Assembly (NCBI RefSeq): GCF_008933165.1
Contig: NZ_WBVQ01000003.1
Coordinates: forward strand, 124,001-188,000
DNA from: Phaeocystidibacter marisrubri
Lineage (GTDB): Bacteria; Bacteroidota; Bacteroidia; Flavobacteriales; Schleiferiaceae
Direction of reading: 5' to 3'
DNA: 64,000 nt
Position 1 is the first letter of the stretch; each line of letters starts with the position of its first letter. Positions 1-64,000 of the stretch are shown piece by piece. The notes beneath the pieces are model-generated. The model saw only the letters and a program-made list of their open reading frames with translations, had not been told where the DNA came from and did not search any database. Position numbers and translations under genes: made by a program.

Positions 1-645
1 TATTCCGCTCATCAGTATGGCATTTTGGGACTTTCGCTGGTGGGGGTACTAGTGATGGGTTGGAATGTTTTCAGAGGAACGATTCAAAAGAGAACCGCTG
101 CACTTTTAGCCATTTGCTTATTGATGATATTGGGGTGGGTGGCAGAGCACATTTTCTTTCACACACCTTTCCCCCAAGGAAGAATGATCTTGATTCTTCC
201 CATCTTACTCGGGATGCTCTTCATCTTCAGTGCTTTTGATCAACTCCAAACTCCCCATAAGTGGATGAAATGGCCGGTACTTCTAATGGGCTCTGTGGCG
301 GTGATTAATATGGCCTACGGAATCAATTTCAATCGAACTGTTCAATGGAGCAGTGATGCGCCTATTCGAACTTTAGTGATGGATGTGAAGCCTGGAGCTG
401 TGCCTGTTCGTGTGGAGATCAGTAAGCGACTCTTGCCTGTGGCTCAGTACTATGTAGAGCGCTTGGATAGGAAGATAGATTTGGTGCCGTTTACCGACGA
501 TCCGTCCTTGTCATCCTCGGTCATTTGGGTGGATGTTAACCGAAATAAATCTGCGGAGCGAACTATTCTAGGCTCTTTGATGTATAGAGAAATAAGACGT
601 TTTGAAAACACTCCTGTTGTAGTCTACGAGAGGGTGTTGGAATGA
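1..645 (+). CDS. C-terminal part of a polytopic membrane protein, glycosyltransferase-39-like (partial)
   Basis: The frame is open from the left edge, so only the last 214 or so residues are present. About four hydrophobic segments are followed by a soluble tail of about 90 residues. The arrangement of a short Phe/Pro/Arg loop before a strongly hydrophobic helix and a soluble end resembles bacterial GT39/PMT-like membrane glycosyltransferases that use polyprenyl-linked sugars. The catalytic N-terminal loop would lie outside the window, so this assignment is an inference. The stop codon lies 75 bases before the adenosyltransferase start, so the two may be co-transcribed. Confidence 0.5.
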   Translation, partial: YSAHQYGILGLSLVGVLVMGWNVFRGTIQKRTAALLAICLLMILGWVAEHIFFHTPFPQGRMILILPILLGMLFIFSAFDQLQTPHKWMKWPVLLMGSVAVINMAYGINFNRTVQWSSDAPIRTLVMDVKPGAVPVRVEISKRLLPVAQYYVERLDRKIDLVPFTDDPSLSSSVIWVDVNRNKSAERTILGSLMYREIRRFENTPVVVYERVLE

Positions 646-719
646 GACTTGACAAAAAATTCTGTCCGTTCGTCGGGGTAAAGCGGAATTTTGACATATT
701 TGAAAGAAGACTTGACGCA

Positions 720-1268
720 ATGAAGGTATACACCAAAACAGGTGACGAAGGAAAGACAAGCTTGCTAACGGGGAAGAGAGTAGATAAATTCTCGGAGAAG
801 TTGCACGCTTATGGAACTACGGACGAATTGAATTCCTGGATTGGATTGCTTCGCGATGAAATTGGAGAAGGAGACTCATGGGATTTGTTGATTCGCATTC
901 AGGATCGACTTTTCACGATGGGAAGTCACCTTGCCAACGAAAGTGGAAGTACTCGCGTCAAACTTCCAACGATTGAGGAATCGGACATTGAGGCTCTTGA
1001 GCTCGCAATGGATAAGATGAATGAAGAACTCCCAGAGTTGCGTTCCTTCGTTTTGCCAGGTGGACATCCCACTGTGAGTCATTGTCACATTGCCCGAACC
1101 GTATGCCGAAGAGCGGAGAGGCATGTAGCCTTTCTTCGCCAAGAAGGAGAAGTGGATGCGATTTTACTGAAATATTTAAACCGACTGTCGGATTTCTTGT
1201 TCGTATTGTCGCGTAAATTATCGAGTGATCTGAATGCAATAGAAACTCCTTGGACCCCAAGTAAATGA
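720..1268 (+). CDS. Cob(I)alamin adenosyltransferase, PduO type
   Basis: Transfers the adenosyl group of ATP to reduced corrinoid to make adenosylcobalamin. The protein is 182 residues, the normal size. The N-terminal ATP-binding signature KTGDEGKTSLL is at residues 6-16, and the C-terminal signature with PGG, a histidine and ARTVCRRAER is near residues 110-140. The frame also opens upstream at 642, but the family begins with MKVYTKTGD, so the ATG at 720 is preferred. It probably supplies cofactor for B12 enzymes such as methylmalonyl-CoA mutase, which fits the acyl-CoA carboxylase gene elsewhere in the window. It ends 84 bases before the next gene, which has its own promoter. Confidence 0.9.
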   Translation: MKVYTKTGDEGKTSLLTGKRVDKFSEKLHAYGTTDELNSWIGLLRDEIGEGDSWDLLIRIQDRLFTMGSHLANESGSTRVKLPTIEESDIEALELAMDKMNEELPELRSFVLPGGHPTVSHCHIARTVCRRAERHVAFLRQEGEVDAILLKYLNRLSDFLFVLSRKLSSDLNAIETPWTPSK

Positions 1269-1296
1269 GAATCTGAGGATAAGGTTGCAAAAAGAC

Positions 1297-1326
1297 TTGA
1301 CTCGTACGTGAAAAAAATTACTTTTG
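1297..1326 (+). promoter_or_regulatory. Bacteroidota-type promoter for the DUF2795 gene
   Basis: TTG at 1297-1299, a 19-base spacer, then TACTTTTG at 1319-1326. This fits the TTG/TAnnTTTG pattern recognised by Bacteroidota primary sigma factor. The ATG lies 25 bases further on. Confidence 0.6.
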
Positions 1327-1351
1327 CCAAAAATTAAAACGCCTCTGTGCT

Positions 1352-1576
1352 ATGTATTGGACGCTAGAACTTGCTTCCTATTTGAGTGATGCTCCGTGGC
1401 CAGCCACGAAAGATGAGTTGGTTGACTACGCCATTCGTACCGGTGCTCCTCTTGAAGTTGTAGAAAACCTTCAATCCATTGAGGACGAAGATGGAGAGGT
1501 TTATGAGTCAATTGAAGAAATTTGGCCGGACTATCCGTCGGAAGAAGATTTCCTCTGGAACGAAGAGGAATACTGA
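1352..1576 (+). CDS. Small acidic DUF2795 family protein
   Basis: A 74-residue, very acidic protein (many Glu and Asp in the second half) that matches the short, highly conserved DUF2795-type protein of Bacteroidota, with the N-terminal core MYWTLELASYL and a C-terminal WPDYPSEEDF. The N-terminal half looks like a small helical fold. The function is not established. It stands alone, with its own promoter at 1297-1326 and a strong terminator right after the stop, so it is a monocistronic unit. The conservation of the first 40 residues makes it a real gene despite its size. Confidence 0.85.
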   Translation: MYWTLELASYLSDAPWPATKDELVDYAIRTGAPLEVVENLQSIEDEDGEVYESIEEIWPDYPSEEDFLWNEEEY

Positions 1577-1595
1577 CAAAAAGATACCTAGATAT

Positions 1596-1629
1596 AAACC
1601 GCTCAGTCATAATTGGGCGGTTTTTTTTT
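1596..1629 (+). terminator. Rho-independent terminator after the DUF2795 gene
   Basis: A 10-bp stem (AAACCGCTCA paired with TGGGCGGTTT, one G-U pair) with a short loop, followed by a run of T. It starts 20 bases after the stop codon. Confidence 0.85.
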
Positions 1630-1732
1630 GCCCTTCTGACACTTTGTCCAGATATATATGTCGGAATGGTTTTCGCACACGCTCGTTTATTCCGAAATTC
1701 CCGCCGCCAATAGCTGGGGTATTCAATTGGAT

Positions 1733-1740
1733 TAAATTTG
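1733..1740 (+). promoter_or_regulatory. Putative -7 element of the secA promoter
   Basis: TAAATTTG fits TAnnTTTG and lies 30 bases before the secA ATG. No good TTG is seen at the expected -33 distance, so this is a partial match. Confidence 0.4.
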
Positions 1741-1770
1741 TTACCCCACTTGGGATAATAGCACGACGAT

Positions 1771-4700
1771 ATGATCAACAAGATTCTCGAAACCGTATTC
1801 GGCAGCAAGTCGAAGCGCGATATGAAGACCCTCCAACCTCTGGTTGATACAATAAAGGCGGTTGAGCCTACAATTCAGGCCCTCTCCAATGATGAGCTCC
1901 GCGCAAAAACGCTCTCTTTTAAAACGCAAATCGCGGAGAACGTACAAGACATTACAAATCAAATCGCCGATCTAAAGGCTGAGATTGAGAAGGAGGCTGA
2001 CTTCGAAAAGAAGGAGGAACTCTACGATCAAATTGATGCATTAGAAAAGGAAAGCTACGAGAAGACGGAAACCCTTCTGGAAGAATTACGGCCAGAAGCC
2101 TTCGCTGTAGTGCGTGAAACAGCACGTCGCTTTACTGCAGGTCCAGTTAAGGTTACTGCCTCAGATTTCGATAGAGAGGTAGCGGCAAAACACCCACATG
2201 TTACTCTTGAAGGTGATTTGGCCATTTATAGTAATTCGTGGATGGCAGCTGGCGGCGAAGTGGAGTGGAACATGGTTCACTACGATGTACAGTTGATTGG
2301 TGGTACCGTGCTTCACCAAGGTAAAATTGCCGAGATGGCAACGGGTGAAGGTAAAACCCTTGTGGCTACTTTGCCGGTGTATCTCAATGCACTTCCAGGT
2401 AAAGGTGTTCACGTAGTTACCGTGAATGATTACTTGGCAAAGCGTGACTCCGAATGGATGTCGCCAATCTTCCAGTTCCACGGGATGACCATCGATTGTA
2501 TCGACAAGCACCGTCCGAGTTCTCCAGAGCGCATCGCCGCTTATAAGTGTGATGTTGTTTACGGAACGAACAATGAGTTCGGCTTCGATTACTTGCGCGA
2601 TAACATGGCAAGTTCACCTGATCAGTTGGTTCAACGCGGACACAATTACGCGATTGTGGATGAGGTCGATTCTGTATTGATTGATGATGCTCGTACACCT
2701 TTGATTATCTCTGGACCAACTCCAAGAGGAGACGATCAACAGTTTGATCAATTGAAGCCTTTTGTGGAGAAACTGGTGTCTGCTCAAAAGCAAGTGGTGC
2801 TCGGAGAATTGACAAAGGCAAAGAAACTCCTTGCGGAGGGCAATGGTAAAGAGGGAGGTTTTGCCTTGCTCAGAGCCTATAGAGGTTTGCCTAAGAACCG
2901 CGCCTTGATCAAGTATTTGAGTGAAGACGGAATCAAGGTTGCCTTGCAGAAAACAGAGAACCTGTACATGCAAGAGCAGGGTAAGCGCATGCATGAAGTA
3001 GATGAAACACTGTACTTCACTATTGATGAAAAACACAATCAAGTTGAGCTCACAGAATTGGGTATCGAACTGATTGCTGGAGATAAAGATCCCGACTTCT
3101 TCGTAATGCCGGACTTCGGTTCGATGATGGCTGATCTTGAAAAAGAAGACTTGCCAACGGCTGAGAAAGCAGCGAAGAAGGATGAATTGATGCGTGAGTT
3201 CCAAGCGAAGAGCGAACGAGTTCACACTATGAACCAACTCCTTAAAGCTTACGCCCTCTTTGAGAAAGATGTGGAGTACGTGTTGATGGATGGTAAAGTG
3301 AAGATTGTCGACGAGCAAACCGGCCGTATTATGGACGGTCGCCGTTACTCAGATGGACTTCACCAAGCTATTGAAGCCAAGGAGAACGTAAAAATCGAAG
3401 CGGCTACGCAGACGTACGCTACGGTAACGCTTCAGAACTACTTCCGTATGTACAACAAACTGTCGGGTATGACAGGTACAGCGGAAACGGAAGCTGGTGA
3501 ATTTTGGGAAATCTACAAATTGGATGTGGTTGTTATTCCAACCAACCGTCCAATTGCGCGCTTCGACCGCGATGACTTGGTGTACAAAACCAATCGCGAG
3601 AAGTACAACGCCGTGATTGAGGAAATCGCGAAAATGCGTGAAGCTGGTCGACCTGTTTTGGTGGGCACCACCAACGTCGAGATTTCAGAATTGTTGAGCC
3701 GTGCGCTTAAAATCAGAAAGATTCCTCACCAAGTATTGAACGCGAAACTTCACGCTCGAGAAGCAGAAGTTGTAGCGGAAGCGGGTAGACCAGGTACGGT
3801 AACCATCGCTACGAACATGGCGGGTCGTGGTACGGATATCAAACTTACCCCAGAAGCAAAAGAAGCTGGTGGTTTGGCCATTATCGGTACCGAACGTCAC
3901 GATTCACGTCGTGTTGACCGTCAGTTGAGAGGTCGTGCAGGTCGTCAAGGTGATCCGGGTTCATCTCAGTTCTTTGTCTCTTTGGAAGACAACCTCATGC
4001 GTCTATTCGGCTCTGAGCGTATTGCAAAGTTGATGGATAGAATGGGGCATGAAGATGGCGAGTCTATTCAGCATAAGATGGTTTCAAATTCCATCGAACG
4101 CGCGCAGAAACGAGTTGAGGAAAACAACTTTGGAAATCGTAAGCGTCTTCTTGAGTTTGATGATGTGATGAATTCACAACGTGAGGTGATTTACAAACGC
4201 AGACGTCACGCTCTTTATGGAGAACGCCTTCAAGTGGACATCGCCAATATGGCTTGGGACACTGCGGAAGGTTTGATTGCTGATTATCAACCTATGGGTG
4301 ATTTGGAAGGATTGCGCATGGATGCCCTTCGCTACTTTGGAGTGGATTGGAAAATCAACGAAGAAGAATTGAAGAAAGGCAACGTGGAAAACCTCAGTCG
4401 CCAGTTGTATGAAGCAGCTTTGAAACACTACGCAGAGAAGAACAAGCGTATCCAAGATTCTGCATTCCCAGTAATTGAGAATGTGTACCAGAATCAGGGT
4501 GATCAGTTCAAGAATATCGTGGTTCCTTTCACGGATGGCATTAAAGCTCTACAAATCCCAACTCATTTAGAGAAGGCACATGAAACCAAGGGTGAATCGC
4601 TCATCCGCGATTTCGAAAAGAGTGTTACACTCGCCTTTATTGATGAGGCTTGGAAGATTCACTTGAGAAACATGGACGACTTGCGCACAAACGTACAGTC

Positions 4701-5145
4701 GGCTTCCTACGAACAGAAAGATCCACTCTTGATTTACAAGTTAGAGTCGTTCAAGTTGTTCAAGGAGATGTTGGACAAGCAGAATAAGGATATTGTTTCC
4801 TTCCTCTACAAGGCTACATTACCAGCTCCAGATCCAAGTCAGGTTCGTCAAGCTCCTGCAGCTCCTCGTCAGGACATGTCTAAGCTTCAAACCAGTGGAC
4901 CGGGTGGTGAACCTACTCAGCAAGTGTCTGGTGGCGGTGCGCGTGGTCCTGTGGCTCCTCAAGGTGGTCAGCCGCAAGCCGCACGACCTCCAAAACCGCA
5001 AACCGTGGTTAATGAAGGAAAGTCATATGGTAGAAATGACAAGGTGACCATTCAAAACATGGTGACTGGTGAAAAGAAAGAAACAAAGTACAAACAAGCT
5101 GAACCTCTTCTACAGAGTAGTCAATGGGTTATTGTGGAGGATTGA
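1771..5145 (+). CDS. secA: Preprotein translocase ATPase SecA
   Basis: Motor ATPase that drives unfolded preproteins through SecYEG. The 1124-residue length is typical for Bacteroidota, longer than the ~900 residues of E. coli SecA because of inserts in the nucleotide-binding region (about residues 340-470 here). Walker A (ATGEGKT) is near residue 190, the DEVDS Walker B near 296, and the second helicase domain carries AGRGTDI near 683 and [10 protein letters not shown] near 722. The last ~80 residues are a Pro/Gln/Gly-rich linker and a short tail starting GRNDKVT; the Cys-rich zinc-binding SecB/lipid tail is absent. The ATG at 1771 gives the conserved N-terminus. A terminator follows at 5218. 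Confidence 0.97.
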
Positions 5146-5217
5146 TGAAAGTGGTTGTTAGCAGTTGCCTGTTGATGCAGGCAATGGCTGAAACTATATA
5201 CTTTGAATAGAATGAAG

Positions 5218-5245
5218 AACCCTGACAGAGATGTCGGGGTTTTTT
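5218..5245 (+). terminator. Rho-independent terminator of secA
   Basis: AACCCTGACA pairs with TGTCGGGGTT across a four-base loop (one U-G pair), followed by six T. It lies 73 bases after the secA stop. Confidence 0.85.
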
Positions 5246-5331
5246 GGTTACAGACAAAACACCTGGCTCCAAGCGACTCTGCAGACTATATCACCACTCA
5301 ACCGTGGTAACCGCTTACAAGAAGTCTGAGA

Positions 5332-5967
5332 CTAGTTAAACCCAAAACCATTCAAGTACTCAATCAATCGCATGTAATGATGAAAGACATCGGAGGATTG
5401 AGGACTGTTTTCCAGATGGTTTAAAAATGTTTTGTGAATGTCGTTCCACTTCGGATTGTTGGTCATTCGTGCGAGCACGATGCCTCTAAAGCAGCGTGCT
5501 GTAGAGTCGGTGCAAATGGAGGTGGGGATGGTGGCGTGTTGGTTGTACAGGTTTTCTACGTGATGGATGTCCTTCAAATCTCGCATCATTTGGTAGCCAT
5601 CTTCTTCAAAGAACCGCATGATGAAATGAATGCTCTTTTGGGTATTGGCTTTCTTGAATTGAAATAACTCTGTATCGTTCAAGAAGCTTTGCATTTGAAG
5701 CGCCGCGGTAATACTGTTGGACGGACTGTAATGCGGTAGAAAAGGCTGTAATGTGCTTTCTACGATTTCATTTCGAACCCCAAAAGTGATGTTGAGCGAG
5801 TGTTCGATAGGGCCTTCCTGACGTTGAATAGAAATGACTTGATGTCCGCCGTCAAATGGCAATCGGTATTCATTGAGTTCGCGATTCCATTTAAACCCCC
5901 TCTCTCCAAAGTGGGAGGCGAGCTGCATGTACAGCTGTTTGACGTTAAAAGCAGAAGGCCTTCCCAT
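5332..5967 (-). CDS. Protein of unknown function (211 residues)
   Basis: I do not recognise a family. The protein is predicted to be soluble, with no signal peptide or membrane segment. The first 90 residues alternate strands and polar loops, and the rest is helical with many aromatic and His residues (HFIMRFFEEDGYQMM near 130, DVFHHYMRLIEYL near the end). It ends within 90 bases of the secA terminator (tail to tail), and the terminator of the DUF2723 gene lies upstream at 6063-6098, so it should have its own promoter in 5968-6062. Codon use looks like that of the neighbours. Confidence 0.65.
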   Translation of the reverse strand: MGRPSAFNVKQLYMQLASHFGERGFKWNRELNEYRLPFDGGHQVISIQRQEGPIEHSLNITFGVRNEIVESTLQPFLPHYSPSNSITAALQMQSFLNDTELFQFKKANTQKSIHFIMRFFEEDGYQMMRDLKDIHHVENLYNQHATIPTSICTDSTARCFRGIVLARMTNNPKWNDIHKTFLNHLENSPQSSDVFHHYMRLIEYLNGFGFN

Positions 5968-6062
5968 AGGTGGTTGTAGGTTAGGTCATAATCTATTTTT
6001 CTCTCGCGCGTAATCAATTTAATCATTTCATGGCAGGATTCCGATCCAAAGGTCTCTAAATC

Positions 6063-6098
6063 AAAAAAGTCCCGCATGAGAAACCTCGTGCGGGACTT
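6063..6098 (-). terminator. Rho-independent terminator of the DUF2723 gene
   Basis: AAGTCCCGCA and TGCGGGACTT form a perfect 10-bp stem; read on the minus strand it is followed by six T. It lies 25 bases past the stop at 6123. Confidence 0.85.
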
Positions 6099-6122
6099 GC
6101 TTTGTAATGTGTTAGGGGGGCT

Positions 6123-9100
6123 CTATCTAGCCGACCCTCTCCACTGTCTGCGATACTGTTCAGCTTTCTGGAACAACGGATCTTGAGCCGCCGCTGTTTG
6201 GTTTCCACTATGCTTGAACTGGAATGCAATTTGGGCAAGTGCATCGTACATCTGGCTAGAGCTGGAAGCCTCTTTGATGAGGAAGCCATTTCTGCGGTTG
6301 GACATAGAGTTGTAATACTTAAACTCTTGATCCAATTGAGCGATGTAACCATCGAGAAGCTCATTGGCCTTGTCTGTTGCACCCGTGAGGTAATACGCTT
6401 CTATAATTCCAGTGATAAAGTAGTTGTATTCAAACTTCTCTACCGGAGTCAATTCCATACAGCGGTCAAGAACTTCAATCGCTTTTTCTGTCTGACCTTC
6501 TGTGTGTAACGATCGAGCAAGACGAGCGTAAATTGTGCGGAGGTTGTAGGTAGGACGACGACAGGTCTCATCTAGGTAGACATCTGGATCATTCATTCCT
6601 TCAAACTCCCAAGCCATAACGCGATCGTAAAGAAGATCCGTGTCAACGTATCCGTATTCAATACCCTGACCCCCTTCTGATTTGATCGGAACAAATCGAT
6701 AAGCCAAGCCTTCCAATCGGAAGTAATCTTGCAACCAGAAGAAAGATTTAGGGCTACTTCCTACGGTGATCGCGAAGTAGATCGGACGAGTCCAATCGTT
6801 TTCATTGATCAAGTCAATCAACATCATATCGCGCTTGAGCAAGGCATTGCCACCCAAGTTCCAATCGATGTAGTCCACAATTTTAGCAGAATCTTCAACC
6901 GGAACTACTCCTTGTGCGAGCACTTGCTCTTTGTCGATGTTGATGCGAAGTTTCTTCTGTGGATAGTAGTAGAATTCCTTCGGACTCAGTGTGTTTTCGT
7001 AGTACTTAAACTTGAATTGATCTCCTTCGTTTTTCGTCCACTCTACAAACTGATCAGTGGTCCATCTTGAACCTGGGTTCATGCGCATTTCTTGTTGGAA
7101 GCGCTGAGGATTGAAGTAGAGAACGTCTCTAGTTCCCATCTTGTATTGATCCCAAGTGTAGGTGAATGGAACAGGAGCGCCGTCGTAAGCTGCTCTCTTG
7201 AGCTGGTCAATATACCAGTCGGTGTTGAGGAGTGAAAGGTTCACAACGCGTACATCGGTACGGTATCCTTCCACTTCTTGGATGTACCACAATGGGAAAG
7301 TGTCATTATCTCCATTGGTGAAGAGAATGGCGTTCTTTTCACATGAGTCGAGGTATGCTTTTGCTGTATCACGGGCCATGTAACGTTCTGATCTATCGTG
7401 ATCGTCCCAGTTTTCAGCGGCCATGATTCCTGGAATAATCAAACACACCACAGTGGTGATGCCTGCTAGTCCAGGGACTTTAGCGTATTTCTTTAAAATC
7501 TCATACAAACCAACTACACCGAGACCTATCCATATCGCAAAGACATAGAAGGAGCCCACAAAGGCATAGTCGCGTTCACGAGGTTCAAATGGTTTGTGGT
7601 TGGTATAAACGACAATCGCCAAACCGGTGAAGAGGAAGAACATGGTAATTACCCAAGCATCTTTTCCGTCTTTCATCGCTTGATATACCAAGCCAATCAG
7701 TCCCAATAAGAAAGGTAGGGCAAAGTAAACGTTGTGCGCTTTGTTGTTTTTGAGGTAGTCTGGCATCAGGCTCATATCACCTCTGCCAAATAGCCCTTCA
7801 TCAATGCCTCCAATACCTGTAACAAAGTTTCCGTTTTGAGGCTCATAGTGGTGTTGAATATCGTTTTGGCGACCCACAAAGTTCCACAAGAAATACCTCC
7901 AGTACATGTGACCTACTTGGTAGTCCATGAAGAATTTCACGTTGTCGGCAAAGGTCGGTTTGTCTTTTTCTGAGCGAATGCCCGGAGAAAGGTTGATGTA
8001 GTTCTGAACGTGGTTCGCTTGATCTGACCACATGCGCGGGAAGAAGACCTTCCACTCTGCTGCGTAGTTGGCAACGGATGCTTTGTTGTCATTCGCTACT
8101 ACGTACTCGCCTTCTTCCTCGTCGAACACATACACTTTAGATCCATCCAAGAACGGACGATCTTGATCGAGTTGAGCGTTGAATACCTGACCATACATCA
8201 CTGGCCAATCACCGTATTGCTCACGGTTGTAGTAAGCCAACATGCTCAAAGCGTCTTCTGGGTTGTTCTCGTCAATTGGAGTATTTGCATTAGAGCGAAC
8301 GCCCAACATCACGAAGCTAGAATAACCAACTAGAATAAAGAGAACACCAATAATTCCTTGACGAACATTGGTCTTAACGGTTTCAAAATCCCAGTTACTC
8401 GCGAAGTAATGTCCCACTTTCTGGGTGAATACAGCAAACCAATGAACACCGAAGTAAGCAATGGCTCCAATCAGAAGAATGGCTACTATCGTTCCTGAGT
8501 TTTTCATCAGGCCGATGTCGTTCACAAACGTGATTTCCAAGAAACCGAGCAATTTGAGGACGAATGGAATAATCACTTTGAAAACCACTCCGAGAATGAT
8601 CACACTCATAATGGTTCCTATGGCCGTGCTCATGTAAGATGCGTTCGGCTTGTACTTGTAGTAAACCACCAATACAATAGGAGGAATAGCCAAGAAGGTA
8701 AGGATGTGTACACCTACAGAAAGACCAATCAAGTAGGCAATGAGCACCAACCAGCGGTTGGCGTAGGTATCGCCGTTGTCAAACGCGCGTTCCCATTTGG
8801 TTACGGCCCAGAAGGCCACTGCAGTTAGGAAGCTCGACATGGCATAAACTTCCCCCTCAACAGCTGAGTACCAGAAAGTATCGCTCCAAGTAAATGCAAG
8901 AGCACCTACAGTAGCCGCTCCAAAAACGAGTAGCATTTTTTCTGCGTTGAACTCTGCTCCATTCAGTGTGAGGAGCTTTTTCGCCAAATGCGAAATGGTC
9001 CAGAATAGGAAGAGAATAGAGAATGAACTCGACAATGCAGAAAGCAAGTTGACCATGTAAGCTTGGCCAGTAGGGTCAGATGCGAATTGCGCAAAGAAGT

Positions 9101-9290
9101 TACCTACCAATTGGAATAGGGGTGCTCCCGGAGGGTGACCCACCTGAAGTTTAACCGAAGTTGCGATGTATTCCCCACAGTCCCAGAAACTTGTGGTCGG
9201 TGCTACAGTAGCAACGTAAGTGTAAGTGGCGATGGCCCAAATCAACCATCCTAGGATGTTGTTGATCTTCGAGTAGTTTGATATCTGCAT
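6123..9290 (-). CDS. DUF2723 (TMEM260-like) polytopic membrane protein, putative protein O-mannosyltransferase
   Basis: A 1055-residue protein. Roughly ten or more hydrophobic helices fill residues 10-620, and a soluble C-terminal half follows. The start has the family hallmark FWDCGEYIA (35-43) and GHPPGAPLF (51-59), so an acidic residue (Asp37) sits in the first extracytoplasmic loop, as in GT-C glycosyltransferases. The last ~150 residues look like tetratricopeptide helices (RTIYARLARSLHTEGQTEKA). Established knowledge: the eukaryotic relative TMEM260 O-mannosylates extracellular domains. Inference: here it may glycosylate periplasmic or surface proteins. It is monocistronic, with a terminator at 6063-6098. 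Confidence 0.85.
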   Translation of the reverse strand: MQISNYSKINNILGWLIWAIATYTYVATVAPTTSFWDCGEYIATSVKLQVGHPPGAPLFQLVGNFFAQFASDPTGQAYMVNLLSALSSSFSILFLFWTISHLAKKLLTLNGAEFNAEKMLLVFGAATVGALAFTWSDTFWYSAVEGEVYAMSSFLTAVAFWAVTKWERAFDNGDTYANRWLVLIAYLIGLSVGVHILTFLAIPPIVLVVYYKYKPNASYMSTAIGTIMSVIILGVVFKVIIPFVLKLLGFLEITFVNDIGLMKNSGTIVAILLIGAIAYFGVHWFAVFTQKVGHYFASNWDFETVKTNVRQGIIGVLFILVGYSSFVMLGVRSNANTPIDENNPEDALSMLAYYNREQYGDWPVMYGQVFNAQLDQDRPFLDGSKVYVFDEEEGEYVVANDNKASVANYAAEWKVFFPRMWSDQANHVQNYINLSPGIRSEKDKPTFADNVKFFMDYQVGHMYWRYFLWNFVGRQNDIQHHYEPQNGNFVTGIGGIDEGLFGRGDMSLMPDYLKNNKAHNVYFALPFLLGLIGLVYQAMKDGKDAWVITMFFLFTGLAIVVYTNHKPFEPRERDYAFVGSFYVFAIWIGLGVVGLYEILKKYAKVPGLAGITTVVCLIIPGIMAAENWDDHDRSERYMARDTAKAYLDSCEKNAILFTNGDNDTFPLWYIQEVEGYRTDVRVVNLSLLNTDWYIDQLKRAAYDGAPVPFTYTWDQYKMGTRDVLYFNPQRFQQEMRMNPGSRWTTDQFVEWTKNEGDQFKFKYYENTLSPKEFYYYPQKKLRINIDKEQVLAQGVVPVEDSAKIVDYIDWNLGGNALLKRDMMLIDLINENDWTRPIYFAITVGSSPKSFFWLQDYFRLEGLAYRFVPIKSEGGQGIEYGYVDTDLLYDRVMAWEFEGMNDPDVYLDETCRRPTYNLRTIYARLARSLHTEGQTEKAIEVLDRCMELTPVEKFEYNYFITGIIEAYYLTGATDKANELLDGYIAQLDQEFKYYNSMSNRRNGFLIKEASSSSQMYDALAQIAFQFKHSGNQTAAAQDPLFQKAEQYRRQWRGSAR

Positions 9291-9378
9291 GTCTGCGATT
9301 TTCGAGTCTTGTGGCGAATTTAAGAAAAGAAAGTTGCTGGCTTTGTTGTTGAAAGGTTAAAGGAGACTTCCTTCACAA

Positions 9379-11310
9379 TTATTTCAGAATTCGGGTGCGT
9401 TGAACCATGAAATATAGACCTAGCCCGGACACTGCGGCGGACAAGCCATAAAGCGCCGCGCTTCCAAAGTTTAGGAAAATCAACTGTCCCATGGCAAAGA
9501 GTATGGAGTAGGTCATGATGACGGCCAATATCCAACATGCGGCCAATTGCCAGAGGTTCGTGGCTGAATCTTCTGCGCGACGAAATACTCCCCAGTTTCC
9601 TCCTGGTCGAATCCTATCATAGAATTTCTGTAAAGTTGTATCCGATTCAGGCGGAGTGATCAGTGTTGCAACCAACCATGCCACCGTTGTAAAGCCCACG
9701 GTAATGAAGAATGACTCCGGGAATTCATAGCCGAAGTACGAAGCCAGTCCATATCCCACAAAAGGTGCCACGGTAGCAGTAATCTCACTCCAAACATTGA
9801 TTCTCCACCAGAACCATCGCAAGATGAGGACAAGCCCGAGTCCAGCTCCACATTCCATGATGAAGCGCCATACCCCGGAAATACTTTCGATTTTCAAACT
9901 GACAATAAATCCGATAATAGCGAGTGCCAGTACCGTGAGTTTAGAAATGCGAACCAGTTTGGTATCGTCTCGCTCCGTGGTGTCATCAATGATATCCTCT
10001 GACTCTCGCTTGGTAAGCGGAACGATGAAGTCATTTACGAGATAGGAAGCCCCCCAGTTCAATTGTGTTGAAATGGTACTCATGTAGGCGGCAAAGAAAC
10101 CGATGAGAAGAACTCCCATCCACCCGGCAGGAACGTGATTCTTCAGTGCAAATATGTAACCAAAACGACTGTCTTGCTGATAGCGAATGGACTGATCAAG
10201 TTCGGCGTTTCCCTCTCTTTGAAGCTCCAATTGCGCTTTGAGTGATTCCACATCGGCTACGTATTCATTAGGGACATCGGCGCCGGTTTTAACCCATTTT
10301 GCAACGGGTCCAACCGTTTCTAGCTGGCTCCAAAGTGCAGCTGTATTCGATTCTAATTTTTGAGGAACATTGAAAAGAACAATGGCAGAAAGACCAACAA
10401 TAATCCATGGCCATGGGCGAATGCAGTAGTGTGCTACTTGAAAGAAGAGCGTAGAGTATACGGCACTCTTTTCATCCTTCGTGCTCATCATTCGCTGAGC
10501 GATATACCCCCCACCGCCAGGTTCAGCGCCAGGATACCAACTCGCCCACCACATCATTCCGAAAAAGGCAAAGAATGCCGCAGCAGAAATGGAAAGCACG
10601 TCTGAATCTGTAGTGGAGATTTCTGGAAAGAAGTTGAATGCAGATTCCGGCAGTTGTTCTTTCAATCCACTGATGCCTCCAATATCCGGACTGTCCAAAA
10701 CGAAATAGGCTAACGCGATACTTCCGGTCATGGCTACCACGAACTGAATGTTATCGGTAATGACAACACCTAATAGTCCAGAAAATGTGCTGTAGAGGGT
10801 AACCAATGCCATGGTGATACCGGTGTAGAGAATTGCCGTTGAGTTCTCCATGCCAAAGAATCCCGAAAGAATAGTAATCATGGCGAGGTTGACCCAGCCA
10901 ATGATGAGTACGTTCATAACGAGTCCGAGGTAGATGGATTTAAAAGGTCGAAGGAGTCTGGCTCCCCATCCACCATAGCGAAGTTGAATCAGTTCTACTT
11001 CTGTAAGCACTCCCGCTCGTCTCCAAAGATTTGCGAAGAAGAAAGTGGTGAGCATGCCTCCAGCTAGAAGGTTCCACCAAAGCCAGTTCCCGCTAATTCC
11101 GTTGTCGGCTACCAATTCGGTTACTGCGAGAGGCGTATCTGCGGCAAAAGTGGTGGCAACCATAGAAATTCCAGCCATCCACCAGGGGAGGTTTCGTCCA
11201 CCTAAGAAATAGCTAGATAGATCTTTTCCGCTTTTTTTTGAGGCCCAGAGTCCAGCGCCAACCATGATGGCCGCCAAAACGCCAAACAGAATCCAGTCGA
11301 GGGTTTCCAA
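9379..11310 (-). CDS. Sodium:solute symporter (SSS family)
   Basis: A 643-residue inner-membrane protein with about 13-14 hydrophobic helices, consistent with a sodium-coupled carrier of the LeuT-fold SSS family (sugar/nucleoside/amino-acid group). The N-terminus WASKKSGKDLSSYFLGGRNLPWW is cut here to the recognisable pieces SYFLGGR (34-40) and PWWMAG. An unusual hydrophilic insert occupies about residues 320-385. The best start appears to be a TTG at 11308-11310 because no nearby ATG preserves the first helix; a -7-like TATATTCG (11328-11335) is 17 bases upstream. The substrate cannot be read from the sequence. Confidence 0.88.
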   Translation of the reverse strand: METLDWILFGVLAAIMVGAGLWASKKSGKDLSSYFLGGRNLPWWMAGISMVATTFAADTPLAVTELVADNGISGNWLWWNLLAGGMLTTFFFANLWRRAGVLTEVELIQLRYGGWGARLLRPFKSIYLGLVMNVLIIGWVNLAMITILSGFFGMENSTAILYTGITMALVTLYSTFSGLLGVVITDNIQFVVAMTGSIALAYFVLDSPDIGGISGLKEQLPESAFNFFPEISTTDSDVLSISAAAFFAFFGMMWWASWYPGAEPGGGGYIAQRMMSTKDEKSAVYSTLFFQVAHYCIRPWPWIIVGLSAIVLFNVPQKLESNTAALWSQLETVGPVAKWVKTGADVPNEYVADVESLKAQLELQREGNAELDQSIRYQQDSRFGYIFALKNHVPAGWMGVLLIGFFAAYMSTISTQLNWGASYLVNDFIVPLTKRESEDIIDDTTERDDTKLVRISKLTVLALAIIGFIVSLKIESISGVWRFIMECGAGLGLVLILRWFWWRINVWSEITATVAPFVGYGLASYFGYEFPESFFITVGFTTVAWLVATLITPPESDTTLQKFYDRIRPGGNWGVFRRAEDSATNLWQLAACWILAVIMTYSILFAMGQLIFLNFGSAALYGLSAAVSGLGLYFMVQRTRILK

Positions 11311-11375
11311 AGAAGTTACTTTTGATTCGAATATAGGGGAAGTCCGCCAATTGCGCTACTTCGGTGCAAGTAAAG

Positions 11376-11406
11376 AAAAAGCCCGCAACGATCAACGCTA
11401 CGGGCT
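11376..11406 (-). terminator. Rho-independent terminator of the thioredoxin-like gene
   Basis: AGCCCG and CGGGCT form the stem; on the minus strand it is followed by TTTTTC. It lies between the stop of the thioredoxin-like gene (11442) and the symporter start. Confidence 0.75.
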
Positions 11407-11441
11407 AATTGCTCATAAATGAGCGAGACTTGGATACATAA

Positions 11442-12056
11442 TTACTTTCGCTTGATGCTACATCCGGTTTGGCGGGTGTTTGCTGGGTCAATTTCATCTG
11501 CATTTCCGCTTCCCAGTTTTTGCATGGCATCGCGCAGCCATTCATTCGTGGCTACTTTATCACGATTTTCAAACTTGTCGTTTATCGATCCTTCAAAAAC
11601 CAATTTCATGTCTCCATCAAGAAGGAAAACATGAGGGGTGGTTTGTGCTTCAAAGGCATCGGCAAGCGCGTTGTTTTCGTCCACTACATACGGGAAATCG
11701 TAGTTCATCTCACTCGCATGCTCCTTCATGGCATCAATACTGTCGTCGCCATTTCGCTTCATGGAATTGCTGTTTACTAAAATCATCCCGATGCGCTGCT
11801 CGTCGGCCAGTTCTTTGAGAATTGGATATTGATCCTCCCAAGCGAGAACATACGGACAAGTGTTACAGGAGAAAATTACAAGCAGTCCATTCTCGTCTTT
11901 GGCTTCTAATAGAGATGTGGTCTCTCCGTCTACACCCAACATTTGGGTTTCTTGTAGCGGTGCGTCATCACCCACTTCAATTGGACCATTCATGTTGAAT
12001 GCTGATAGTCCAACGCCAATGCTGATGACCCCTAGTAAGTAGGATGCTGTTTTCAT
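11442..12056 (-). CDS. Exported thioredoxin-fold (AhpC/TSA-type) redox protein
   Basis: A 204-residue protein with a short hydrophobic N-terminal signal (residues 4-20) and then a thioredoxin/peroxiredoxin-like domain. The CNTC active site is at residues 64-67 (CxxC followed by Pro68), and a cis-proline-like TTPHVFLLD lies near residue 150. This architecture matches the small family of periplasmic redoxins with a CNTCPYV motif. The probable role is thiol/disulphide exchange in the periplasm; the partner is unknown. It is a single gene with a terminator at 11376-11406, and its upstream side is the repeat-rich gap before purD. Confidence 0.85.
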   Translation of the reverse strand: MKTASYLLGVISIGVGLSAFNMNGPIEVGDDAPLQETQMLGVDGETTSLLEAKDENGLLVIFSCNTCPYVLAWEDQYPILKELADEQRIGMILVNSNSMKRNGDDSIDAMKEHASEMNYDFPYVVDENNALADAFEAQTTPHVFLLDGDMKLVFEGSINDKFENRDKVATNEWLRDAMQKLGSGNADEIDPANTRQTGCSIKRK

Positions 12057-12138
12057 GTGATGTGGTCTTATTGATCGTGTACAAGTTAAGGGAATATTTT
12101 TTCAATGTGCTGTACGGGGTTGCTGACAGAAATGACTG

Positions 12139-12270
12139 AAGGGAGGGGGAGGAGATTTAGGGTGCTTGAGGGTGTTTTAGGTGTTTAAGGTGTTTTAGGG
12201 GTTTGGTGTTGGGTGACGGGTGTTGGATGACGGGTGACGGGTGTTGGCTGACGGGTGTTGGCTGACGGTT
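12139..12270. repeat. G-rich degenerate tandem repeats, block 1
   Basis: Irregular tandem units of the types GGTGTTTAAG / GGTGTTTTAG, then GGGTGACGGGTGTTGG / GGCTGACGGGTGTTGG. There is no open frame of note. They occupy the gap between the thioredoxin-like gene and purD. The G-rich strand is the plus strand. Confidence 0.8.
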
Positions 12271-12285
12271 GAAAACCTTCAAATC

Positions 12286-12340
12286 TCTCCTACCGCGCGA
12301 ATCCTTTCGCGTGGGCATTTATTGGTAGGGATGGGGGAGA
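12286..12340. repeat. Imperfect inverted repeat between the two G-rich repeat blocks
   Basis: TCTCCTACC (12286-12294) can pair with GGTA and GGAGA at 12324-12340. Inside it, CGCGAA pairs with TTCGCG around a short loop (about 12296-12311). There is no adjacent T-run, so a simple terminator role is unlikely. Confidence 0.5.
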
Positions 12341-12416
12341 TGTTTAAGGTGTTATAGGGGTTTAAGGTGTTTAATGTGTTTGGGGCTGGGTGACGGGTGT
12401 TGGGTGGCGGGTGACT
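12341..12416. repeat. G-rich degenerate tandem repeats, block 2
   Basis: A second run of the same word types (GTTTAAGGTG, GGGTGACGGGTGTTGG with variants) ends about 100 bases before purD. The rest of the 457-base gap 12057-12513 holds only the inverted repeat and the purD promoter. Confidence 0.75.
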
Positions 12417-12471
12417 GAGATCTGGAGCTTGGCTTCTGAAGTCTATACACTAAAGTCTAAACTCTGTCCCT

Positions 12472-12479
12472 TACCTTTG
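12472..12479 (+). promoter_or_regulatory. Putative -7 element of the purD promoter
   Basis: TACCTTTG fits TAnnTTTG and lies 34 bases before the purD ATG. No clear TTG is seen at -33. Confidence 0.45.
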
Positions 12480-12513
12480 CGGCTGCTGAATAATCAATCA
12501 AATTTCATCCGAA

Positions 12514-13782
12514 ATGAACATTCTCGTTATCGGTTCTGGCGGTAGAGAGCACGCCATTAGCTGGAAGATTTCTCAAAGTTCAATGTGCGATAAGCTATTT
12601 ATTGCGCCGGGAAACCCGGGTACGGCTCAGGTTGGCGAGAATGTACCCATGGACGTTTCTGATTTTGCCGTGGTTGCAGACTTCATTCGCAGCAATAGTG
12701 TTGAGATTGTTCTAGTGGGTCCAGAAGACCCATTGGTGAATGGAATCCACGATTATTTGATCGATACGGAAGGCTTGGACATTACTGTGATTGGTCCTAG
12801 AAAAGAGGGTGCTCAATTGGAGGGAAGTAAGGATTTTTCCAAGCAATTCATGATGCGTCACGATATTCCAACTGCAAAGTACCAGACGTTTACATCTGAC
12901 GATATTGAAAAGGGCTATGCCTTTTTGGAGAGTTTAGAAGCTCCATACGTTTTGAAAGCGGACGGACTAGCGGCTGGAAAGGGCGTTTTGATTTTGAACG
13001 ATCTTCAAGAAGCCAAGGATGAATTGCGCTCTATGTTGGTTGATGCAAAATTCGGAAATGCCTCTGCTCAAGTTGTGATTGAAGAGTTCCTCTCAGGGAT
13101 TGAATTCAGTGTGTTTGCCCTGACCGACGGAAAGGACTATGTCATTCTCCCAGAAGCGAAAGACTACAAGCGCATTGGAGAGGGAGACACGGGTTTGAAT
13201 ACTGGCGGAATGGGTGCGGTTTCTCCCGTGCCTTTTGTAGATGATGTGATGATGGAAAAAGTGGTGTCACGCATTGTGGAACCTACCATTACAGGATTGG
13301 CCAAGGAGAAAATTCCTTACGTAGGTTTTGTTTTCTTTGGATTGATCAGTGTAAATGGGGAACCATTTGTGATTGAATACAACTGTAGAATGGGCGATCC
13401 TGAAACAGAAGTAGTGATGCCTCGATTGAAATCGGATTTGGTGAGCTTGTTGAAAGCCGCTGGAAACGGAACCCTCAGCAAAGAAGTGGTTGAGTTCGAT
13501 GATAGATCCGCTACAACTGTGATGGTTGTTTCTGGAGGATATCCTGAATCCTACCAGAAGGGATGTGCCATTTCCGGACTTGAGAACGTAGAGAACTGTT
13601 TGGTTTTCCACGCAGGCACTACCATGCAAGACGGTAAACTAGTGACTTCTGGAGGTCGAGTGATGGCCTTCACCGCCTACGGTTCGGACAAAAAAAAAGC
13701 GCTTGAACAATCCTATGAAGGTGTCAAGCGCATTTGCTTCGATAATATCAATTACCGCAAAGATATTGGGTTCGACTTGTAG
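12514..13782 (+). CDS. purD: Phosphoribosylamine-glycine ligase (GAR synthetase)
   Basis: Catalyses the second step of purine synthesis, ATP-dependent joining of glycine to phosphoribosylamine. The protein is 422 residues, normal length. The N-terminal GSGGREHAI is at residues 7-15, the ATP-grasp domain begins near residue 105 with KADGLAAGKGV near 149, and GGMGAVSP lies near 229; the metal-binding EYNCRMGDPE is near 288. It is a single plus-strand gene facing the small minus-strand gene that follows tail to tail at 13806. In other flavobacteria purD sits beside the same two small membrane proteins found downstream here. Confidence 0.97.
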   Translation: MNILVIGSGGREHAISWKISQSSMCDKLFIAPGNPGTAQVGENVPMDVSDFAVVADFIRSNSVEIVLVGPEDPLVNGIHDYLIDTEGLDITVIGPRKEGAQLEGSKDFSKQFMMRHDIPTAKYQTFTSDDIEKGYAFLESLEAPYVLKADGLAAGKGVLILNDLQEAKDELRSMLVDAKFGNASAQVVIEEFLSGIEFSVFALTDGKDYVILPEAKDYKRIGEGDTGLNTGGMGAVSPVPFVDDVMMEKVVSRIVEPTITGLAKEKIPYVGFVFFGLISVNGEPFVIEYNCRMGDPETEVVMPRLKSDLVSLLKAAGNGTLSKEVVEFDDRSATTVMVVSGGYPESYQKGCAISGLENVENCLVFHAGTTMQDGKLVTSGGRVMAFTAYGSDKKKALEQSYEGVKRICFDNINYRKDIGFDL

Positions 13783-13805
13783 TCGACCCAAAAGGGAGAA
13801 GTGTA

Positions 13806-13973
13806 TTAACGCTCTCCCGCTGCTTTATGCTTAGCCATTTCTTTGAACCAGTAAACGGCAAAGCCAAAGATAGTCAGGCCAATAATCCAGTTAATCGGTC
13901 CACCAATTACAGGAAGAATTTGAAAAGTCGCGTCGAAAAATTCGCCTAGTGCTTCAAAGATTGTTCTTAGCAT
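13806..13973 (-). CDS. Small membrane protein, DUF6341-like
   Basis: A 55-residue protein with one hydrophobic helix (about residues 25-44, PINWIIGLTIFGFAVYWF) and a basic cytoplasmic-looking end (KEMAKHKAAGER). The ATG at 13973 (MLRTIFEALGEFF) matches the start of a short flavobacterial family that, as I recall, is DUF6341; it lies beside purD and a DUF6427 protein in many flavobacteria. The frame opens further to 14000, but that start falls on the -7 promoter box and is rejected. A complete promoter is at 14000-14031. The function is unknown. Confidence 0.65.
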   Translation of the reverse strand: MLRTIFEALGEFFDATFQILPVIGGPINWIIGLTIFGFAVYWFKEMAKHKAAGER

Positions 13974-13999
13974 GACTGCGGTATTTGTAGATTGATGCA

Positions 14000-14031
14000 C
14001 AAATTTAAGTCAAACAACTGATGTGGAGCAA
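14000..14031 (-). promoter_or_regulatory. Bacteroidota-type promoter for the 55-residue membrane protein
   Basis: On the minus strand TTG (14029-14031), a 21-base spacer and TAAATTTG (14000-14007). It lies 26 bases from the ATG at 13973 and overlaps the first codons of the divergent gene at 14021. Confidence 0.5.
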
Positions 14032-14953
14032 ACGTCTTGCAGATATTCGACCGGGAACCGTCATTTCTTATGTGCTTCTCCTCGTTCTGGTTGGCTATGT
14101 CCGCGTTCTTTACGGCCCTCATTTTGAGCTTCCCTTCTCTTTTATGGGCGTGGAATATGTGCTCGACTCCCAGTGGAAATGGGCTTTGCCGCCGGCTGCA
14201 GGGTTTGCTGCTATGTTTGCCAATTGGATTTTTGCCGAAGTTCTCCAAATTTTAAAACGATATAGCTATTTCGGGTTTTTATGGGGCTTGATGCTCATCG
14301 GAATTGGAAATATCTATGTGGTCCTTTTGGCAACTTTAGGGCTTTTGTGGTTTGTAACCATTGTGCGTTTACAAGGATCCAAACGTATTTATGCCGATTA
14401 CCTCGATATCGGATTGATGACAGGAGTACTTACCCTTTTCGATCTGCGGCTCTTGGCACTTCTGGCCGTTAGTTGGTTCTTGTTTGTCGCGTATGGAAAG
14501 TTGAGATCACGTGCGTTATTTATTGGTGTCTGGGGAGTGGTAACGATACATGTTCTCACGGCAACCGTATACTTCTCACTCGGAAAGTTTAGCGACTATC
14601 TATCTTACTTTGAATGGACAGGGTTCGCCTTCGACTGGCCCGCGCAATGGATGTGGCCTAGCCTAGTAGCTATGCTGTTCTTCTGGATTCTATCCCTGGG
14701 AAATTATATCACGGCACTGTCCCGCGCCAACGTGGTTAAGCGCCAGAGTTTATCGGCATTGCTGATCTTGCAAATAGCCGTTCTGGCCCTAGATATTAGC
14801 GGTATTTGGAGTGATACAGCACTCATTTGCTTTCTTCCGATAGGATCCTTGGTCTTTATTGCCAACGATCTTCAGTACCGTACGAAGCGATGGTGGAAAG
14901 AAGGAGTTTTTTGGATGTTTATCGCGGCCTTTGGAGCGATCTTTTTCTTTTAA
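14021..14953 (+). CDS. Polytopic membrane protein, DUF6427-like
   Basis: A 310-residue, very hydrophobic protein with about 9-10 transmembrane helices and no sizable soluble domain. Its position beside the 55-residue membrane protein and purD matches the flavobacterial DUF6427 family, to which I assign it by context and overall character rather than by a catalytic motif. Such proteins sometimes resemble O-antigen or transport-associated membrane proteins, but nothing here reveals a reaction. It diverges from the small gene at 13973 and its stop overlaps the stop of the thioesterase gene by four bases. Confidence 0.6.
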   Translation: MWSKRLADIRPGTVISYVLLLVLVGYVRVLYGPHFELPFSFMGVEYVLDSQWKWALPPAAGFAAMFANWIFAEVLQILKRYSYFGFLWGLMLIGIGNIYVVLLATLGLLWFVTIVRLQGSKRIYADYLDIGLMTGVLTLFDLRLLALLAVSWFLFVAYGKLRSRALFIGVWGVVTIHVLTATVYFSLGKFSDYLSYFEWTGFAFDWPAQWMWPSLVAMLFFWILSLGNYITALSRANVVKRQSLSALLILQIAVLALDISGIWSDTALICFLPIGSLVFIANDLQYRTKRWWKEGVFWMFIAAFGAIFFF

Positions 14954-15474
14954 TGCTCTTCAGGGAAGAACAACTTCTTCAATTCGTTGGCGTCTTCGGG
15001 CTTCATTTTACCGCCCAAGATTAAGGCCAGTTGCTTTCTTCTCAAAGCACCCTCGTAACGAATCTTCTCCATCTCCGTTTCTGGTTCTAGTCCAGGAACT
15101 TCAATGGGATTTCCAAGTTGATCAACTGCTACAAAAGTGTAGATGGCTTCATTGGCGCGAACGCGATTTCCCGTACCTCTTTGGTCTTCGATGTACACAT
15201 CTACAAACACCTCCATAGAGCTGGTGAAAGCTCTGGATACCACGGCTTCAAGCGTTACAATAGAACCTTGAGGAACAGCGTGGTTGAAGGATACGTTGTT
15301 AACACTTGCGGTTACAACTTGACGACGACAGTGGCGGTGAGCCGCAATAGCCGCACAACGATCCATCCATGATAGAAGTTGGCCCCCAAACAAGTTGTTG
15401 AGGTTGTTGGTATCGTTCGGAAGAACGATTTCGGTCATGATCGTAAGTGAATCCTTGGGTGTGTTGATTCGCAT
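14950..15474 (-). CDS. Acyl-CoA thioesterase (hotdog fold)
   Basis: Hydrolyses acyl-CoA to free acid and CoA in the cytoplasm. The protein is 174 residues. The hotdog helix signature NNLFGGQLLSWMD is at residues 26-38, with the catalytic-type Asp38, and the strand ASVNNVSFNHAVPQG follows near residue 57, as in YciA/BACH-type acyl-CoA hydrolases. The C-terminal tail is charged. It is transcribed from a promoter overlapping the end of the SPOR gene (15493-15521). Substrate chain length cannot be judged. Confidence 0.9.
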   Translation of the reverse strand: MRINTPKDSLTIMTEIVLPNDTNNLNNLFGGQLLSWMDRCAAIAAHRHCRRQVVTASVNNVSFNHAVPQGSIVTLEAVVSRAFTSSMEVFVDVYIEDQRGTGNRVRANEAIYTFVAVDQLGNPIEVPGLEPETEMEKIRYEGALRRKQLALILGGKMKPEDANELKKLFFPEEH

Positions 15475-15492
15475 TGCTGGTCAATTTGCCGG

Positions 15493-15521
15493 CAAAGGTA
15501 CCTTATTTGCGGTAAATCCAA
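15493..15521 (-). promoter_or_regulatory. Bacteroidota-type promoter for the acyl-CoA thioesterase gene
   Basis: On the minus strand TTG (15519-15521), an 18-base spacer and TACCTTTG (15493-15500), 18 bases from the ATG. It overlaps the stop codon of the upstream SPOR gene. Confidence 0.5.
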
Positions 15522-16459
15522 GCCCCACGTTGAACGTCATTCTTGTAACTGCGTAGTGCAGTAGTGGCGTCCGTTCGAGTTTGGAAAGATGAGATGGCTA
15601 CTTTGTTGAACCGGCCATCAAAAGGAAGAACTTCAGGAGAGAATCCCTTGCTCTTTAGCTCGCGATAGAGATCATCAGCATTTGCTTTCTCCACAAAGGA
15701 ACCCACAATTACATAGTACGTTCCTTTTTGAACAGGCGTTGCAGCAACTGGAGTTGACGTGATTTCAACTTCTGGAATCGCTACTTCTTCAGCAGCCACA
15801 GCTTCAGCTTTTGGAGCTTCTTCTGCCACAGGCTCGCTTATCTCAGCCTCTTCAGAATCCGACCAACTAATGAGGTCCATGAAGCCAGCTAGATTGTCGG
15901 CTATGTCCAAATCTGATTTTGAACCTCCCATGAAAAGAAGACCCGACACACCCGCAGCAACGGCAGCAACCCTCCAAAGTGGAGTTCTAGATCTGTCTTT
16001 GCGCTGGTGAAGAGGAATGACACGTGCTTCTTCATTAACGGTTACCAACGGAGAGGCGCGAAAGACACCCAGTCCGAAGTGAGCCATGTCGAAGTTAACG
16101 TCTACTTGAGGTTTGAATTGGATATTGCCTTCTCTATCAATGTAGAACATGCCAATACCTTCCAAACGTAGTCGCTCTCCCTTGTGGAGCTGCTTGTGCC
16201 AGAAACTTACGATATCAGAGATTTCGAGACGAATAACATCTTCGTTTCGCTGTTCTCTCTTGGCAATGGCGCCTCTTAGCAAACCATCATCGGTTCGAAG
16301 ACCGGGTTGGAAACTCAAACGTCTGCTTGGTGGCAATAACATTTGAGTTGCTGAATTTAATTCAGCAGAAAATGATCGCGCTACAAAGGCACCAAATCCC
16401 GGAACAACCACGCAGTCGTTCGAGAAAAGTAATTTTGATATGTAGTGTTCGAGGGTCAT
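15503..16459 (-). CDS. HU-CCDC81-like and SPOR domain cell-envelope protein
   Basis: A 318-residue protein. Residues 1-60 and 60-135 match the paired CCDC81-type prokaryotic HU-like domains found only in Bacteroidota. One transmembrane helix (about 161-179) is followed by an acidic Ala/Glu-rich linker (200-245) and a SPOR domain (about 245-318, starting GTYYVIVGSF). SPOR domains bind denuded glycan strands of septal peptidoglycan, so the protein probably links a cytoplasmic, possibly DNA-binding, part to the cell wall at division sites (inference). Its promoter lies at 16469-16499, very close to the ATG. Confidence 0.88.
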   Translation of the reverse strand: MTLEHYISKLLFSNDCVVVPGFGAFVARSFSAELNSATQMLLPPSRRLSFQPGLRTDDGLLRGAIAKREQRNEDVIRLEISDIVSFWHKQLHKGERLRLEGIGMFYIDREGNIQFKPQVDVNFDMAHFGLGVFRASPLVTVNEEARVIPLHQRKDRSRTPLWRVAAVAAGVSGLLFMGGSKSDLDIADNLAGFMDLISWSDSEEAEISEPVAEEAPKAEAVAAEEVAIPEVEITSTPVAATPVQKGTYYVIVGSFVEKANADDLYRELKSKGFSPEVLPFDGRFNKVAISSFQTRTDATTALRSYKNDVQRGAWIYRK

Positions 16460-16468
16460 TTGAATTCA

Positions 16469-16499
16469 CAAAGGTAACTTCGCAGCACCGTTCACGCAA
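16469..16499 (-). promoter_or_regulatory. Bacteroidota-type promoter for the SPOR gene, almost leaderless
   Basis: On the minus strand TTG (16497-16499), a 20-base spacer and TACCTTTG (16469-16476). The box ends only 9 bases before the ATG at 16459, so the predicted 5' leader is about five bases. Confidence 0.5.
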
Positions 16500-16526
16500 G
16501 ATAGCTGGGCACTGATTCGTATTACA

Positions 16527-17399
16527 ATGAACAAAAATTCGTCAGGAATAAACAATTTTTTGAGTCAAATTCTTCAATCCTTATCCCTTGATAGTGTGGT
16601 GGTTGAGGCGATTCCTTTAAGCGGAGGTGATATTCACGACGTGTATTTGGTTGCAAATGAGTCAAGTAGGTATGTTGTCAAAGTAAATACCTCGGAAATG
16701 CCTGCCGATGTATTTCGATTGGAATCGGATGGTCTAAATGCCTTAAAAGTAGTAGGGGAGTTGCGTGTTCCAGAGGTGATCGGTGTGATGTCGGAGGAGG
16801 AACTGTCGGCTTTGGTTCTTGAATACTTGCCTTCCGAGAGAGGGGATATATTGAATTTTGGACAGCAATTGGCTCGACATCACAAGGTGGCTCAGGCTAA
16901 TTTTGGATGGCATGTAGATAATTATATCGGGCGACTGCCCCAAGTGAATACGCCCACCGTGAGTTGGGAAGATTTCTGGGCAGAGCATCGCATTGGTCCT
17001 CTTGTGAGAGCACTACGAGATGCGGCATCGTTTACTTCCAGTGAAGTTCGGGTTTTTGACGAACTCATTCACCGAACGGCTGTACTCGTTCCCGAAGAGT
17101 CCCCTTCTTTATTGCACGGCGATCTGTGGTCTGGAAATGTTTTACCCACTGCTAGCTCCTATGCGGTTATTGATCCTGCCGTGTATGCCGGACATCGAGA
17201 AATGGACTTGGCAATGATGAAGCTGTTTGGCGGATTTTCAACAGCGGCCTTTGATGCTTATAACGACGAATATCCACTCGAAAATCAATGGGAGGAAAGG
17301 ATGGGTTTTCATCAAATCTATCCTCTATTGGTTCACGCAAGATTGTTTGGCGGGCTCTACATTCATCAAAGTATAGAAATGGCTCGGCGTTATTTGTGA
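16527..17399 (+). CDS. Fructosamine kinase family protein
   Basis: A 290-residue protein-kinase-like fold of the aminoglycoside phosphotransferase/fructosamine-3-kinase group. The N-lobe has a glycine-rich LSGGDIHDVY (31-40) and the ATP-contacting lysine in YVVKVN (49-54). The catalytic loop HGDLWSGN is near 197-204 and the metal-binding IDPAVYAGHREMDLAM, split here as IDPAVY and GHREMDLAM, is near 214-229. The family phosphorylates ketoamine adducts on glycated amines so that they fall apart (protein deglycation). The stop overlaps the end of pdeM by ten bases. Confidence 0.92.
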   Translation: MNKNSSGINNFLSQILQSLSLDSVVVEAIPLSGGDIHDVYLVANESSRYVVKVNTSEMPADVFRLESDGLNALKVVGELRVPEVIGVMSEEELSALVLEYLPSERGDILNFGQQLARHHKVAQANFGWHVDNYIGRLPQVNTPTVSWEDFWAEHRIGPLVRALRDAASFTSSEVRVFDELIHRTAVLVPEESPSLLHGDLWSGNVLPTASSYAVIDPAVYAGHREMDLAMMKLFGGFSTAAFDAYNDEYPLENQWEERMGFHQIYPLLVHARLFGGLYIHQSIEMARRYL

Positions 17400-18031
17400 G
17401 GGATGGCCAGCAGCTCAGATCCTGCTATGGCGTAGTATTTTGTTCCCGTGGGACCTTCGTGTTTCATCTTTCCGGTAAGTCGGCCAAATGCTGGAAGCAC
17501 GAACTTGTGAGGTTCATGGACAAAGCAAGGTAGCGTGATGGATTGTCGAGCTTTACCTACTAGGTGCACACCTGGGTGAAGGTGGCCACAGAGTTGCATT
17601 CCTGTGCTAGATTCGCGAGGGTGATGGCGCCATTCAAGGTTTGCCTCCATATATCCCTCTTCAATCACATCCACTCTGGCTCGTTTATAAAAAGACGGAT
17701 CCATGATGTCGTGATTGCCTTCAACCAAAATAAATTGGGTTTCAAAAAAGTGTTTTCTCAGATCGATAAATCGTTCCCATTCTGTGTTGTATTCCGAATG
17801 GAAGAGGTCTCCGAGAAATACAATTCGCTTGGGTTGATGGAGCCTCAGTTGATAGGCAATTCGATCGAGATCTAAATTTCCTGTTTTTCCTGATATCGAA
17901 ATTCCCGCCTTTCGAAAATGGGTCGCTTTCCCCAAATGGACATCACTCAAAAACAGGGTAGATGCACTTGGCCACCACAGGGTTCGCTCTGCGGAGAGGT
18001 GCATAATGTTATCGGCAAGTGAAATTTCCAT
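17390..18031 (-). CDS. pdeM: Ligase-associated DNA damage response metallophosphoesterase PdeM
   Basis: A 213-residue calcineurin-like metallophosphoesterase. Metal-binding motifs are in order: SDVHLGK (29-35), GDLFHSE near 78, GNHD near 104, and CGHLHPGVH near 147. The size and the spacing fit the PdeM branch, which elsewhere sits beside a DNA ligase and an exonuclease in damage-response operons. Here those partners are not adjacent, which is common in Bacteroidota. The start at 18031 (MEISLADN) aligns with the family; an ATG at 18004 is a possible later start. The promoter box ends only 3 bases before 18031. Confidence 0.88.
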   Translation of the reverse strand: MEISLADNIMHLSAERTLWWPSASTLFLSDVHLGKATHFRKAGISISGKTGNLDLDRIAYQLRLHQPKRIVFLGDLFHSEYNTEWERFIDLRKHFFETQFILVEGNHDIMDPSFYKRARVDVIEEGYMEANLEWRHHPRESSTGMQLCGHLHPGVHLVGKARQSITLPCFVHEPHKFVLPAFGRLTGKMKHEGPTGTKYYAIAGSELLAIPHK

Positions 18032-18034
18032 TCT

Positions 18035-18065
18035 CAAAAGTAGCCACGAAGTGCAGTCACAACAA
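18035..18065 (-). promoter_or_regulatory. Bacteroidota-type promoter for pdeM, predicted leaderless
   Basis: On the minus strand TTG (18063-18065), a 20-base spacer and TACTTTTG (18035-18042). The predicted transcription start falls on or next to the ATG at 18031. Confidence 0.5.
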
Positions 18066-18176
18066 GTGTGTAAAGTGAATGTTATCCACTAAACGCCGAT
18101 TGGTAACATAACTCTAAGGTCGAATTAAATCCATCCTTACACTGTAGAAGTACACTTGTGAACAAATACAGTTCAT

Positions 18177-19952
18177 ATGAAAATATTCTACTCTTTGATG
18201 GGGCTTTTGGCCTTCACAACTGCGGGATTCTCGCAAAACTTGGTTGATCTTTCACTAGCGGGCACGTATGAAACAGGTGTGTTTGACGATGGCGCTATGG
18301 AGATTCTTGCTCACGATCCTGTGAATCATCATGTATTCGTAGTGAATGCGAGCACTAAGTCTATCGATATCCTCGATATTTCTACTCCGAGCAACATTAC
18401 GAAGGTGACGAGCATTGATCTCAGTCCTTATGGTAAGGCGGCAAACTCGGTTTCTTTCTTTGGAGGATATGTAGTAGCTGCGGTAGAAGACACCGTTAAA
18501 CAAGCCAATGGTAAAGCGGTTTTCTTTGATGATCAGGGAACGTATGTTGCCCATGTTATGGTAGGCGCTTTGCCTGATATGGTAACTTTCTCCCACGATG
18601 GCAACACCGTTTTGGTTGCCAATGAAGGTGAGCCTAACGATGATTACACGGTGGATCCAGAGGGGACCGTGAGCATTATTGATGTAAGTGGTGGAGTTGC
18701 CAATGTAACACAATCGGACGTTACGGAAATCAACTTCCAATCTTTCAACAACAATTACGATCAGGACATTCGTGTTTTCGGTCCGGGTGCAACACTAGCC
18801 ATGGATTTGGAGCCAGAGTACATTGCTCTTTCTGCCGATGATGCCTTTGCCTACGTTGTGATGCAAGAGAACAATGCAATGGCAAAAATCGATCTTTCAA
18901 CCAACACGGTGGTTTCACTAAAAGCCCTTGGTTTTAAAGATTGGATGGCGGGCGACAATGTTCTGGATGCAAGTAATACAGCAGCATCTGTTGATCTGAG
19001 ACATTGGCCTATCTATGGAATGTATCAGCCTGATGCTATGGTGGCATTTGAGCACAATGGCAGCACATACCTTGCAACAGCAAACGAAGGAGATTCTCGC
19101 GATTACGACGGGTTTAGCGAAGAAGACCGCGTGAAAGATTTGTTGTTGGATTCCGTGGTTTTCCCGAACTACGCCAATCTTCAAATGAACGATTCCCTAG
19201 GAAGAATGAACATCACCACAACTTTGGGTGATACCGATAATGATGGATATTACGAAGAGCTATATGCCTACGGTGCACGTTCATTCTCTATCTGGGATAG
19301 CAATATGAACTTGGTGTACGATTCAGAAGGCGATATCGCCTCAAATGTTTTCCTAGACTATCCGAATGAGTTCAACTCAAACAACGACGATAACACTTCT
19401 TTCAAGAGTCGTTCTGACGATAAGGGAGTTGAGCCAGAAGCTGTTGAAGTAGCTGTGATTAACGGAACGCGAGTACTGTTTGTAGGTTTGGAAAGAATGG
19501 GTGGTGTAATCGTTTACGACATCACTAACCCAATGGCTCCCCAGTTTGTGAGCTACTTCCTCAACCGCAATTTCAACGTAGATGCAGACGCTCCTGGTGC
19601 GGGTGACCTAGCTCCGGAAGATTTGGTATTTATCTCTGCGGCAGAGAGTCCAACTGGCTACCCACTTCTTGCAAGTGCAAACGAAGTAAGCGGAACATTC
19701 TCTCTTTACAACATCGGTGGTACTATCGGTTTGGAAGAAGTAGTGAAGGAAAGCGCAATCTTCGCTTACCCAAATCCAGTTGTAGATGTAGTGACTTTCA
19801 ACAAAGACATTGAAAATGGTCTTCTCTACGACATGAATGGACGCGTGGTTAGTGAAGTGAAAGGTTCGGAAGCCGATCTTTCTGACCTTGCAGCGGGTCT
19901 CTACATTTTGATGGCCGACAACGTGAAAGGCCTTCAGATTTTGAAGAAATAA
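18177..19952 (+). CDS. Choice-of-anchor I protein with T9SS type A sorting domain
   Basis: A 591-residue secreted protein. Residues 1-19 are a signal peptide (cleavage near GFSQ). Residues 30-505 form the beta-propeller-like region of choice-of-anchor I/esterase-like proteins, with ILDIS repeats and the family segments VANEGEPNDDY and ATANEGDSRDY. The last ~75 residues (from YPNPVVDVV) are a T9SS type A sorting domain that ends in a Lys-rich strand and routes the protein to the cell surface. It is related to secreted phosphatase-like or calcium-binding surface proteins, but the catalytic role is unproven. A terminator follows at 19972. Confidence 0.9.
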   Translation: MKIFYSLMGLLAFTTAGFSQNLVDLSLAGTYETGVFDDGAMEILAHDPVNHHVFVVNASTKSIDILDISTPSNITKVTSIDLSPYGKAANSVSFFGGYVVAAVEDTVKQANGKAVFFDDQGTYVAHVMVGALPDMVTFSHDGNTVLVANEGEPNDDYTVDPEGTVSIIDVSGGVANVTQSDVTEINFQSFNNNYDQDIRVFGPGATLAMDLEPEYIALSADDAFAYVVMQENNAMAKIDLSTNTVVSLKALGFKDWMAGDNVLDASNTAASVDLRHWPIYGMYQPDAMVAFEHNGSTYLATANEGDSRDYDGFSEEDRVKDLLLDSVVFPNYANLQMNDSLGRMNITTTLGDTDNDGYYEELYAYGARSFSIWDSNMNLVYDSEGDIASNVFLDYPNEFNSNNDDNTSFKSRSDDKGVEPEAVEVAVINGTRVLFVGLERMGGVIVYDITNPMAPQFVSYFLNRNFNVDADAPGAGDLAPEDLVFISAAESPTGYPLLASANEVSGTFSLYNIGGTIGLEEVVKESAIFAYPNPVVDVVTFNKDIENGLLYDMNGRVVSEVKGSEADLSDLAAGLYILMADNVKGLQILKK

Positions 19953-19971
19953 GACAATTTCACTTGTGGTT

Positions 19972-20006
19972 AAACCCGAGGTTCAGTTTTTTGAATCTCG
20001 GGTTTT
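19972..20006 (+). terminator. Rho-independent terminator of the choice-of-anchor I gene
   Basis: AAACCCGAG pairs with CTCGGGTTT (with an inner TTCA/TTGAA extension), followed by T6. It lies 20 bases after the stop. Confidence 0.85.
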
Positions 20007-20185
20007 TTGCATCCGGCAGTTGGTATTTCCCGCATGTCTAATTGCCTAAAGCCAACCAACGTTCAAGCCATGGAAATGCTGGAATTCTGTGTAGAAATTG
20101 GGTGTTGGAAATGAAGCGAAATCCTTCGTTTTCCAACCCTTATATAGTCTCTTTCGTAAATGGAGTACTAACTAAACGACTCTCT

Positions 20186-22614
20186 ATGAAAGGATTAAAA
20201 AGACTATTCTTAGCTTTTATTTCAGTCATTGCTTTACCAGTATGGTCCCAGCCGGTGATCTACACGCGGATTGCTGGAACCCCACCTCCAACTGATTTCC
20301 TAATAGACAATAATGGAAATGATGTTTGGATGGCTACAACGCCAGGCATCTCCCACGTGACCATTAATAATGGGACGGCTACGGTTCAACGCTACTTGGA
20401 CACTGGTGCCTTTCCTCAACCCTTTTTCTGTATTGATAAAAGAGGGAATACCGTAGTAGCTGGTGGCTATGGCGAAGTGGCAAAATTCAATGGTACGAGT
20501 TGGTCGGTGTATTCTTGGATTAATACCGCTCTTCCATTAACCATACAATACGATGAGGTAGCCATTGAAGCCTCAGGTAAGATTTGGCTTCGCGATTATC
20601 GAGATTCTGTATACACTTTAGATGGAACTACGGTTCAGCGCATTGGTCAGGGAAAAGCCATCGCGGTTCATCCTACACAAAACATAGCCTATGTGGCCTC
20701 AGCCATTCCTCAAGATGGCATTGTGAGAATTCGAAATGGGGTTAGAGATACCCTACCTCTGATTTCTAGTATTATCACCAAGAACATGATTCGGAAATTG
20801 GAATTTGTAGACGGGTATCTCTTTGTCGAATCCGTGAATGGTCTGTTTGCATGGGATGGCAATCAGTGGATCACTCACTTTAACAGCGTTGTGCAACAAT
20901 CAGCCCCCCTCTCTAACGGGCGATTTGCTTTTATCGAACAAAGTGATGTTTGGTTCGAGTCCAATGGTAACAACACGGATACGCTGGGAATTCCTTCACA
21001 TACAAGTGCGCGCAGCATCAATCAATTGGAGTCACACAATGATTACCTCTATTATTTTGATGGATTCTCCCTCGTAAAGGTGTTTCCAGAATTGTTGAAT
21101 AAGCGGTCGCAGGGAACCATTTCTAACGGCCGACTAGAATTGGGCTTCTCTTCTGTGGGTAGTTTATTCAGAAAGTTTGACTCACATGATCTGAATTCTT
21201 CATTCTTTAGACTAGACAACCGAAATGTTGTTTTTGCTGGCAATTTATGGATGAGTGGTACCAAGAATGGATCTCCTATGGTTGGAGCTGAGGAGTACAG
21301 AATGAATTCTCTAGTGATGTCGTCTGGGCCATATAGCACTCAGGTGGATTCGGCTTTCTTGGCTAAATACGACCGAGTGTGGGTGGTAACCAAAGCCAAG
21401 TTGAACGACATAAGTCGAATTACGGCAGCTCTCTTTACGTTATGCCCGAAGGGATTGCAACATGGCCGGGCAATGGAGATGAATCCAAAGGGGAAGGTAG
21501 AATTCTCGCACCATTTGTGGATCGCAATTTCAATGGTATTTACGAACCGAAGAAGGGAGACTATCCTCAAATCAGAGGTGATGAATGTGCGTACTTCATC
21601 TATAACGACTCTCGAGGTCCAGTTCAGTTTGCCTCGAGTTCAGGCGCGGGTATGGAGGTGCATGGAATGGCCTTCGTATATGACACGACAGATCCTGCCA
21701 TCAACAAAACACTATTCTTGAGCTATCGGGTGATTAACCGCGATGTAACTCCGATTGACAATATGAAATTGGGTATGTGGGTAGATTACGATTTAGGTTT
21801 CCCGAACGATGATTTGTTGCAGTCGGATAGTGTATTGCAAATCTCGTATGCCCAAAATGCGGACAACAACGATGAAGGGCCGCTAGGTTTTGGGGCGTAT
21901 CCACCAGCCGTTGGCGTTATGGGCTTGAGCGAGGATTTTACAGGGCACATGTATTATGTCAATTCCACCAGTACGATCAATGGCAATATTGGAGTATTCA
22001 CGGACATTCAGAATTACATGCGTCAGCAGTTTAAGAATGGCAGTCCTTTGCGCGCCGAAGTAGGTGGAGATGGTTATGATCAATCTGGCACTTTGCCAAG
22101 AACGCATTGGGCTTTTAATGATCAATTGGGATGGAGTTCTGGAACGATGGATGACAATCGCTCTATTCTCACAACCAGTGAGCAGACCCTCAATGCTGGG
22201 GAAGAGTGGTGTCTCGATTTGGCATTTGTCGTGGGACAAGATTCTTCAGCTATGGCATTCCAGAACTCTGTTCTTGATATGAAGAATAACATGGGAGTTA
22301 CGGAAACATTCTATCAGTCTAAATCCTTCCCATGTTTGAGTGAAGGCGTTTCTCTTGAAGAAGAACATGCCATTCGTTTTGATCTGTATCCGAATCCAGT
22401 GGGGCCAGAAGGTAAAGTTCATCTTACTTCTCCTGAGTTCATCGCGAAGTATGAGGTGTACAATTTACTTGGACAAAAAGTGGACGAACTACAATTGTCC
22501 TCGCCGCAGAACGAATTGGAGATCAACTTGTCAGGATATGCTCCTGGTGGTTACCTTATTCGAGCAACATCCCGCGAAGGCGGAATACACACAGAGGTGG
22601 TGATAGTGCAATAG
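20186..22614 (+). pseudogene. Large T9SS-exported protein interrupted by a one-base frameshift
   Basis: Two overlapping plus-strand frames belong to one gene. The first runs from a signal peptide (MKGLKRLFLAFISVIALP at 20186) through a propeller-like region to 21721; the second is in the -1 frame and reads on to 22614. The true protein follows frame 2 to LND at 21407 and then frame 1 from HKSNYGSSLYVMPEG at 21409, which continues into the surface-protein module WPGNGD...RGDECAYFIYND and ends in a T9SS type A domain (YPNPVGPEG...). One base (probably a C in GACCAT) is missing at 21407-21410. The intact product would be about 809 residues. The 5' open frame extends to 20042, but the signal peptide marks 20186. 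Confidence 0.85.
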
Positions 22615-22615
22615 A

Positions 22616-22972
22616 CTACCCGAGTTGTTCTAGGCCTTCTTCGATAGATGACACGAAGGCAATTTGCCCTGTGCGATTACTCTCTTTTATAAAATCGCGC
22701 AGGGCATTGCTTTTAACTTCTTGAAAGTGCCCTACAATAGCTAGCTTCATTCTATAGTTTGAAAACTTTTGGAGGATGTCTCCAGCTAAACCCGACCGAA
22801 GTTCGAAGAAGTCAGGATGCAGTTGATCATGGCGGAGAATTACTGCTTCAAATCCATTGAAATAGAGATTACCCAAGAGGTCAACCCCTTCTTCTGTAGA
22901 GGAAATAGCGGGTCCATCAAGCTCAACTTCAGCAATTCGTTTTCCTTTGAAAGTGTGATCAATGAAATTCAT
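22616..22972 (-). CDS. DUF4180 family protein
   Basis: A 118-residue soluble protein with the features of DUF4180: an alternating strand/helix fold, SSTEEGVDLLGNLYF near 25-40, a central FFELRSGLAGDILQKFSNY and a C-terminal FVSSIEEGLEQL. The family often lies next to regulators or hydrolases; it has no proven activity, but the compact fold with the SGLAGDILQKFSNYR helix resembles STAS-like regulatory domains (inference). The ATG overlaps the stop of the upstream secreted-protein gene (ATGA at 22969-22972), so the two are translationally coupled. Confidence 0.85.
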   Translation of the reverse strand: MNFIDHTFKGKRIAEVELDGPAISSTEEGVDLLGNLYFNGFEAVILRHDQLHPDFFELRSGLAGDILQKFSNYRMKLAIVGHFQEVKSNALRDFIKESNRTGQIAFVSSIEEGLEQLG

Positions 22973-23781
22973 GGTTCAACAGGCTGGAGGTGTTTGGCGC
23001 TCATCCATCCACAGTAGAATAGGTTGTCATAATCCAAGTAAGGCAGGACTGTTCTAGCGGGGTAGGCTCGCATTTGCATGTAATACCATACGTCTCCATT
23101 TTGGTCAATCGCTTTTCCAATAATCCAACCTCGTGCGTTTTGTGGGAAAGTGGCAATTACATTGGTTTTTTCAGCGTCTTGGGCATCTACCACAGTTGTG
23201 GTTGTGTCTATTCCGGGAGAGTAACGCATGTTCAATTCTGGGCTTGTTACGCGGTATTCACGATAGGCGGCCTGGGAGTTGTTACTTGGGAATTCTGTAG
23301 ATTGATAATAGATGTAGGCTTTGTCAATCTGTATCCGCATGGGGGAGCCGAGCGTGAGATAGTGCAGGTCTAGGGTGTGAATAGCACCACAGCAAGTAAC
23401 ATTGAGGATGGACAAGGACTCCAGCTTTTTCTCGTACATGAAAAATTCCGTGATCGTTCCAATCTCATGGAGTAGTACCTCGAATTGCGATGAATCCCTT
23501 CTCAGAACCAGCACGATATCTCCCTCCACACCATCCGAGCCGTTGTAAATGATGTCAAAGTCGCCATCGTTATCCATGTCGATCACATGACAATCTCTTA
23601 GCAAGTTGTACTCCGTTTGATCTAAGTCTACCAAATACTGTTTCAATTTGGAATGTGCCGTACGGATAAAAGCGGCCTTTTTGCTTTGGGAAATTGGCTC
23701 TAACTCACTCCAATTCACTTGGCCGAATATTGGGGTGAATAAGAGGGTAGATAGCAGAGAGAGGAGAAGATTATGTGACAT
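22969..23781 (-). CDS. Secreted protein with a C-terminal SH3-like domain
   Basis: A 270-residue protein with a signal peptide (about residues 1-20, ending TPIFGQ). A VCBS/FG-GAP-like acidic motif, DMDNDGDFD, lies near residue 68 and may bind calcium. The last ~85 residues (from about YRVTSPELNMRYSP) resemble a bacterial SH3 domain with the typical NVR..S-like start and WYYMQM strand. It probably acts in the periplasm or at the surface, possibly on peptidoglycan (inference). I do not recognise the middle. It overlaps the DUF4180 gene by four bases and is divergent from the methyltransferase gene. Confidence 0.75.
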   Translation of the reverse strand: MSHNLLLSLLSTLLFTPIFGQVNWSELEPISQSKKAAFIRTAHSKLKQYLVDLDQTEYNLLRDCHVIDMDNDGDFDIIYNGSDGVEGDIVLVLRRDSSQFEVLLHEIGTITEFFMYEKKLESLSILNVTCCGAIHTLDLHYLTLGSPMRIQIDKAYIYYQSTEFPSNNSQAAYREYRVTSPELNMRYSPGIDTTTTVVDAQDAEKTNVIATFPQNARGWIIGKAIDQNGDVWYYMQMRAYPARTVLPYLDYDNLFYCGWMSAKHLQPVEP

Positions 23782-23854
23782 GAGGCAGTTTGAAATGGAT
23801 ATAAAGATATCTAATCACCTCGTTTTTCCTCCTCAATTTACCGACCTTGTTCTT

Positions 23855-24388
23855 ATGGAAGATCAGCAATGCATTATCACGAACTCCTACACTTCGCCAG
23901 TTGGAGAGTTAATCCTCGGTTCGTGGGGAGATTCTCTGTGTTTGTGCGATTGGCGCTATCGAGATATGAGAGAGGCCATTGATCGTAGGATTAGCAATGG
24001 ATTAAACGCGGAATTTAAAGAAGGAGACAGTGAGGTGATTCGCGCAACCATCTATCAATTGGATGCCTATTTTAGCAAGGAGCTTCATCATTTTACCATT
24101 CCTCTAGTATTGGTTGGAACGGATTTCCAGAAATTGGTTTGGAATGAACTCCTCACCATTCCACATGGCCAGACGATTTCTTATCATGAATTATCTCGAC
24201 GTCTCGGGGACCTTGGAGCCATACGGGCAGTAGCGTCCGCGAATGGAGCGAATGCGATTTCTCTATTGGTGCCTTGCCATCGTGTAATTGGCTCAGATGG
24301 AAGTTTGGTAGGGTATGCAGGCGGTATTCGTGCCAAACAGAAACTCCTAGAGCTAGAGGGGATGAGTGAGCAGTTGTCGATGTTTTGA
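23855..24388 (+). CDS. ogt: Methylated-DNA-[protein]-cysteine S-methyltransferase
   Basis: Repairs O6-alkylguanine by moving the alkyl group to its own cysteine. The active-site PCHRV lies near residues 140-144, preceded by GxxxSYHELSRRLG and the recognition helix RAVASANGANAI. From the ATG at 23855 the protein is 177 residues, the usual size, and TSPVGELILGSW comes 10 residues in, as in Ogt. Open frame reaches up to 23648 but would run into the divergent gene at 23781; the ATGs at 23780 and 23795 are less likely alternatives. There is no Ada-type domain. Codon use is normal for the window. Confidence 0.92.
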   Translation: MEDQQCIITNSYTSPVGELILGSWGDSLCLCDWRYRDMREAIDRRISNGLNAEFKEGDSEVIRATIYQLDAYFSKELHHFTIPLVLVGTDFQKLVWNELLTIPHGQTISYHELSRRLGDLGAIRAVASANGANAISLLVPCHRVIGSDGSLVGYAGGIRAKQKLLELEGMSEQLSMF

Positions 24389-24402
24389 TTACGTCTTGAG
24401 CC

Positions 24403-24435
24403 AAAAAAAGGGATCGAACTTCCGTCCGATCCCTT
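24403..24435 (-). terminator. Rho-independent terminator of the rimP-nusA-infB operon
   Basis: AAGGGATCG pairs with CGATCCCTT; on the minus strand the stem is followed by seven T. It lies 57 bases past the infB stop, so it ends that operon; it is weaker in the plus direction for the methyltransferase gene. Confidence 0.8.
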
Positions 24436-24491
24436 CATTATTTAAGTTGTTCTTCAGTCTCCTGACACCAGTTACCCGGCACCAGTCGTCA

Positions 24492-27470
24492 TCAGTCCAG
24501 CGTACGCTTCACTTCAACTTCTTCGTAAGATTCGATGATATCACCGACCTTAATATCGTTGAAGTTGTTCACGTTAAGACCACACTCGTAGCCTTTGCTT
24601 ACTTCTTTCACGTCGTCTTTGAAACGCTTCAGTGATCCTAGTTCACCAGAGTAAACTACCACGCCGTCGCGGATAACGCGAATTTTGTTGTTTCGCTTGA
24701 TAACACCGTCGAGAACCATACAACCTGCGATGGTACCCACTTTAGAGATTTTGAAGGTTTCACGTACTTCTACGTTACCTACAATTTCCTCTTTCACTTC
24801 GGCAGACAACATACCTTCCATCGCTGATCTAATCTCATCGATAGCATCGTAGATGATAGAGTAGAGTCGGATATCAATGTCTTCCTTCTCAGCTAACTTG
24901 CGAGCTGTAGAACTTGGACGAACTTGGAAACCTACGATGACAGCATCTGATGCAGAGGCGAGTAGTACGTCGCTTTCCGTGATCTGACCAACGGCCTTGT
25001 GGATGATGTTCACTTGAATTTCTTCCGTACTCAAGCGTTGCAATGAGTCAGAAAGGGCTTCAATAGAACCGTCCACGTCACCTTTAAGGATAATGTTGAG
25101 TTCTTTAAAGTCACCCACAGCAAGACGACGTCCGATTTCTTCGAGCGTAAGGTTCTTCTGTGAACGTGCACTTTGTTCGCGAGCCAATTGCTGACGCTTT
25201 TGAGCGATTTGCTTTGCTTCGCGCTCGTCTTCCATTACCATGAAGGCATCACCTGCTTGAGGAGCACCGTCTAGACCGAGTAGTTCAACCGGTGTAGATG
25301 GACCTGCTTCTGTAATGCGGTGACCGCGTTCGTCGAGCATTGCACGAACTTTACCACTGTATTGACCTGCAAGAACGTAGTCGCCAATACGGAGTGTACC
25401 GTTTTGAACGAGGATAGTTGAAACGTAACCACGACCCTTATCGAGCATGGCTTCTACAACCGTACCTCTTGCATTTCTATTCGCATTGGCTTTGAGGTCG
25501 AGGATTTCGGCTTCAAGCAATACTTTTTCAAGGAGTTCTTGTACGCCGGTACCCTTCTTCGCAGAAACGTCTTGAGACTGGATTTTACCGCCCCAATCTT
25601 CTACGAGTAGGTTCATACCTGCCAATTGCTCCTTAATCTTCTCTGGATTCGCTGCTTCACGGTCAACTTTGTTGATCGCAAATACGATAGGGACACCTGC
25701 CGCTTGAGCGTGGCTGATGGCTTCTTTCGTCTGAGGCATCACTGCATCGTCAGCCGCAACTACGATAATCGCAACGTCGGTTGCTTGAGCACCACGAGCA
25801 CGCATCGCTGTAAAGGCTTCGTGACCCGGTGTATCGAGGAACGTGATGGTTTGACCACTCTCGAGAGTTACGTTATATGCACCGATGTGCTGGGTGATAC
25901 CCCCTGCTTCACCTGCAATCACATTCGTACTACGGATGTAATCGAGTAGGGACGTTTTACCGTGGTCAACGTGACCCATTACGGTAACGATTGGTGAACG
26001 AGGAGTAAGATCTTCTGGAGCATCTTCTTCGTCTGCAACCGCTTCTGTTACGTCTTGATCAACGAATTCTACTTGGTATCCAAATTCTTCCGCAACAATT
26101 TGGAGAGTTTCTCCATCCAAACGTTGGTTCATGGTTACCATCATACCGAGAGACATACAAGTAGAGATGATCTGGTTGACGTTCACATTCATCATGTTCG
26201 CCAATTCCGTTGCAGTAACGAATTCCGTTACCTTCAATACTTTGCTTTCTTCCTCTCGCTGCATTTCGGCCAAAGCCTCCGCTTCACGACGTTCATCACG
26301 ACGTGCACGGCGCATTTTGGACGATTTCGACTTTTTATTTCCAGTCAGCTTCTCAAGAGTTTCCTTGATTTGCTGTGAAATTTGTTCGTCGGTCAATTCA
26401 ACTTTACCCGTTTTCTTACGAGCCGTTGCGTGTTGTCCTTTGCCGCGGTTTCCACCACCTTGGTTTCCACCTTGGTTGTTTCCACCTTGTCCAGGGCCAT
26501 TTGTACGAATGCGCTTGCGCTTATTCTTTTTATCGCCAACAGGTTCAGTAGACGAGGCTACTTTCTTCTTCTTAGGCTTTTCGAATTTCGAAAGGTCGAT
26601 TTTAGCACCAGTAAACTTAGGTCCGTCAAGTTTAACGTACTTGGTTTCGTGCTTGCCATCGCCTGGTTTCGCCTCTTCCGTTGCTTCCTTCGCAGGAGCT
26701 TCTGGGGTAGGTTCTGCCTTTGGCTTGTCTTTCGATTCTATCTTAGGAGTCGGTTTCTCAGCAGCCTTCTCTTCAGCTTTAGCTGCGGGCTTTTCAGCCT
26801 TAGGTGCAGGTTTTTCAGCTTTTGGAGCGGGTTCTGCCTTCTTTTCCTCCTTCTTAGGTTCCGGCTTCTTTTTCTTCTTCTGAGACTCTAGGTCGATTTT
26901 ACCCACTGCTTTTAGTCCACCCAACTGGCGCTTAGCACGGATAACACCGTCGTCTGCAACTTCTTCTTTTGGAGCTTCTACTTCAGCTGCTGGAGCGGGT
27001 TTCTCCTCCTTCGGAGCCTCTTCTACAACTGGTTTTTCAGCCTCCACTTCCGGAGCCGGTTTTTCAACAACGGGCTCGGGTTCAGGAGTTGGTTCTGGTT
27101 TCGCAGGAGCTTCCTTAACCTCTTCTACGGCAGGCTCCTTTGGAGCTGGTGCCTCTTTAGCGGCCGGAGCTTCTGGTTCAGATGTACCTGATTCGGTCGC
27201 TTCTTCTTCATCCTTGTGACGCAGAGCCTCTTTCTCAGCGCGGAGAATTTCTTTCTCCTCACGCTTCTGTTGGGTAACCTGCTCTGAAGCCTCCTTCTTG
27301 CTTTTATCCGCCTGGAACTGGTCAACCAGTAGGCCGTATTGCTCTTGGTTGAGTTTGGAGTTCGGGTTTCTATCAACCTCATGTCCGTGCTCTGCCAAGT
27401 ACTCCACAGCTCGATCTAGCGAGATGTTTAGCTCAGTTAGGGCTTTGCGTATCCGAATAGGTGCACTCAT
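24492..27470 (-). CDS. infB: Translation initiation factor IF-2
   Basis: GTPase that brings initiator tRNA to the 30S subunit. The protein is 992 residues; the long N-terminal ~360 residues are Pro/Ala/Lys/Glu-rich low-complexity sequence followed by a Gly/Asn-rich stretch, which is typical of Bacteroidota IF-2. The G domain has GHVDHGKT near residue 497, DTPGHEAF near 543 and NKVD near 600, followed by domains II, III and the C-terminal fMet-tRNA-binding domain. It is the last gene of rimP-nusA-infB, 51 bases after nusA. Confidence 0.97.
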
Positions 27471-27521
27471 ATACTTACTTACTTCTCTTCTCTTTTCTTT
27501 TGTTGGTTCTTCTGTGGTTTA

Positions 27522-28760
27522 TCAGTCTTCAAATTCCTGATTCAACACTTTGCGAACCTCTTGAATAGTCTCTTCTTCGAGATCTGTTCTGCTAACGAGG
27601 TCTTCCACAGAAAGCTTCAACACGCTCTTAGCTGTATCACAGCCAATTGCTTTTAGTTCGTCGATGATCCAATCTTCGATTTCGTCTCCGAATTCGGTCA
27701 ATTCAACATCTTCATCTTCTTCATCATCGCGGTAAACATCGATTTCATAACCGGTTAGTTTACCTGCGAGACGGATATTGTGGCCTCCTCTACCAATGGC
27801 CAACGACACTTGATCTGGCTTGAGGAATACGTCTACGCGCTTGTCCTCTTCATTGATGGTGAGGTTAGTAATCTTAGCAGGTGAAAGCGCGCGTTGGATG
27901 AACAACTGAGTGTTCGCCGTGTAGTTGATCACGTCGATATTCTCGTTGCGCAATTCGCGAACGATACCGTGGATACGTGAACCTTTCATACCCACACAAG
28001 CTCCTACTGGATCAATGCGGTCATCATAAGATTCTACAGCCACTTTCGCTTTTTCACCAGGAACACGAACCACTTCTTTCACAACAATCAACCCGTCAAA
28101 TACCTCTGGGATCTCTTGCTCGAACAACTTCTCGAGGAAGCGTGGGTCTGTTCTTGATAGAATGACAACGGGCTTAGTGCCTTTGAAGTCAACTCGACTT
28201 ACAACCGAACGAACGGTGTCGCCCTTGCGGAAGAAGTCTTTTTCTGGAATCATTTCGCTCTTCGGCAAAATGAGTTCGTTTTGTTCGTCGTCATAGATGA
28301 TGATTTCGCGGTGACGCACGTGGTGTACCTCTCCGGCGATGATTTCACCTTCCATGTCTTTATAGCGCTTGAAGAGCTCGCCATTGTCGTGCTCTTGAAT
28401 GCGCGAAACCAAGTTTTGGCGGAAAGCAAGAACAAAGCGACGACCGAGGTCGATCAACTTCACTTCCTCAGAAACTTCTTCACCCACCTCAAAATCAGGC
28501 TCAATTTTTAGAGCTTCTTTGAGTTCGATTTCCATGTTTTCATCCTCAACTTCGCCATCGGCAACGATGATTCGGTTTCTCCAAATCTCTAAGTCACCTT
28601 TGTCGGGATTGACGATAACATCGAAGTTGTCATCCGTACCATACTTCTTCTTAAGCTGGTTTCGGAATGATTCTTCAATAAAAGCCATCAGGGTTACCCG
28701 ATCGATGTTCTTCTCATCTTTAAATTCCGAGAAGGATTCGATGATCGCGTGATTTTCCAT
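27522..28760 (-). CDS. nusA: Transcription termination/antitermination factor NusA
   Basis: Binds RNA polymerase and nascent RNA to control pausing and termination. The protein is 412 residues from ATG 28760 (MENHAIIESFSEFKDEKNID). It has the N-terminal polymerase-binding domain (1-125), an S1 domain (about 130-195) and two KH domains (about 230-345, with GxxGARI-like loops: GMKGSRI and GRGGHNI), and a short acidic C-terminal region with a single helix-hairpin end. The E. coli AR2 repeat region is reduced. A longer frame to 28814 would start in the rimP/nusA gap and is not used. It sits 13 bases after rimP. Confidence 0.96.
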   Translation of the reverse strand: MENHAIIESFSEFKDEKNIDRVTLMAFIEESFRNQLKKKYGTDDNFDVIVNPDKGDLEIWRNRIIVADGEVEDENMEIELKEALKIEPDFEVGEEVSEEVKLIDLGRRFVLAFRQNLVSRIQEHDNGELFKRYKDMEGEIIAGEVHHVRHREIIIYDDEQNELILPKSEMIPEKDFFRKGDTVRSVVSRVDFKGTKPVVILSRTDPRFLEKLFEQEIPEVFDGLIVVKEVVRVPGEKAKVAVESYDDRIDPVGACVGMKGSRIHGIVRELRNENIDVINYTANTQLFIQRALSPAKITNLTINEEDKRVDVFLKPDQVSLAIGRGGHNIRLAGKLTGYEIDVYRDDEEDEDVELTEFGDEIEDWIIDELKAIGCDTAKSVLKLSVEDLVSRTDLEEETIQEVRKVLNQEFED

Positions 28761-28773
28761 TGCTACAACCCGG

Positions 28774-29235
28774 TTAAAACTTGAATTCCAATTTTGTTTC
28801 GGCGATTTGATCAAAAGTTAGATCGAATCTCTCCGTAACAGTTTTCTTTCCTTTTCCTACTTCTTTCGCAACGCGTTTCTGCGTTTCCAAAGTGATGCCG
28901 GCTTCAGTTACTTCCACCATCAACCCTTCGTGCGTTGCACCGTCAGTTGTCCGAACACTTACAGATTTGCCAACGTTCTTCACGTATTGGCGGTGCACTT
29001 TGAATGGATTGAACATTCCTGGTGACGAAACTTCAAGAGAAAAATCTTGCGAGTCTCGGTCTAGGTCACCTTCAATCTTCCGACTAATCATCTTGAGATC
29101 TCCCAATCCGATTCCACCCTCTTTGTCGGCGTAAACCATGATGTTACCTCCAGCACTCACGTGGAGCTCTACTAAGAATGCGCCTCGTTCTTCGAGGGCT
29201 TCTTCTACTATTGGTCGTACTTGTTCTTCCGTCAT
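28774..29235 (-). CDS. rimP: Ribosome maturation factor RimP
   Basis: Helps assemble the 30S subunit. A 153-residue protein with the RimP N-terminal domain (EEALEERGAFLVELHVSAGG near 10-30; a DRDSQDFSLEVSSPGM stretch near 58-73) and a C-terminal SH3-like domain ending in a strand of basic/polar residues. It is the first gene of the conserved rimP-nusA-infB operon, in the standard order. A promoter lies 50 bases upstream in the gap before the sirtuin gene. Confidence 0.95.
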   Translation of the reverse strand: MTEEQVRPIVEEALEERGAFLVELHVSAGGNIMVYADKEGGIGLGDLKMISRKIEGDLDRDSQDFSLEVSSPGMFNPFKVHRQYVKNVGKSVSVRTTDGATHEGLMVEVTEAGITLETQKRVAKEVGKGKKTVTERFDLTFDQIAETKLEFKF

Positions 29236-29288
29236 AGGGCAATAAAGAAGGGGACTCCTTGTCCCCTCCGCTGTCTTCCATTTCGCGG

Positions 29289-29296
29289 CAAATATA
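29289..29296 (-). promoter_or_regulatory. Putative -7 element of the rimP operon promoter
   Basis: TATATTTG on the minus strand, 53 bases before the rimP ATG. No exact TTG is seen at -33. Confidence 0.4.
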
Positions 29297-29310
29297 CAAA
29301 TTAATTGCCA

Positions 29311-30012
29311 TCAGACCACACCATTAAGTATCCATTCATCTATTAATGAAGGCAATGCCTGTCCTGCAGGTTTTTGGACGTGTCTCGCATGTGCAATTGG
29401 AGATTCACTCATGTCGCCCGGATCCACCAGTGTAACACGACAGTTTTGAGGTGTTTCATGAACCAAACCCGCTGCGGGATAGACCACTAGAGAGGTGCCG
29501 ACTACGAGTAGGTGGGTGGCAGTCCGACAAATTTCTACCGCTTGTTCAATGGCGGGAACGGGTTCGCCGAACCAAACAACATGGGGTCGAAGTGGACTTC
29601 CATCTTCGGCTTTATCTCCGTTTTCAATAGGGCCATATCCCCAGTTGACTATCAAATCGGGTTGAATACTGCTCCGAGCTTTGGTGAGTTCGCCGTGTAA
29701 ATGGAGCACATTGGACGATCCAGCTCTTTCGTGTAAATCGTCTATGTTTTGGGTGATGATGGTGACATCAAAATGTCTTTCGGCCTTGACTAAAGCGAAG
29801 TGGCCGGCATTGGGCTGAACGGTTTCCAATTGTGCTCTCCGCATATTGTAGAAGCGTTGAACCATGTCAGGGTCTCGTTGAAACGCCTCGGGAGTCGCCA
29901 CGTCGTACACGCTGTGGTTTTCCCACAAGCCGTCGTGATCGCGAAAGGTTTTTAACCCGCTTTCGGCACTCATTCCCGCTCCAGTTAATACAACAATGTG
30001 GTCTTTTTTCAT
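29311..30012 (-). CDS. cobB: NAD-dependent protein deacylase, zinc-less class III sirtuin
   Basis: Removes acyl groups (acetyl, and more likely succinyl/malonyl) from lysines using NAD. A 233-residue protein: GAGMSAESG (11-19), TQNID (87-91) and the catalytic His106 in LHGE. FYNMRR at 54-59 puts Tyr55 and Arg58 where E. coli CobB has Tyr92 and Arg95, the residues that accept acidic acyl groups. The four zinc cysteines of most sirtuins are all absent: the matching loop (about 110-140) has none. This zinc-free form is known in Bacteroidota. The gene is separate from the rimP operon promoter. Confidence 0.9.
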   Translation of the reverse strand: MKKDHIVVLTGAGMSAESGLKTFRDHDGLWENHSVYDVATPEAFQRDPDMVQRFYNMRRAQLETVQPNAGHFALVKAERHFDVTIITQNIDDLHERAGSSNVLHLHGELTKARSSIQPDLIVNWGYGPIENGDKAEDGSPLRPHVVWFGEPVPAIEQAVEICRTATHLLVVGTSLVVYPAAGLVHETPQNCRVTLVDPGDMSESPIAHARHVQKPAGQALPSLIDEWILNGVV

Positions 30013-30172
30013 ACTTCCAATGTAGTTACTAAATCCATGAATGGCATTGAAATGATGCGGTAGGTGATTGCAAACGGCTAAGTCCCATAATCCAAATTCT
30101 ATCTTTTATTTTCGTTGCGAATACGGATGTTCTTCTGTGTTTAGCAGCCCCGCCCGGCAACCTATTTCTAGT

Positions 30173-32356
30173 ATGAAACAGCGATTTACAATTGCGGCGG
30201 TTCTGCTGTGCTCAGCTTCTTCCTTTTCGCAGTACTGCAACTTTACTTCTGGAAACTGGCCGTATACACTGCACTCGAATGGAGGGAGTTTCGTGATCTC
30301 ATCGGCCAACCCAGATTTTCCCATTGGCACCTCGTATGGTTTTGAAAATTCAGATGCACTGGTCGCAGCGGGAGGTGAGGTGGTGTTGAACATGGGTGTT
30401 GTGAACACTTCTAACGCACCCTTTTCCCATCTCTCATTTATTGTCGGAGCGTATGGAATGAATGGTTCGGGTAAGGGAATGGACTTGGGAACAGATTTCA
30501 TAAAGGTGCAGATTCGAACGTCTTCTGTCGCTTCGTGGAAAGAGGTGTTTCGAATTCGCGGATATGGAAATTCAATGTGGGCAATGGATGGCGCGTTGTC
30601 TGCAAATTCTTTACTGACTCCTGTTTATACGCCAGACGATGGCGGTGTGCTGGAATCAGATAGAGCGATTTCTCGATTTACCGTAGACGATTTGCCTATG
30701 GCAGATTCACTTTTTATACGGTTTGTCTTGTATTCCGATCGAGCGGTGGAAGAGTGGGGGTTGGATGAAATCGAGCTTCATCCAACGACGTATTGGACGA
30801 ATGCTTCTGGTGATGGACAGGTATTAACCGCCTCAAATTGGTCGGGAGGAGTAGTGCCGGATTCTACTTCTACGTTGTATTGGTCGGATACCCTGTCGCT
30901 ATTGCCTGCCGTTGTTCCCTCCGTTTCTCGTTTAATTACTGCTGTTTCTGGGCGTGTGACGTTTCCGAACACCTCGGTTGTGGCAGGAGAGTGGCTGCAC
31001 ACGGGAGGTGTAATGGTATCGAATACTGGCGTTGAGCTCAGTGGCGAGTTGGGAAGTGGAGAATTGATTGTGGTTCGCGATTCCGTGGAAGGGAGCTTAT
31101 CGGTTTCACGTGTATTCCCATTCACAGAGGGATATCGTCATGTTTCGGTACCACTTCACTCCACTTGGAACGATGTGTCAGACGATGCTTCACAAGTGAA
31201 CTACAATTTAGGCCGCTCTTCTTCTGTTTTCGGGTGGGATGCGACGAATGAGAACTGGTATGCTTTTGCGAATGGTACACAGGCTACCAAAGCGCTTCCA
31301 GCAGCATTGTTCGGTGGTCCGAGTTGGTTGGATTCGAGCACAGTTATTCGGGTTTCTGGTGAAATTTCACAAACGGACACCTTTACAGTATTTTACGGTA
31401 GCCCAAATGGAAACTCGCCATTTGCTACTCCAATTGGGAATGAGGGATGGAATTTTATCGGCAATCCTTTTCCATATTCCCTATCTGCAAGGGCTCTCTT
31501 ATCCGACCCTGATTACCCCACTGAATTGTCGCCCACCCTGTACATTTGGAATGGGAGAACCAAGACGTATTCCTCATTCAATCTAACAACGGGTGCTTCT
31601 TCCAATGGTAGTTCAATGATTCAGCCATGGCAGGCTTTCTGGGTACAGTTTAGTTCGGATCCGGGGATATTCAGAACGGTGAAAGTGAAGCCAGAGCACC
31701 GTGGGTTCTCCCATCGAACGGGGTTAGCCAAGTCTCAAGTTCACATTACTGATATAGTGGTGAAAGGCTCACTAGGCGAACGAAGAGTCTCTCTTGCAGA
31801 TGTTCCGTTGGCAGATCTACAATGGGAATCGGAATACGACCAATATCAACGAAACTACAGGGATTTTGAAGTTTATTTCACCGGAAGTGCGGCCAGTGGA
31901 GGCGAAGTGAGAATTGCTGTGAAATCGTTAGATCCTGCCAATGCGGGTGGAGTGCCGCTGATTGTAGAATGTGCAAAAGGGGAAGTCATAGAAATAAGTA
32001 TGGAGAACGCACAAGAGGATTGGTGGTTGGAGGATGTCCAAAGCGACGAGTGGTATCAAGTCAATACAAAGTCACACACTTATGTTTCAGAGCAGAACAC
32101 TCCACGCAAGTTTAGAATGTGGCGTACTCCTCCACTTTCCGTGGTCGAAGTGGCACACGATGATTTCTTGGTTCCAATATTCCGTCACGGTAAATGGCAA
32201 GAAATGGACTCTCGCCATTGGGAGTTACTGGATATGCAAGGGAGGATCGTGATGTCGCTTCAGCCAAATGAAGTGCGGATATCTACATGTGCACCTGGAA
32301 TTTACATTTGGAGAAGTGAGGGTTGTGCGCAGAAAGTGGTGGTTCAGCCTTACTGA
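30173..32356 (+). CDS. Large exported protein with a degenerate T9SS sorting domain
   Basis: A 727-residue secreted protein. A signal peptide runs from MKQRFTIAAVLL to about SFSQ. The N-terminal ~200 residues look like a beta-sandwich surface domain, the middle is Ser/Thr/Val-rich with repeated beta-strand segments, and the C-terminal 75 residues (WELLDMQGRIV, GIYIW, KVVVQP) form a shortened T9SS type A sorting domain, lacking the usual YPNP start. No enzyme motif is seen. The frame opens to 30068, but the signal peptide puts the start at 30173. The stop overlaps the VIT1-family gene end by seven bases. Confidence 0.8.
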   Translation: MKQRFTIAAVLLCSASSFSQYCNFTSGNWPYTLHSNGGSFVISSANPDFPIGTSYGFENSDALVAAGGEVVLNMGVVNTSNAPFSHLSFIVGAYGMNGSGKGMDLGTDFIKVQIRTSSVASWKEVFRIRGYGNSMWAMDGALSANSLLTPVYTPDDGGVLESDRAISRFTVDDLPMADSLFIRFVLYSDRAVEEWGLDEIELHPTTYWTNASGDGQVLTASNWSGGVVPDSTSTLYWSDTLSLLPAVVPSVSRLITAVSGRVTFPNTSVVAGEWLHTGGVMVSNTGVELSGELGSGELIVVRDSVEGSLSVSRVFPFTEGYRHVSVPLHSTWNDVSDDASQVNYNLGRSSSVFGWDATNENWYAFANGTQATKALPAALFGGPSWLDSSTVIRVSGEISQTDTFTVFYGSPNGNSPFATPIGNEGWNFIGNPFPYSLSARALLSDPDYPTELSPTLYIWNGRTKTYSSFNLTTGASSNGSSMIQPWQAFWVQFSSDPGIFRTVKVKPEHRGFSHRTGLAKSQVHITDIVVKGSLGERRVSLADVPLADLQWESEYDQYQRNYRDFEVYFTGSAASGGEVRIAVKSLDPANAGGVPLIVECAKGEVIEISMENAQEDWWLEDVQSDEWYQVNTKSHTYVSEQNTPRKFRMWRTPPLSVVEVAHDDFLVPIFRHGKWQEMDSRHWELLDMQGRIVMSLQPNEVRISTCAPGIYIWRSEGCAQKVVVQPY

Positions 32357-33045
32357 ATCCACAAGGCAATGAAGTACGCAGCCGCCGATGCAATCACTCC
32401 TACCAGAGTGGTCTTCAAAGCACCTTTCATGGGGCGTTGTCCAATGATTTTACTCTTCCAGTAACCAAAAGTAAAGAGAGCTGCTACGGTAAATATGGAT
32501 GAATAGAGTAGCCCTTCATTAGGGTGATCTGTGATGAAGTAACCCGTGAGTGGAACGAGGCCACCGGCAACATAGGCCAAAGCGATGTTTGCTGCGCTCT
32601 TCTTCGCTTGATGAATTTCAGGTTCATCGAGCTCAAGTTCAAACCGCATCATGAAGTCCACCCACTTGTCTTTGTCCTTGGCAAGATCATCCGCTACTTC
32701 TGAGCTCAGAGAAGGAGAAATGCCGTATTCTTCGAGAATTTCGCGGATTTCTTCTTTCTCTTTTTCAGGAAGGTGGTCCACTTCCCAGTACTCGCGTTTG
32801 CGTTCTGCTTGGTAGTGTTCATATTCGGTGGTGCCCGCTAGATATCCACCCAATCCCATGGCAATGGAACCCGCTACAATCTCCGCGAGACCAGCGGTGA
32901 TAATAATGGTGTTGCTATCGAGCGCTCCACTCAATCCTGCTGTCAATGCGAAAGGAACCGTGAGGCCGTCTGCCATACCAATGACAATGTCTCGTACAAA
33001 TTGAGAGCCTTCAAAGTGCTCTTCTTTATGATCGTGATGTGACAT
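32350..33045 (-). CDS. VIT1/CCC1 family membrane protein (Fe/Mn transporter-like)
   Basis: A 231-residue membrane protein with five predicted helices. The N-terminal signature is VRDIVIGMADGLTVPFALTAGLSG, represented here by DIVIGMADGL (19-28), followed by GLAEIVAGSIAMGLGGYLAG and a cytoplasmic Glu/His-rich helical insert (about 75-150), typical of the VIT1 metal-binding domain. Relatives move iron or manganese out of the cytosol or into compartments. The His/Asp/Glu-rich N-terminus (MSHHDHKEEHF) may bind metal. The promoter lies at 33065-33096. Confidence 0.9.
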   Translation of the reverse strand: MSHHDHKEEHFEGSQFVRDIVIGMADGLTVPFALTAGLSGALDSNTIIITAGLAEIVAGSIAMGLGGYLAGTTEYEHYQAERKREYWEVDHLPEKEKEEIREILEEYGISPSLSSEVADDLAKDKDKWVDFMMRFELELDEPEIHQAKKSAANIALAYVAGGLVPLTGYFITDHPNEGLLYSSIFTVAALFTFGYWKSKIIGQRPMKGALKTTLVGVIASAAAYFIALWIQ

Positions 33046-33064
33046 GCTCGAATATCGGAATATT

Positions 33065-33096
33065 CAAACGTAAATGATGGAAAGTGAAGCCATCAA
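33065..33096 (-). promoter_or_regulatory. Bacteroidota-type promoter for the VIT1-family gene
   Basis: On the minus strand TTG (33094-33096), a 21-base spacer and TACGTTTG (33065-33072), 19 bases from the ATG at 33045. It overlaps the stop of the upstream secreted-protein gene. Confidence 0.5.
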
Positions 33097-34217
33097 TGAA
33101 AGATAGCTCCAGTTGGCCCTGGTTTAGGGAAGTACGGAACGGTGACTTCAGGAAGGAAATCCGCTGAATTGATACAGCCTTCGCCGTCAGTTACTTGAAT
33201 GAGTTCGAAGGCGTCTGCGGTACCTGGCATGCTCAAGGTGTAAGGAGAACTCGGAATGTTTACGCTTTGGGTTCCGCCACTGCCTGTGTATTCATATTGA
33301 ACGACCCATGGAGCTGTTCCTGTCAATGTTAGTTCTATGTCATAGGGTTCTTCTAAACAAATGGAATCAATGTCGTAGTCCACCGTAGGAAGGGGATTTA
33401 TGTGGATGTAATAATAGGTCTGGTGGCCTGATGAAGATTCTACCGCTTTGAGAATGAAATCGCCACTAATACTGTCTACATCCAATTCAATTTCTCCGTC
33501 GTTGCTTGAAATGCTCTTATCGATGGTGCCAGCGCTAGCTCCTGTAAATGTCCAATTGTAAGAATGGGAGAGATCGTTATAAAGAGCCGAGTAGTTCACA
33601 TTGGAGGTGGCTGAACAAAGGGTGTCGAACACTTCCATGTAGGCTGGACAATATCCACCGGATTCCTGACTTCCGTCTGCGGCGTTCGTACCGTCAATGG
33701 AGATGTTGTCTACGTATCCATTGGTATAGGCATCCAGCCAAGTCCACCTGAACTGAACCTTACCGTAGCCTGTATAATTGATAGGAATGGATTCGTTGAT
33801 TGTATTAGTTGGATTGCCACCTACATTCAAATACCAGAAACGGTAGGTGTGGTTGAGTACGGTAACAGCTGTAGCGTCGGATGGATCAATAATCGTAACC
33901 GTTAGGTTGATGTAGCCTCCTGTTTGGTTGAGTAGTTTATGCTGAAACTCTATTGTGGAATTTCCGTTGAATTGGATATAGGGAGATGTGATGCTCGATT
34001 CTCCTAACAGACCACTGATGGTGGCATCTCCCAAAGGTCTATTGCCACCGTTATTAAGCGCTACAGAAGAGTTGGGCTTAGAAACAGTAGCGTTATCGAA
34101 TTCCCAACAATCACTTTCCGATGTGCTCACGTTGTTATGATCAAAGTCTTCCTCTACTTGAGCGAAGATTGAAACCGAGCAGAACAGAAAAAGCACAACG
34201 AGTCCAAATGACCGCAT
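33093..34217 (-). CDS. Secreted protein of unknown function, beta-sandwich type
   Basis: A 374-residue protein with a signal peptide (about residues 1-20, MRSFGLVVLFLFCSVSIFAQ). The first ~190 residues look like a MAM/choice-of-anchor-like sandwich (FRWTWLDAYTNGYVDNISIDG near 165-185), and two further beta-rich modules follow. There is no normal T9SS sorting domain; the protein instead ends in a short PKPGPTGAIFH. The upstream codons to 34253 are excluded because the signal starts at 34217. A cell-surface or periplasmic role is inferred. The ATG has no Shine-Dalgarno-like sequence. Confidence 0.7.
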   Translation of the reverse strand: MRSFGLVVLFLFCSVSIFAQVEEDFDHNNVSTSESDCWEFDNATVSKPNSSVALNNGGNRPLGDATISGLLGESSITSPYIQFNGNSTIEFQHKLLNQTGGYINLTVTIIDPSDATAVTVLNHTYRFWYLNVGGNPTNTINESIPINYTGYGKVQFRWTWLDAYTNGYVDNISIDGTNAADGSQESGGYCPAYMEVFDTLCSATSNVNYSALYNDLSHSYNWTFTGASAGTIDKSISSNDGEIELDVDSISGDFILKAVESSSGHQTYYYIHINPLPTVDYDIDSICLEEPYDIELTLTGTAPWVVQYEYTGSGGTQSVNIPSSPYTLSMPGTADAFELIQVTDGEGCINSADFLPEVTVPYFPKPGPTGAIFH

Positions 34218-34340
34218 GACTGCAATATTGAGAGTTCGCCTAATGACGAACATAGGTTAGGAATTCAAAAATCAGAAATCAAAACGTAGTATGGAAGCGA
34301 AGCCCTGTACTATGATTCTGACAGGGAATATGTACGAAAC

Positions 34341-34369
34341 AAAAAGCCTCCCAGATTTTGGGAGGCTTT
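34341..34369 (-). terminator. Rho-independent terminator of the flotillin operon
   Basis: AAAGCCTCCCA pairs with TGGGAGGCTTT; on the minus strand it is followed by five T. It lies 24 bases past the flotillin stop. Confidence 0.8.
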
Positions 34370-34392
34370 CATCATGTGAATATTCAGCGGAT

Positions 34393-35964
34393 TTATTCTG
34401 ATTTATCAGCGTTTTCCTCTGATGAGTTATCTTCTTTAGTAGGAGCTGTAGAGCTAGGGAGATTCACAGCATCCTTGCCCAAGAACTCAGGGATGTTCAT
34501 GCCTGCCATTTCGAACATATCCTTTAAAGGAGGAACACTTTGGTAGAGGTTAGAAACGAAATTTGCTGTAGAGCTACGTTCGCCTTTTCCGCCGCCGTTG
34601 TCCCAAACGGTAACCTTATCAATCTTAATATTCTTGATTGCTTCCGCTTGAAGTTTAACGAGTTCAGGTAGTTTGTCGGCCACCAATAGCATAACGGCAT
34701 CGCGAGCATTGTCTCCAGCCGCAGCAACGATTTTATCCAAACCTTCAGCCTGCTTGGTAAGCATTTCATACATACCGCGTGCTTCTGCTTCTAGTTTCGC
34801 ATAAATCGCATCCGCTTCACCTCGTGCTTTTTCACGTTGTTGTTCGGCATCTGCTTGCGCTTCAATAATCAATTTTTGTTTTTGAATTTCGGCGCTTACT
34901 ACCACGTTTGCATTTTGAGAAGCACGTTCTCTTTCTGCACGGGCAGCTTCGGCTTTCTTCTCTGCGTCATAGGCTTCTTCCAAAGCGCGAGCCGCTTGAA
35001 CTTTCTCTGCGGCGGTTGCTTTTCTCAGGGCTTCTGCCTCGGCCTCTCTACGAACCGCGTCGGAGTTAGCAACTGTTACCTTCGATCTGTTTTCCCCTTC
35101 AACTGCAGTTGCATTTGCCTCTGCTGTTTTAATACGAGTATCTCTATCTGCATTCACCTTACCAATGCTCTCGTCACGAGACGCTTCGGCGATAAGGATT
35201 TCGCGATCCTTGTTGGCAACGGCTACGTTCGAGTCACGGTCACGAATCATTTCAGCAACGCGGATATCACGTTCCTTATCGGCTTGGGTTTTACCAATGG
35301 CACCCATTTGTTCCTGTTCTGCTACACGAACTACGGCTTCGTTAATGGCTTTAGCAGCTGCTTCCTTACCTAGCGCTTCGATGTAGCCTGATTCATCCTT
35401 GATGTCGGTTACGTTCACGTTGATCAACTTCAAACCGATTTTCTTCAATTCCGCTTCCACGTTGGCGGCAACGTTGGCGAGGAACTTATCGCGGTTATTG
35501 TTGATTTCTTCGATGTCCATGGTAGCAACTACCAAACGAAGTTGACCAAAGATGATGTCTTTCGCGAGGTCGTGAATTTCTTGACGTCCCAATCCGAGGA
35601 GGCGTTCAGCCGCGTTGTTCATCGTTCCCGGCTCAGTAGAGATGGCTACTGTAAATCGAGAAGGAACATCTACACGGATATTCTGACGAGAGAGTGCATT
35701 GGTCAATCCAACTTCAAGAGAGAGTGGAGTTAGGTCCATAAAGGCATAATCTTGCACAATAGGCCAAACGAATGCGGCACCCCCGTGAATACATCTTGCG
35801 GACAGTGCACCTTCGGAGTTGCTTCCTACTTTACCGTAGACAACCAAAATTCTGTCGGATGGACAGCGCTTGTAACGGCGAAGTAAAAGTTGAATGATTG
35901 CGAAAACCGCAATGATGCCAATAATGACACCGATAATTATAAAAGTAGAGCCCTGATCGTTCAT
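34393..35964 (-). CDS. Flotillin-like SPFH membrane scaffold protein
   Basis: A 523-residue protein: one transmembrane helix (about residues 7-29), an SPFH/prohibitin domain (about 32-220) and a long coiled coil (about 220-440, rich in Ala, Glu, Lys) with repeated EA and AE dipeptides, as in YuaG/FloT. Flotillins organise membrane microdomains. It forms a two-gene operon with the NfeD-like gene (4 bases apart), the same pairing as B. subtilis yuaF-yuaG. A few residues unusually replace the strict Glu/Ala pattern, but the family assignment is firm. The C-terminus is acidic. Confidence 0.93.
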   Translation of the reverse strand: MNDQGSTFIIIGVIIGIIAVFAIIQLLLRRYKRCPSDRILVVYGKVGSNSEGALSARCIHGGAAFVWPIVQDYAFMDLTPLSLEVGLTNALSRQNIRVDVPSRFTVAISTEPGTMNNAAERLLGLGRQEIHDLAKDIIFGQLRLVVATMDIEEINNNRDKFLANVAANVEAELKKIGLKLINVNVTDIKDESGYIEALGKEAAAKAINEAVVRVAEQEQMGAIGKTQADKERDIRVAEMIRDRDSNVAVANKDREILIAEASRDESIGKVNADRDTRIKTAEANATAVEGENRSKVTVANSDAVRREAEAEALRKATAAEKVQAARALEEAYDAEKKAEAARAERERASQNANVVVSAEIQKQKLIIEAQADAEQQREKARGEADAIYAKLEAEARGMYEMLTKQAEGLDKIVAAAGDNARDAVMLLVADKLPELVKLQAEAIKNIKIDKVTVWDNGGGKGERSSTANFVSNLYQSVPPLKDMFEMAGMNIPEFLGKDAVNLPSSTAPTKEDNSSEENADKSE

Positions 35965-35968
35965 TTGA

Positions 35969-36550
35969 TTATTTGAGTTTTTCGACGATTAGTACATTTC
36001 CAGGTCGCACAGAGGTAACCGAAACGGCCGTGCCAGTGCTGAGTGTTTCTGATTCTGTGGTTACGGCATCGAGCTCGTGCGTACTGCCTTGCACCGCGAG
36101 TTGAACTTTGCCCTTGCCGCTTTGATTGGCAGGGATAGGGATGTAAACAGTGCCTACTTTCCCGATGGCGTTGTTGATTTTCATACTGCCATCTTGCTTC
36201 AATTTGCTGATTTGTGACATCAACCAAGCCATGATGAACACCATCACCAAACCTGCAACAACACCCACGATAATGGATGTTATCTTGGAATAACCTTCGG
36301 CATAGGTGCCCAAGCCAAACCAACCCAACATGGTCACGAAGATGACGAGGTTTCGGAAGGTGAAGAATTGATACCCCACTCCGTCGTCCGTCTCTACAAG
36401 TTCATCAGAATCGCCAAAGGCACTGTCTGAATCGCCAATGAGTAGAGCGCTTGCAAGTTGAAAAATGAAAAAAGTGGAACCGATTAACGCACAGCCCCAC
36501 AACACTTGGGCGAAAGAATCATAACTCGCCCACCAATCTGATATTGACAT
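35969..36550 (-). CDS. NfeD-like membrane protein (YuaF-type) partner of flotillin
   Basis: A 193-residue protein with about four transmembrane helices in residues 12-110 and a C-terminal OB-fold of about 75 residues (INNAIGKVGTVYIPIPANQ near 125-145). The combination matches short NfeD/YuaF proteins, which are always found next to flotillins and are thought to help anchor or regulate them. The gene ends four bases before the flotillin start on the same strand, so they form one operon. Confidence 0.88.
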   Translation of the reverse strand: MSISDWWASYDSFAQVLWGCALIGSTFFIFQLASALLIGDSDSAFGDSDELVETDDGVGYQFFTFRNLVIFVTMLGWFGLGTYAEGYSKITSIIVGVVAGLVMVFIMAWLMSQISKLKQDGSMKINNAIGKVGTVYIPIPANQSGKGKVQLAVQGSTHELDAVTTESETLSTGTAVSVTSVRPGNVLIVEKLK

Positions 36551-36626
36551 TTGAAAGAGAATTGCTAGAAACGAAATGTACGAATTTCCGTGCTATTTCC
36601 AGCAGTCGATGTCAAGATTCGATTAC

Positions 36627-37016
36627 TTATTGAGGCTGAGGTGCGTAGGTTTTCAGAATGGACTGGAGTGCGTGTGAGTCTAGTGGTTTGAGGAACACAT
36701 TGTCCATACCCGCTCGCAGAGCAGCATCGTGCATGGAAGGTGAACTGTTGGAGGTGAGAGCAACGATTTTGGGTAGGGTTATTTGAAGTTTCTGTAGTTT
36801 CTCCACTACTTCAATACCCGTCATGATCGGCATTTGAATGTCCATGAAGACCAAGTCGTAGGTCTTGGTACAAATGGCGGAATAGGCTTCACCACCATTG
36901 ATGGCGAATTCGGGAATCAATCCGATTTTAGAAAAGATTTTTCCAATGATGAAGCGATTGATCTCTTGATCTTCCGCAACGAGAACTTTCAGCGCAGTTT
37001 CACTCATGCCTTTCAT
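36627..37016 (-). CDS. Single-domain response regulator (CheY-like)
   Basis: A 129-residue receiver domain with no output domain. The acidic pair is Glu15/Asp16, the phospho-acceptor is Asp59 (LVFMDIQMP), Thr88 is the conserved hydroxyl residue and Lys110 the conserved lysine (VFLKPL). Receiver-only proteins usually act by protein contact, as in phosphorelays or motility-like systems. An alternative ATG is at 37007. A long structured leader lies upstream (37017-37200) with a hairpin plus U-run 18 bases before the start, so expression may be controlled by attenuation. No kinase gene is nearby. Confidence 0.9.
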   Translation of the reverse strand: MKGMSETALKVLVAEDQEINRFIIGKIFSKIGLIPEFAINGGEAYSAICTKTYDLVFMDIQMPIMTGIEVVEKLQKLQITLPKIVALTSNSSPSMHDAALRAGMDNVFLKPLDSHALQSILKTYAPQPQ

Positions 37017-37200
37017 TCAATCGAATTAGAAAAATCAAAGAGTCGGACGAATCCGACTCCTTGATTGAATGCCGCTGACACAACCTGTCTCTCTCTCTCG
37101 CTCTCTCAAGTTGCTAAGTCTTGGGGGGACTTCCAGCGGCATTTTTCGTTACAAGTACTACTACTACACTCTGTAACTTGTCTCTCAACTATGGGACAAA
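37017..37200 (-). promoter_or_regulatory. Structured 5' leader of the response regulator gene
   Basis: A likely minus-strand promoter (TTG at 37223-37225, 19-base gap, near-consensus TTACTTTG at 37197-37204) gives a leader of about 180 bases. It holds an outer pair CAGCGGCATT (37134-37143) with AATGCCGCTG (37068-37077), a (GA)n tract, and a 14-bp hairpin with a U-run at 37034-37065. The rest of the gap to 37478 holds only the promoter of the next gene. Confidence 0.45.
37034..37065 (-). terminator. Hairpin plus U-run inside the response-regulator leader (possible attenuator)
   Basis: ATCAAAGAGTCGGA pairs with TCCGACTCCTTGAT around a CGAA tetraloop, with one mismatch; on the minus strand it is followed by TTTTT. 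It starts 18 bases upstream of the response regulator ATG and cannot be the end of an upstream gene on this strand. Confidence 0.5.
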
Positions 37201-37417
37201 GTAAGTGTAGAAAGCACGCTTACAATTCACTATTTCGATGAACGGCAGATATATTCGATGAATGGATGCATTTGAGGAATGATCCTATTCATGCTTATCT
37301 ATTTCTCCTAACACCATCTGCACACTTTAGTTCACGTAAGACAGGTGATTCGTTGATTTTTTTTCATCACCCCCCATTCCATTTACTCATTGTTAAGGTG
37401 CGTACAAGCATTGCGTA

Positions 37418-37448
37418 TTGGGTTGACCCGATTCTAAAATTACATTCG
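37418..37448 (+). promoter_or_regulatory. Putative promoter of the first 765-residue T9SS gene
   Basis: TTG (37418-37420), a 20-base spacer and TACATTCG (37441-37448), a one-base mismatch to TAnnTTTG. It lies 30 bases before the ATG. Confidence 0.4.
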
Positions 37449-37478
37449 TACCTAATGAAGAATCTCTAAATCTCTCCT

Positions 37479-39776
37479 ATGAAAAAGACGTTACTATTAT
37501 TGCTGAGTGTTTTATCCTTTGGATTAAGCGCATCTCATATTAAAGGAGGGCAATTGTACTGGGATGCTTTGGGAAGCAATTCCTACAAAGTTTACCTCGA
37601 ACTGTACCCCGAGTGTTCTTCACCTACACCGCCATCTACCACTCCCGTAGTGATTGATGGATCCAACGTTAACCTAAACTTTGTTTCTCAGACCTTCGTT
37701 GCTTCTAGCTGCACCACTTGTACGGGAAATGAACATGTGGTTTGGCTTTATGAAGCCACGGTTAACAATATCGTGGTGCCACCAGCTATTGGCTATTCCA
37801 CCTTTTCATGGACAAGTTGTTGTAGAACGTTCTCGGCTAACTTGGTAGGTGCTCCCAGCATTGGGTTTGAGAGCAGAATGTATCCAGCAGGCCAGAATAA
37901 AAGTAGCGCACGCATTGACCCTGAGTTTTTGATGTCGACCTACAATGGAAAGCGATCGTTTTTATATGTTGAAAACCCTTCGTTTGACAGCGTGTTCGTG
38001 GATCATGCACCTTCGGGTTACGTTGCAAATGGACAGTTTGTTCCAGCGACTTACAGTTCTGGCTTCAGCGCGACGAACCCAACTTCGGCCAATGACTTTT
38101 TAAGTCCAGATGGTTATTTTGAATCGGGTTCTTCTACCAGTGGAATGTACTTCGTTTCCTTTAAATCCAAGGCATTCACACAGCAAGGCATTCCTACTTC
38201 AGATGTGCAAATTGAGTTTGCCATCAATCCGATTGGATCGAGTTCAGGTACCAACCCACCTACGCAATCTGTTATTCCGGTTCAGGGCTATGGAGCGTGG
38301 ACAACAAGTGATTCCATTGTTTATACGACTACCGCATCTCCAGGAGATAGTGTGAAGGTCGAATTCCAATCCTATGACATGGATTTGGATGCGAACTTCC
38401 TTCCTGAACAGATAACAGCACAGTTGGAAATGGCAGCTACAATTCCGGGGAATCCGGTGCTTACACCTGTAGCTCCGCAGTCTGGGTTAACGAGCTCGAT
38501 GACGAATAACACCATCTTTAGTTGGGAGGTTCCGCAAAACATCAATCCAGGTGTTTACCATTTTGCGGTTCGTGTTTTTGACAATCACTGTCCAAATCCT
38601 GGACATTCAATGAGAATGTTGAAGGTGGTGATTCCCAACAATAATTTGGATGTAGACACCTTTGGAATATGTACCAATAGTTTTGTTCAATTGGTTGCTC
38701 CTACTTCAGGTGGTACTTACTCTTGGAGTCCATCCACAGGTTTGAGCAGTGCAAATACAGCGGTAACCATCGCCTCGCCTTCAACCACCACAACCTACAC
38801 CGTTTCAGTGGATGGGGTTGCTAGAGGGCAGTATACCGTAGAAGTTAATCAGCCAATAACACCCGTAGTGACACTATCCTCGGGTGGACAGCTCGAATTG
38901 TCTAACGCCTCTTCTTTTGACGCCTTCGCGTTCCTATATTATTACATTCCTTTTAGCTTCAACACTTCTCCAATAACCGTAAGCGTACCAGGTTTGTACC
39001 ATGCCGTTGGTTTGAATGGTGGATGTTTTAGCCTGTCAGATTCGGTGATGGTAACTCAAGACTCTCTGGCTACTTCACTTCTGGTGAATCAACCGGTAGA
39101 TACGAGTGAGTTTGTGGTGTTTGATCATCAATCTTCCTATCAAATGGAAATTGCTGTTGGTGGGTTTGATGCCACATTGGAAGTTTTGCAGATTATCATT
39201 CCAGGAGCTGAGATGACAGGTAAAACTGGAAATGTTCGCTTGGAAGTAACTCATTACGATGGTACGGTTTACTCTGTGAATGCAACGCCTTATGGTGGAC
39301 ATTCTCTCGCTTTCTACATGCCTGCTCCTGTAGTGTTCTTCGAAAGCGGTCAGTCCAACCTCGAGCTCATTGTTGATAGTGGCTCCGTTTCACTTCCGCT
39401 TGTTCAAGACGAAGCATTCCCATACTTCTTCGGTGATTTAGGAAGAGTTCTATCCGTGAATGGTTCGCTACAGGGCGCGGCACTGACCGATGATATCATT
39501 CCATTTGTCCTTCGCGGTTCTTGGAGTGTTGGTCTAGAAGAAGTAGCAGCCGACTTGGTGGTTTACCCTCAACCTGCGAAAGATGAGATTCGCATTGATG
39601 GATTGATTGATAATACACACTTCTCTCTTGTTGATTTGAATGGTCGCACTTTGAAAGAAGGCATATTGTCTACCGATGGTAGGATTGATGTTGCTGAGTT
39701 TTCAAATGGCGTTTATGTGCTTAACCTTGTCGATGGAAACTACTCGACGTCACTACAAATTATAGTACAACATTGA
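37479..39776 (+). CDS. T9SS-exported surface protein, first of a tandem 765-residue pair
   Basis: A 765-residue secreted protein: signal peptide (1-18), an N-terminal domain with SHIKGGQLYWDA right after the cleavage site and a CCRT motif near residue 107, several beta-sandwich/Ig-like regions, and a T9SS type A sorting domain at the end (VVYPQPAKDEIRIDG). The SH-GG start and the CCR motif match a domain of large gliding-associated surface proteins in Bacteroidota. It is 765 residues, exactly like the next gene, and similar along its whole length, so the two arose by duplication. Function: probably adhesion or surface layer (inference). A terminator follows at 39802. Confidence 0.85.
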   Translation: MKKTLLLLLSVLSFGLSASHIKGGQLYWDALGSNSYKVYLELYPECSSPTPPSTTPVVIDGSNVNLNFVSQTFVASSCTTCTGNEHVVWLYEATVNNIVVPPAIGYSTFSWTSCCRTFSANLVGAPSIGFESRMYPAGQNKSSARIDPEFLMSTYNGKRSFLYVENPSFDSVFVDHAPSGYVANGQFVPATYSSGFSATNPTSANDFLSPDGYFESGSSTSGMYFVSFKSKAFTQQGIPTSDVQIEFAINPIGSSSGTNPPTQSVIPVQGYGAWTTSDSIVYTTTASPGDSVKVEFQSYDMDLDANFLPEQITAQLEMAATIPGNPVLTPVAPQSGLTSSMTNNTIFSWEVPQNINPGVYHFAVRVFDNHCPNPGHSMRMLKVVIPNNNLDVDTFGICTNSFVQLVAPTSGGTYSWSPSTGLSSANTAVTIASPSTTTTYTVSVDGVARGQYTVEVNQPITPVVTLSSGGQLELSNASSFDAFAFLYYYIPFSFNTSPITVSVPGLYHAVGLNGGCFSLSDSVMVTQDSLATSLLVNQPVDTSEFVVFDHQSSYQMEIAVGGFDATLEVLQIIIPGAEMTGKTGNVRLEVTHYDGTVYSVNATPYGGHSLAFYMPAPVVFFESGQSNLELIVDSGSVSLPLVQDEAFPYFFGDLGRVLSVNGSLQGAALTDDIIPFVLRGSWSVGLEEVAADLVVYPQPAKDEIRIDGLIDNTHFSLVDLNGRTLKEGILSTDGRIDVAEFSNGVYVLNLVDGNYSTSLQIIVQH

Positions 39777-39801
39777 TTCATTGATCATGGACGCTCAACT
39801 C

Positions 39802-39829
39802 TCCCCCGGCATTTGTCGGGGGATTTTTT
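39802..39829 (+). terminator. Rho-independent terminator between the paralogs
   Basis: TCCCCCG pairs with CGGGGGA, followed by T6. It lies 25 bases after the first stop and 80 bases before the second gene, so the two are separate transcription units. Confidence 0.85.
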
Positions 39830-39911
39830 CTTACCTCCAAGAACGATAACTTCGCCTAGATTGCACAAGACAAGAAAGTTCACCGTAGTCGATATTAAAA
39901 CGCACCCATAG

Positions 39912-42209
39912 ATGAAGAAATTAGTACTCGCCACATTTTCACTTCTGTTCAGTTTGTCAGCCCTTGCCAACCACTATGTCGGTGGGCAGATCTATTGGGA
40001 TGCAGTAGGAAACGGGAAGTATGTGTTTTATTTGGATAGGATTGAACAGTGTAATATGGGATTCCCTCCCATGCATAGAACGCTTAAAGCGCGCGTGTCT
40101 GGAGTGAGCATTTCTGTGAGACTGCAAAACACGTATCAAATGTGGTCGAATTGTGCATGTTCCAACAGCACATTGCAGGTGCAACACTTTATGAGTGATA
40201 CCATTAGCTTCTCTCTAGGGTCAGCAACTTTTGACGATATCTATTATGAAGAGTGTTGTAGATCTACAACCATGATGAATACGAGTGACGTTGGAATCGT
40301 GGTTACTAGTAGGTTTTACAATACGGGCGTGAATCATTCCAGTGCTCGTTTCGACTTGGTTGAAATGCAAAATTCCAGTCAGAGCGATGAGATTCACTTG
40401 AGAGTGAGTACACCTCAAGCCGACAGCACACATTTCGTGAAATCCACGCCTGTCGTGGGTGTGTTTGGCAGCACGTTTAGCTATGCTACCTACAACTCGG
40501 GATTCAGCGCTACAAATCAGGTTTCATCTGCTGAAATGCTAGATCAAGCGGGACTCTTTAAGGGGAATACAACGACAACGGGTCTTTATGCCATCTCGCT
40601 ACAATCAGACCAGTTCTTGCCAGGTGGGTTGAAAACCGCAGAGATCAAGCTTGAAACCATTTTGAGCGTTACCCCACTGGCTTCGGTTACCAACAACAGC
40701 CCAGACGATACGACCCTTGTATTGAGTGGAAACTGGCAATCGATCAATACTACCGGATATTCAACTACAGCTCAGCCGGGAGACAGTTTACACCTGCGTT
40801 TTTTGAGTATCGATACAGATCTAGACTCAAATTTTCAGCCTCAAACCATTACGGCAAGTATGAAAGGTGACCTGAATCCTGGTACCAATGGCGTTTCCTT
40901 CTTCCCTCAATACCCTCAAAGTTCACTGAGCAGCAGCTACAGTAATAATGTTGAATTTTTATGGGAAGTTCCAGCGGGGATGAGTCCGGGAATTTACAAT
41001 TTCAATGTTCAGTTCGTAGACGACTACTGTGATCAGCCGGGACAAACAGTTATTCCTATAGAAGTTACAATTCCGGGTTTTACTCTGAAGACAGATTCCC
41101 TAGCTACTTGTACTGGGAAGTCGGTGGCGATGGCCTCGCCAAGAGGGGGTGCCGTTTATTCGTGGACGCCAACTACCGGCTTATCCTCTCCATCGTCACC
41201 TGTTACAGATGCCTCACCATCAAGTTCAACCCTCTACACCATTACAGTTGATGGTATTGTAGCGGGAGAGTACTATGTAGATGTTGTAGGATCTGGAGCT
41301 CCGATCGCTTCAACGGCATCAGCTACTTCCATTGAGATCACCAATCCGGAGCGCTATGAAAATCACGCTTTTCACTATGGATATGTACCCGTTTCTTTCA
41401 ACGATACTGTTCTGAATACCCAGGCAACGGGAATGTACCACATTGTGGGTCAGAAGTTAAATTGCTTCGAGACATCGTCTCAAGTAACCTTAGGACAGGA
41501 TACACTCCAGAGCTTCTATATGCTCAGCAAAAATAGGGGGTGGGATGAATATGTCATTTTTGATTCCGCAGATACCTACGATATGAGTTTGCGTATTGGA
41601 AGCGACACCAAGTACATCTTTGCGCGACAATTCATCATTCCAGGTGTCCAGCTTTACGGTGCCAATGCAGGTGTTGACTTAGAAGTTCGAGGAGATGCGG
41701 GGTATGTAGATACCATTCCGGGTGTGATGTACGGCGGACATTCCATGCTCTTTGAATTGCCGAGCAACGAATCGTTTACCCTTGTCGCTCACTTCATATT
41801 GCACTTCACAGGGGATTCCATCCAAATACCATTGATGCAAAACCGCACCCTGCCGTATGCCAATGGCTATTATTTTGTGACGGCGGTGAATGGAAGCTTG
41901 AATGGATCTCCGTTGTACAACGATATCGTTCCCTTCTTTATCAAAGGAGGAACGGGAGTAGGAGTGAGCGAATGGGAGGGAGAAGAGTTTGTGATTTACC
42001 CTCAACCTGCTCAATCTCAACTAACTCTTGAAGGAGTAGGTGAAGGAGCAGAGTACACCTTGTATTCTATTACAGGAGCTGCAGTTTCTGAAGGAATATT
42101 GACTGGAGATCAGACGATTTCAGTTGAGGATCTTCCCTCAGGAGTTTATGTGATCCAAGTGGTAGAAGACGGTCGAGTGAGTAGTCAGAAAATCCAAGTG
42201 CAAAGATAA
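39912..42209 (+). CDS. T9SS-exported surface protein, second of a tandem 765-residue pair
   Basis: Paralog of the preceding gene, identical in length (765 residues). It has a signal peptide (1-19), NHYVGGQIYWDA after it, a CCRSTTMM motif near residue 116, the shared NYSGFSATN-type stretch YNSGFSATN near 196, and a T9SS type A end (FVIYPQPAQSQLTLEG). The two differ most in the middle, where the ligand-binding loops would lie. The conserved cysteines suggest disulphides. It has its own terminator at 42313. The pair may present variant versions of one surface adhesin (inference). Confidence 0.85.
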   Translation: MKKLVLATFSLLFSLSALANHYVGGQIYWDAVGNGKYVFYLDRIEQCNMGFPPMHRTLKARVSGVSISVRLQNTYQMWSNCACSNSTLQVQHFMSDTISFSLGSATFDDIYYEECCRSTTMMNTSDVGIVVTSRFYNTGVNHSSARFDLVEMQNSSQSDEIHLRVSTPQADSTHFVKSTPVVGVFGSTFSYATYNSGFSATNQVSSAEMLDQAGLFKGNTTTTGLYAISLQSDQFLPGGLKTAEIKLETILSVTPLASVTNNSPDDTTLVLSGNWQSINTTGYSTTAQPGDSLHLRFLSIDTDLDSNFQPQTITASMKGDLNPGTNGVSFFPQYPQSSLSSSYSNNVEFLWEVPAGMSPGIYNFNVQFVDDYCDQPGQTVIPIEVTIPGFTLKTDSLATCTGKSVAMASPRGGAVYSWTPTTGLSSPSSPVTDASPSSSTLYTITVDGIVAGEYYVDVVGSGAPIASTASATSIEITNPERYENHAFHYGYVPVSFNDTVLNTQATGMYHIVGQKLNCFETSSQVTLGQDTLQSFYMLSKNRGWDEYVIFDSADTYDMSLRIGSDTKYIFARQFIIPGVQLYGANAGVDLEVRGDAGYVDTIPGVMYGGHSMLFELPSNESFTLVAHFILHFTGDSIQIPLMQNRTLPYANGYYFVTAVNGSLNGSPLYNDIVPFFIKGGTGVGVSEWEGEEFVIYPQPAQSQLTLEGVGEGAEYTLYSITGAAVSEGILTGDQTISVEDLPSGVYVIQVVEDGRVSSQKIQVQR

Positions 42210-42312
42210 TTGTCGACAAATCAGCCAGACAGACATCCCGCTCATTGGGTGTTGGTAAGTGGAGTGAAAGTGCAGACATTGTTATAAATCAACGACCATT
42301 TTTTCAACGGAA

Positions 42313-42345
42313 GACCCCATTGACTTCGGACAGTGGGGTTTTTTC
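42313..42345 (+). terminator. Rho-independent terminator of the second paralog
   Basis: ACCCCA and TGGGGT pair across a loop, followed by T6. It separates the surface protein from the polyamine cluster. Confidence 0.75.
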
Positions 42346-42408
42346 TTTTCCAGTAGTTGGCGATTCAAGGAATATCTGATCCCGACTCTCTTTCTTTTAC
42401 AGATTCGA

Positions 42409-42416
42409 TACATTTG
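42409..42416 (+). promoter_or_regulatory. Putative -7 element of the polyamine-type cluster promoter
   Basis: TACATTTG fits TAnnTTTG and is 22 bases before the DUF4178 ATG. No clear TTG at -33. Confidence 0.5.
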
Positions 42417-42438
42417 AAATCTCACTCAGGAAATCACT

Positions 42439-42969
42439 ATGGCATTTAGCTTATTTAAAAAACGCGATTCCGAAAAGCGCAACACTGTTCTCTCCGCGCT
42501 GGATTTACAACCGGGGTCTACGTTTAACTATCATTCCAAATCTTGGAAAGTAGCAGAGTCTTACCGCTACGACTGGGGAGATGATGACTTTTCATTTGAT
42601 CATAAAGTTGTTTGTGGAGAAGAGTCGTTTGCGCTCAGTGTAGAGGAGTATGATTGGATCCGAATGGTAAAGACCACTCCTATAGTGAACGAGGATTTGC
42701 ACCGTCAATTTGTAGAAGCCTATGCTACAGATAGTGCATTGCCTAAGCGATTCGACCACAATGGGTGCACCTTTGAATTGGTTGAGACCGCTCCTGGATA
42801 CGTGTCAGAATGGGATTCGGACGAGGCAGAAGAATTGATTAATTACGATTACGAGGACATCGCGAATAGAAGTCATGTATTTAGCGTAGAGCAATACGAT
42901 GAGGACGAGTTCGAAATGTTTGAGGGACACAAATTGGGGACGATAGAAATCACTAGAATTAGTCAATGA
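42439..42969 (+). CDS. DUF4178 family protein, first gene of the polyamine-type cluster
   Basis: A 176-residue acidic soluble protein. The DUF4178 core starts with a strand pair around LQPGSTFNYHSKSWKVAESYRYDWG, cut here to PGSTFNY (25-31) and the later FDHNGCTFELVE near 105-116; the W and Tyr-rich motif is typical. DUF4178 is found next to DUF350 and aminopropyltransferase genes in many bacteria. The function is unknown; a binding role toward a modified membrane or surface partner is a guess. It is followed by a one-base gap, and the -7 box is at 42409. Confidence 0.82.
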   Translation: MAFSLFKKRDSEKRNTVLSALDLQPGSTFNYHSKSWKVAESYRYDWGDDDFSFDHKVVCGEESFALSVEEYDWIRMVKTTPIVNEDLHRQFVEAYATDSALPKRFDHNGCTFELVETAPGYVSEWDSDEAEELINYDYEDIANRSHVFSVEQYDEDEFEMFEGHKLGTIEITRISQ

Positions 42970-42970
42970 T

Positions 42971-43684
42971 ATGAGCGAAGGAAATGCAAAGTTGCGCGCG
43001 ATAGGTGCAGTGCTACTCATTGTTTTGCTAGGTGTAGGGGTTGCACAGTGCAGCTCGAAGAGGAAGATTGAAGATGGGGTGAACGTGGTGATTCGCAATC
43101 ATGCAGCCGATAAGAATTACTCCATTTTGCTGGCGGATATGGACTTTAGAGATGACAAGTATTACCATAAATACGATGTGATCTTGATGGACCCAGACTC
43201 TACTTTCCGGGAAGAGCACACAGATTGGATGGAGGTTTCACCACCGTATTTTCAAAGGTGTCAGAATGCTATGGGGATGGAAGTGGCGTCCTGTGTGAAT
43301 GGTAAAGTTGAGCAGAATATCGCTCCTCCTGGGTATTCCAATCACGTGGGGAATCCGCACTACGGTCGTTGGCACGGCGGTTATTGGATTTTCTTCTCTC
43401 GATATTCTTGGTTGGGATCGCGGTATCGCAACTCGTACTATCGTCCCGATTACAATTCCTACAATACATATAGCTCCAGCTACCGAGCGCACAATCGCGA
43501 TTACTACGGCCAGTCTGGTAAATATGGAACCAGTGCGTATACAAGTACCCAGCAAGGGAAGTCGACCACATGGGGGGGAAGATCTCCTCAGTTTAAGAAC
43601 AATGTGAGAAGCCAAGTTAAACGATCAGCGACGAGATACACGCGTTCTTCTACGCGCTCTCGATCAGGTGGATTCGGTAAATAG
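42971..43684 (+). CDS. Membrane-anchored Tyr/Arg/Ser-rich protein of the polyamine-type cluster
   Basis: A 237-residue protein that I do not recognise as a family. The N-terminus has one hydrophobic segment (about residues 8-25, AIGAVLLIVLLGVGVAQ) followed by a Cys that could be a lipobox (VAQC), so it is probably a lipoprotein or single-pass membrane protein. Residues 35-130 are a folded-looking region, and residues 135-237 are low complexity, rich in Tyr, Arg, Ser and Gly (YRNSYYR, SATRYTRSSTRSRSGG). It lies between DUF4178 and DUF350 in a tight operon. It could be the substrate of aminopropyl transfer or a scaffold (speculation). Confidence 0.7.
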   Translation: MSEGNAKLRAIGAVLLIVLLGVGVAQCSSKRKIEDGVNVVIRNHAADKNYSILLADMDFRDDKYYHKYDVILMDPDSTFREEHTDWMEVSPPYFQRCQNAMGMEVASCVNGKVEQNIAPPGYSNHVGNPHYGRWHGGYWIFFSRYSWLGSRYRNSYYRPDYNSYNTYSSSYRAHNRDYYGQSGKYGTSAYTSTQQGKSTTWGGRSPQFKNNVRSQVKRSATRYTRSSTRSRSGGFGK

Positions 43685-43691
43685 AAACAGG

Positions 43692-44582
43692 ATGGAAGAA
43701 TATATGACCGATATCAAAGTGGGACTTGGATACGCAGTAGGGGCTATAGCTCTGATATGGTTTGCCAAGTACATGTTGACCAGCTTTCGCAAAAACCTGA
43801 ACATTCGACAAGAACTTACAGAACATGATAACCTCGCCTTTGCCTTGGCTATTGTGGGGTATTTCGTGGCGGTGATCATCGTGATTGCGAGTGCCATTGT
43901 TGGGCCATCTCATGGTTGGACTCAAGACATGCTTGCCCTCTTTTTCTATGGATCCATCGCCATTTTATTGTTGAATCTTTCGGCCATGCTGAATGACAAA
44001 ATCATCTTGCGAAACTTCTCTATCCGCGATGAGATTTTCCGCGATCAAAATGCGGGAATGGGTGCCATTGAAGCGGGCAATTACATCGCTTCTGCGCTCA
44101 TTGTATTTGGAGCCGTTTCAGGAAGTGGTGTAGATTTTTTCCCGGAACACTCCAGTGGATATTGGTTGTCGGGATTGATTACTGCTGTTGTTTTCTGGAT
44201 GGTAGGTCAAATCCTCCTATTCGGGTTTACTCATTTCTACAATCTCATCGTTCCTTTTAACATACACGATGAAATAGAGAAGGATAATGCAGCGGTAGGA
44301 GTTTCTTATGCCGGAGTGTTAATCGCAGTAGGTTTGTTGATTGGTAGTGGAATTAGTGGTGATTTTGTGAGTTGGGCAGACCATTTTACTTGGCTGGGAA
44401 TAGAGGTCGGTATTGGGTTGATCGCACTTCCACTTATTCGTTGGATAACCGATGTGATCTTGCTTCCGGGTGCTAAAATCACGGATGAGTTGGTGAATCA
44501 AGAAAAGCCCAATGTGGGTGTAGGCATCATTGAAGCTTTTGCTTACGTGGGCGGTGCAGCGATTACTCTATTGGTTGTATAA
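43692..44582 (+). CDS. DUF350 (duplicated) membrane protein of the polyamine-type cluster
   Basis: A 296-residue membrane protein made of two similar halves, each with about four transmembrane helices (duplicated DUF350). The helices are around 12-35, 55-80, 85-110, 125-150 and again in the second half. A recurring short motif, IRDEIFRDQNAGMGAI near residue 118 and IHDEIEKDNAAVGVSYAG near residue 200, marks the two repeats. DUF350 proteins accompany polyamine or peptide-ligase genes in many bacteria (E. coli yjfL). It sits 7 bases after the previous gene and 4 bases before the aminopropyltransferase. Role: probably a membrane component of the same pathway (inference). Confidence 0.85.
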   Translation: MEEYMTDIKVGLGYAVGAIALIWFAKYMLTSFRKNLNIRQELTEHDNLAFALAIVGYFVAVIIVIASAIVGPSHGWTQDMLALFFYGSIAILLLNLSAMLNDKIILRNFSIRDEIFRDQNAGMGAIEAGNYIASALIVFGAVSGSGVDFFPEHSSGYWLSGLITAVVFWMVGQILLFGFTHFYNLIVPFNIHDEIEKDNAAVGVSYAGVLIAVGLLIGSGISGDFVSWADHFTWLGIEVGIGLIALPLIRWITDVILLPGAKITDELVNQEKPNVGVGIIEAFAYVGGAAITLLVV

Positions 44583-44586
44583 TTTG

Positions 44587-46128
44587 ATGAACGCCAAGTC
44601 GACATTACTCAAGGCAGCCCTCTTTGCAACGGGCTTCTCTGGAATCGTTTCTGAGTACGTGCTTGCTACATTGGCGAGCTATTTCTTGGGGGATTCCATC
44701 GTGCAATGGGCATTGGTCATTTCTCTTATGCTCTTTTTCATGGGGATTGGCGCTCGAATCACCCGTCAGATTGAAAAGAACGTCTTTGCATGGTTGGTAG
44801 GGACAGAGTTTTTACTCTCCATTATCGTTTCGCTATCGGCACTGCTCACCTATGCCTTTGCCGCTTATTCAGATTTTACAGGGTTATTGATCTATTCCAT
44901 TTCTGCACTAACAGGGTGCCTCATCGGAATGGAACTCCCCTTGGCTATTCGACTTAATGATCAATTTGAAGTACTTCAGGTCAACGTGTCGAATATTCTG
45001 GAAAAGGACTATTATGGGAGTTTGGTGGGCGGCGTGTTTTTTGTTTTTATCGGTTTGCCCTATCTCGGATTGGCCTACACACCCATCGCGCTTGGATTAG
45101 TGAACCTACTAGTAGGCATCGCTTTACTCAATGTTTTTCCAGCATTTGGTAAATGGGGGAAGATGGGGTGGAATGCTCTAGCCTTTGTGCTCGTGGCGTT
45201 CATCTCAGCGTCATTCGCTTTTGCAGATCATGTGATTCAGTACGGAGAACAAAAGAATTATTCCGACAAGATTATCTATCAAGATCAAAGTCCGTATCAG
45301 AAAATAGTCATCACTCAGTGGAAGAATGATTTTTGGTTGTATTTGAATCAGAACCTACAGTTCTCAACGATGGATGAACCGCTTTACCACGAGGTTTTGG
45401 TTCACCCTGTCATGCAACTGCATCCGCACCCTACCCATGTGGCTATTTTGGGAGGAGGCGATGGATGCGCGGTTCGCGAATTGTTGAAGTACGAATCCAT
45501 TGAGTCCATTACGCTGGTCGATTTAGATCCTGCTATGGTGGAGCTGGCCAAGACGCATGATGTTCTGGTCCGACAAAATGATTCGTCTTTTTATTCGCCC
45601 AAAGTGCATATCTACAACGATGATGCCTATCATTACATGGATACTTCACGTGCCTTATACGATGTTATTATCCTCGACTTGCCCGATCCTAGAACGGTAG
45701 AGTTAAGTCGGATGTACAGCTATGAGTTCTACTCCATTTGCAAGCGTCAACTTCGTCCTGGTGGTGTACTCATCACCCAAGCGGGGAGTCCCTATTTTGC
45801 GCCGAGCAGCTTCAGGTGTATCGATCTCACCCTTCAGAAGGCTGGATTTTCCACCTTGCCCATCCACAATAATATCCTTACCATGGGAGAGTGGGGGTGG
45901 GTTATCGGAAGCGCAGATTCAACTTCGAAAAACGAGCTCATCCAACGTGTGAAGGCCGGAGATTGGGAGGAGCTTCCATTGGAATTTATGAATGGCGAAG
46001 CGGTGAGTTTGATTACGTCATTTGGTCAGAATTACTTTGAGCAGAAGATCGATTCCATTCAACCCAATCACGTACACGACCCCGTGCTGTACCACTACTA
46101 TTTAAATGGAAGATGGGATACCTATTGA
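44587..46128 (+). CDS. Membrane-embedded aminopropyltransferase (spermidine synthase family)
   Basis: A 513-residue protein: about seven transmembrane helices fill residues 8-220, then a soluble aminopropyltransferase domain. The SAM/dcSAM-binding loop is LGGGDGCAVREL near 288-299, followed by VDLDPAMVELA near 310, the NDDAYHYM near 343 and a LDLPDPRTVELSRMYS stretch near 365, which corresponds to the polyamine-binding region but uses DLPDP instead of the DxTDP of soluble SpeE. It would transfer an aminopropyl group from decarboxylated SAM to an amine at the membrane. The ATG at 44587 is chosen because the earlier codons lie in the previous gene. Confidence 0.88.
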   Translation: MNAKSTLLKAALFATGFSGIVSEYVLATLASYFLGDSIVQWALVISLMLFFMGIGARITRQIEKNVFAWLVGTEFLLSIIVSLSALLTYAFAAYSDFTGLLIYSISALTGCLIGMELPLAIRLNDQFEVLQVNVSNILEKDYYGSLVGGVFFVFIGLPYLGLAYTPIALGLVNLLVGIALLNVFPAFGKWGKMGWNALAFVLVAFISASFAFADHVIQYGEQKNYSDKIIYQDQSPYQKIVITQWKNDFWLYLNQNLQFSTMDEPLYHEVLVHPVMQLHPHPTHVAILGGGDGCAVRELLKYESIESITLVDLDPAMVELAKTHDVLVRQNDSSFYSPKVHIYNDDAYHYMDTSRALYDVIILDLPDPRTVELSRMYSYEFYSICKRQLRPGGVLITQAGSPYFAPSSFRCIDLTLQKAGFSTLPIHNNILTMGEWGWVIGSADSTSKNELIQRVKAGDWEELPLEFMNGEAVSLITSFGQNYFEQKIDSIQPNHVHDPVLYHYYLNGRWDTY

Positions 46129-46129
46129 T

Positions 46130-46426
46130 ATGAAGGCAGCTATATATTCATACAATGTGTGGGTAGGGGAAGTCGACGGAAATCGATTGCGAGACTTGCT
46201 AGATTTCACTTTGTACCGTGCGGGATTTGAGGTGTTAAATTTCATGGAACACCACTTTGAACCGCAAGGCTATACGGCAATTTGGCTGTTAAGTGAAAGT
46301 CATTTGGCGGTTCATACCTTTCCAGAGGAAGCCAAAGCATATATAGAACTCAGCAGTTGTAATAAGACAAAGAATGCCTTATTTGCTGAGATAATTTCTC
46401 CTCTTGGAATAAAGGAAGTTCGATAG
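46130..46426 (+). CDS. speD: Very small S-adenosylmethionine decarboxylase (SpeD/SpeH type)
   Basis: A 98-residue pyruvoyl-dependent AdoMetDC, shorter than the ~120-130 residues of typical prokaryotic enzymes. The self-cleaving pair is Glu56-Ser57 in ESHLAVHTFPE, and the spacing Ser57 to His62 to Cys77 (+5 and +20) matches Ser63, His68 and Cys83 of the Thermotoga enzyme; Thr49 sits where the Thermotoga Ser55 is. So it keeps the residues for autocatalysis and catalysis. It starts 1 base after the aminopropyltransferase stop (TGA at 46126), so they are co-expressed. It would supply decarboxylated SAM to that enzyme. Confidence 0.9.
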   Translation: MKAAIYSYNVWVGEVDGNRLRDLLDFTLYRAGFEVLNFMEHHFEPQGYTAIWLLSESHLAVHTFPEEAKAYIELSSCNKTKNALFAEIISPLGIKEVR

Positions 46427-46472
46427 ATAGAGTAAATAGTACACTTTTGTCAGAATCCTCTATTTTTATAGG

Positions 46473-47840
46473 ATGAAGACAACGACCATCCTCTCTCTAA
46501 AAGGCCTTGCCCTTCTTACCTTTCTTTTCATTTCATGGAGCTGTAAGAAGGATGTCAATTCCAGCACATCCGGTTCCAGTTACACCGACCCATTCACGCA
46601 AATGCCCGCTACCGAAGATGTTGTAATGTATGAAGTGAACCTTCGTGCGTACAGTGAGAACGGCGATTTACAAGGCGTGATGTATCGTTTGGATGAATTG
46701 GAAGATATGGGAGTAAACGTCATTTGGCTCATGCCGATTTACCCAGTTGGACAAGTGAATTCAGTGAACTCTCCGTACTGCATTCGGAATTATATCCAGG
46801 TGGCCTCTGAGTATGGCAACTTGAGAAAACTGAGAGAGTTTACCAGTATGGCGCACGATAGAGGAATGGCGGTGATGCTTGACTGGGTTGCCAACCACAC
46901 GGCATGGGATCATCCTTGGATAGAAGAAAATCCAGGTTGGTATACGCAGGACGGCAATGGCAATATTATTCATCCTCCAGGTACAAATTGGCAAGATGTG
47001 GCTGATTTGAATTTCGACAATATGGACATGCGTGCTGCCATGATCGAATCAATGAAGTATTGGGTGGAAGAGGCCAATGTGGATGGATTCAGATGTGATT
47101 ATGCCGATGGTGTACCCTATGATTTCTGGGTAAGTGCAATCGATAGCTTGAGAAATATTCCAGGCAGAGAACTCTTGTTTTTTGCTGAAGGGAATAGAGC
47201 CGATCATTTTGCAGCTGGATTTGATATGGCTTTTGGATGGAACTACTATGGAGCCATCAAGAATGTATGGAATGGTCAGGCAACTTCGTTGATGCGCAAC
47301 ACGCATATTCAAGAGTATAACAATGCTCCCGCGGGAAAACACTGGGTAAGATTTACCACTAACCACGATGAGTCAGCATGGGATGCTACGCCTATGCAAA
47401 TTTTCAACGGAAAGAAAGGTGCACTGGCGGCATCTGTTGCTACCATTTTCACCGGTGGAGTCCCTTTGATCTATGGCTCTCAAGAAGTAGGAGTGACAGG
47501 GACCATTCCATTCTTTTCCAACACTCAAATTGATTGGAGCAAGAATGGAGATATGCTCGCGGAATACGAGTCTCTTTTGTCTTTCTACTCAAAGAATAAA
47601 ATTGCCAGAACAGGCGTAAATACAGATTACTCAGATGATGATGTTCTGTGTTATGTGAAATCCTTGAATGGCAAAGAACTGCTCATCATTGTCAATGTTC
47701 GCAATACCACGGTCTTGTATGATATGCCTTCAAGTGTTGTTGTTGGAGATGATTGGTACGACGAAAGAGATCAAGTGAAGTACGATTTTGGATTGCAGCT
47801 TATTCTGGAACCTTATCGCTATTACGTGCTGTCGAGATAA
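46473..47840 (+). CDS. Alpha-amylase family (GH13) lipoprotein
   Basis: A 455-residue glycoside hydrolase with a lipoprotein signal (FISWSCKK; Cys24 is the lipid site). GH13 motifs are in order: the region I-type DWVANH near 140, GFRCDYAD with the nucleophile Asp near residue 206, FFAEGN with the acid Glu near 238, and TTNHDES with the third acidic residue near 297. It acts on alpha-glucans at the periplasm or cell surface. A 46-base gap separates it from the AdoMetDC gene, and a partial promoter-like TACACTTTTG is found there, so it may be independent. Confidence 0.9.
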   Translation: MKTTTILSLKGLALLTFLFISWSCKKDVNSSTSGSSYTDPFTQMPATEDVVMYEVNLRAYSENGDLQGVMYRLDELEDMGVNVIWLMPIYPVGQVNSVNSPYCIRNYIQVASEYGNLRKLREFTSMAHDRGMAVMLDWVANHTAWDHPWIEENPGWYTQDGNGNIIHPPGTNWQDVADLNFDNMDMRAAMIESMKYWVEEANVDGFRCDYADGVPYDFWVSAIDSLRNIPGRELLFFAEGNRADHFAAGFDMAFGWNYYGAIKNVWNGQATSLMRNTHIQEYNNAPAGKHWVRFTTNHDESAWDATPMQIFNGKKGALAASVATIFTGGVPLIYGSQEVGVTGTIPFFSNTQIDWSKNGDMLAEYESLLSFYSKNKIARTGVNTDYSDDDVLCYVKSLNGKELLIIVNVRNTTVLYDMPSSVVVGDDWYDERDQVKYDFGLQLILEPYRYYVLSR

Positions 47841-47945
47841 GCGATTCCTTAGCGATCACGCTGACGAAAGCGCCAATGTCTATTGCGTGTAAGGTGCTTT
47901 GAATCAAATGACCTATTTCCGACGAAGAATGTAAGGAAGAGTGAA

Positions 47946-48713
47946 TTAGTTCTCTACTCGGATCAGTTGAAGAAATAGAGTGTCCAATGCCTGTTCCATG
48001 CAATCGCCATTTTCAAGCGCAAGACATTTTAGGGAATAGATATTTAGGGTGTCATTCGCGAAAACGAAACCGAAGCGTTTAGGAAGAGAGCGAGAGGTGC
48101 CAAGTTCCATCATGTCCACATCCAGTCCAACGTCGTAGTAGTCTATAAGCGGACTATAATGTGTGAGGCTATCCAAGCCTTTAATCTCGCCGTTGGCGGA
48201 AAGGGTAACACGTCGACCATGGTTCTTGTACTCTCCTTCAAACAAGATTTTTTCTACAATTTGAAACTCGTGTGCACTTTCGAGTAGCGTGAATTTTTCG
48301 GAGCCGATGATCAGTGTGTCCTTCTGCATCGAAGCGCGGTATTCCGGCTTTGAATTCGTGGATGAATTGAAGAATCCCAATTCTCCATCATAGGTTTTGA
48401 CATACGTTGGTGTACCCTCATGAAAATTCCAGATCATCATAGAGGGCTCTCCTTCCTCCGACACTTGAATACCAGAGAAGTCAACGCTTTGCTGTGCTCT
48501 TTTCGGGGATTTCGACGAGCGGAGGTTCCTGACATATTTCACATTTACCCAGAACCCGCTTTGCAATCCATGTGGTTCGGTGGATGTAAGTGTCGGGTGC
48601 ATCGAGCCGTCTACTGTATCAATCGACTCTTCCGTCACCTCTACATCAGATTCTTCGCTGGAAGAGCAGGATCCTAAAAGAAGAGAGAGAAGTGCGAATG
48701 CCCAAATTTTCAT
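47946..48713 (-). CDS. Hypothetical lipoprotein
   Basis: A 255-residue protein with a lipoprotein signal (ALLSLLLGSC; Cys16), followed by a short acidic Ser/Glu-rich linker and a predominantly beta-strand body. I do not recognise a family. The gene runs tail to tail with the amylase gene (105 bases apart) and is separated by ~300 bases from the A+T-rich KAP region. Codon use resembles the surrounding core genes. A role in the outer membrane or periplasm is inferred from the signal only. Confidence 0.75.
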   Translation of the reverse strand: MKIWAFALLSLLLGSCSSSEESDVEVTEESIDTVDGSMHPTLTSTEPHGLQSGFWVNVKYVRNLRSSKSPKRAQQSVDFSGIQVSEEGEPSMMIWNFHEGTPTYVKTYDGELGFFNSSTNSKPEYRASMQKDTLIIGSEKFTLLESAHEFQIVEKILFEGEYKNHGRRVTLSANGEIKGLDSLTHYSPLIDYYDVGLDVDMMELGTSRSLPKRFGFVFANDTLNIYSLKCLALENGDCMEQALDTLFLQLIRVEN

Positions 48714-48777
48714 GAGAAAGATGGTTTGGGTAAAGGTAGAGAAATCCCCGCCTCACTCCTTTTTATCAGATTAAGGA

Positions 48778-48903
48778 ATGGAGATAGTTGGCGGCATCAT
48801 TCAATCCCCTCTTTCTAAGGATGAATACCTTAAACACCTCGAATTTTCCAATTTTGACTGGTCTAATTTAAGGGAGGACATCAATTCAACGGGCTTTCCC
48901 TAG
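48778..48903 (+). CDS. Possible 41-residue small protein or gene remnant
   Basis: An ATG-to-TAG frame of 41 residues (begins MEIVGGIIQSPLSKDEYLKH) at the start of the A+T-rich region. It has no recognisable family and no clear promoter. It could be a small real protein, the decayed end of a gene, or chance. The rest of the 48714-49029 gap shows nothing else. Confidence 0.3.
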   Translation: MEIVGGIIQSPLSKDEYLKHLEFSNFDWSNLREDINSTGFP

Positions 48904-49029
48904 CGTTTGTCTATGTAGTTGGGCGAAATAGGAAAAGTTAAAACCTAAAAGTGTCACGTTTTACTCGATGCAGGATTGTTGCAGATAAAGATTTTGTAGT
49001 TTCAAGTCAATCTATTACTTCTCTAAAGA

Positions 49030-51207
49030 ATGAATAATCCTGATGCTCCAATCTCTCAATCCACGGAAGATAAATTTGAGAGGAAACTTTTTGCATATAA
49101 TCTTGCTGATTCAATTTTAAATCGTTCCTCATCCAGTCCAATGACTATAGGCTTATATGGAGTCTGGGGGTATGGGAAAACTTCACTACTTAGGATAGTT
49201 AAAGAGCGACTAACCATGGATGATGAGAATGTAATTCTTGTAGAGTATAATCCTTGGATGTTTAAAGATGCAGATTCTTTAACGTTAGGTTTTTTAGCCT
49301 CATTAAAGCAAGCCATCTCTAATGATATTAATAAGGATAAGACTAGATACAAGAAATTATTCAAGAAGTGGGGAGTGAGAATTTCAAATTTCACGAAGGA
49401 TTATGGAGGAGTAACACAGGCTTTTAGTGTTTTAGGAGTCACGATTGATGCATCGAAATTATTTGGCAACTCTAAGAGTCAAAATATTATACTCCAAAAG
49501 GATAAGGTTAATGAACTTATTAAAGCCTCGAATAAACAAGTTGTTATCATAACTGATGACATCGACAGGCTCAACAAAGAGGAGCTAAAACAACTTTTCA
49601 AGCTGGTGCGAATGAACGCTGACTTTGAAAATACTACATATCTCCTATCATTTGATAAGGAGGTGGTAGCTAATGCTATTTCTGAAGATTATGGTGATTC
49701 AAACATCAAGGTTGGGAATGAGTTTCTTGATAAGATTATTCAAGTTCCATTGATTATCCCCTCTATTCAAGAATTTCAATTATCAGCATTTTTTTTAGAG
49801 CAACTTACAGCCACTATCAAGGACTCAGGTGTTGTTTTTACAGAGGAGGAGTATCGAAACTTTGACAGACTAGCTACGGAGATACTCTTGCCTTTGGTTG
49901 AGACACCAAGAGATGTAGTACGAGTTTCGAATGCAATTGGATTCTCAATTCGGCTAATGCCAGAGGAATTGAATGTGCTTGACCTTTGCCTTCTGGAAGC
50001 TTTGAAAGTGCAGCAGTTTGAAGTTTACTCTTGGATTTGGAGTAATGCAAATCTTCTAACGGAGCCTTTGTTTATTTCAGGGGAGAATTCTCCGGAGAAA
50101 GAGTTTCGTGATAATATAAATTCCGCTATTGAGTCTCTATTGGCAAAAATTAGCGAGCCGGACTGTATCATTGTTTGCAACGCACTTTATTCTCTATTTC
50201 CTTGGGTTGAAAAACCTCATAGAAATCTCCCATTCCTGCATGGAGAAGTTAATGAGTATGTCAAGCCTAGAGGTATAGTGAACAGAGATTATATAATGAG
50301 ATATTTTTCGTTTGCAATAGGTGAGAAGCAAATTTCTGAAGTGGAGCTTAGTCATATGCTCTCTGCTTTGGAAGCTTTTAATATGGCAGAATTGAAAGTT
50401 GAACTTGATAAGTTAATTGCGAAATCGTCTCTTTCAGAAGTAATTGATAGGTTAGAGGAAAGAGAGATCAAGTCTAATGAGCTTGAGAGAATTATTTATG
50501 CCTTCATTAAAAGGGATAATTCAGAAGGTCTAGCTCAACATGGGCCTATTATGCTAGGTCGATCAAGATTGGCTGCTTTCATCAGTAATTCAATGCGGAA
50601 ATTGCAATCACTTGGTGTTGATGTCTTTTCAATAGCTGTTCGGATGATGAATGAAGCAAATCCTTTTGGATACGCGTACGCTCTGAACAATGAATTAAGG
50701 GCAAAATATGAATCGGGTAATCAATTGTTCACGAAGGAAGAATATGATAGATTGGGAGATGTTTTATTGAAAAGAGCACAAGGGAGTCTAGATTCAAATG
50801 CCATTTTCGAAAAACATGATGGTAATGAATTGGGGTTTCTTTTTCGCAATTGGTATCGGGTAGACCCCGAAGGGCTTTTGAAACATGTTACCTCATTTAT
50901 TAAGGATAACCCTAAGCGTGTTGGAGACCTCATTTTGGCATTTGCACCAATAGCTATTGGTGGTCGAAGCCCAGAGCCTTACAAATCTGATTTTTCTCAG
51001 GAGAGTTATATTCATTTAACGTCATACGTTGATGGGCGGATAATAGTGAAAGCAATATTAGCTGCCAAATATGATTCTAACCTTGACAATGTGAAATGGG
51101 ATGGCTGGGAGAACGTCCAAACTAAGGAGAATGCAATTCTACAATTTCTGCATTGGCATGCTAAAAAGTATGACGCAGATTTGTTACTCGGGTATGAAGA
51201 AAGCTGA
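49030..51207 (+). CDS. KAP-family P-loop NTPase
   Basis: A 725-residue protein. The Walker A motif GVWGYGKTS is at residues 44-52, and the Walker B region VVIITDDIDRL, starting near 171, follows, as in KAP NTPases. The C-terminal ~450 residues are helical with no membrane segment that I can see, whereas many KAP proteins carry transmembrane helices inserted in the P-loop domain. KAP proteins include F-plasmid PifA, which blocks phage T7, so a defence role is plausible but unproven here. The sequence is visibly A+T-richer than the flanking genes and uses more AT-ending codons. It lies in the region next to tRNA-Gln. Confidence 0.88.
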   Translation: MNNPDAPISQSTEDKFERKLFAYNLADSILNRSSSSPMTIGLYGVWGYGKTSLLRIVKERLTMDDENVILVEYNPWMFKDADSLTLGFLASLKQAISNDINKDKTRYKKLFKKWGVRISNFTKDYGGVTQAFSVLGVTIDASKLFGNSKSQNIILQKDKVNELIKASNKQVVIITDDIDRLNKEELKQLFKLVRMNADFENTTYLLSFDKEVVANAISEDYGDSNIKVGNEFLDKIIQVPLIIPSIQEFQLSAFFLEQLTATIKDSGVVFTEEEYRNFDRLATEILLPLVETPRDVVRVSNAIGFSIRLMPEELNVLDLCLLEALKVQQFEVYSWIWSNANLLTEPLFISGENSPEKEFRDNINSAIESLLAKISEPDCIIVCNALYSLFPWVEKPHRNLPFLHGEVNEYVKPRGIVNRDYIMRYFSFAIGEKQISEVELSHMLSALEAFNMAELKVELDKLIAKSSLSEVIDRLEEREIKSNELERIIYAFIKRDNSEGLAQHGPIMLGRSRLAAFISNSMRKLQSLGVDVFSIAVRMMNEANPFGYAYALNNELRAKYESGNQLFTKEEYDRLGDVLLKRAQGSLDSNAIFEKHDGNELGFLFRNWYRVDPEGLLKHVTSFIKDNPKRVGDLILAFAPIAIGGRSPEPYKSDFSQESYIHLTSYVDGRIIVKAILAAKYDSNLDNVKWDGWENVQTKENAILQFLHWHAKKYDADLLLGYEES

Positions 51208-51337
51208 GGGGGTTAAACAGTTTAGTTGTTTAAGAGGTAGGTATGACAATGGGGATTGTGTATTAATTTCTATCCCATGAAATGAAGCCGGTGAGCTTGT
51301 GATAATTGAATATTCATTCCCTGCTTTTAATTGAGAA

Positions 51338-51541
51338 GTGGATAATCACCTTCTAAACGAATTTGCTCGATTTGCCGGTGAGAAAGGTAAAAGGATTATG
51401 GTGCAGTGCGGAGTTGCTTCTGATGAGATAGCGGAGAAGATTAATGAAAGACTTATAAGTATGAATACTGAATATGATGAAGTAGTGGATGTAGTTCCTT
51501 ATTCAAGTACTAGGGAGTTTTATTTTTCTAACCTGATTTAG
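51338..51541 (+). CDS. Small protein of unknown function (GTG start)
   Basis: A 67-residue open frame that must begin with GTG at 51338 (preceded immediately in frame by TGA at 51332) or at an internal ATG (MVQCGVASDEIAEK). The sequence is well balanced and soluble. It lies 130 bases after the KAP gene in the same A+T-rich DNA and ends before the terminator at 51621, so it could be the last gene of that unit. I recognise no family. Confidence 0.45.
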   Translation: MDNHLLNEFARFAGEKGKRIMVQCGVASDEIAEKINERLISMNTEYDEVVDVVPYSSTREFYFSNLI

Positions 51542-51620
51542 TGATATCGTAGTTATGATTGTGTCAAGTTGATTCAAATATTTGACACAAATATGACATG
51601 ATGAAAACTGTTCTGAAATG

Positions 51621-51656
51621 AAAAACCCTGACTATCATTTCGATAATCAGGGTTTT
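51621..51656. terminator. Bidirectional terminator between the KAP region and tRNA-Gln
   Basis: AAAACCCTGA pairs with TCAGGGTTTT, with A5 on the left and T6 on the right, so it can act for the plus-strand region and for the minus-strand tRNA transcript. Confidence 0.8.
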
Positions 51657-51666
51657 TTCTTCTTTG

Positions 51667-51737
51667 TTGCCCGACTAGGACTCGAACCTAGACTGACGGT
51701 ACCAAAAACCGCTGTCCTGCCATTAGACGATCGGGCA
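51667..51737 (-). tRNA. trnQ: tRNA-Gln (anticodon TTG)
   Basis: A 71-base cloverleaf on the minus strand: acceptor TGCCCGA/TCGGGCA, D stem GTCT/GGAC, anticodon stem GCGGT/ACCGT with loop TTTTGGT (anticodon TTG, reads CAA/CAG), and T stem CTAGG/CCTAG with loop TTCGAGT. No CCA is encoded. The 3' end faces the A+T-rich island. Confidence 0.95.
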
Positions 51738-51753
51738 TCCTCATTTGGGACGG

Positions 51754-51761
51754 CAAATATA
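51754..51761 (-). promoter_or_regulatory. Putative -7 element of the tRNA-Gln promoter
   Basis: TATATTTG on the minus strand, 16 bases before the tRNA 5' end. No TTG at -33. Confidence 0.4.
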
Positions 51762-51804
51762 AGGTAAATCTGTTTTTACCTAAAAGAATTTTTGGGAGGA
51801 ATTT

Positions 51805-52797
51805 TTAGGATTTTTTCCAAGCGATGTGAGTTCGTGCAGCGATGTAGGCAATGATAGGAGTGATAAGTGCTGAAAATGCGATGTTTACAGGCGTTGTGAA
51901 GAATGTGGCTATTAGGTGGAGAAGCATCAACCAAAGGGGGGTGCCTAATCCAATAAAGCCCACTTGAAGGGTGGATTTGAAGTCAACCCGGTGATGCTTG
52001 GCAACGCGATGTTTCGTCAACCAGAACACCGGAGCGTTGATGACAGAGAACCCGATATAGAAGGGAGTGCCTGCGATTTTCCACATTAGATCCTTCCACT
52101 TTCTTTTTCGCGAGATAGCATTCGACCACGATTGAATCTCTTCATCGGAGGCAATCAAAGAGGATATGGCATCAAATGCAATTCGGTTCATGTGGTTGAG
52201 TCGGACGGCCATGGTATCTCCATCTACCTCTAAATTCAGGGGTTTGCCAAATACAACTCGTACATCAGGTCCCCAGTCCTGCCAATCGGAGTACTCCATA
52301 ACCACGGGGATTACGGCGGGTTGGATGCCTATGGACTGAGCATCGAGCACTAAGCGTGCCCATCCCTTCTTTAACGGACGTAGTGAGCGGAGAGGCGCGC
52401 TACTTCCCTCGGCCATAATGGTGCACGATTGGCCAGCAGCGAGATAGTCGCGCAACATGTGCATGGTTTCTGGGAGCTCATCAGTAATGGCCTTTCTACC
52501 GTGGTCGGCTCTGTGCATGGGGAGAATTTTCAAGAACCGGAGAAGTACGGCGACTTTCGGATTCTTGAAGAGATCGGCTCTGGCTACAAAGGCCGGTCGA
52601 CGATCGGTTGCAAAGCCCAATGAGAGCGCATCGGGTAGGTTGTTTTGATGGGTGGTGACGAATAGAACGGAACCTTTGTGAGGTACATTCTCTAATCCGT
52701 GAACCGAGTAGGTTCTACAGTACAGTTTGATGTACATCCACCGCACATAGCGATAGAGAGTGGTGTATGCCCACGCGGGCTTTCCCAAGGGGGTCAT
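51805..52797 (-). CDS. 1-acyl-glycerol-3-phosphate acyltransferase (PlsC-like)
   Basis: A 330-residue phospholipid acyltransferase. The catalytic HQNNLPD (His50 to Asp56, an HX5D variant common in Bacteroidota) is near residues 50-56, and EGSS, equivalent to the glycerol-phosphate-binding EGTR, is near 145. The C-terminal ~100 residues contain about two or three transmembrane helices. The start at 52797 (MTPLGKPAW) overlaps the end of the symporter gene by four bases; a longer frame to 53040 lies entirely inside that gene and is rejected. It makes phosphatidic acid or remodels lipids. Confidence 0.87.
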   Translation of the reverse strand: MTPLGKPAWAYTTLYRYVRWMYIKLYCRTYSVHGLENVPHKGSVLFVTTHQNNLPDALSLGFATDRRPAFVARADLFKNPKVAVLLRFLKILPMHRADHGRKAITDELPETMHMLRDYLAAGQSCTIMAEGSSAPLRSLRPLKKGWARLVLDAQSIGIQPAVIPVVMEYSDWQDWGPDVRVVFGKPLNLEVDGDTMAVRLNHMNRIAFDAISSLIASDEEIQSWSNAISRKRKWKDLMWKIAGTPFYIGFSVINAPVFWLTKHRVAKHHRVDFKSTLQVGFIGLGTPLWLMLLHLIATFFTTPVNIAFSALITPIIAYIAARTHIAWKKS

Positions 52798-53759
52798 GTT
52801 AATTCTGTTAATGTAGACGGACGTCGTCTCCAGTAATACGCCAAGATGAGTCCTGCTACAATATGCCAGATGCCCCACCATGCCGTTATAGCGGCCATTC
52901 CCCCGATGGGTAAATGTGCAGGAAAGATGTTGGGATTGAGGAGCAGCACAAGGCCGAGTCCACTGTTTTGTATACCCATTTCGATGGAGACGGATTTTCG
53001 GTCGGAGTAGGGTAAACGGTTCATACCTGACCATATCCATCCTCCTGAGATTACCACGGCATTGTGGATGAGAACTACGGTGAAGATGGCCGAAATATGC
53101 TCCAGAAAGGCTCCGGTATTTTTGCTAAACGCAATGACAACGATCGCGATGAAGGCCAGTATGCTAAACTTTCGCAATGGGTCTTCGATTTTAGCCTTGG
53201 CCACGGGATAGTATTTCGCGAATAGCATGCCTAATAGTAACGGAAGCCCTAGCAGCAAGAAGACGGATTTACCCACTTCAAGGACGTCAATTTGTAGACT
53301 TTGCAAAAGGGGGTTCTCTGCGGATCCCATTATCCAATCGGTGTAGACTTTCCCCCAGAAATAGAAGTTAAATGGGGTGAGCACAATGGCGAATAAGGTG
53401 CTGAAGGCCGTCATGCTCACGCTTAAGGCAGTGTTTCCCTTGGCCAGGTGAACCATAAAGTTCGAAATGTTTCCGCCTGGGCAAGAGGCTACGAGTATCA
53501 TTCCCATGGCAATGCCTGGAGAAATGAAGTCGTTGAACAAGTAAATGAGAATCGTCGTGAGAATGGGGAGGAGCAGGAGTTGGCCTACTAAGCCTACGAC
53601 GATAGATTTGGGTTTTCTGATGACCTGTTTGAAGTCATTTGCACCGATGCCGATAGCGACACCAAACATCACAATGCCGAGAATAATATTGAGCAGCGTG
53701 AGGTTTTCCGAGCTGAGGTTGAGCTCTAAACTATCGAGTTCGGTTAAGGAAGAAGCCAT
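52794..53759 (-). CDS. Bile acid:sodium symporter family (BASS) protein
   Basis: A 321-residue membrane protein with about nine or ten helices and the BASS signature in the first half (GVAIGIGANDFKQVIRKPKSIVVGL, given here as GANDFK and the CPGGNISNFM near 90-99). Members carry organic anions such as bile acids, pyruvate or pantoate with sodium. The substrate is unknown. Its start codon lies inside a perfect 15-bp inverted repeat (53756-53800), which is likely to affect translation. It is coupled to the acyltransferase gene by ATGA. Confidence 0.9.
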   Translation of the reverse strand: MASSLTELDSLELNLSSENLTLLNIILGIVMFGVAIGIGANDFKQVIRKPKSIVVGLVGQLLLLPILTTILIYLFNDFISPGIAMGMILVASCPGGNISNFMVHLAKGNTALSVSMTAFSTLFAIVLTPFNFYFWGKVYTDWIMGSAENPLLQSLQIDVLEVGKSVFLLLGLPLLLGMLFAKYYPVAKAKIEDPLRKFSILAFIAIVVIAFSKNTGAFLEHISAIFTVVLIHNAVVISGGWIWSGMNRLPYSDRKSVSIEMGIQNSGLGLVLLLNPNIFPAHLPIGGMAAITAWWGIWHIVAGLILAYYWRRRPSTLTELT

Positions 53760-53800
53760 AAGTTCCGTTCAGTAGAATGGACTAAGAACGGAACTTATGG
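53756..53800 (-). promoter_or_regulatory. Perfect 15-bp inverted repeat that buries the symporter start codon
   Basis: CCATAAGTTCCGTTC (53756-53770) is followed after 15 bases by its exact reverse complement (53786-53800). In the minus-strand mRNA the AUG of the symporter lies in the 3' arm of the stem. It is not a usual terminator because no U-run follows. It could be a translational switch or an operator. Confidence 0.6.
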
Positions 53801-53819
53801 AATAGGTAGCAAATTCTAC

Positions 53820-55361
53820 TTATAGTGGAATGTTGCCGTGTTTCTTGCGTGGAAGTTTAACTGCTTTATTCTCAAGCATCTTAAATGCCTTGATGAGTTT
53901 TTCGCGAGTTTGTTCTGGAAGGATCACTTCATCTACATAACCGCGAGCGGCTGCTCTGTAAGGATTAGCGAAGTTTTCAGCGTATTCGGCTTCTTTCTCT
54001 GCCAACTTCGCCTCTGGATCATCTGCGCTAGAAATCTCCTTTTTAAAGATGATTTCGGCTGCACCTTTAGCTCCCATTACAGCGATTTCTGCACTTGGGC
54101 AAGCATAGTTCATATCCGCTCCAATGTGCTTGGAGTTCATCACGTCGTATGCACCTCCGTATGCTTTACGGGTGATGACCGTGATGCGAGGAACGGTTGC
54201 TTCACTAAAGGCGTACAGTAGTTTAGCGCCGTTGGTAATGATGGCGTTCCATTCTTGATCGGTACCTGGAAGGAATCCTGGAACATCTTCAAATACCAAA
54301 AGTGGAATGTTGAAGCTGTCGCAGAAACGCACAAAGCGAGCACCTTTTTGAGACGATTTGATGTCGAGTACACCTGCTAAGAAGGCAGGTTGATTGGCAA
54401 CCACCCCGATGGATCTTCCGCCAATGCGAGCGAATCCCACTACGATGTTCTCAGCAAAGTCTTTGTGAATTTCAGCAAAGGTACCCTCGTCCACAACCTC
54501 GCTGATTACCTCACGCATATCGTAAGGTTGGTTGCTGTTGTCAGGAACAATGTTGTTCAATGCCGGACGCTTCTCGTCGCCTGGAGTATAGGCAAGAGCT
54601 GGAGCTTGTTCCTCACAGTTCTGCGGCATGTAGGAGAGCATGGTTTTGATCCCTTCAATACAGGCTACTTCGTTCGGGTAGGTGAGGTGAGTAACTCCAG
54701 ATTTAGAAGCGTGAGCAGAAGCTCCTCCGAGTTCTTCACTCGTTACTTCTTCGTGGGTTACAGTTTTCACCACGTTAGGTCCAGTTACGAACATGTAGCT
54801 CGTGTTCTCCACCATCATGATGAAGTCGGTTAACGCTGGCGAATAAACTGCGCCACCGGCACAAGGACCCATAATGGCGCTGAGTTGAGGAATAACGCCA
54901 GAGGCTTGAGTATTTCTGTAGAAAATATCTGCATATCCACCGAGTGAAACCACACCCTCTTGGATACGAGCTCCACCCGAATCATTCAATCCGATTACTG
55001 GTGCACCATTCTCCATGGCGAGATCCATGATTCGGCAAATTTTTTCGGCGTGAGCTTCTGCCAATGATCCACCAAGAACGGTGAAATCTTGAGCAAAAAC
55101 GTAGGTTAATCGTCCGTTTAAGGTTCCGTATCCGGTCACTACCCCATCACCGTAAAATTTCATTTTATCCAATCCAAAAAGATTGGAGCGATGTAGCACT
55201 AGTGAACCTATTTCTTCGAAAGAACCGTCGTCAAGGAGAAGTTGAATTCTCTCGCGAGCAGTAAGCTTTCCTTTATCGTGTTGTGATTGTACTCTCTTGG
55301 GACCACCGCCTTGGAGTGACTCTTCGCGGATTTCCTTTAATGTATCAAACTTCTCACTCAT
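53820..55361 (-). CDS. Acyl-CoA carboxylase beta subunit (propionyl-CoA/methylmalonyl-type carboxyltransferase)
   Basis: A 513-residue carboxyltransferase that moves a carboxyl group between biotin and an acyl-CoA. Seen motifs: the N-terminal [14 protein letters not shown] near 44-57, the oxyanion GGARIQEGV near 130 and a second [13 protein letters not shown] near 395, split here, as in propionyl-CoA carboxylase beta. The start at 55361 ([14 protein letters not shown]) is preferred to the longer 55439. It is followed after 60 bases by the symporter gene. The pathway is propionate/odd-chain or branched amino-acid breakdown to methylmalonyl-CoA, which would need adenosylcobalamin. Confidence 0.93.
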
Positions 55362-55647
55362 GGTATTGCAATTGGAAACGCAAGATAAGCATTGAAGCGC
55401 AGGGTGAGAAGGGGTTTTTTGGGAATCTTGTCCAGTCAAATAGGAGGTGAATGGGCGGAGGATTTTTGCTGCGATTCACTCGGTGATATGGAGCGATACT
55501 GCTCTTCAAGTTGTTGAATCACAAATTTTTGGGTAATTGGGTTAGCTCGTAGGAAGTCTGCTGTCACTGCACACCCTATTCCCATCCCTGAATTCTTGTT
55601 AGATGGGGACGTGAGTGAATATGTGAGATAAAGGGGTGGCCGTGAAA

Positions 55648-55680
55648 AGAAAAGGCCCGGGTGAATCCCAGGCCTTTTAT
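55648..55680 (-). terminator. Rho-independent terminator of lepA
   Basis: AAAGGCC...GGCCTTT with inner GGG/CCC pairs; on the minus strand it is followed by four T. It lies 33 bases after the lepA stop. Confidence 0.75.
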
Positions 55681-55712
55681 TGTGTTTCATCTCTGAAGTA
55701 TAGGATCAGAGT

Positions 55713-57509
55713 TTAGTCATTCAGTTTCAATACGGCCAAAAAGGCTTGCTGCGGAATTTCCACGTTTCCAAGTTGACGCATTCTCTTCTTACCTGCCTTT
55801 TGCTTTTCGAGTAGCTTACGCTTACGCGAGATGTCACCACCATAACACTTGGCTGTAACGTCTTTTCTCAAGGCAGAAAGCGTTTCGCGAGCCACAATCT
55901 TAGCACCGATTGCCGCTTGAATGGCTATGACGAACTGTTGGCGTGGGATGAGTTCTCTCAGTTTCATACAGAGCTTTCGTCCAATGTCTTGCGACTTGCC
56001 GCGGTGGATCAAAGCGCTCAAGGCATCAATCGGTTCTGAATTGAGAAGGATGTCGACTTTCACCAAATCCGATTGACGGTAGCCAACAGGATGGTAATCA
56101 AATGAAGCATATCCCTTAGAAATGGTCTTCAATCTATCGTAGAAGTCAAAGACGATTTCTGCCAAAGGCATGTCAAACGTGAGTTCAACACGATCAGAAG
56201 TTAGGTAAGTCTGACCTACAATTTCACCACGCTTTTCAATACACAAGGTCATCACTGCACCAACAAAGTCACTTTTTGTAATGATTTGTGCCTTGATGTA
56301 TGGTTCCTCAATTCGGTCGAGAATAGCTGGATCTGGGTAGTCAGAAGGGTTGTTTACGATGATTCGTTGTTCCTTGTCCTTCTTTGTATAAGCGTAGTAC
56401 GACACGTTTGGAACCGTAGTTATCACGGTCATATTGAATTCGCGCTCCAGTCTTTCCTGGATGATTTCCATGTGAAGCATTCCCAAGAAACCACAACGGA
56501 AACCAAAACCTAGGGCTGCAGAAGTCTCTGCTTCAAAGGTGAGGGAGGCATCGTTCAACTGAAGTTTTTCTAGAGAAGCACGAAGTTCTTCAAACTCTTC
56601 GGTGTCTACGGGATAGATGCCGGCAAAAACCATCGGTTTTACTTCTTCAAAACCTTCGATGGCGCTGGAGGCAGGGTTTGCCTTAGTGGTGATAGTATCA
56701 CCTACCTTCACCTCTTTAGCTTCTTTAATCCCGGAAATGATGTAGCCTACGTCGCCCGACTTGATTTCCTTTTGAGGGAATTTGGTCAATTTGAGCGTAC
56801 CAATCTCGTCGGCATCGTATTCTTTCCCCGTGTTCATGAATTTCACACGGTCACCTTTCTTGATAGTTCCATTCTTCACACGGAAAATGGCTTCAATTCC
56901 TCTAAAGGAGTTGAATACGGAGTCGAAGATCAATGCTTGAAGAGGAGCGTCATCGTCTCCATCTGGAGCGGGAATTCGATCGACAATTGCTTCGAGAATC
57001 TTGTCTACTCCTTCTCCTGTTTTCGCAGAAGCAAGAAGGATATCTTCACGCTCACAACCAATTAAGTCGATGATTTGATCACCTACTTCTTCTGGGTTAG
57101 AGCTAGGAAGGTCGATTTTGTTCAGGATAGGAATGATCTCCAAATCGTGTTCTAGCGCGAGGTAGAGGTTGGAAATCGTTTGAGCTTGAATACCCTGAGT
57201 TGCATCAACAATCAAAAGAGCACCTTCACAGGCGGCAATTGATCTTGATACTTCGTAGCTAAAGTCAACGTGACCCGGAGTGTCAATTAGGTTGAACTTG
57301 TAGGGGTTGCCATTCAAAACGTAGTCCATTTGAATAGCGTGACTCTTAATAGTGATCCCGCGCTCGCGCTCCAAGTCCATGTTGTCCAACAACTGAGCTT
57401 GTGCTTCACGAGCTGTCACGGTTTGAGTCAGGTCAAGCATTCTATCGGCCAAGGTGCTCTTACCATGGTCAATATGAGCGATAATGCAAAAATTGCGAAT
57501 GTTCTTCAT
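55713..57509 (-). CDS. lepA: Elongation factor 4 (LepA)
   Basis: Ribosome-associated GTPase that acts on translocated or stalled ribosomes. The protein is 598 residues, normal for Lep[14 protein letters not shown] is at residues 10-22, the switch [14 protein letters not shown] near 75-88, NKID near 130, and the LepA-specific C-terminal domain ([17 protein letters not shown] near 565) is complete. It is a single gene with a promoter-like box at 57537-57544 and a terminator at 55648. Confidence 0.97.
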
Positions 57510-57536
57510 CGTATTCCTTCAGCGTACTATGGTCGG

Positions 57537-57544
57537 CAAAAGTA
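57537..57544 (-). promoter_or_regulatory. Putative -7 element of the lepA promoter
   Basis: TACTTTTG on the minus strand, 27 bases before the ATG. No TTG at the expected -33 distance. Confidence 0.4.
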
Positions 57545-57625
57545 CGGTTTTTCAACACCCTAAACTACTGTCTTTTAAAGTCCGTTCGGCATGATGGTTG
57601 TATCGGGATGGAAAAACATTTCGCC

Positions 57626-58312
57626 ATGTCTAGAATTCTCTCTCTACTTGTCCTAGTTTTTGGTCTAACCTCGTGTTATACGGTGAATAATACAGTCACT
57701 TCTTCGTGGCGAGCTTTGCCTGAAACGACCTCCAATGACACCTCATATCAACTGATTTCCCCCTCCTGGAATGGTGTCAATATCGTTTCTACACCCATTT
57801 TCAGCATGGCTATGAGTGCTTGTGAATCCACTACGAGATATGAAGCCTACTGCTTAACCGTAACCAATAGAACAGAAGAGGATCAGATGCTTGCTCCTCA
57901 TTTTTTCGCCATTACACACAGTGATGAATTACCTGTTCTCTGGAGTGAACACAGTCTCGCTTGGGACAATAACGATGTTTGGGAACTGGATCAAGCGCGA
58001 TCGCGAGCGTCCAATTGGAACGTGAGTATGATGACCCTCACTATTTCTTCCATCTTCATTGTGTTGGGTAGTCTCGGCCCACCTCAAGCCTTGACTACTG
58101 GTCGTTTTGGAGTTTACGATCCCAATGTAGAATACTACAGCGACTTAGTTGGACTCCGCGTTCTTACTCCTGGAGAGACCGCAACCTTTAACTTGTATTT
58201 TGATGATAAGGCTTATGAGTCGTATCGCAAGATTTGGTTTTCAACAGATGGCGGCTTCCAACATTCTCCATATACATTTACCTTTGAGAGAATAACAGGA
58301 GTTAGAATGTGA
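57626..58312 (+). CDS. Hypothetical lipoprotein of 228 residues
   Basis: A lipoprotein signal (LVLVFGLTSC, lipobox Cys at about residue 17) precedes a 210-residue body with mixed strands and one short hydrophobic stretch around residue 145 (MMTLTISSIFIVLGSL). I do not recognise a family. Start at 57626 (MSRILSLL) rather than the upstream ATG at 57608, as the signal peptide begins there. It ends overlapping the start of the Crp/Fnr gene by one base (TGATG), so the two are translationally coupled. A link to that regulator, for instance envelope sensing, is conceivable. Confidence 0.7.
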   Translation: MSRILSLLVLVFGLTSCYTVNNTVTSSWRALPETTSNDTSYQLISPSWNGVNIVSTPIFSMAMSACESTTRYEAYCLTVTNRTEEDQMLAPHFFAITHSDELPVLWSEHSLAWDNNDVWELDQARSRASNWNVSMMTLTISSIFIVLGSLGPPQALTTGRFGVYDPNVEYYSDLVGLRVLTPGETATFNLYFDDKAYESYRKIWFSTDGGFQHSPYTFTFERITGVRM

Positions 58313-58857
58313 TGGCTGAATTACCAGAAGATTTAGATCTCGTAGGGCTACTGAAACGCGAAGGTGTTTTGGGAAGTCCTATTGATGTAGGCCGTGGACA
58401 ACGTTTGATACAGCCGGGTGAAACGGAACGTCACATCTATTTTATTGAAAGTGGCGCGTTCAAAATCTTCTTTGAGCATGGTGATGAAGAGTACATCACA
58501 CGTTTAGCATATTCTGATGAACTCATCACTTCCCTCGATAGCTTCATTACTGGGGAACCCACGACGTATTACATTGAGGCACTTCGGAGCTCGGTTATTA
58601 GAAAGGGGAGAGTGGAAGCCTACCGATCCTTTATCAAATCATCGCCTCAACTTCACGATGTATGGAATACCTTGCTCTCCAATTTGGTTTTTCAACAAAT
58701 GGAACGCGAAGTGGATCTGCTGATTCCAGCTCCTCAGGAACGCTATGAACGAGTGTTGAAGCGGAGTCCTAAACTCTTTCAGGAAGTTCCATTGAAGTAC
58801 ATCGCATCGTATTTGAGGATGACTCCGGAAACCCTTTCGCGTGTCATGAAATCTTGA
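58312..58857 (+). CDS. Crp/Fnr family transcriptional regulator
   Basis: A 181-residue protein with a cyclic-nucleotide-binding-type beta-roll (about residues 25-110, IQPGETERHIYFIESGAFKIFF in part) and a short C-terminal winged helix (PLKYIASYLRMTPETLSRV near 160-178). The recognition helix ends almost at the C-terminus, which is normal for the smaller Bacteroidota members. There are no Fnr-type Fe-S cysteines, and the cAMP pocket residues are not conserved enough to name a ligand. A GTG at 58309 is an alternative start. A DinB protein gene follows after 57 bases. Confidence 0.87.
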   Translation: MAELPEDLDLVGLLKREGVLGSPIDVGRGQRLIQPGETERHIYFIESGAFKIFFEHGDEEYITRLAYSDELITSLDSFITGEPTTYYIEALRSSVIRKGRVEAYRSFIKSSPQLHDVWNTLLSNLVFQQMEREVDLLIPAPQERYERVLKRSPKLFQEVPLKYIASYLRMTPETLSRVMKS

Positions 58858-58914
58858 TTTCAATCAAGACCAATGCCGAGGATGTGTTGAATCTTTGCTT
58901 CAAATATCACTGCT

Positions 58915-59484
58915 ATGAAAGGGACATCTTCGCAACTAATCAATGACTTAGAAAAGAGAACACGCCAACTCATTTCGTGGGCTGAGTCTTTACAATCAAT
59001 GGATGAATCAGCATTAAACCGCAAGGAAGAAGAGGGACGATGGAGTGTGTTAGAGTGCTTGGAACACTTGAATCGCTATGGTGATTTTTACCTCCCAGAA
59101 ATACAATCTCGGATGGAGGCTGCGGCCAAGATTCCCAGTGCACAGTTTAAAAGCTCTTGGTTGGGGGAATACTTTGCAGATAGTATGATTGCGAAGGAGA
59201 AATTAAACGCGATGAAAACCTTTAAGAGCATGAACCCAATTGGGAGTTCACTCACTATCGCCACCTTGAATAAATTCATCGAGCAACAGCATCAAATGCT
59301 TCGATTGCTGCACAATGCACGAAGTGTAAACTTATCCAAAGTCAAGACGAGTATAAGTATTTCGAAGTTGATCAAGCTGCGACTTGGAGACACGTTTAGG
59401 GTAGTTATTTATCATAACGAAAGGCATCGATTGCAGGCTGATAAAGTCCTTGCCAACACCTCTTTACTAGAAGTGGCAAACTAA
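58915..59484 (+). CDS. DinB family (DUF1572/DinB_2-type) metalloprotein
   Basis: A 189-residue four-helix bundle of the DinB/YfiT superfamily, with histidines at CLEHLNRYGDFY near 48 and YHNERHRLQADK near 170 that fit the three-histidine metal site. Such proteins are often metal-dependent thiol transferases or bacillithiol/mycothiol S-transferases, and in this phylum the substrate is unknown. It lies directly downstream of a Crp/Fnr regulator, so its expression is probably controlled by it. Confidence 0.85.
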   Translation: MKGTSSQLINDLEKRTRQLISWAESLQSMDESALNRKEEEGRWSVLECLEHLNRYGDFYLPEIQSRMEAAAKIPSAQFKSSWLGEYFADSMIAKEKLNAMKTFKSMNPIGSSLTIATLNKFIEQQHQMLRLLHNARSVNLSKVKTSISISKLIKLRLGDTFRVVIYHNERHRLQADKVLANTSLLEVAN

Positions 59485-59663
59485 GATGAAATTCTGATTT
59501 TCGAAAAGTTTTGCTGTGAGATGAAGGAAGGTTTGAAGAAAATTTTGTGTGGGTAAATATAATGCCCCACCTCCCTTCACGAACAAGTTACAGCGCTCAG
59601 TGATAGCACGCCAACTTTAAACGGATACAAACGTTTGCAGATGTCTATGCCTGAAATGGACAT

Positions 59664-59694
59664 AAAAAAAGCCCTCCGAAACTCGGAGGGCTTT
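59664..59694 (-). terminator. Rho-independent terminator of the S46 peptidase gene
   Basis: AAAGCCCTCCGA pairs with TCGGAGGGCTTT; on the minus strand it is followed by seven T. The rest of 59485-59717 shows nothing. Confidence 0.85.
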
Positions 59695-59717
59695 CCTATA
59701 TCTATGGGGAAGATCTA

Positions 59718-61886
59718 TTAGAAGATGCCCAAGAATTTTTTACGAGGATATACCAAATCCATTTCTTCAACAAGGTGACCCGCACCTGCGTACTTGTCAA
59801 CGATGAAGAGAACGTAACGGATATCTACTGAAATAGTGCGTTGCAAATCTTTCTCAAAGAAGATATCTCCGCTCATTGCTTCCCAGTTTCCATCAAACGC
59901 ACAACCGATCAACTCGCCGTCGCCATTGATTACAGGAGAACCGGAGTTACCACCAGTGATGTCGTTGTTGCTGATAAAGCCTACTGGAAGTTCGCCATTC
60001 GCATTGGCATACTGACCATAATCTTTGTTGTTGTAAAGCTCTACCAAACGATCTGGAACGATAAACTCACGATCATCGTTGTCCATTTTTTGCATGACAC
60101 CTTCTAGCGTTGTGTAGAAATTGTACTCTACAGCATCGCGAGGGTCGTACGACAATACGTTTCCGTAAGTCACGCGCATAGTAGAGTTCGCATCAGGAGC
60201 GTACATCTTGTCTGGATTCATTTCGCGAATACCAGCCGTCCACAAACGGTAACCTTTTTCGAGCATTTCGTCCGCTTCTGGGTTGCCTCCGCTTTGGTAG
60301 ATTTTGAATAAATCTGCACCAGCGCTTCCAAGCATATCCGACTTCAAGATTGAATCCACTGGATTGTCTAACCAATCAGCTAGACGTTCTTTACTAGTGA
60401 AGAGTGATGTGTTGTAAGCTTCTTCAGTCCATGCTGCAAAATCACCGTTGTAGTCTTCTGCAACCGTTGCGAAGAATTCGGGTTGTTGATCTGCTGGAAC
60501 GTTTTTAGCGTACAATGCGAAAAGTGATGCCATCAACTTCTTGTCGGTAGGCAAGTGCATTTCAGAGTAGTGCTCATCTGCTTTTGCAAGGATACCTTCT
60601 TTAGCCGAGGCTTGATCTTCAGCTTCAAGAGTCATGTAGCGCTGAAGACCGAAGTATCCGCGGAAAGCGTAAAGAGTTGTGTTAGCTCCAAGAAGGCCAG
60701 CTTCAAGTACGTATACATTACCCACTACATTTTCGCGTTGTGCGGCGTACCCTTTCTCGAGTAGGTCAAGGGTTTGACCATACTTAGCCTTGCGACTTTC
60801 ATCTGCATTCACCCAAGAGCGGAAGGCCTCTTCTTGCGCCTTCTTCTTGTCGAATACGTGGTTGTTGATCAACTGCTCAGTCTGACCAATGAAGTACTTC
60901 CAGTAGTTTGCCGTTTGAGCAAAGCTGGAAGCCAACATGATGTCCACTGCTTCGTCTGCGTCCATTGCTTCGCGCATGATGGCAAGCTTGAGGTCGCGTA
61001 CTTCAACAACAGCCGGGTGGTGAAGCTCAATGGCTTCTTTCACACCGAATGAACTTAGGTAACGGTCGGTAGAACCTGGATAACCGAAGATCATTGCGTA
61101 GTCACCTTCTTTGCGCTCCTTCATGGAGATTGGAAGGTGGTGCTTAGGCTTCATTGGAACGTTGTCTGCGCTGAATTCGGCAGGATTTCCTTCTGCGTCC
61201 GTGTATACGCGGAACATAGAGAAGTCACCAGTGTGACGTGGCCACATCCAGTTGTCAGTATCGCCACCAAATTTACCTACGCTGCTAGGGGGAGCACCTA
61301 CTAGACGAACGTCATTGAACTTTTGGTAGATAAAAAGGTAGAACTCGTTACCGTGGTAGAACGACTTCACTTCAGCTTCGTAGCCTTTGCCTTCAGAACC
61401 TACATTCTCTACAATTTGCTCAGAAATCTCGGCGATTTTCGCAGCTCGTTCTTCTTCAGACATAGCCTCGTTGAGCTCATTTGTGATTTGCTCTGTAACG
61501 TCGTCCATGCGAATGAGGAAACGAACGAAAAGACCTGGGTTACCCAATTCTTCATTTCTGTTCATCGCCCAGAAACCATCTCTCAAGTAGTTGGCTTCAA
61601 CGGTAGAATGGCTGCGGATTGCATCGTAGCCACAGTGGTGGTTCGTAAGGATAAGTCCTTCGCTTGAAATGATTTCACCCGTACAGAATCCACCGAAAGA
61701 AACGATAGCGTCTTTAAGACTGCTGTGGTTAATGCTGTACAATTGTTCTTCAGACAAGTTGAGACCGTGCTCTTGCATGTCTTCGTACGTACGATTCAGC
61801 ATCATCGGCAACCACATACCTTCACCCGCAAATGCGCTGAGGGTAATCATGAAAGTGCCGAGTGCTAAGATGTATTTCTTCATCAT
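59718..61886 (-). CDS. S46 family dipeptidyl-peptidase, DPP7-like
   Basis: A 722-residue periplasmic serine peptidase that removes dipeptides from peptide N-termini. The signal peptide is about 1-20. Catalytic His is in TNHHCG near residue 84, Asp near 227 (in the HTGDFSMF segment) and Ser near 648 in GGNSGSP. The residue 18 after the catalytic Ser is Gly (FDGN), which in Porphyromonas enzymes separates DPP7 (Gly, bulky/hydrophobic P1) from DPP11 (Arg, acidic P1), so DPP7-like specificity is inferred. It is monocistronic, with a terminator at 59664 and a promoter box at 61921. Confidence 0.94.
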   Translation of the reverse strand: MMKKYILALGTFMITLSAFAGEGMWLPMMLNRTYEDMQEHGLNLSEEQLYSINHSSLKDAIVSFGGFCTGEIISSEGLILTNHHCGYDAIRSHSTVEANYLRDGFWAMNRNEELGNPGLFVRFLIRMDDVTEQITNELNEAMSEEERAAKIAEISEQIVENVGSEGKGYEAEVKSFYHGNEFYLFIYQKFNDVRLVGAPPSSVGKFGGDTDNWMWPRHTGDFSMFRVYTDAEGNPAEFSADNVPMKPKHHLPISMKERKEGDYAMIFGYPGSTDRYLSSFGVKEAIELHHPAVVEVRDLKLAIMREAMDADEAVDIMLASSFAQTANYWKYFIGQTEQLINNHVFDKKKAQEEAFRSWVNADESRKAKYGQTLDLLEKGYAAQRENVVGNVYVLEAGLLGANTTLYAFRGYFGLQRYMTLEAEDQASAKEGILAKADEHYSEMHLPTDKKLMASLFALYAKNVPADQQPEFFATVAEDYNGDFAAWTEEAYNTSLFTSKERLADWLDNPVDSILKSDMLGSAGADLFKIYQSGGNPEADEMLEKGYRLWTAGIREMNPDKMYAPDANSTMRVTYGNVLSYDPRDAVEYNFYTTLEGVMQKMDNDDREFIVPDRLVELYNNKDYGQYANANGELPVGFISNNDITGGNSGSPVINGDGELIGCAFDGNWEAMSGDIFFEKDLQRTISVDIRYVLFIVDKYAGAGHLVEEMDLVYPRKKFLGIF

Positions 61887-61920
61887 TGTGGGAAAATTAT
61901 CTTGATTTACTCATGTTGCG

Positions 61921-61928
61921 CAAATATA
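61921..61928 (-). promoter_or_regulatory. Putative -7 element of the S46 peptidase promoter
   Basis: TATATTTG on the minus strand, 34 bases before the ATG. No TTG at -33. Confidence 0.4.
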
Positions 61929-61987
61929 GCTATCCTAGCCCAGCTTCTGTGGGTGTTGTAGCTATTTCTGATAGGGTTTAGGTGGGA

Positions 61988-62794
61988 TTATGCGCGCTCC
62001 ACTCCAGCTTTGGAACGTTGATGGATGGTCTTCTCAATAGAGTTCCACAACATTAACCTTGCCTCCAATGCTTCCACAGAGGCGTCTTCAGCTTCCATCC
62101 ACTTTTGCTCGTCATTGCCACAGAGTTCGGTGATCATTCTCAAAGCCATCGGACCGTGTTCGTCGCCGTCTAATTCAATGTGACGATCGAGATAGTAAAC
62201 GAAAGCGTCCAGTTGGTTTGGGAATTTGTTGTGAAGTTCTTTGACAATTTCCGTGAACATGTCGGGAATTAGATCTTCTCTTCCATAGGTGAATGCCGCT
62301 GCCATTTCATGGACCTTTCCGCGCTTAATAATAGCGTAATTGGCTCTTAAATAATGCAAAATGGCTTCGTCGAGTTCCGCTAAATTGTACTTCAAAATGT
62401 CCTTCACTTTGAAGCTTCGCTGCAGTGTTTGGATGAAGTGGTTAACCGGTCGTGTATTTGCACCAGCCTGACGCATCGCGTCGAGATAGAGTTCATAGTG
62501 TGAAGCCGGATTTCCCTCTGGATCTTCGTCGCTTTCTTCCGCCAGAACAATCTCATTCACTAACCTTCTGGCCAGTTTGCTTTCAGTTGGAACCCAAGCT
62601 TCATCAACGGAAGTGAGTTGTTTTTGAAGCCCTTTCAATAAACTCATGAAATCCCAAACAGCAAATATGTGACTCTCCATGAACCGACGAAGGTCGTCCA
62701 TGGTGTTCAATGAGTCGTACAGGGAATGCTCGAGAATACGCTTTCTCAAGGGCTCAATGCGATGTTCTATTGCAGTGAGGTGGGAGTTTTTCAT
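61988..62794 (-). CDS. DUF3050 family protein, heme-oxygenase-like fold
   Basis: A 268-residue helical protein of DUF3050. Metal-ligand-like residues lie in ESHIFAVWDFM (39-49), EESDEDP...SHYELY (about 87-105), TYGREDLIPDMF (about 168-180) and DRHIELDGDEHGP near 205-217. Those E..H, H..E and HIELDxxxH patterns are what is seen in heme-oxygenase-like diiron oxidases (HDO), so an oxygen-using diiron role is suggested. A G-rich repeat stretch lies just upstream (62797-62882). The gene is not in an obvious operon with its neighbours. Confidence 0.82.
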   Translation of the reverse strand: MKNSHLTAIEHRIEPLRKRILEHSLYDSLNTMDDLRRFMESHIFAVWDFMSLLKGLQKQLTSVDEAWVPTESKLARRLVNEIVLAEESDEDPEGNPASHYELYLDAMRQAGANTRPVNHFIQTLQRSFKVKDILKYNLAELDEAILHYLRANYAIIKRGKVHEMAAAFTYGREDLIPDMFTEIVKELHNKFPNQLDAFVYYLDRHIELDGDEHGPMALRMITELCGNDEQKWMEAEDASVEALEARLMLWNSIEKTIHQRSKAGVERA

Positions 62795-62796
62795 TG

Positions 62797-62882
62797 GGGG
62801 GTGAGGAGTTTAAAGTTTGAGGGGTTTGAGGGGTTTGAGAGGTTTAAGGAGTTTGAGGGGTTGTGGTGTTGGTAGGTGTTGA
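62797..62882. repeat. G-rich degenerate tandem repeats upstream of the DUF3050 gene
   Basis: Runs of GTTTGAGGGG, GAGGTTTAAGGAG and GGTGTTGG-like units, the same words as in the purD gap. They occupy most of the 132-base space between the DUF3050 and DUF2480 genes. Confidence 0.7.
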
Positions 62883-62926
62883 TCACTCTTCCTTCATCCC
62901 TCACTCTTTCCAAAAGTCAATGCACC

Positions 62927-63436
62927 CTACTTTGGTTTCTTGTACACGGGAACGGTTGAACAAGCCTCGCCGTACATCAAACTCTGAACGACGGGGGTGA
63001 GTTTTTCAGTGAGTCGGATGAAAGCTTGAATAGGAACCGGACAATCGGAACAACCCTTAACGATCACGCGTTTTCCGTGGTATTGATCGATGTCAAGATC
63101 ATCTAAAATTGACTCAAATAGAACCGCTTCGAGCTGTTCGAGGGAACCAAACACGGTTCGAACGGAATGACCATTTAAAGCGTTGGCTACGAGTATCCAT
63201 GCCCATTGAGGAATGATGGCATCGACACTGCAGTACACAGCAACATAGCTATCGTTGTACTGAGACCAATCGTGTTCTGCGATGTAGTTGCGAAAGTCCT
63301 TCTCGCGAAGTATTTGTTGCTCGTACAACCACGGTGCGATGTCCAGTTCAAATCGATTTCCTCTAGGATAGAACTCCTGAAGGTCGATGTTCACCAAACC
63401 GCTATTCGCAATCTTATTTACTATTTCGTCTGCCAT
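62927..63436 (-). CDS. DUF2480 family protein
   Basis: A 169-residue soluble protein matching DUF2480, with the N-terminal VNKIANSGLVNIDLQEFY near 5-22 and a C-terminal GKRVIVKGCSDCPVPIQAF near 120-138, which carries a CxxC-like pair. The family is specific to Bacteroidota and has no known function; the paired cysteines could bind metal. The ATG is 2 bases after the HMG-CoA synthase-type gene stop (63439) on the same strand, so the two form one transcript, an arrangement seen in other flavobacteria. Confidence 0.88.
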   Translation of the reverse strand: MADEIVNKIANSGLVNIDLQEFYPRGNRFELDIAPWLYEQQILREKDFRNYIAEHDWSQYNDSYVAVYCSVDAIIPQWAWILVANALNGHSVRTVFGSLEQLEAVLFESILDDLDIDQYHGKRVIVKGCSDCPVPIQAFIRLTEKLTPVVQSLMYGEACSTVPVYKKPK

Positions 63437-63438
63437 AT

Positions 63439-64000
63439 TTATTGATACAGTCGATATCCCTTTCTGTTGCCATCGGTTTCTACCGCGGAAAGAATGGTCG
63501 TATCGGATTTAACCACCGATTGATTCACTGCACGTTGATGGAGTTTCTCGTACATCGAAAAATCAATGGGAGTTCTGCTGCTCAAAACAGCATCGAGTTG
63601 ACATTTGTTTGCTGCGTCTTTCCATCCTTCACGTACGATGAAGTGGAAAACTTTGGATTTACTGCCACTGCCGTAAGATAGGGCTCCGATTTTTGAACCC
63701 GTGATATCCGTTTCCTTCTGAGCCGCTCGGTCTAGGGTGCTAATCAGCGCCATGAAGATGGAGGCTGTATACATGTTTCCAATTCGGCCACTAGCGTATT
63801 CGCCGTCTGCAATGTTGTTTGAAACATAGCTTCGGTAGTGATCCGATTTACTCCAGGCTCGAACGAATTCTACTCGATTTTCCTCCGTATAACTCAATCC
63901 TATGGCTGTTTCAATTTCGGCGATTGCGCCTCTCTCGCTCCATAGATCGAGTGCAATATCTGGCCACATACGTCTTCCTTGGAATGCGTAGGGTAAATGA
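63439..64000 (-). CDS. Hydroxymethylglutaryl-CoA synthase family protein (C-terminal part)
   Basis: The minus-strand frame runs off the right edge, so only the C-terminal ~186 residues are present. They include HLPYAFQGRR near the edge, the GNMYTAS strand and the GALSYGSGSKSKVF segment, all typical of the C-terminal half of HMG-CoA synthase, which condenses acetyl-CoA with acetoacetyl-CoA. The catalytic Cys and Glu are outside the window. It could serve isoprenoid (mevalonate) synthesis or a biosynthetic branching step. The DUF2480 gene follows after two bases. Confidence 0.88.
   Translation of the reverse strand, partial: HLPYAFQGRRMWPDIALDLWSERGAIAEIETAIGLSYTEENRVEFVRAWSKSDHYRSYVSNNIADGEYASGRIGNMYTASIFMALISTLDRAAQKETDITGSKIGALSYGSGSKSKVFHFIVREGWKDAANKCQLDAVLSSRTPIDFSMYEKLHQRAVNQSVVKSDTTILSAVETDGNRKGYRLYQ

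Follow-up and report, generated by a model that had tools for sequence, protein, structure and literature searches.

The YgiB-YgiC and YjfL-YjfM-YjfC systems of E. coli, treated by Pederick and co-workers in 2023, are reportedly annotated as peptide-spermidine ligases. A study by Li and co-workers (Biochem J, 2019) is said to have linked an S-adenosylmethionine decarboxylase (AdoMetDC), an MFS-SpdSyn fusion and DUF350, and to have proposed a non-polyamine acceptor. The closest operon type, usually with PspA and CesT, was described by Ravi et al. (2024; PMC11237479), and in the accessible part of that paper the idea of a role other than spermidine synthesis is already in print. The cluster type analyzed here is therefore known and not new; new here is the lysine-ended tail.

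The cluster lies within a window of 64 kb, the whole stretch of Phaeocystidibacter marisrubri DNA that was analyzed. The initial annotation had called five plus-strand genes with gaps of 1, 7, 4 and 1 bases, which was borne out, each gene being an uninterrupted frame closed by a single stop codon. The features are as follows:

42310 to 42344 (about), plus strand: strong hairpin followed by T, terminator-like, separating the cluster from the gene before it
42409 to 42416, plus strand: promoter-box match TACATTTG, 22 bases 5' of the gene 1 start codon
42439 to 42969, plus strand: gene 1, DUF4178 protein, 176 aa (PF13785, 51.6 bits)
42971 to 43684, plus strand: gene 2, membrane-anchored Ser/Tyr/Gly/Arg-rich protein, 237 aa (family alignment, AlphaFold model)
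43622 to 43681, plus strand: tail of the gene 2 protein, last 20 residues RSATRYTRSSTRSRSGGFGK, whose C-terminal Lys is the proposed acceptor
43692 to 44582, plus strand: gene 3, 296 aa, membrane protein with DUF350 in duplicate (PF03994, 164.4 bits over two stretches)
44587 to 46128, plus strand: gene 4, 513 aa, aminopropyltransferase fused at its N-terminus to a membrane domain of six or seven spans (PRK03612, 530.6 bits)
46130 to 46426, plus strand: gene 5, short class 1b AdoMetDC homologue, 98 aa (PF02675, 58.1 bits)

A promoter box had also been placed before gene 1. A match to TANNTTTG, the Bacteroidota -7 promoter box consensus, does start at 42409, but the window has 18 such matches on its plus strand. 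For the plus strand from 42211 to 42439, no sigma-70-type promoter was among the matches listed. The hairpin upstream of the cluster (fold -17.6 kcal/mol, z -4.1 relative to shuffles) was not among the matches listed by the consensus scan.

According to the accessible part of the paper, the PspA-CesT/Tir operon of Ravi et al. (PMC11237479) shares with this cluster the 7TM-fused synthase, DUF350, DUF4178 and a membrane-anchored lipoprotein-type protein, and its gene order recurs in relatives. The slot of its lipoprotein with the Ctha_1186 domain is filled here by a gene of the right kind, the two being likened by slot and kind. It differs in that PspA and an adjacent CesT are missing here and that AdoMetDC lies inside the cluster. 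No PspA_IM30 match was found in the genome (search controls matched in 9 of 14), and there is no CesT-type gene beside the cluster. As the CesT/Tir-PspA dyad was not found, the locus is described only as a PspA-less variant of that operon. The same part of the paper makes no mention of a lysine-ended tail.

The initial annotation had named scattering of the genes in related genomes as an outcome that would speak against it. The gene order was found to be conserved far beyond chance: of the 80 named loci, 63 have flanks long enough to judge, and in these the gene immediately before the synthase is DUF350 in 61 and the gene immediately after it is AdoMetDC in 45. Both PspA and CesT occur in 33 of these 63 loci, as they do in the nearest relative (L126). 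The cluster is accompanied in about half of the relatives by PspA, a CesT-type chaperone and a TrkA-type channel, company that suggests a setting in envelope stress or the control of membrane charge. With at most ten candidates scored per genome, the lipoprotein family was found in at least 6 of 247 genomes of the phylum, all of which carry the enzyme too. Six genomes with the enzyme gene lack an adjacent gene of this family and encode a member elsewhere, in all six cases Lys-ended. Weaker gene 4 matches in G078, G120, G116, G039, G097 and G100 (E 1e-11 to 1e-23), which are longer frames and extend into the membrane part, were left out of the set of 18 genomes.

Gene 4 exceeds the NCBIfam cut-off of 472 bits for PRK03612, has a Spermine_synth domain (Pfam, 131.3 bits) C-terminal to the membrane domain and retains an intact aminopropyltransferase catalytic signature. 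Its AlphaFold model (mean pLDDT 88.6) shows an aminopropyltransferase fold at residues 217-491. Within these residues, which the structure comparison effectively covered, the closest structures were a Thermus triamine/agmatine transferase and thermospermine synthase, with spermidine synthases following by a narrow margin.

The product of gene 5 scores 49.9 against TIGR03330 of NCBIfam, below the cut-off of 75.65. In an alignment with the solved proenzymes 2iii, 1tlu, 1vr7 and 1tmi, Ser57, His62 and Cys77 fall on the pyruvoyl Ser, His and Cys positions; Pro65 is also present and might, as a guess, be the diagnostic Pro of HTxPE. An AdoMetDC homologue with these three residues, which serve processing and catalysis, reportedly marks the systems of Li and co-workers from 2019 as well, where AdoMetDC likewise neighbours DUF350 and a membrane-fused synthase; the present work adds a concrete candidate acceptor. 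Residue roles were taken from section 7 of Li 2023 (PMC10407285). A disguised arginine or ornithine decarboxylase, as considered in the accessible part of that paper, was rejected for gene 5: since Ser, His, Cys and the putative HTxPE Pro are kept and the aminopropyltransferase adjoins, AdoMetDC activity is the better reading. A class 1b AdoMetDC match was missing in 4 of 22 enzyme-bearing genomes checked (L151, L198, L199 and L203), and a search of eight genomes, run without a positive control, found no class 2 AdoMetDC.

Gene 5 is the sole AdoMetDC found in the genome, and the membrane fusion of the cluster is the sole aminopropyltransferase match at E up to 1e-10; at the same threshold a stand-alone soluble spermidine synthase was not found. 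Elsewhere the genome harbors a pair of speA-like and homospermidine-synthase-like genes. Because the sole AdoMetDC and aminopropyltransferase lie in the cluster while this pair is encoded separately, a role other than spermidine synthesis is likely. This supports the earlier proposal that the enzyme pair serves something besides free spermidine, as do three cluster-bearing relatives (G005, G066 and G087) with an additional separate frame joining AdoMetDC and aminopropyltransferase. Alternatively, the cluster could encode a membrane-tethered ordinary polyamine pathway, making spermidine or aminopropylagmatine from free amines close to the membrane, with the tail only binding or sensing the product. 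The intact catalytic signature, the NCBIfam name of gene 4 (polyamine aminopropyltransferase) and the speA-like arginine decarboxylase, which could supply agmatine, are consistent with such a pathway; we nevertheless consider it unlikely, given the additional frames of the three relatives and the conserved tie of the enzyme to an anchored tail protein. Moreover, the fusions studied by Li and co-workers in 2019 reportedly fail to complement a spermidine synthase mutant.

The Tyr/Arg/Ser-rich protein encoded by gene 2 has no Pfam match above cut-off. Its AlphaFold model consists of a helix (3-25), strands (50-114) and a disordered tail ending in SRSGGFGK, with pLDDT under 50 for the last 21 residues, and no solved structure matches its fold at E up to 0.001. 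Its relatives mostly have a lipoprotein-like N-terminus; the site reads VAQC here. A C-terminal Lys was found in 63 of 63 tail-family members, themselves related by descent, in the 80 named loci, compared with 156 of 963 (16%) other open frames of at least 120 aa in these loci. The lysine also recurs on other scaffolds. In the seven loci without a lipoprotein match that have DUF350, transferase and AdoMetDC, DUF4178 carries the Lys tail behind a membrane helix; in type B loci (n=10) the tail is located on a peptide of 57-76 aa in nine and at the end of a neighbouring 464-aa frame in one.

A Lys-ended anchored tail, predicted in writing beforehand, was found in all 11 plasmid loci fetched (of 12 matches), which form about six independent groups. 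Eight fit the prediction as written, and in three Burkholderia loci (L210, L212 and L213) the tail gene is on the opposite strand, where the same strand had been predicted. In a blind scan for a membrane helix followed by a polar tail, Lys-ended matches were detected in 18 of 21 loci compared with 7 of 36 control loci, which are shorter; L038, L044 and L214 lie outside the scan thresholds. Enrichment in a loose version was modest (20 Lys-ended matches per 328 kb versus 8 per 255 kb of control loci). Because the blind scan also matches control loci, assignment of the tail relies on the gene slot.

The E. coli systems offer a comparison. The yjf operon has DUF350, the YgiB/YjfM-type DUF1190 partner has a Ser/Gly/Arg-rich tail and polyamine chemistry is common to both, but an ATP-grasp ligase takes the place of the aminopropyltransferase and the tail ends in Gly-Gly instead of Lys. 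None of 18 ATP-grasp ligase partners ends in Lys (16 loci, two of them type C, plus E. coli YgiB and YjfM); the last residue is Gly, Ser, Ala or Leu. The GSP_synth partners were picked by eye, and four of 20 loci in which none was seen (L232, L235, L236 and L237) were dropped. Where a cluster has both enzyme types (L047 and L048), the tail ends in Gly. The genome under study (G000) has no PF03738 match, that is, no GSP_synth ATP-grasp ligase.

These tail ends bear on two further alternatives. In E. coli the lipoprotein Lpp is linked to peptidoglycan through its C-terminal Lys, and with this precedent and the Lys end of the gene 2 protein an L,D-transpeptidase could anchor the tail likewise, the polyamine enzymes acting on another substrate. 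This appears distinctly improbable, since the Lys end accompanies the aminopropyltransferase on other scaffolds too and gives way to other residues where the partner is an ATP-grasp ligase. The acceptor could also be a membrane lipid or small molecule, with the tail as a docking element recruiting the enzyme. The enzyme is indeed membrane-embedded, and a type B cluster (L042) adds an amine-oxidase-like protein whose twin-arginine-signal-like start, judged by eye, would place the amine product outside the cytoplasm; yet Pfam identifies no lipid enzyme among the five genes, and docking leaves unexplained why the last residue varies with enzyme class, so we regard this explanation as quite unlikely. 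Of the two acceptors suggested in the initial annotation, nothing found points to a lipid, while the Tyr/Arg/Ser-rich protein, more exactly its C-terminal Lys, stands as the candidate.

As most related clusters, across several bacterial groups, have a Lys-ended membrane-anchored tail, the cluster is suggested to decorate this lysine rather than to produce free spermidine. We see the balance as about even that the enzyme pair aminopropylates the C-terminal Lys of the anchored tail as a dedicated protein-modification system. AdoMetDC would decarboxylate S-adenosylmethionine, and gene 4 would move the aminopropyl group onto the side-chain amine of the lysine. With four carbons and an amine, this side chain is similar to one half of putrescine, so that the reaction would give a membrane protein an attached cationic end like that of spermidine. 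As for DUF350 and DUF4178, they may be partners in assembly or regulation.

A conserved last residue alone does not prove the chemistry, as Tyr is likewise the final residue of the transferase in 79 of 82 cases. Also counting against the C-terminal Lys reading are the score of gene 5 below its NCBIfam cut-off, the four genomes without a class 1b AdoMetDC match, the modest enrichment in the loose scan and the Gly ends of L047 and L048. A further difficulty is that the anchor marks the tail for export, whereas decarboxylated S-adenosylmethionine is a cytoplasmic product. The topology indicators of gene 4 disagree: by the positive-inside count the catalytic domain would rather lie outside, whereas in the helix list of the AlphaFold model residues 134-183 form a single helix, in keeping with six spans and a catalytic domain in the cytoplasm. 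In the boldest form of the proposal, catalysis would take place outside the cytoplasm, with decarboxylated S-adenosylmethionine carried across by the membrane domain.

To our knowledge, aminopropylation of a C-terminal lysine is not among the known bacterial protein modifications. In the hypusine of eIF5A a lysine is extended by a polyamine-derived chain, in that case an aminobutyl group from spermidine added by another enzyme, in contrast to the aminopropyl group proposed here. Diatom silaffins, secreted peptides whose lysines bear aminopropyl units according to the accessible part of PMC3820600, provide a chemical precedent, although they are eukaryotic and serve silica deposition, and the likeness is chemical. 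Tentatively, and with somewhat less than even confidence, we propose that aminopropylation of the C-terminal Lys on an anchored disordered tail is a new bacterial protein modification with a genetically encoded spermidine-like end, that it spans Bacteroidota, several classes of Pseudomonadota and Gemmatimonadota, and that, in chemical terms, it may correspond to the pairing of a C-terminal Gly with spermidine that YgiB/YgiC suggest.

AdoMetDC-linked membrane-fused aminopropyltransferases recur in many bacteria, and the lysine kept on several scaffolds offers a candidate acceptor for them. The acceptor question thereby becomes a direct assay with one peptide, one enzyme and one mass shift, which for one aminopropyl unit is 57 Da. 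If true, the proposed modification would add a kind of bacterial protein modification and would link the chemistry of polyamines with envelope stress control of the PspA type.

The five-gene layout, gaps and protein families described in the initial annotation were borne out by open frames and family matches, with one single open frame per gene and intergenic gaps of 1, 7, 4 and 1 bases:

42439-42969, plus strand: gene 1, DUF4178
42971-43684, plus strand: gene 2, no family assigned
43692-44582, plus strand: gene 3, DUF350 twice
44587-46128, plus strand: gene 4, Spermine_synth behind a membrane domain; PRK03612
46130-46426, plus strand: gene 5, AdoMet_dc

A terminator-like hairpin separates the upstream gene from the cluster. 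The promoter proposed before gene 1 stood in part: a TANNTTTG box matches 22 bases 5' of the start codon, and the match is to this single box only. Directly upstream, two adjoining 765-aa secreted paralogues are encoded (37479-39776 and 39912-42209), both with a C-terminal domain that by eye is type IX secretion-like. An alpha-amylase-like lipoprotein gene (46473-47840, by eye) lies on the same strand 46 bases past the cluster, and large amylase-like proteins (by eye) are likewise encoded downstream of the cluster in the related loci L142 and L162.

Gene 4 matches of some kind were found in 60 of 247 genomes of the phylum, and in 18 genomes the match was taken to be of the same kind (E <= 1e-88, covering membrane and catalytic parts). 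AdoMetDC was present in all 18 compared with 35 of the 229 others (Fisher p 7e-14), and DUF350 in 15 compared with 14 of 229 (Fisher p 1e-13), neither value being corrected for phylogeny. Three architectures were distinguished. Type A (six genomes, including that of the window) contains the lipoprotein-type protein. In type B (ten genomes) AdoMetDC is found close to a DUF4178-type zinc-ribbon protein (a Pfam test covers L042 and L046 only), a short membrane peptide, DUF350 and the transferase; L042 adds an amine-oxidase-like protein. Type C (two genomes) contains an ATP-grasp enzyme of the GSP_synth ligase family. L117, L119, L120 and L125 also give weak matches to GSP_synth (E 1e-12 to 1e-20) next to duplicated DUF350, and several of these loci encode a protein of 459-472 aa whose tail is rich in Gly, Ser and Phe; they are possibly a further variant.

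The best 80 of 387 relatives were taken as named loci, 63 of them with room on both sides. At these 63, DUF350 lay immediately 5' of the transferase in 61, DUF4178 nearby in 59, the lipoprotein was found in 53, AdoMetDC in 47, and CesT, PspA and a TrkA-type channel in 33 each. The closest named relatives of gene 4 in this set were Flavobacteriia and Flavobacteriales assemblies (73% and 64% identity). Because the closest, L126, carries the full set with PspA, CesT and channel, the window locus looks like a shortened version; PspA_IM30 had no match in the window's genome. In an Alteromonas locus (L214, 9539-11202) a gene annotated as a toxic anion resistance protein lies in the cluster next to DUF4178.

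The disordered tail of the gene 2 protein ends in Lys, as do those of L033 to L036. Among the 80 named loci (best of 387), the lipoprotein family ended in Lys in 63 of 63 matches, mostly as ...SRSxGGFGK (the L130 match being a 101-aa piece), and copies away from the enzyme gene in seven genomes were likewise Lys-ended. At seven Tenacibaculum/Polaribacter-type loci without a lipoprotein match within the locus, the DUF4178 protein carries a membrane helix followed by a tail (e.g. RSRSSGFGK). The 63 loci with room divide into 53 with a lipoprotein, these seven fusions and three (L151, L180, L198) with the lipoprotein encoded elsewhere in the genome, as in L138, L178 and L203; L146, L152 and L194, which run into contig ends, stand outside this division. 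Type B loci (ten) bear the tail on a 57-76 aa peptide ending in FYHK, YYHK or SFGK, except for L040, where it ends an adjoining 464-aa frame. Both type C tails end in SYGG.

Beside GSP_synth enzymes, the last residue of 18 neighbouring tail proteins was Gly (10), Ser (6), Ala (1) or Leu (1), and in none Lys. For E. coli YgiC and YjfC, the annotation is peptide-spermidine ligase. A ligase requires a carboxylate and an aminopropyltransferase an amine. That the last residue varies with the enzyme class is the main reason to think that it would be the place of chemistry. Aminopropylation of Lys would yield -(CH2)4-NH-(CH2)3-NH2, the skeleton of spermidine. We give aminopropylation of the C-terminal lysine by genes 4 and 5 an even chance.

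Our prediction for plasmid-borne clusters, made before their inspection, was that each would encode an anchored tail ending in Lys on the same strand. Of 12 plasmid matches, 11 were examined (all but H9, which nearly duplicates H8), corresponding to about six independent groups. A Lys-ended tail was found in all 11, and a GSP_synth-like frame in none. In Burkholderia, contrary to the prediction, all three tail genes are read from the other strand and belong to a divergent set that also includes DUF350, DUF4178 and AdoMetDC.

Tail ends in plasmid-borne clusters (number of clusters in brackets)
Ensifer: ...PESGK
Tritonibacter (2): ...NSNRVK
Gemmatirosa: ...RFRHGK, at the end of a longer frame
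Burkholderia (3): ...SYGSHK, opposite strand
Alteromonas: ...GPSSGK
Novosphingobium (3): ...GPSHK or ...GPTHK

In 84 type A sequences the transferase core positions are conserved, as they nearly are in 21 others. The transferase model (pLDDT 88.6) best matched the Thermus triamine/agmatine transferase (Z 34.9, rmsd 2.2, 281 aligned), then thermospermine synthase (Z 33.5) and spermidine synthases (from 32.7 down); these Z differences are a weak hint only. Type A transferase loops carry, in order, a mean of 3.1, 0.0, 3.5, 0.0, 2.9, 0.0 and 3.6 Lys + Arg, which would fit seven spans with the catalytic domain on the outer side; but the stretch past the last span likewise has 3.6 Lys + Arg, with 2.7 acidic residues. 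In the model, residues 134-183 form one helix, which would fit six spans and a catalytic domain inside. The tail would then have to be modified before export, and YgiB would need the same order.

In the gene 5 AdoMetDC, Ser57, His62 and Cys77 are kept. By eye, the catalytic Cys position is Ser in the AdoMetDC-like proteins of the type B loci L037, L038 and L044 (LSNY vs LCNY in others). Class 1b AdoMetDC had no match in four of 22 named genomes, chosen mostly for a cluster without AdoMetDC; lysine aminopropylation does not explain these four.

The window's genome has one AdoMet_dc match and one gene 4 match (E up to 1e-10), both located in the cluster. One of its two PF02784 enzymes is lysA, over the cut-off; the second is closest to speA models, with scores under their cut-offs. 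Its neighbour, the sole PF01916 match, scores best against homospermidine/deoxyhypusine-synthase models, again without reaching the cut-off. The two genes lie side by side (L112, contig C2, 817635-819814) and are likely a homospermidine-type operon; we read them as a putative homospermidine-type pathway independent of decarboxylated SAM.

In the work of Li et al. 2019, functional AdoMetDCs reportedly adjoin membrane-fused synthase-like proteins, spermidine is said to be absent, and these proteins reportedly gave no complementation. Since this study and Ravi et al. 2024 precede ours, neither the cluster type nor the idea of a non-spermidine role is new. Ravi et al. 2024 (PMC11237479) describe an operon of a CesT-PspA pair, a 7TM-fused spermidine-synthase-like domain, DUF350, a new lipoprotein and DUF4178. 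Citing Li et al. 2019, they suggest that membrane dynamics are tied to polyamines or to other substrates being aminopropylated. A Lys-ended tail met no mention in the literature searched, where subscription papers were mostly outside and C-terminal lysine was rarely queried. The locus is a PspA-less variant of a known cluster type, and its substrate clue is new and testable.
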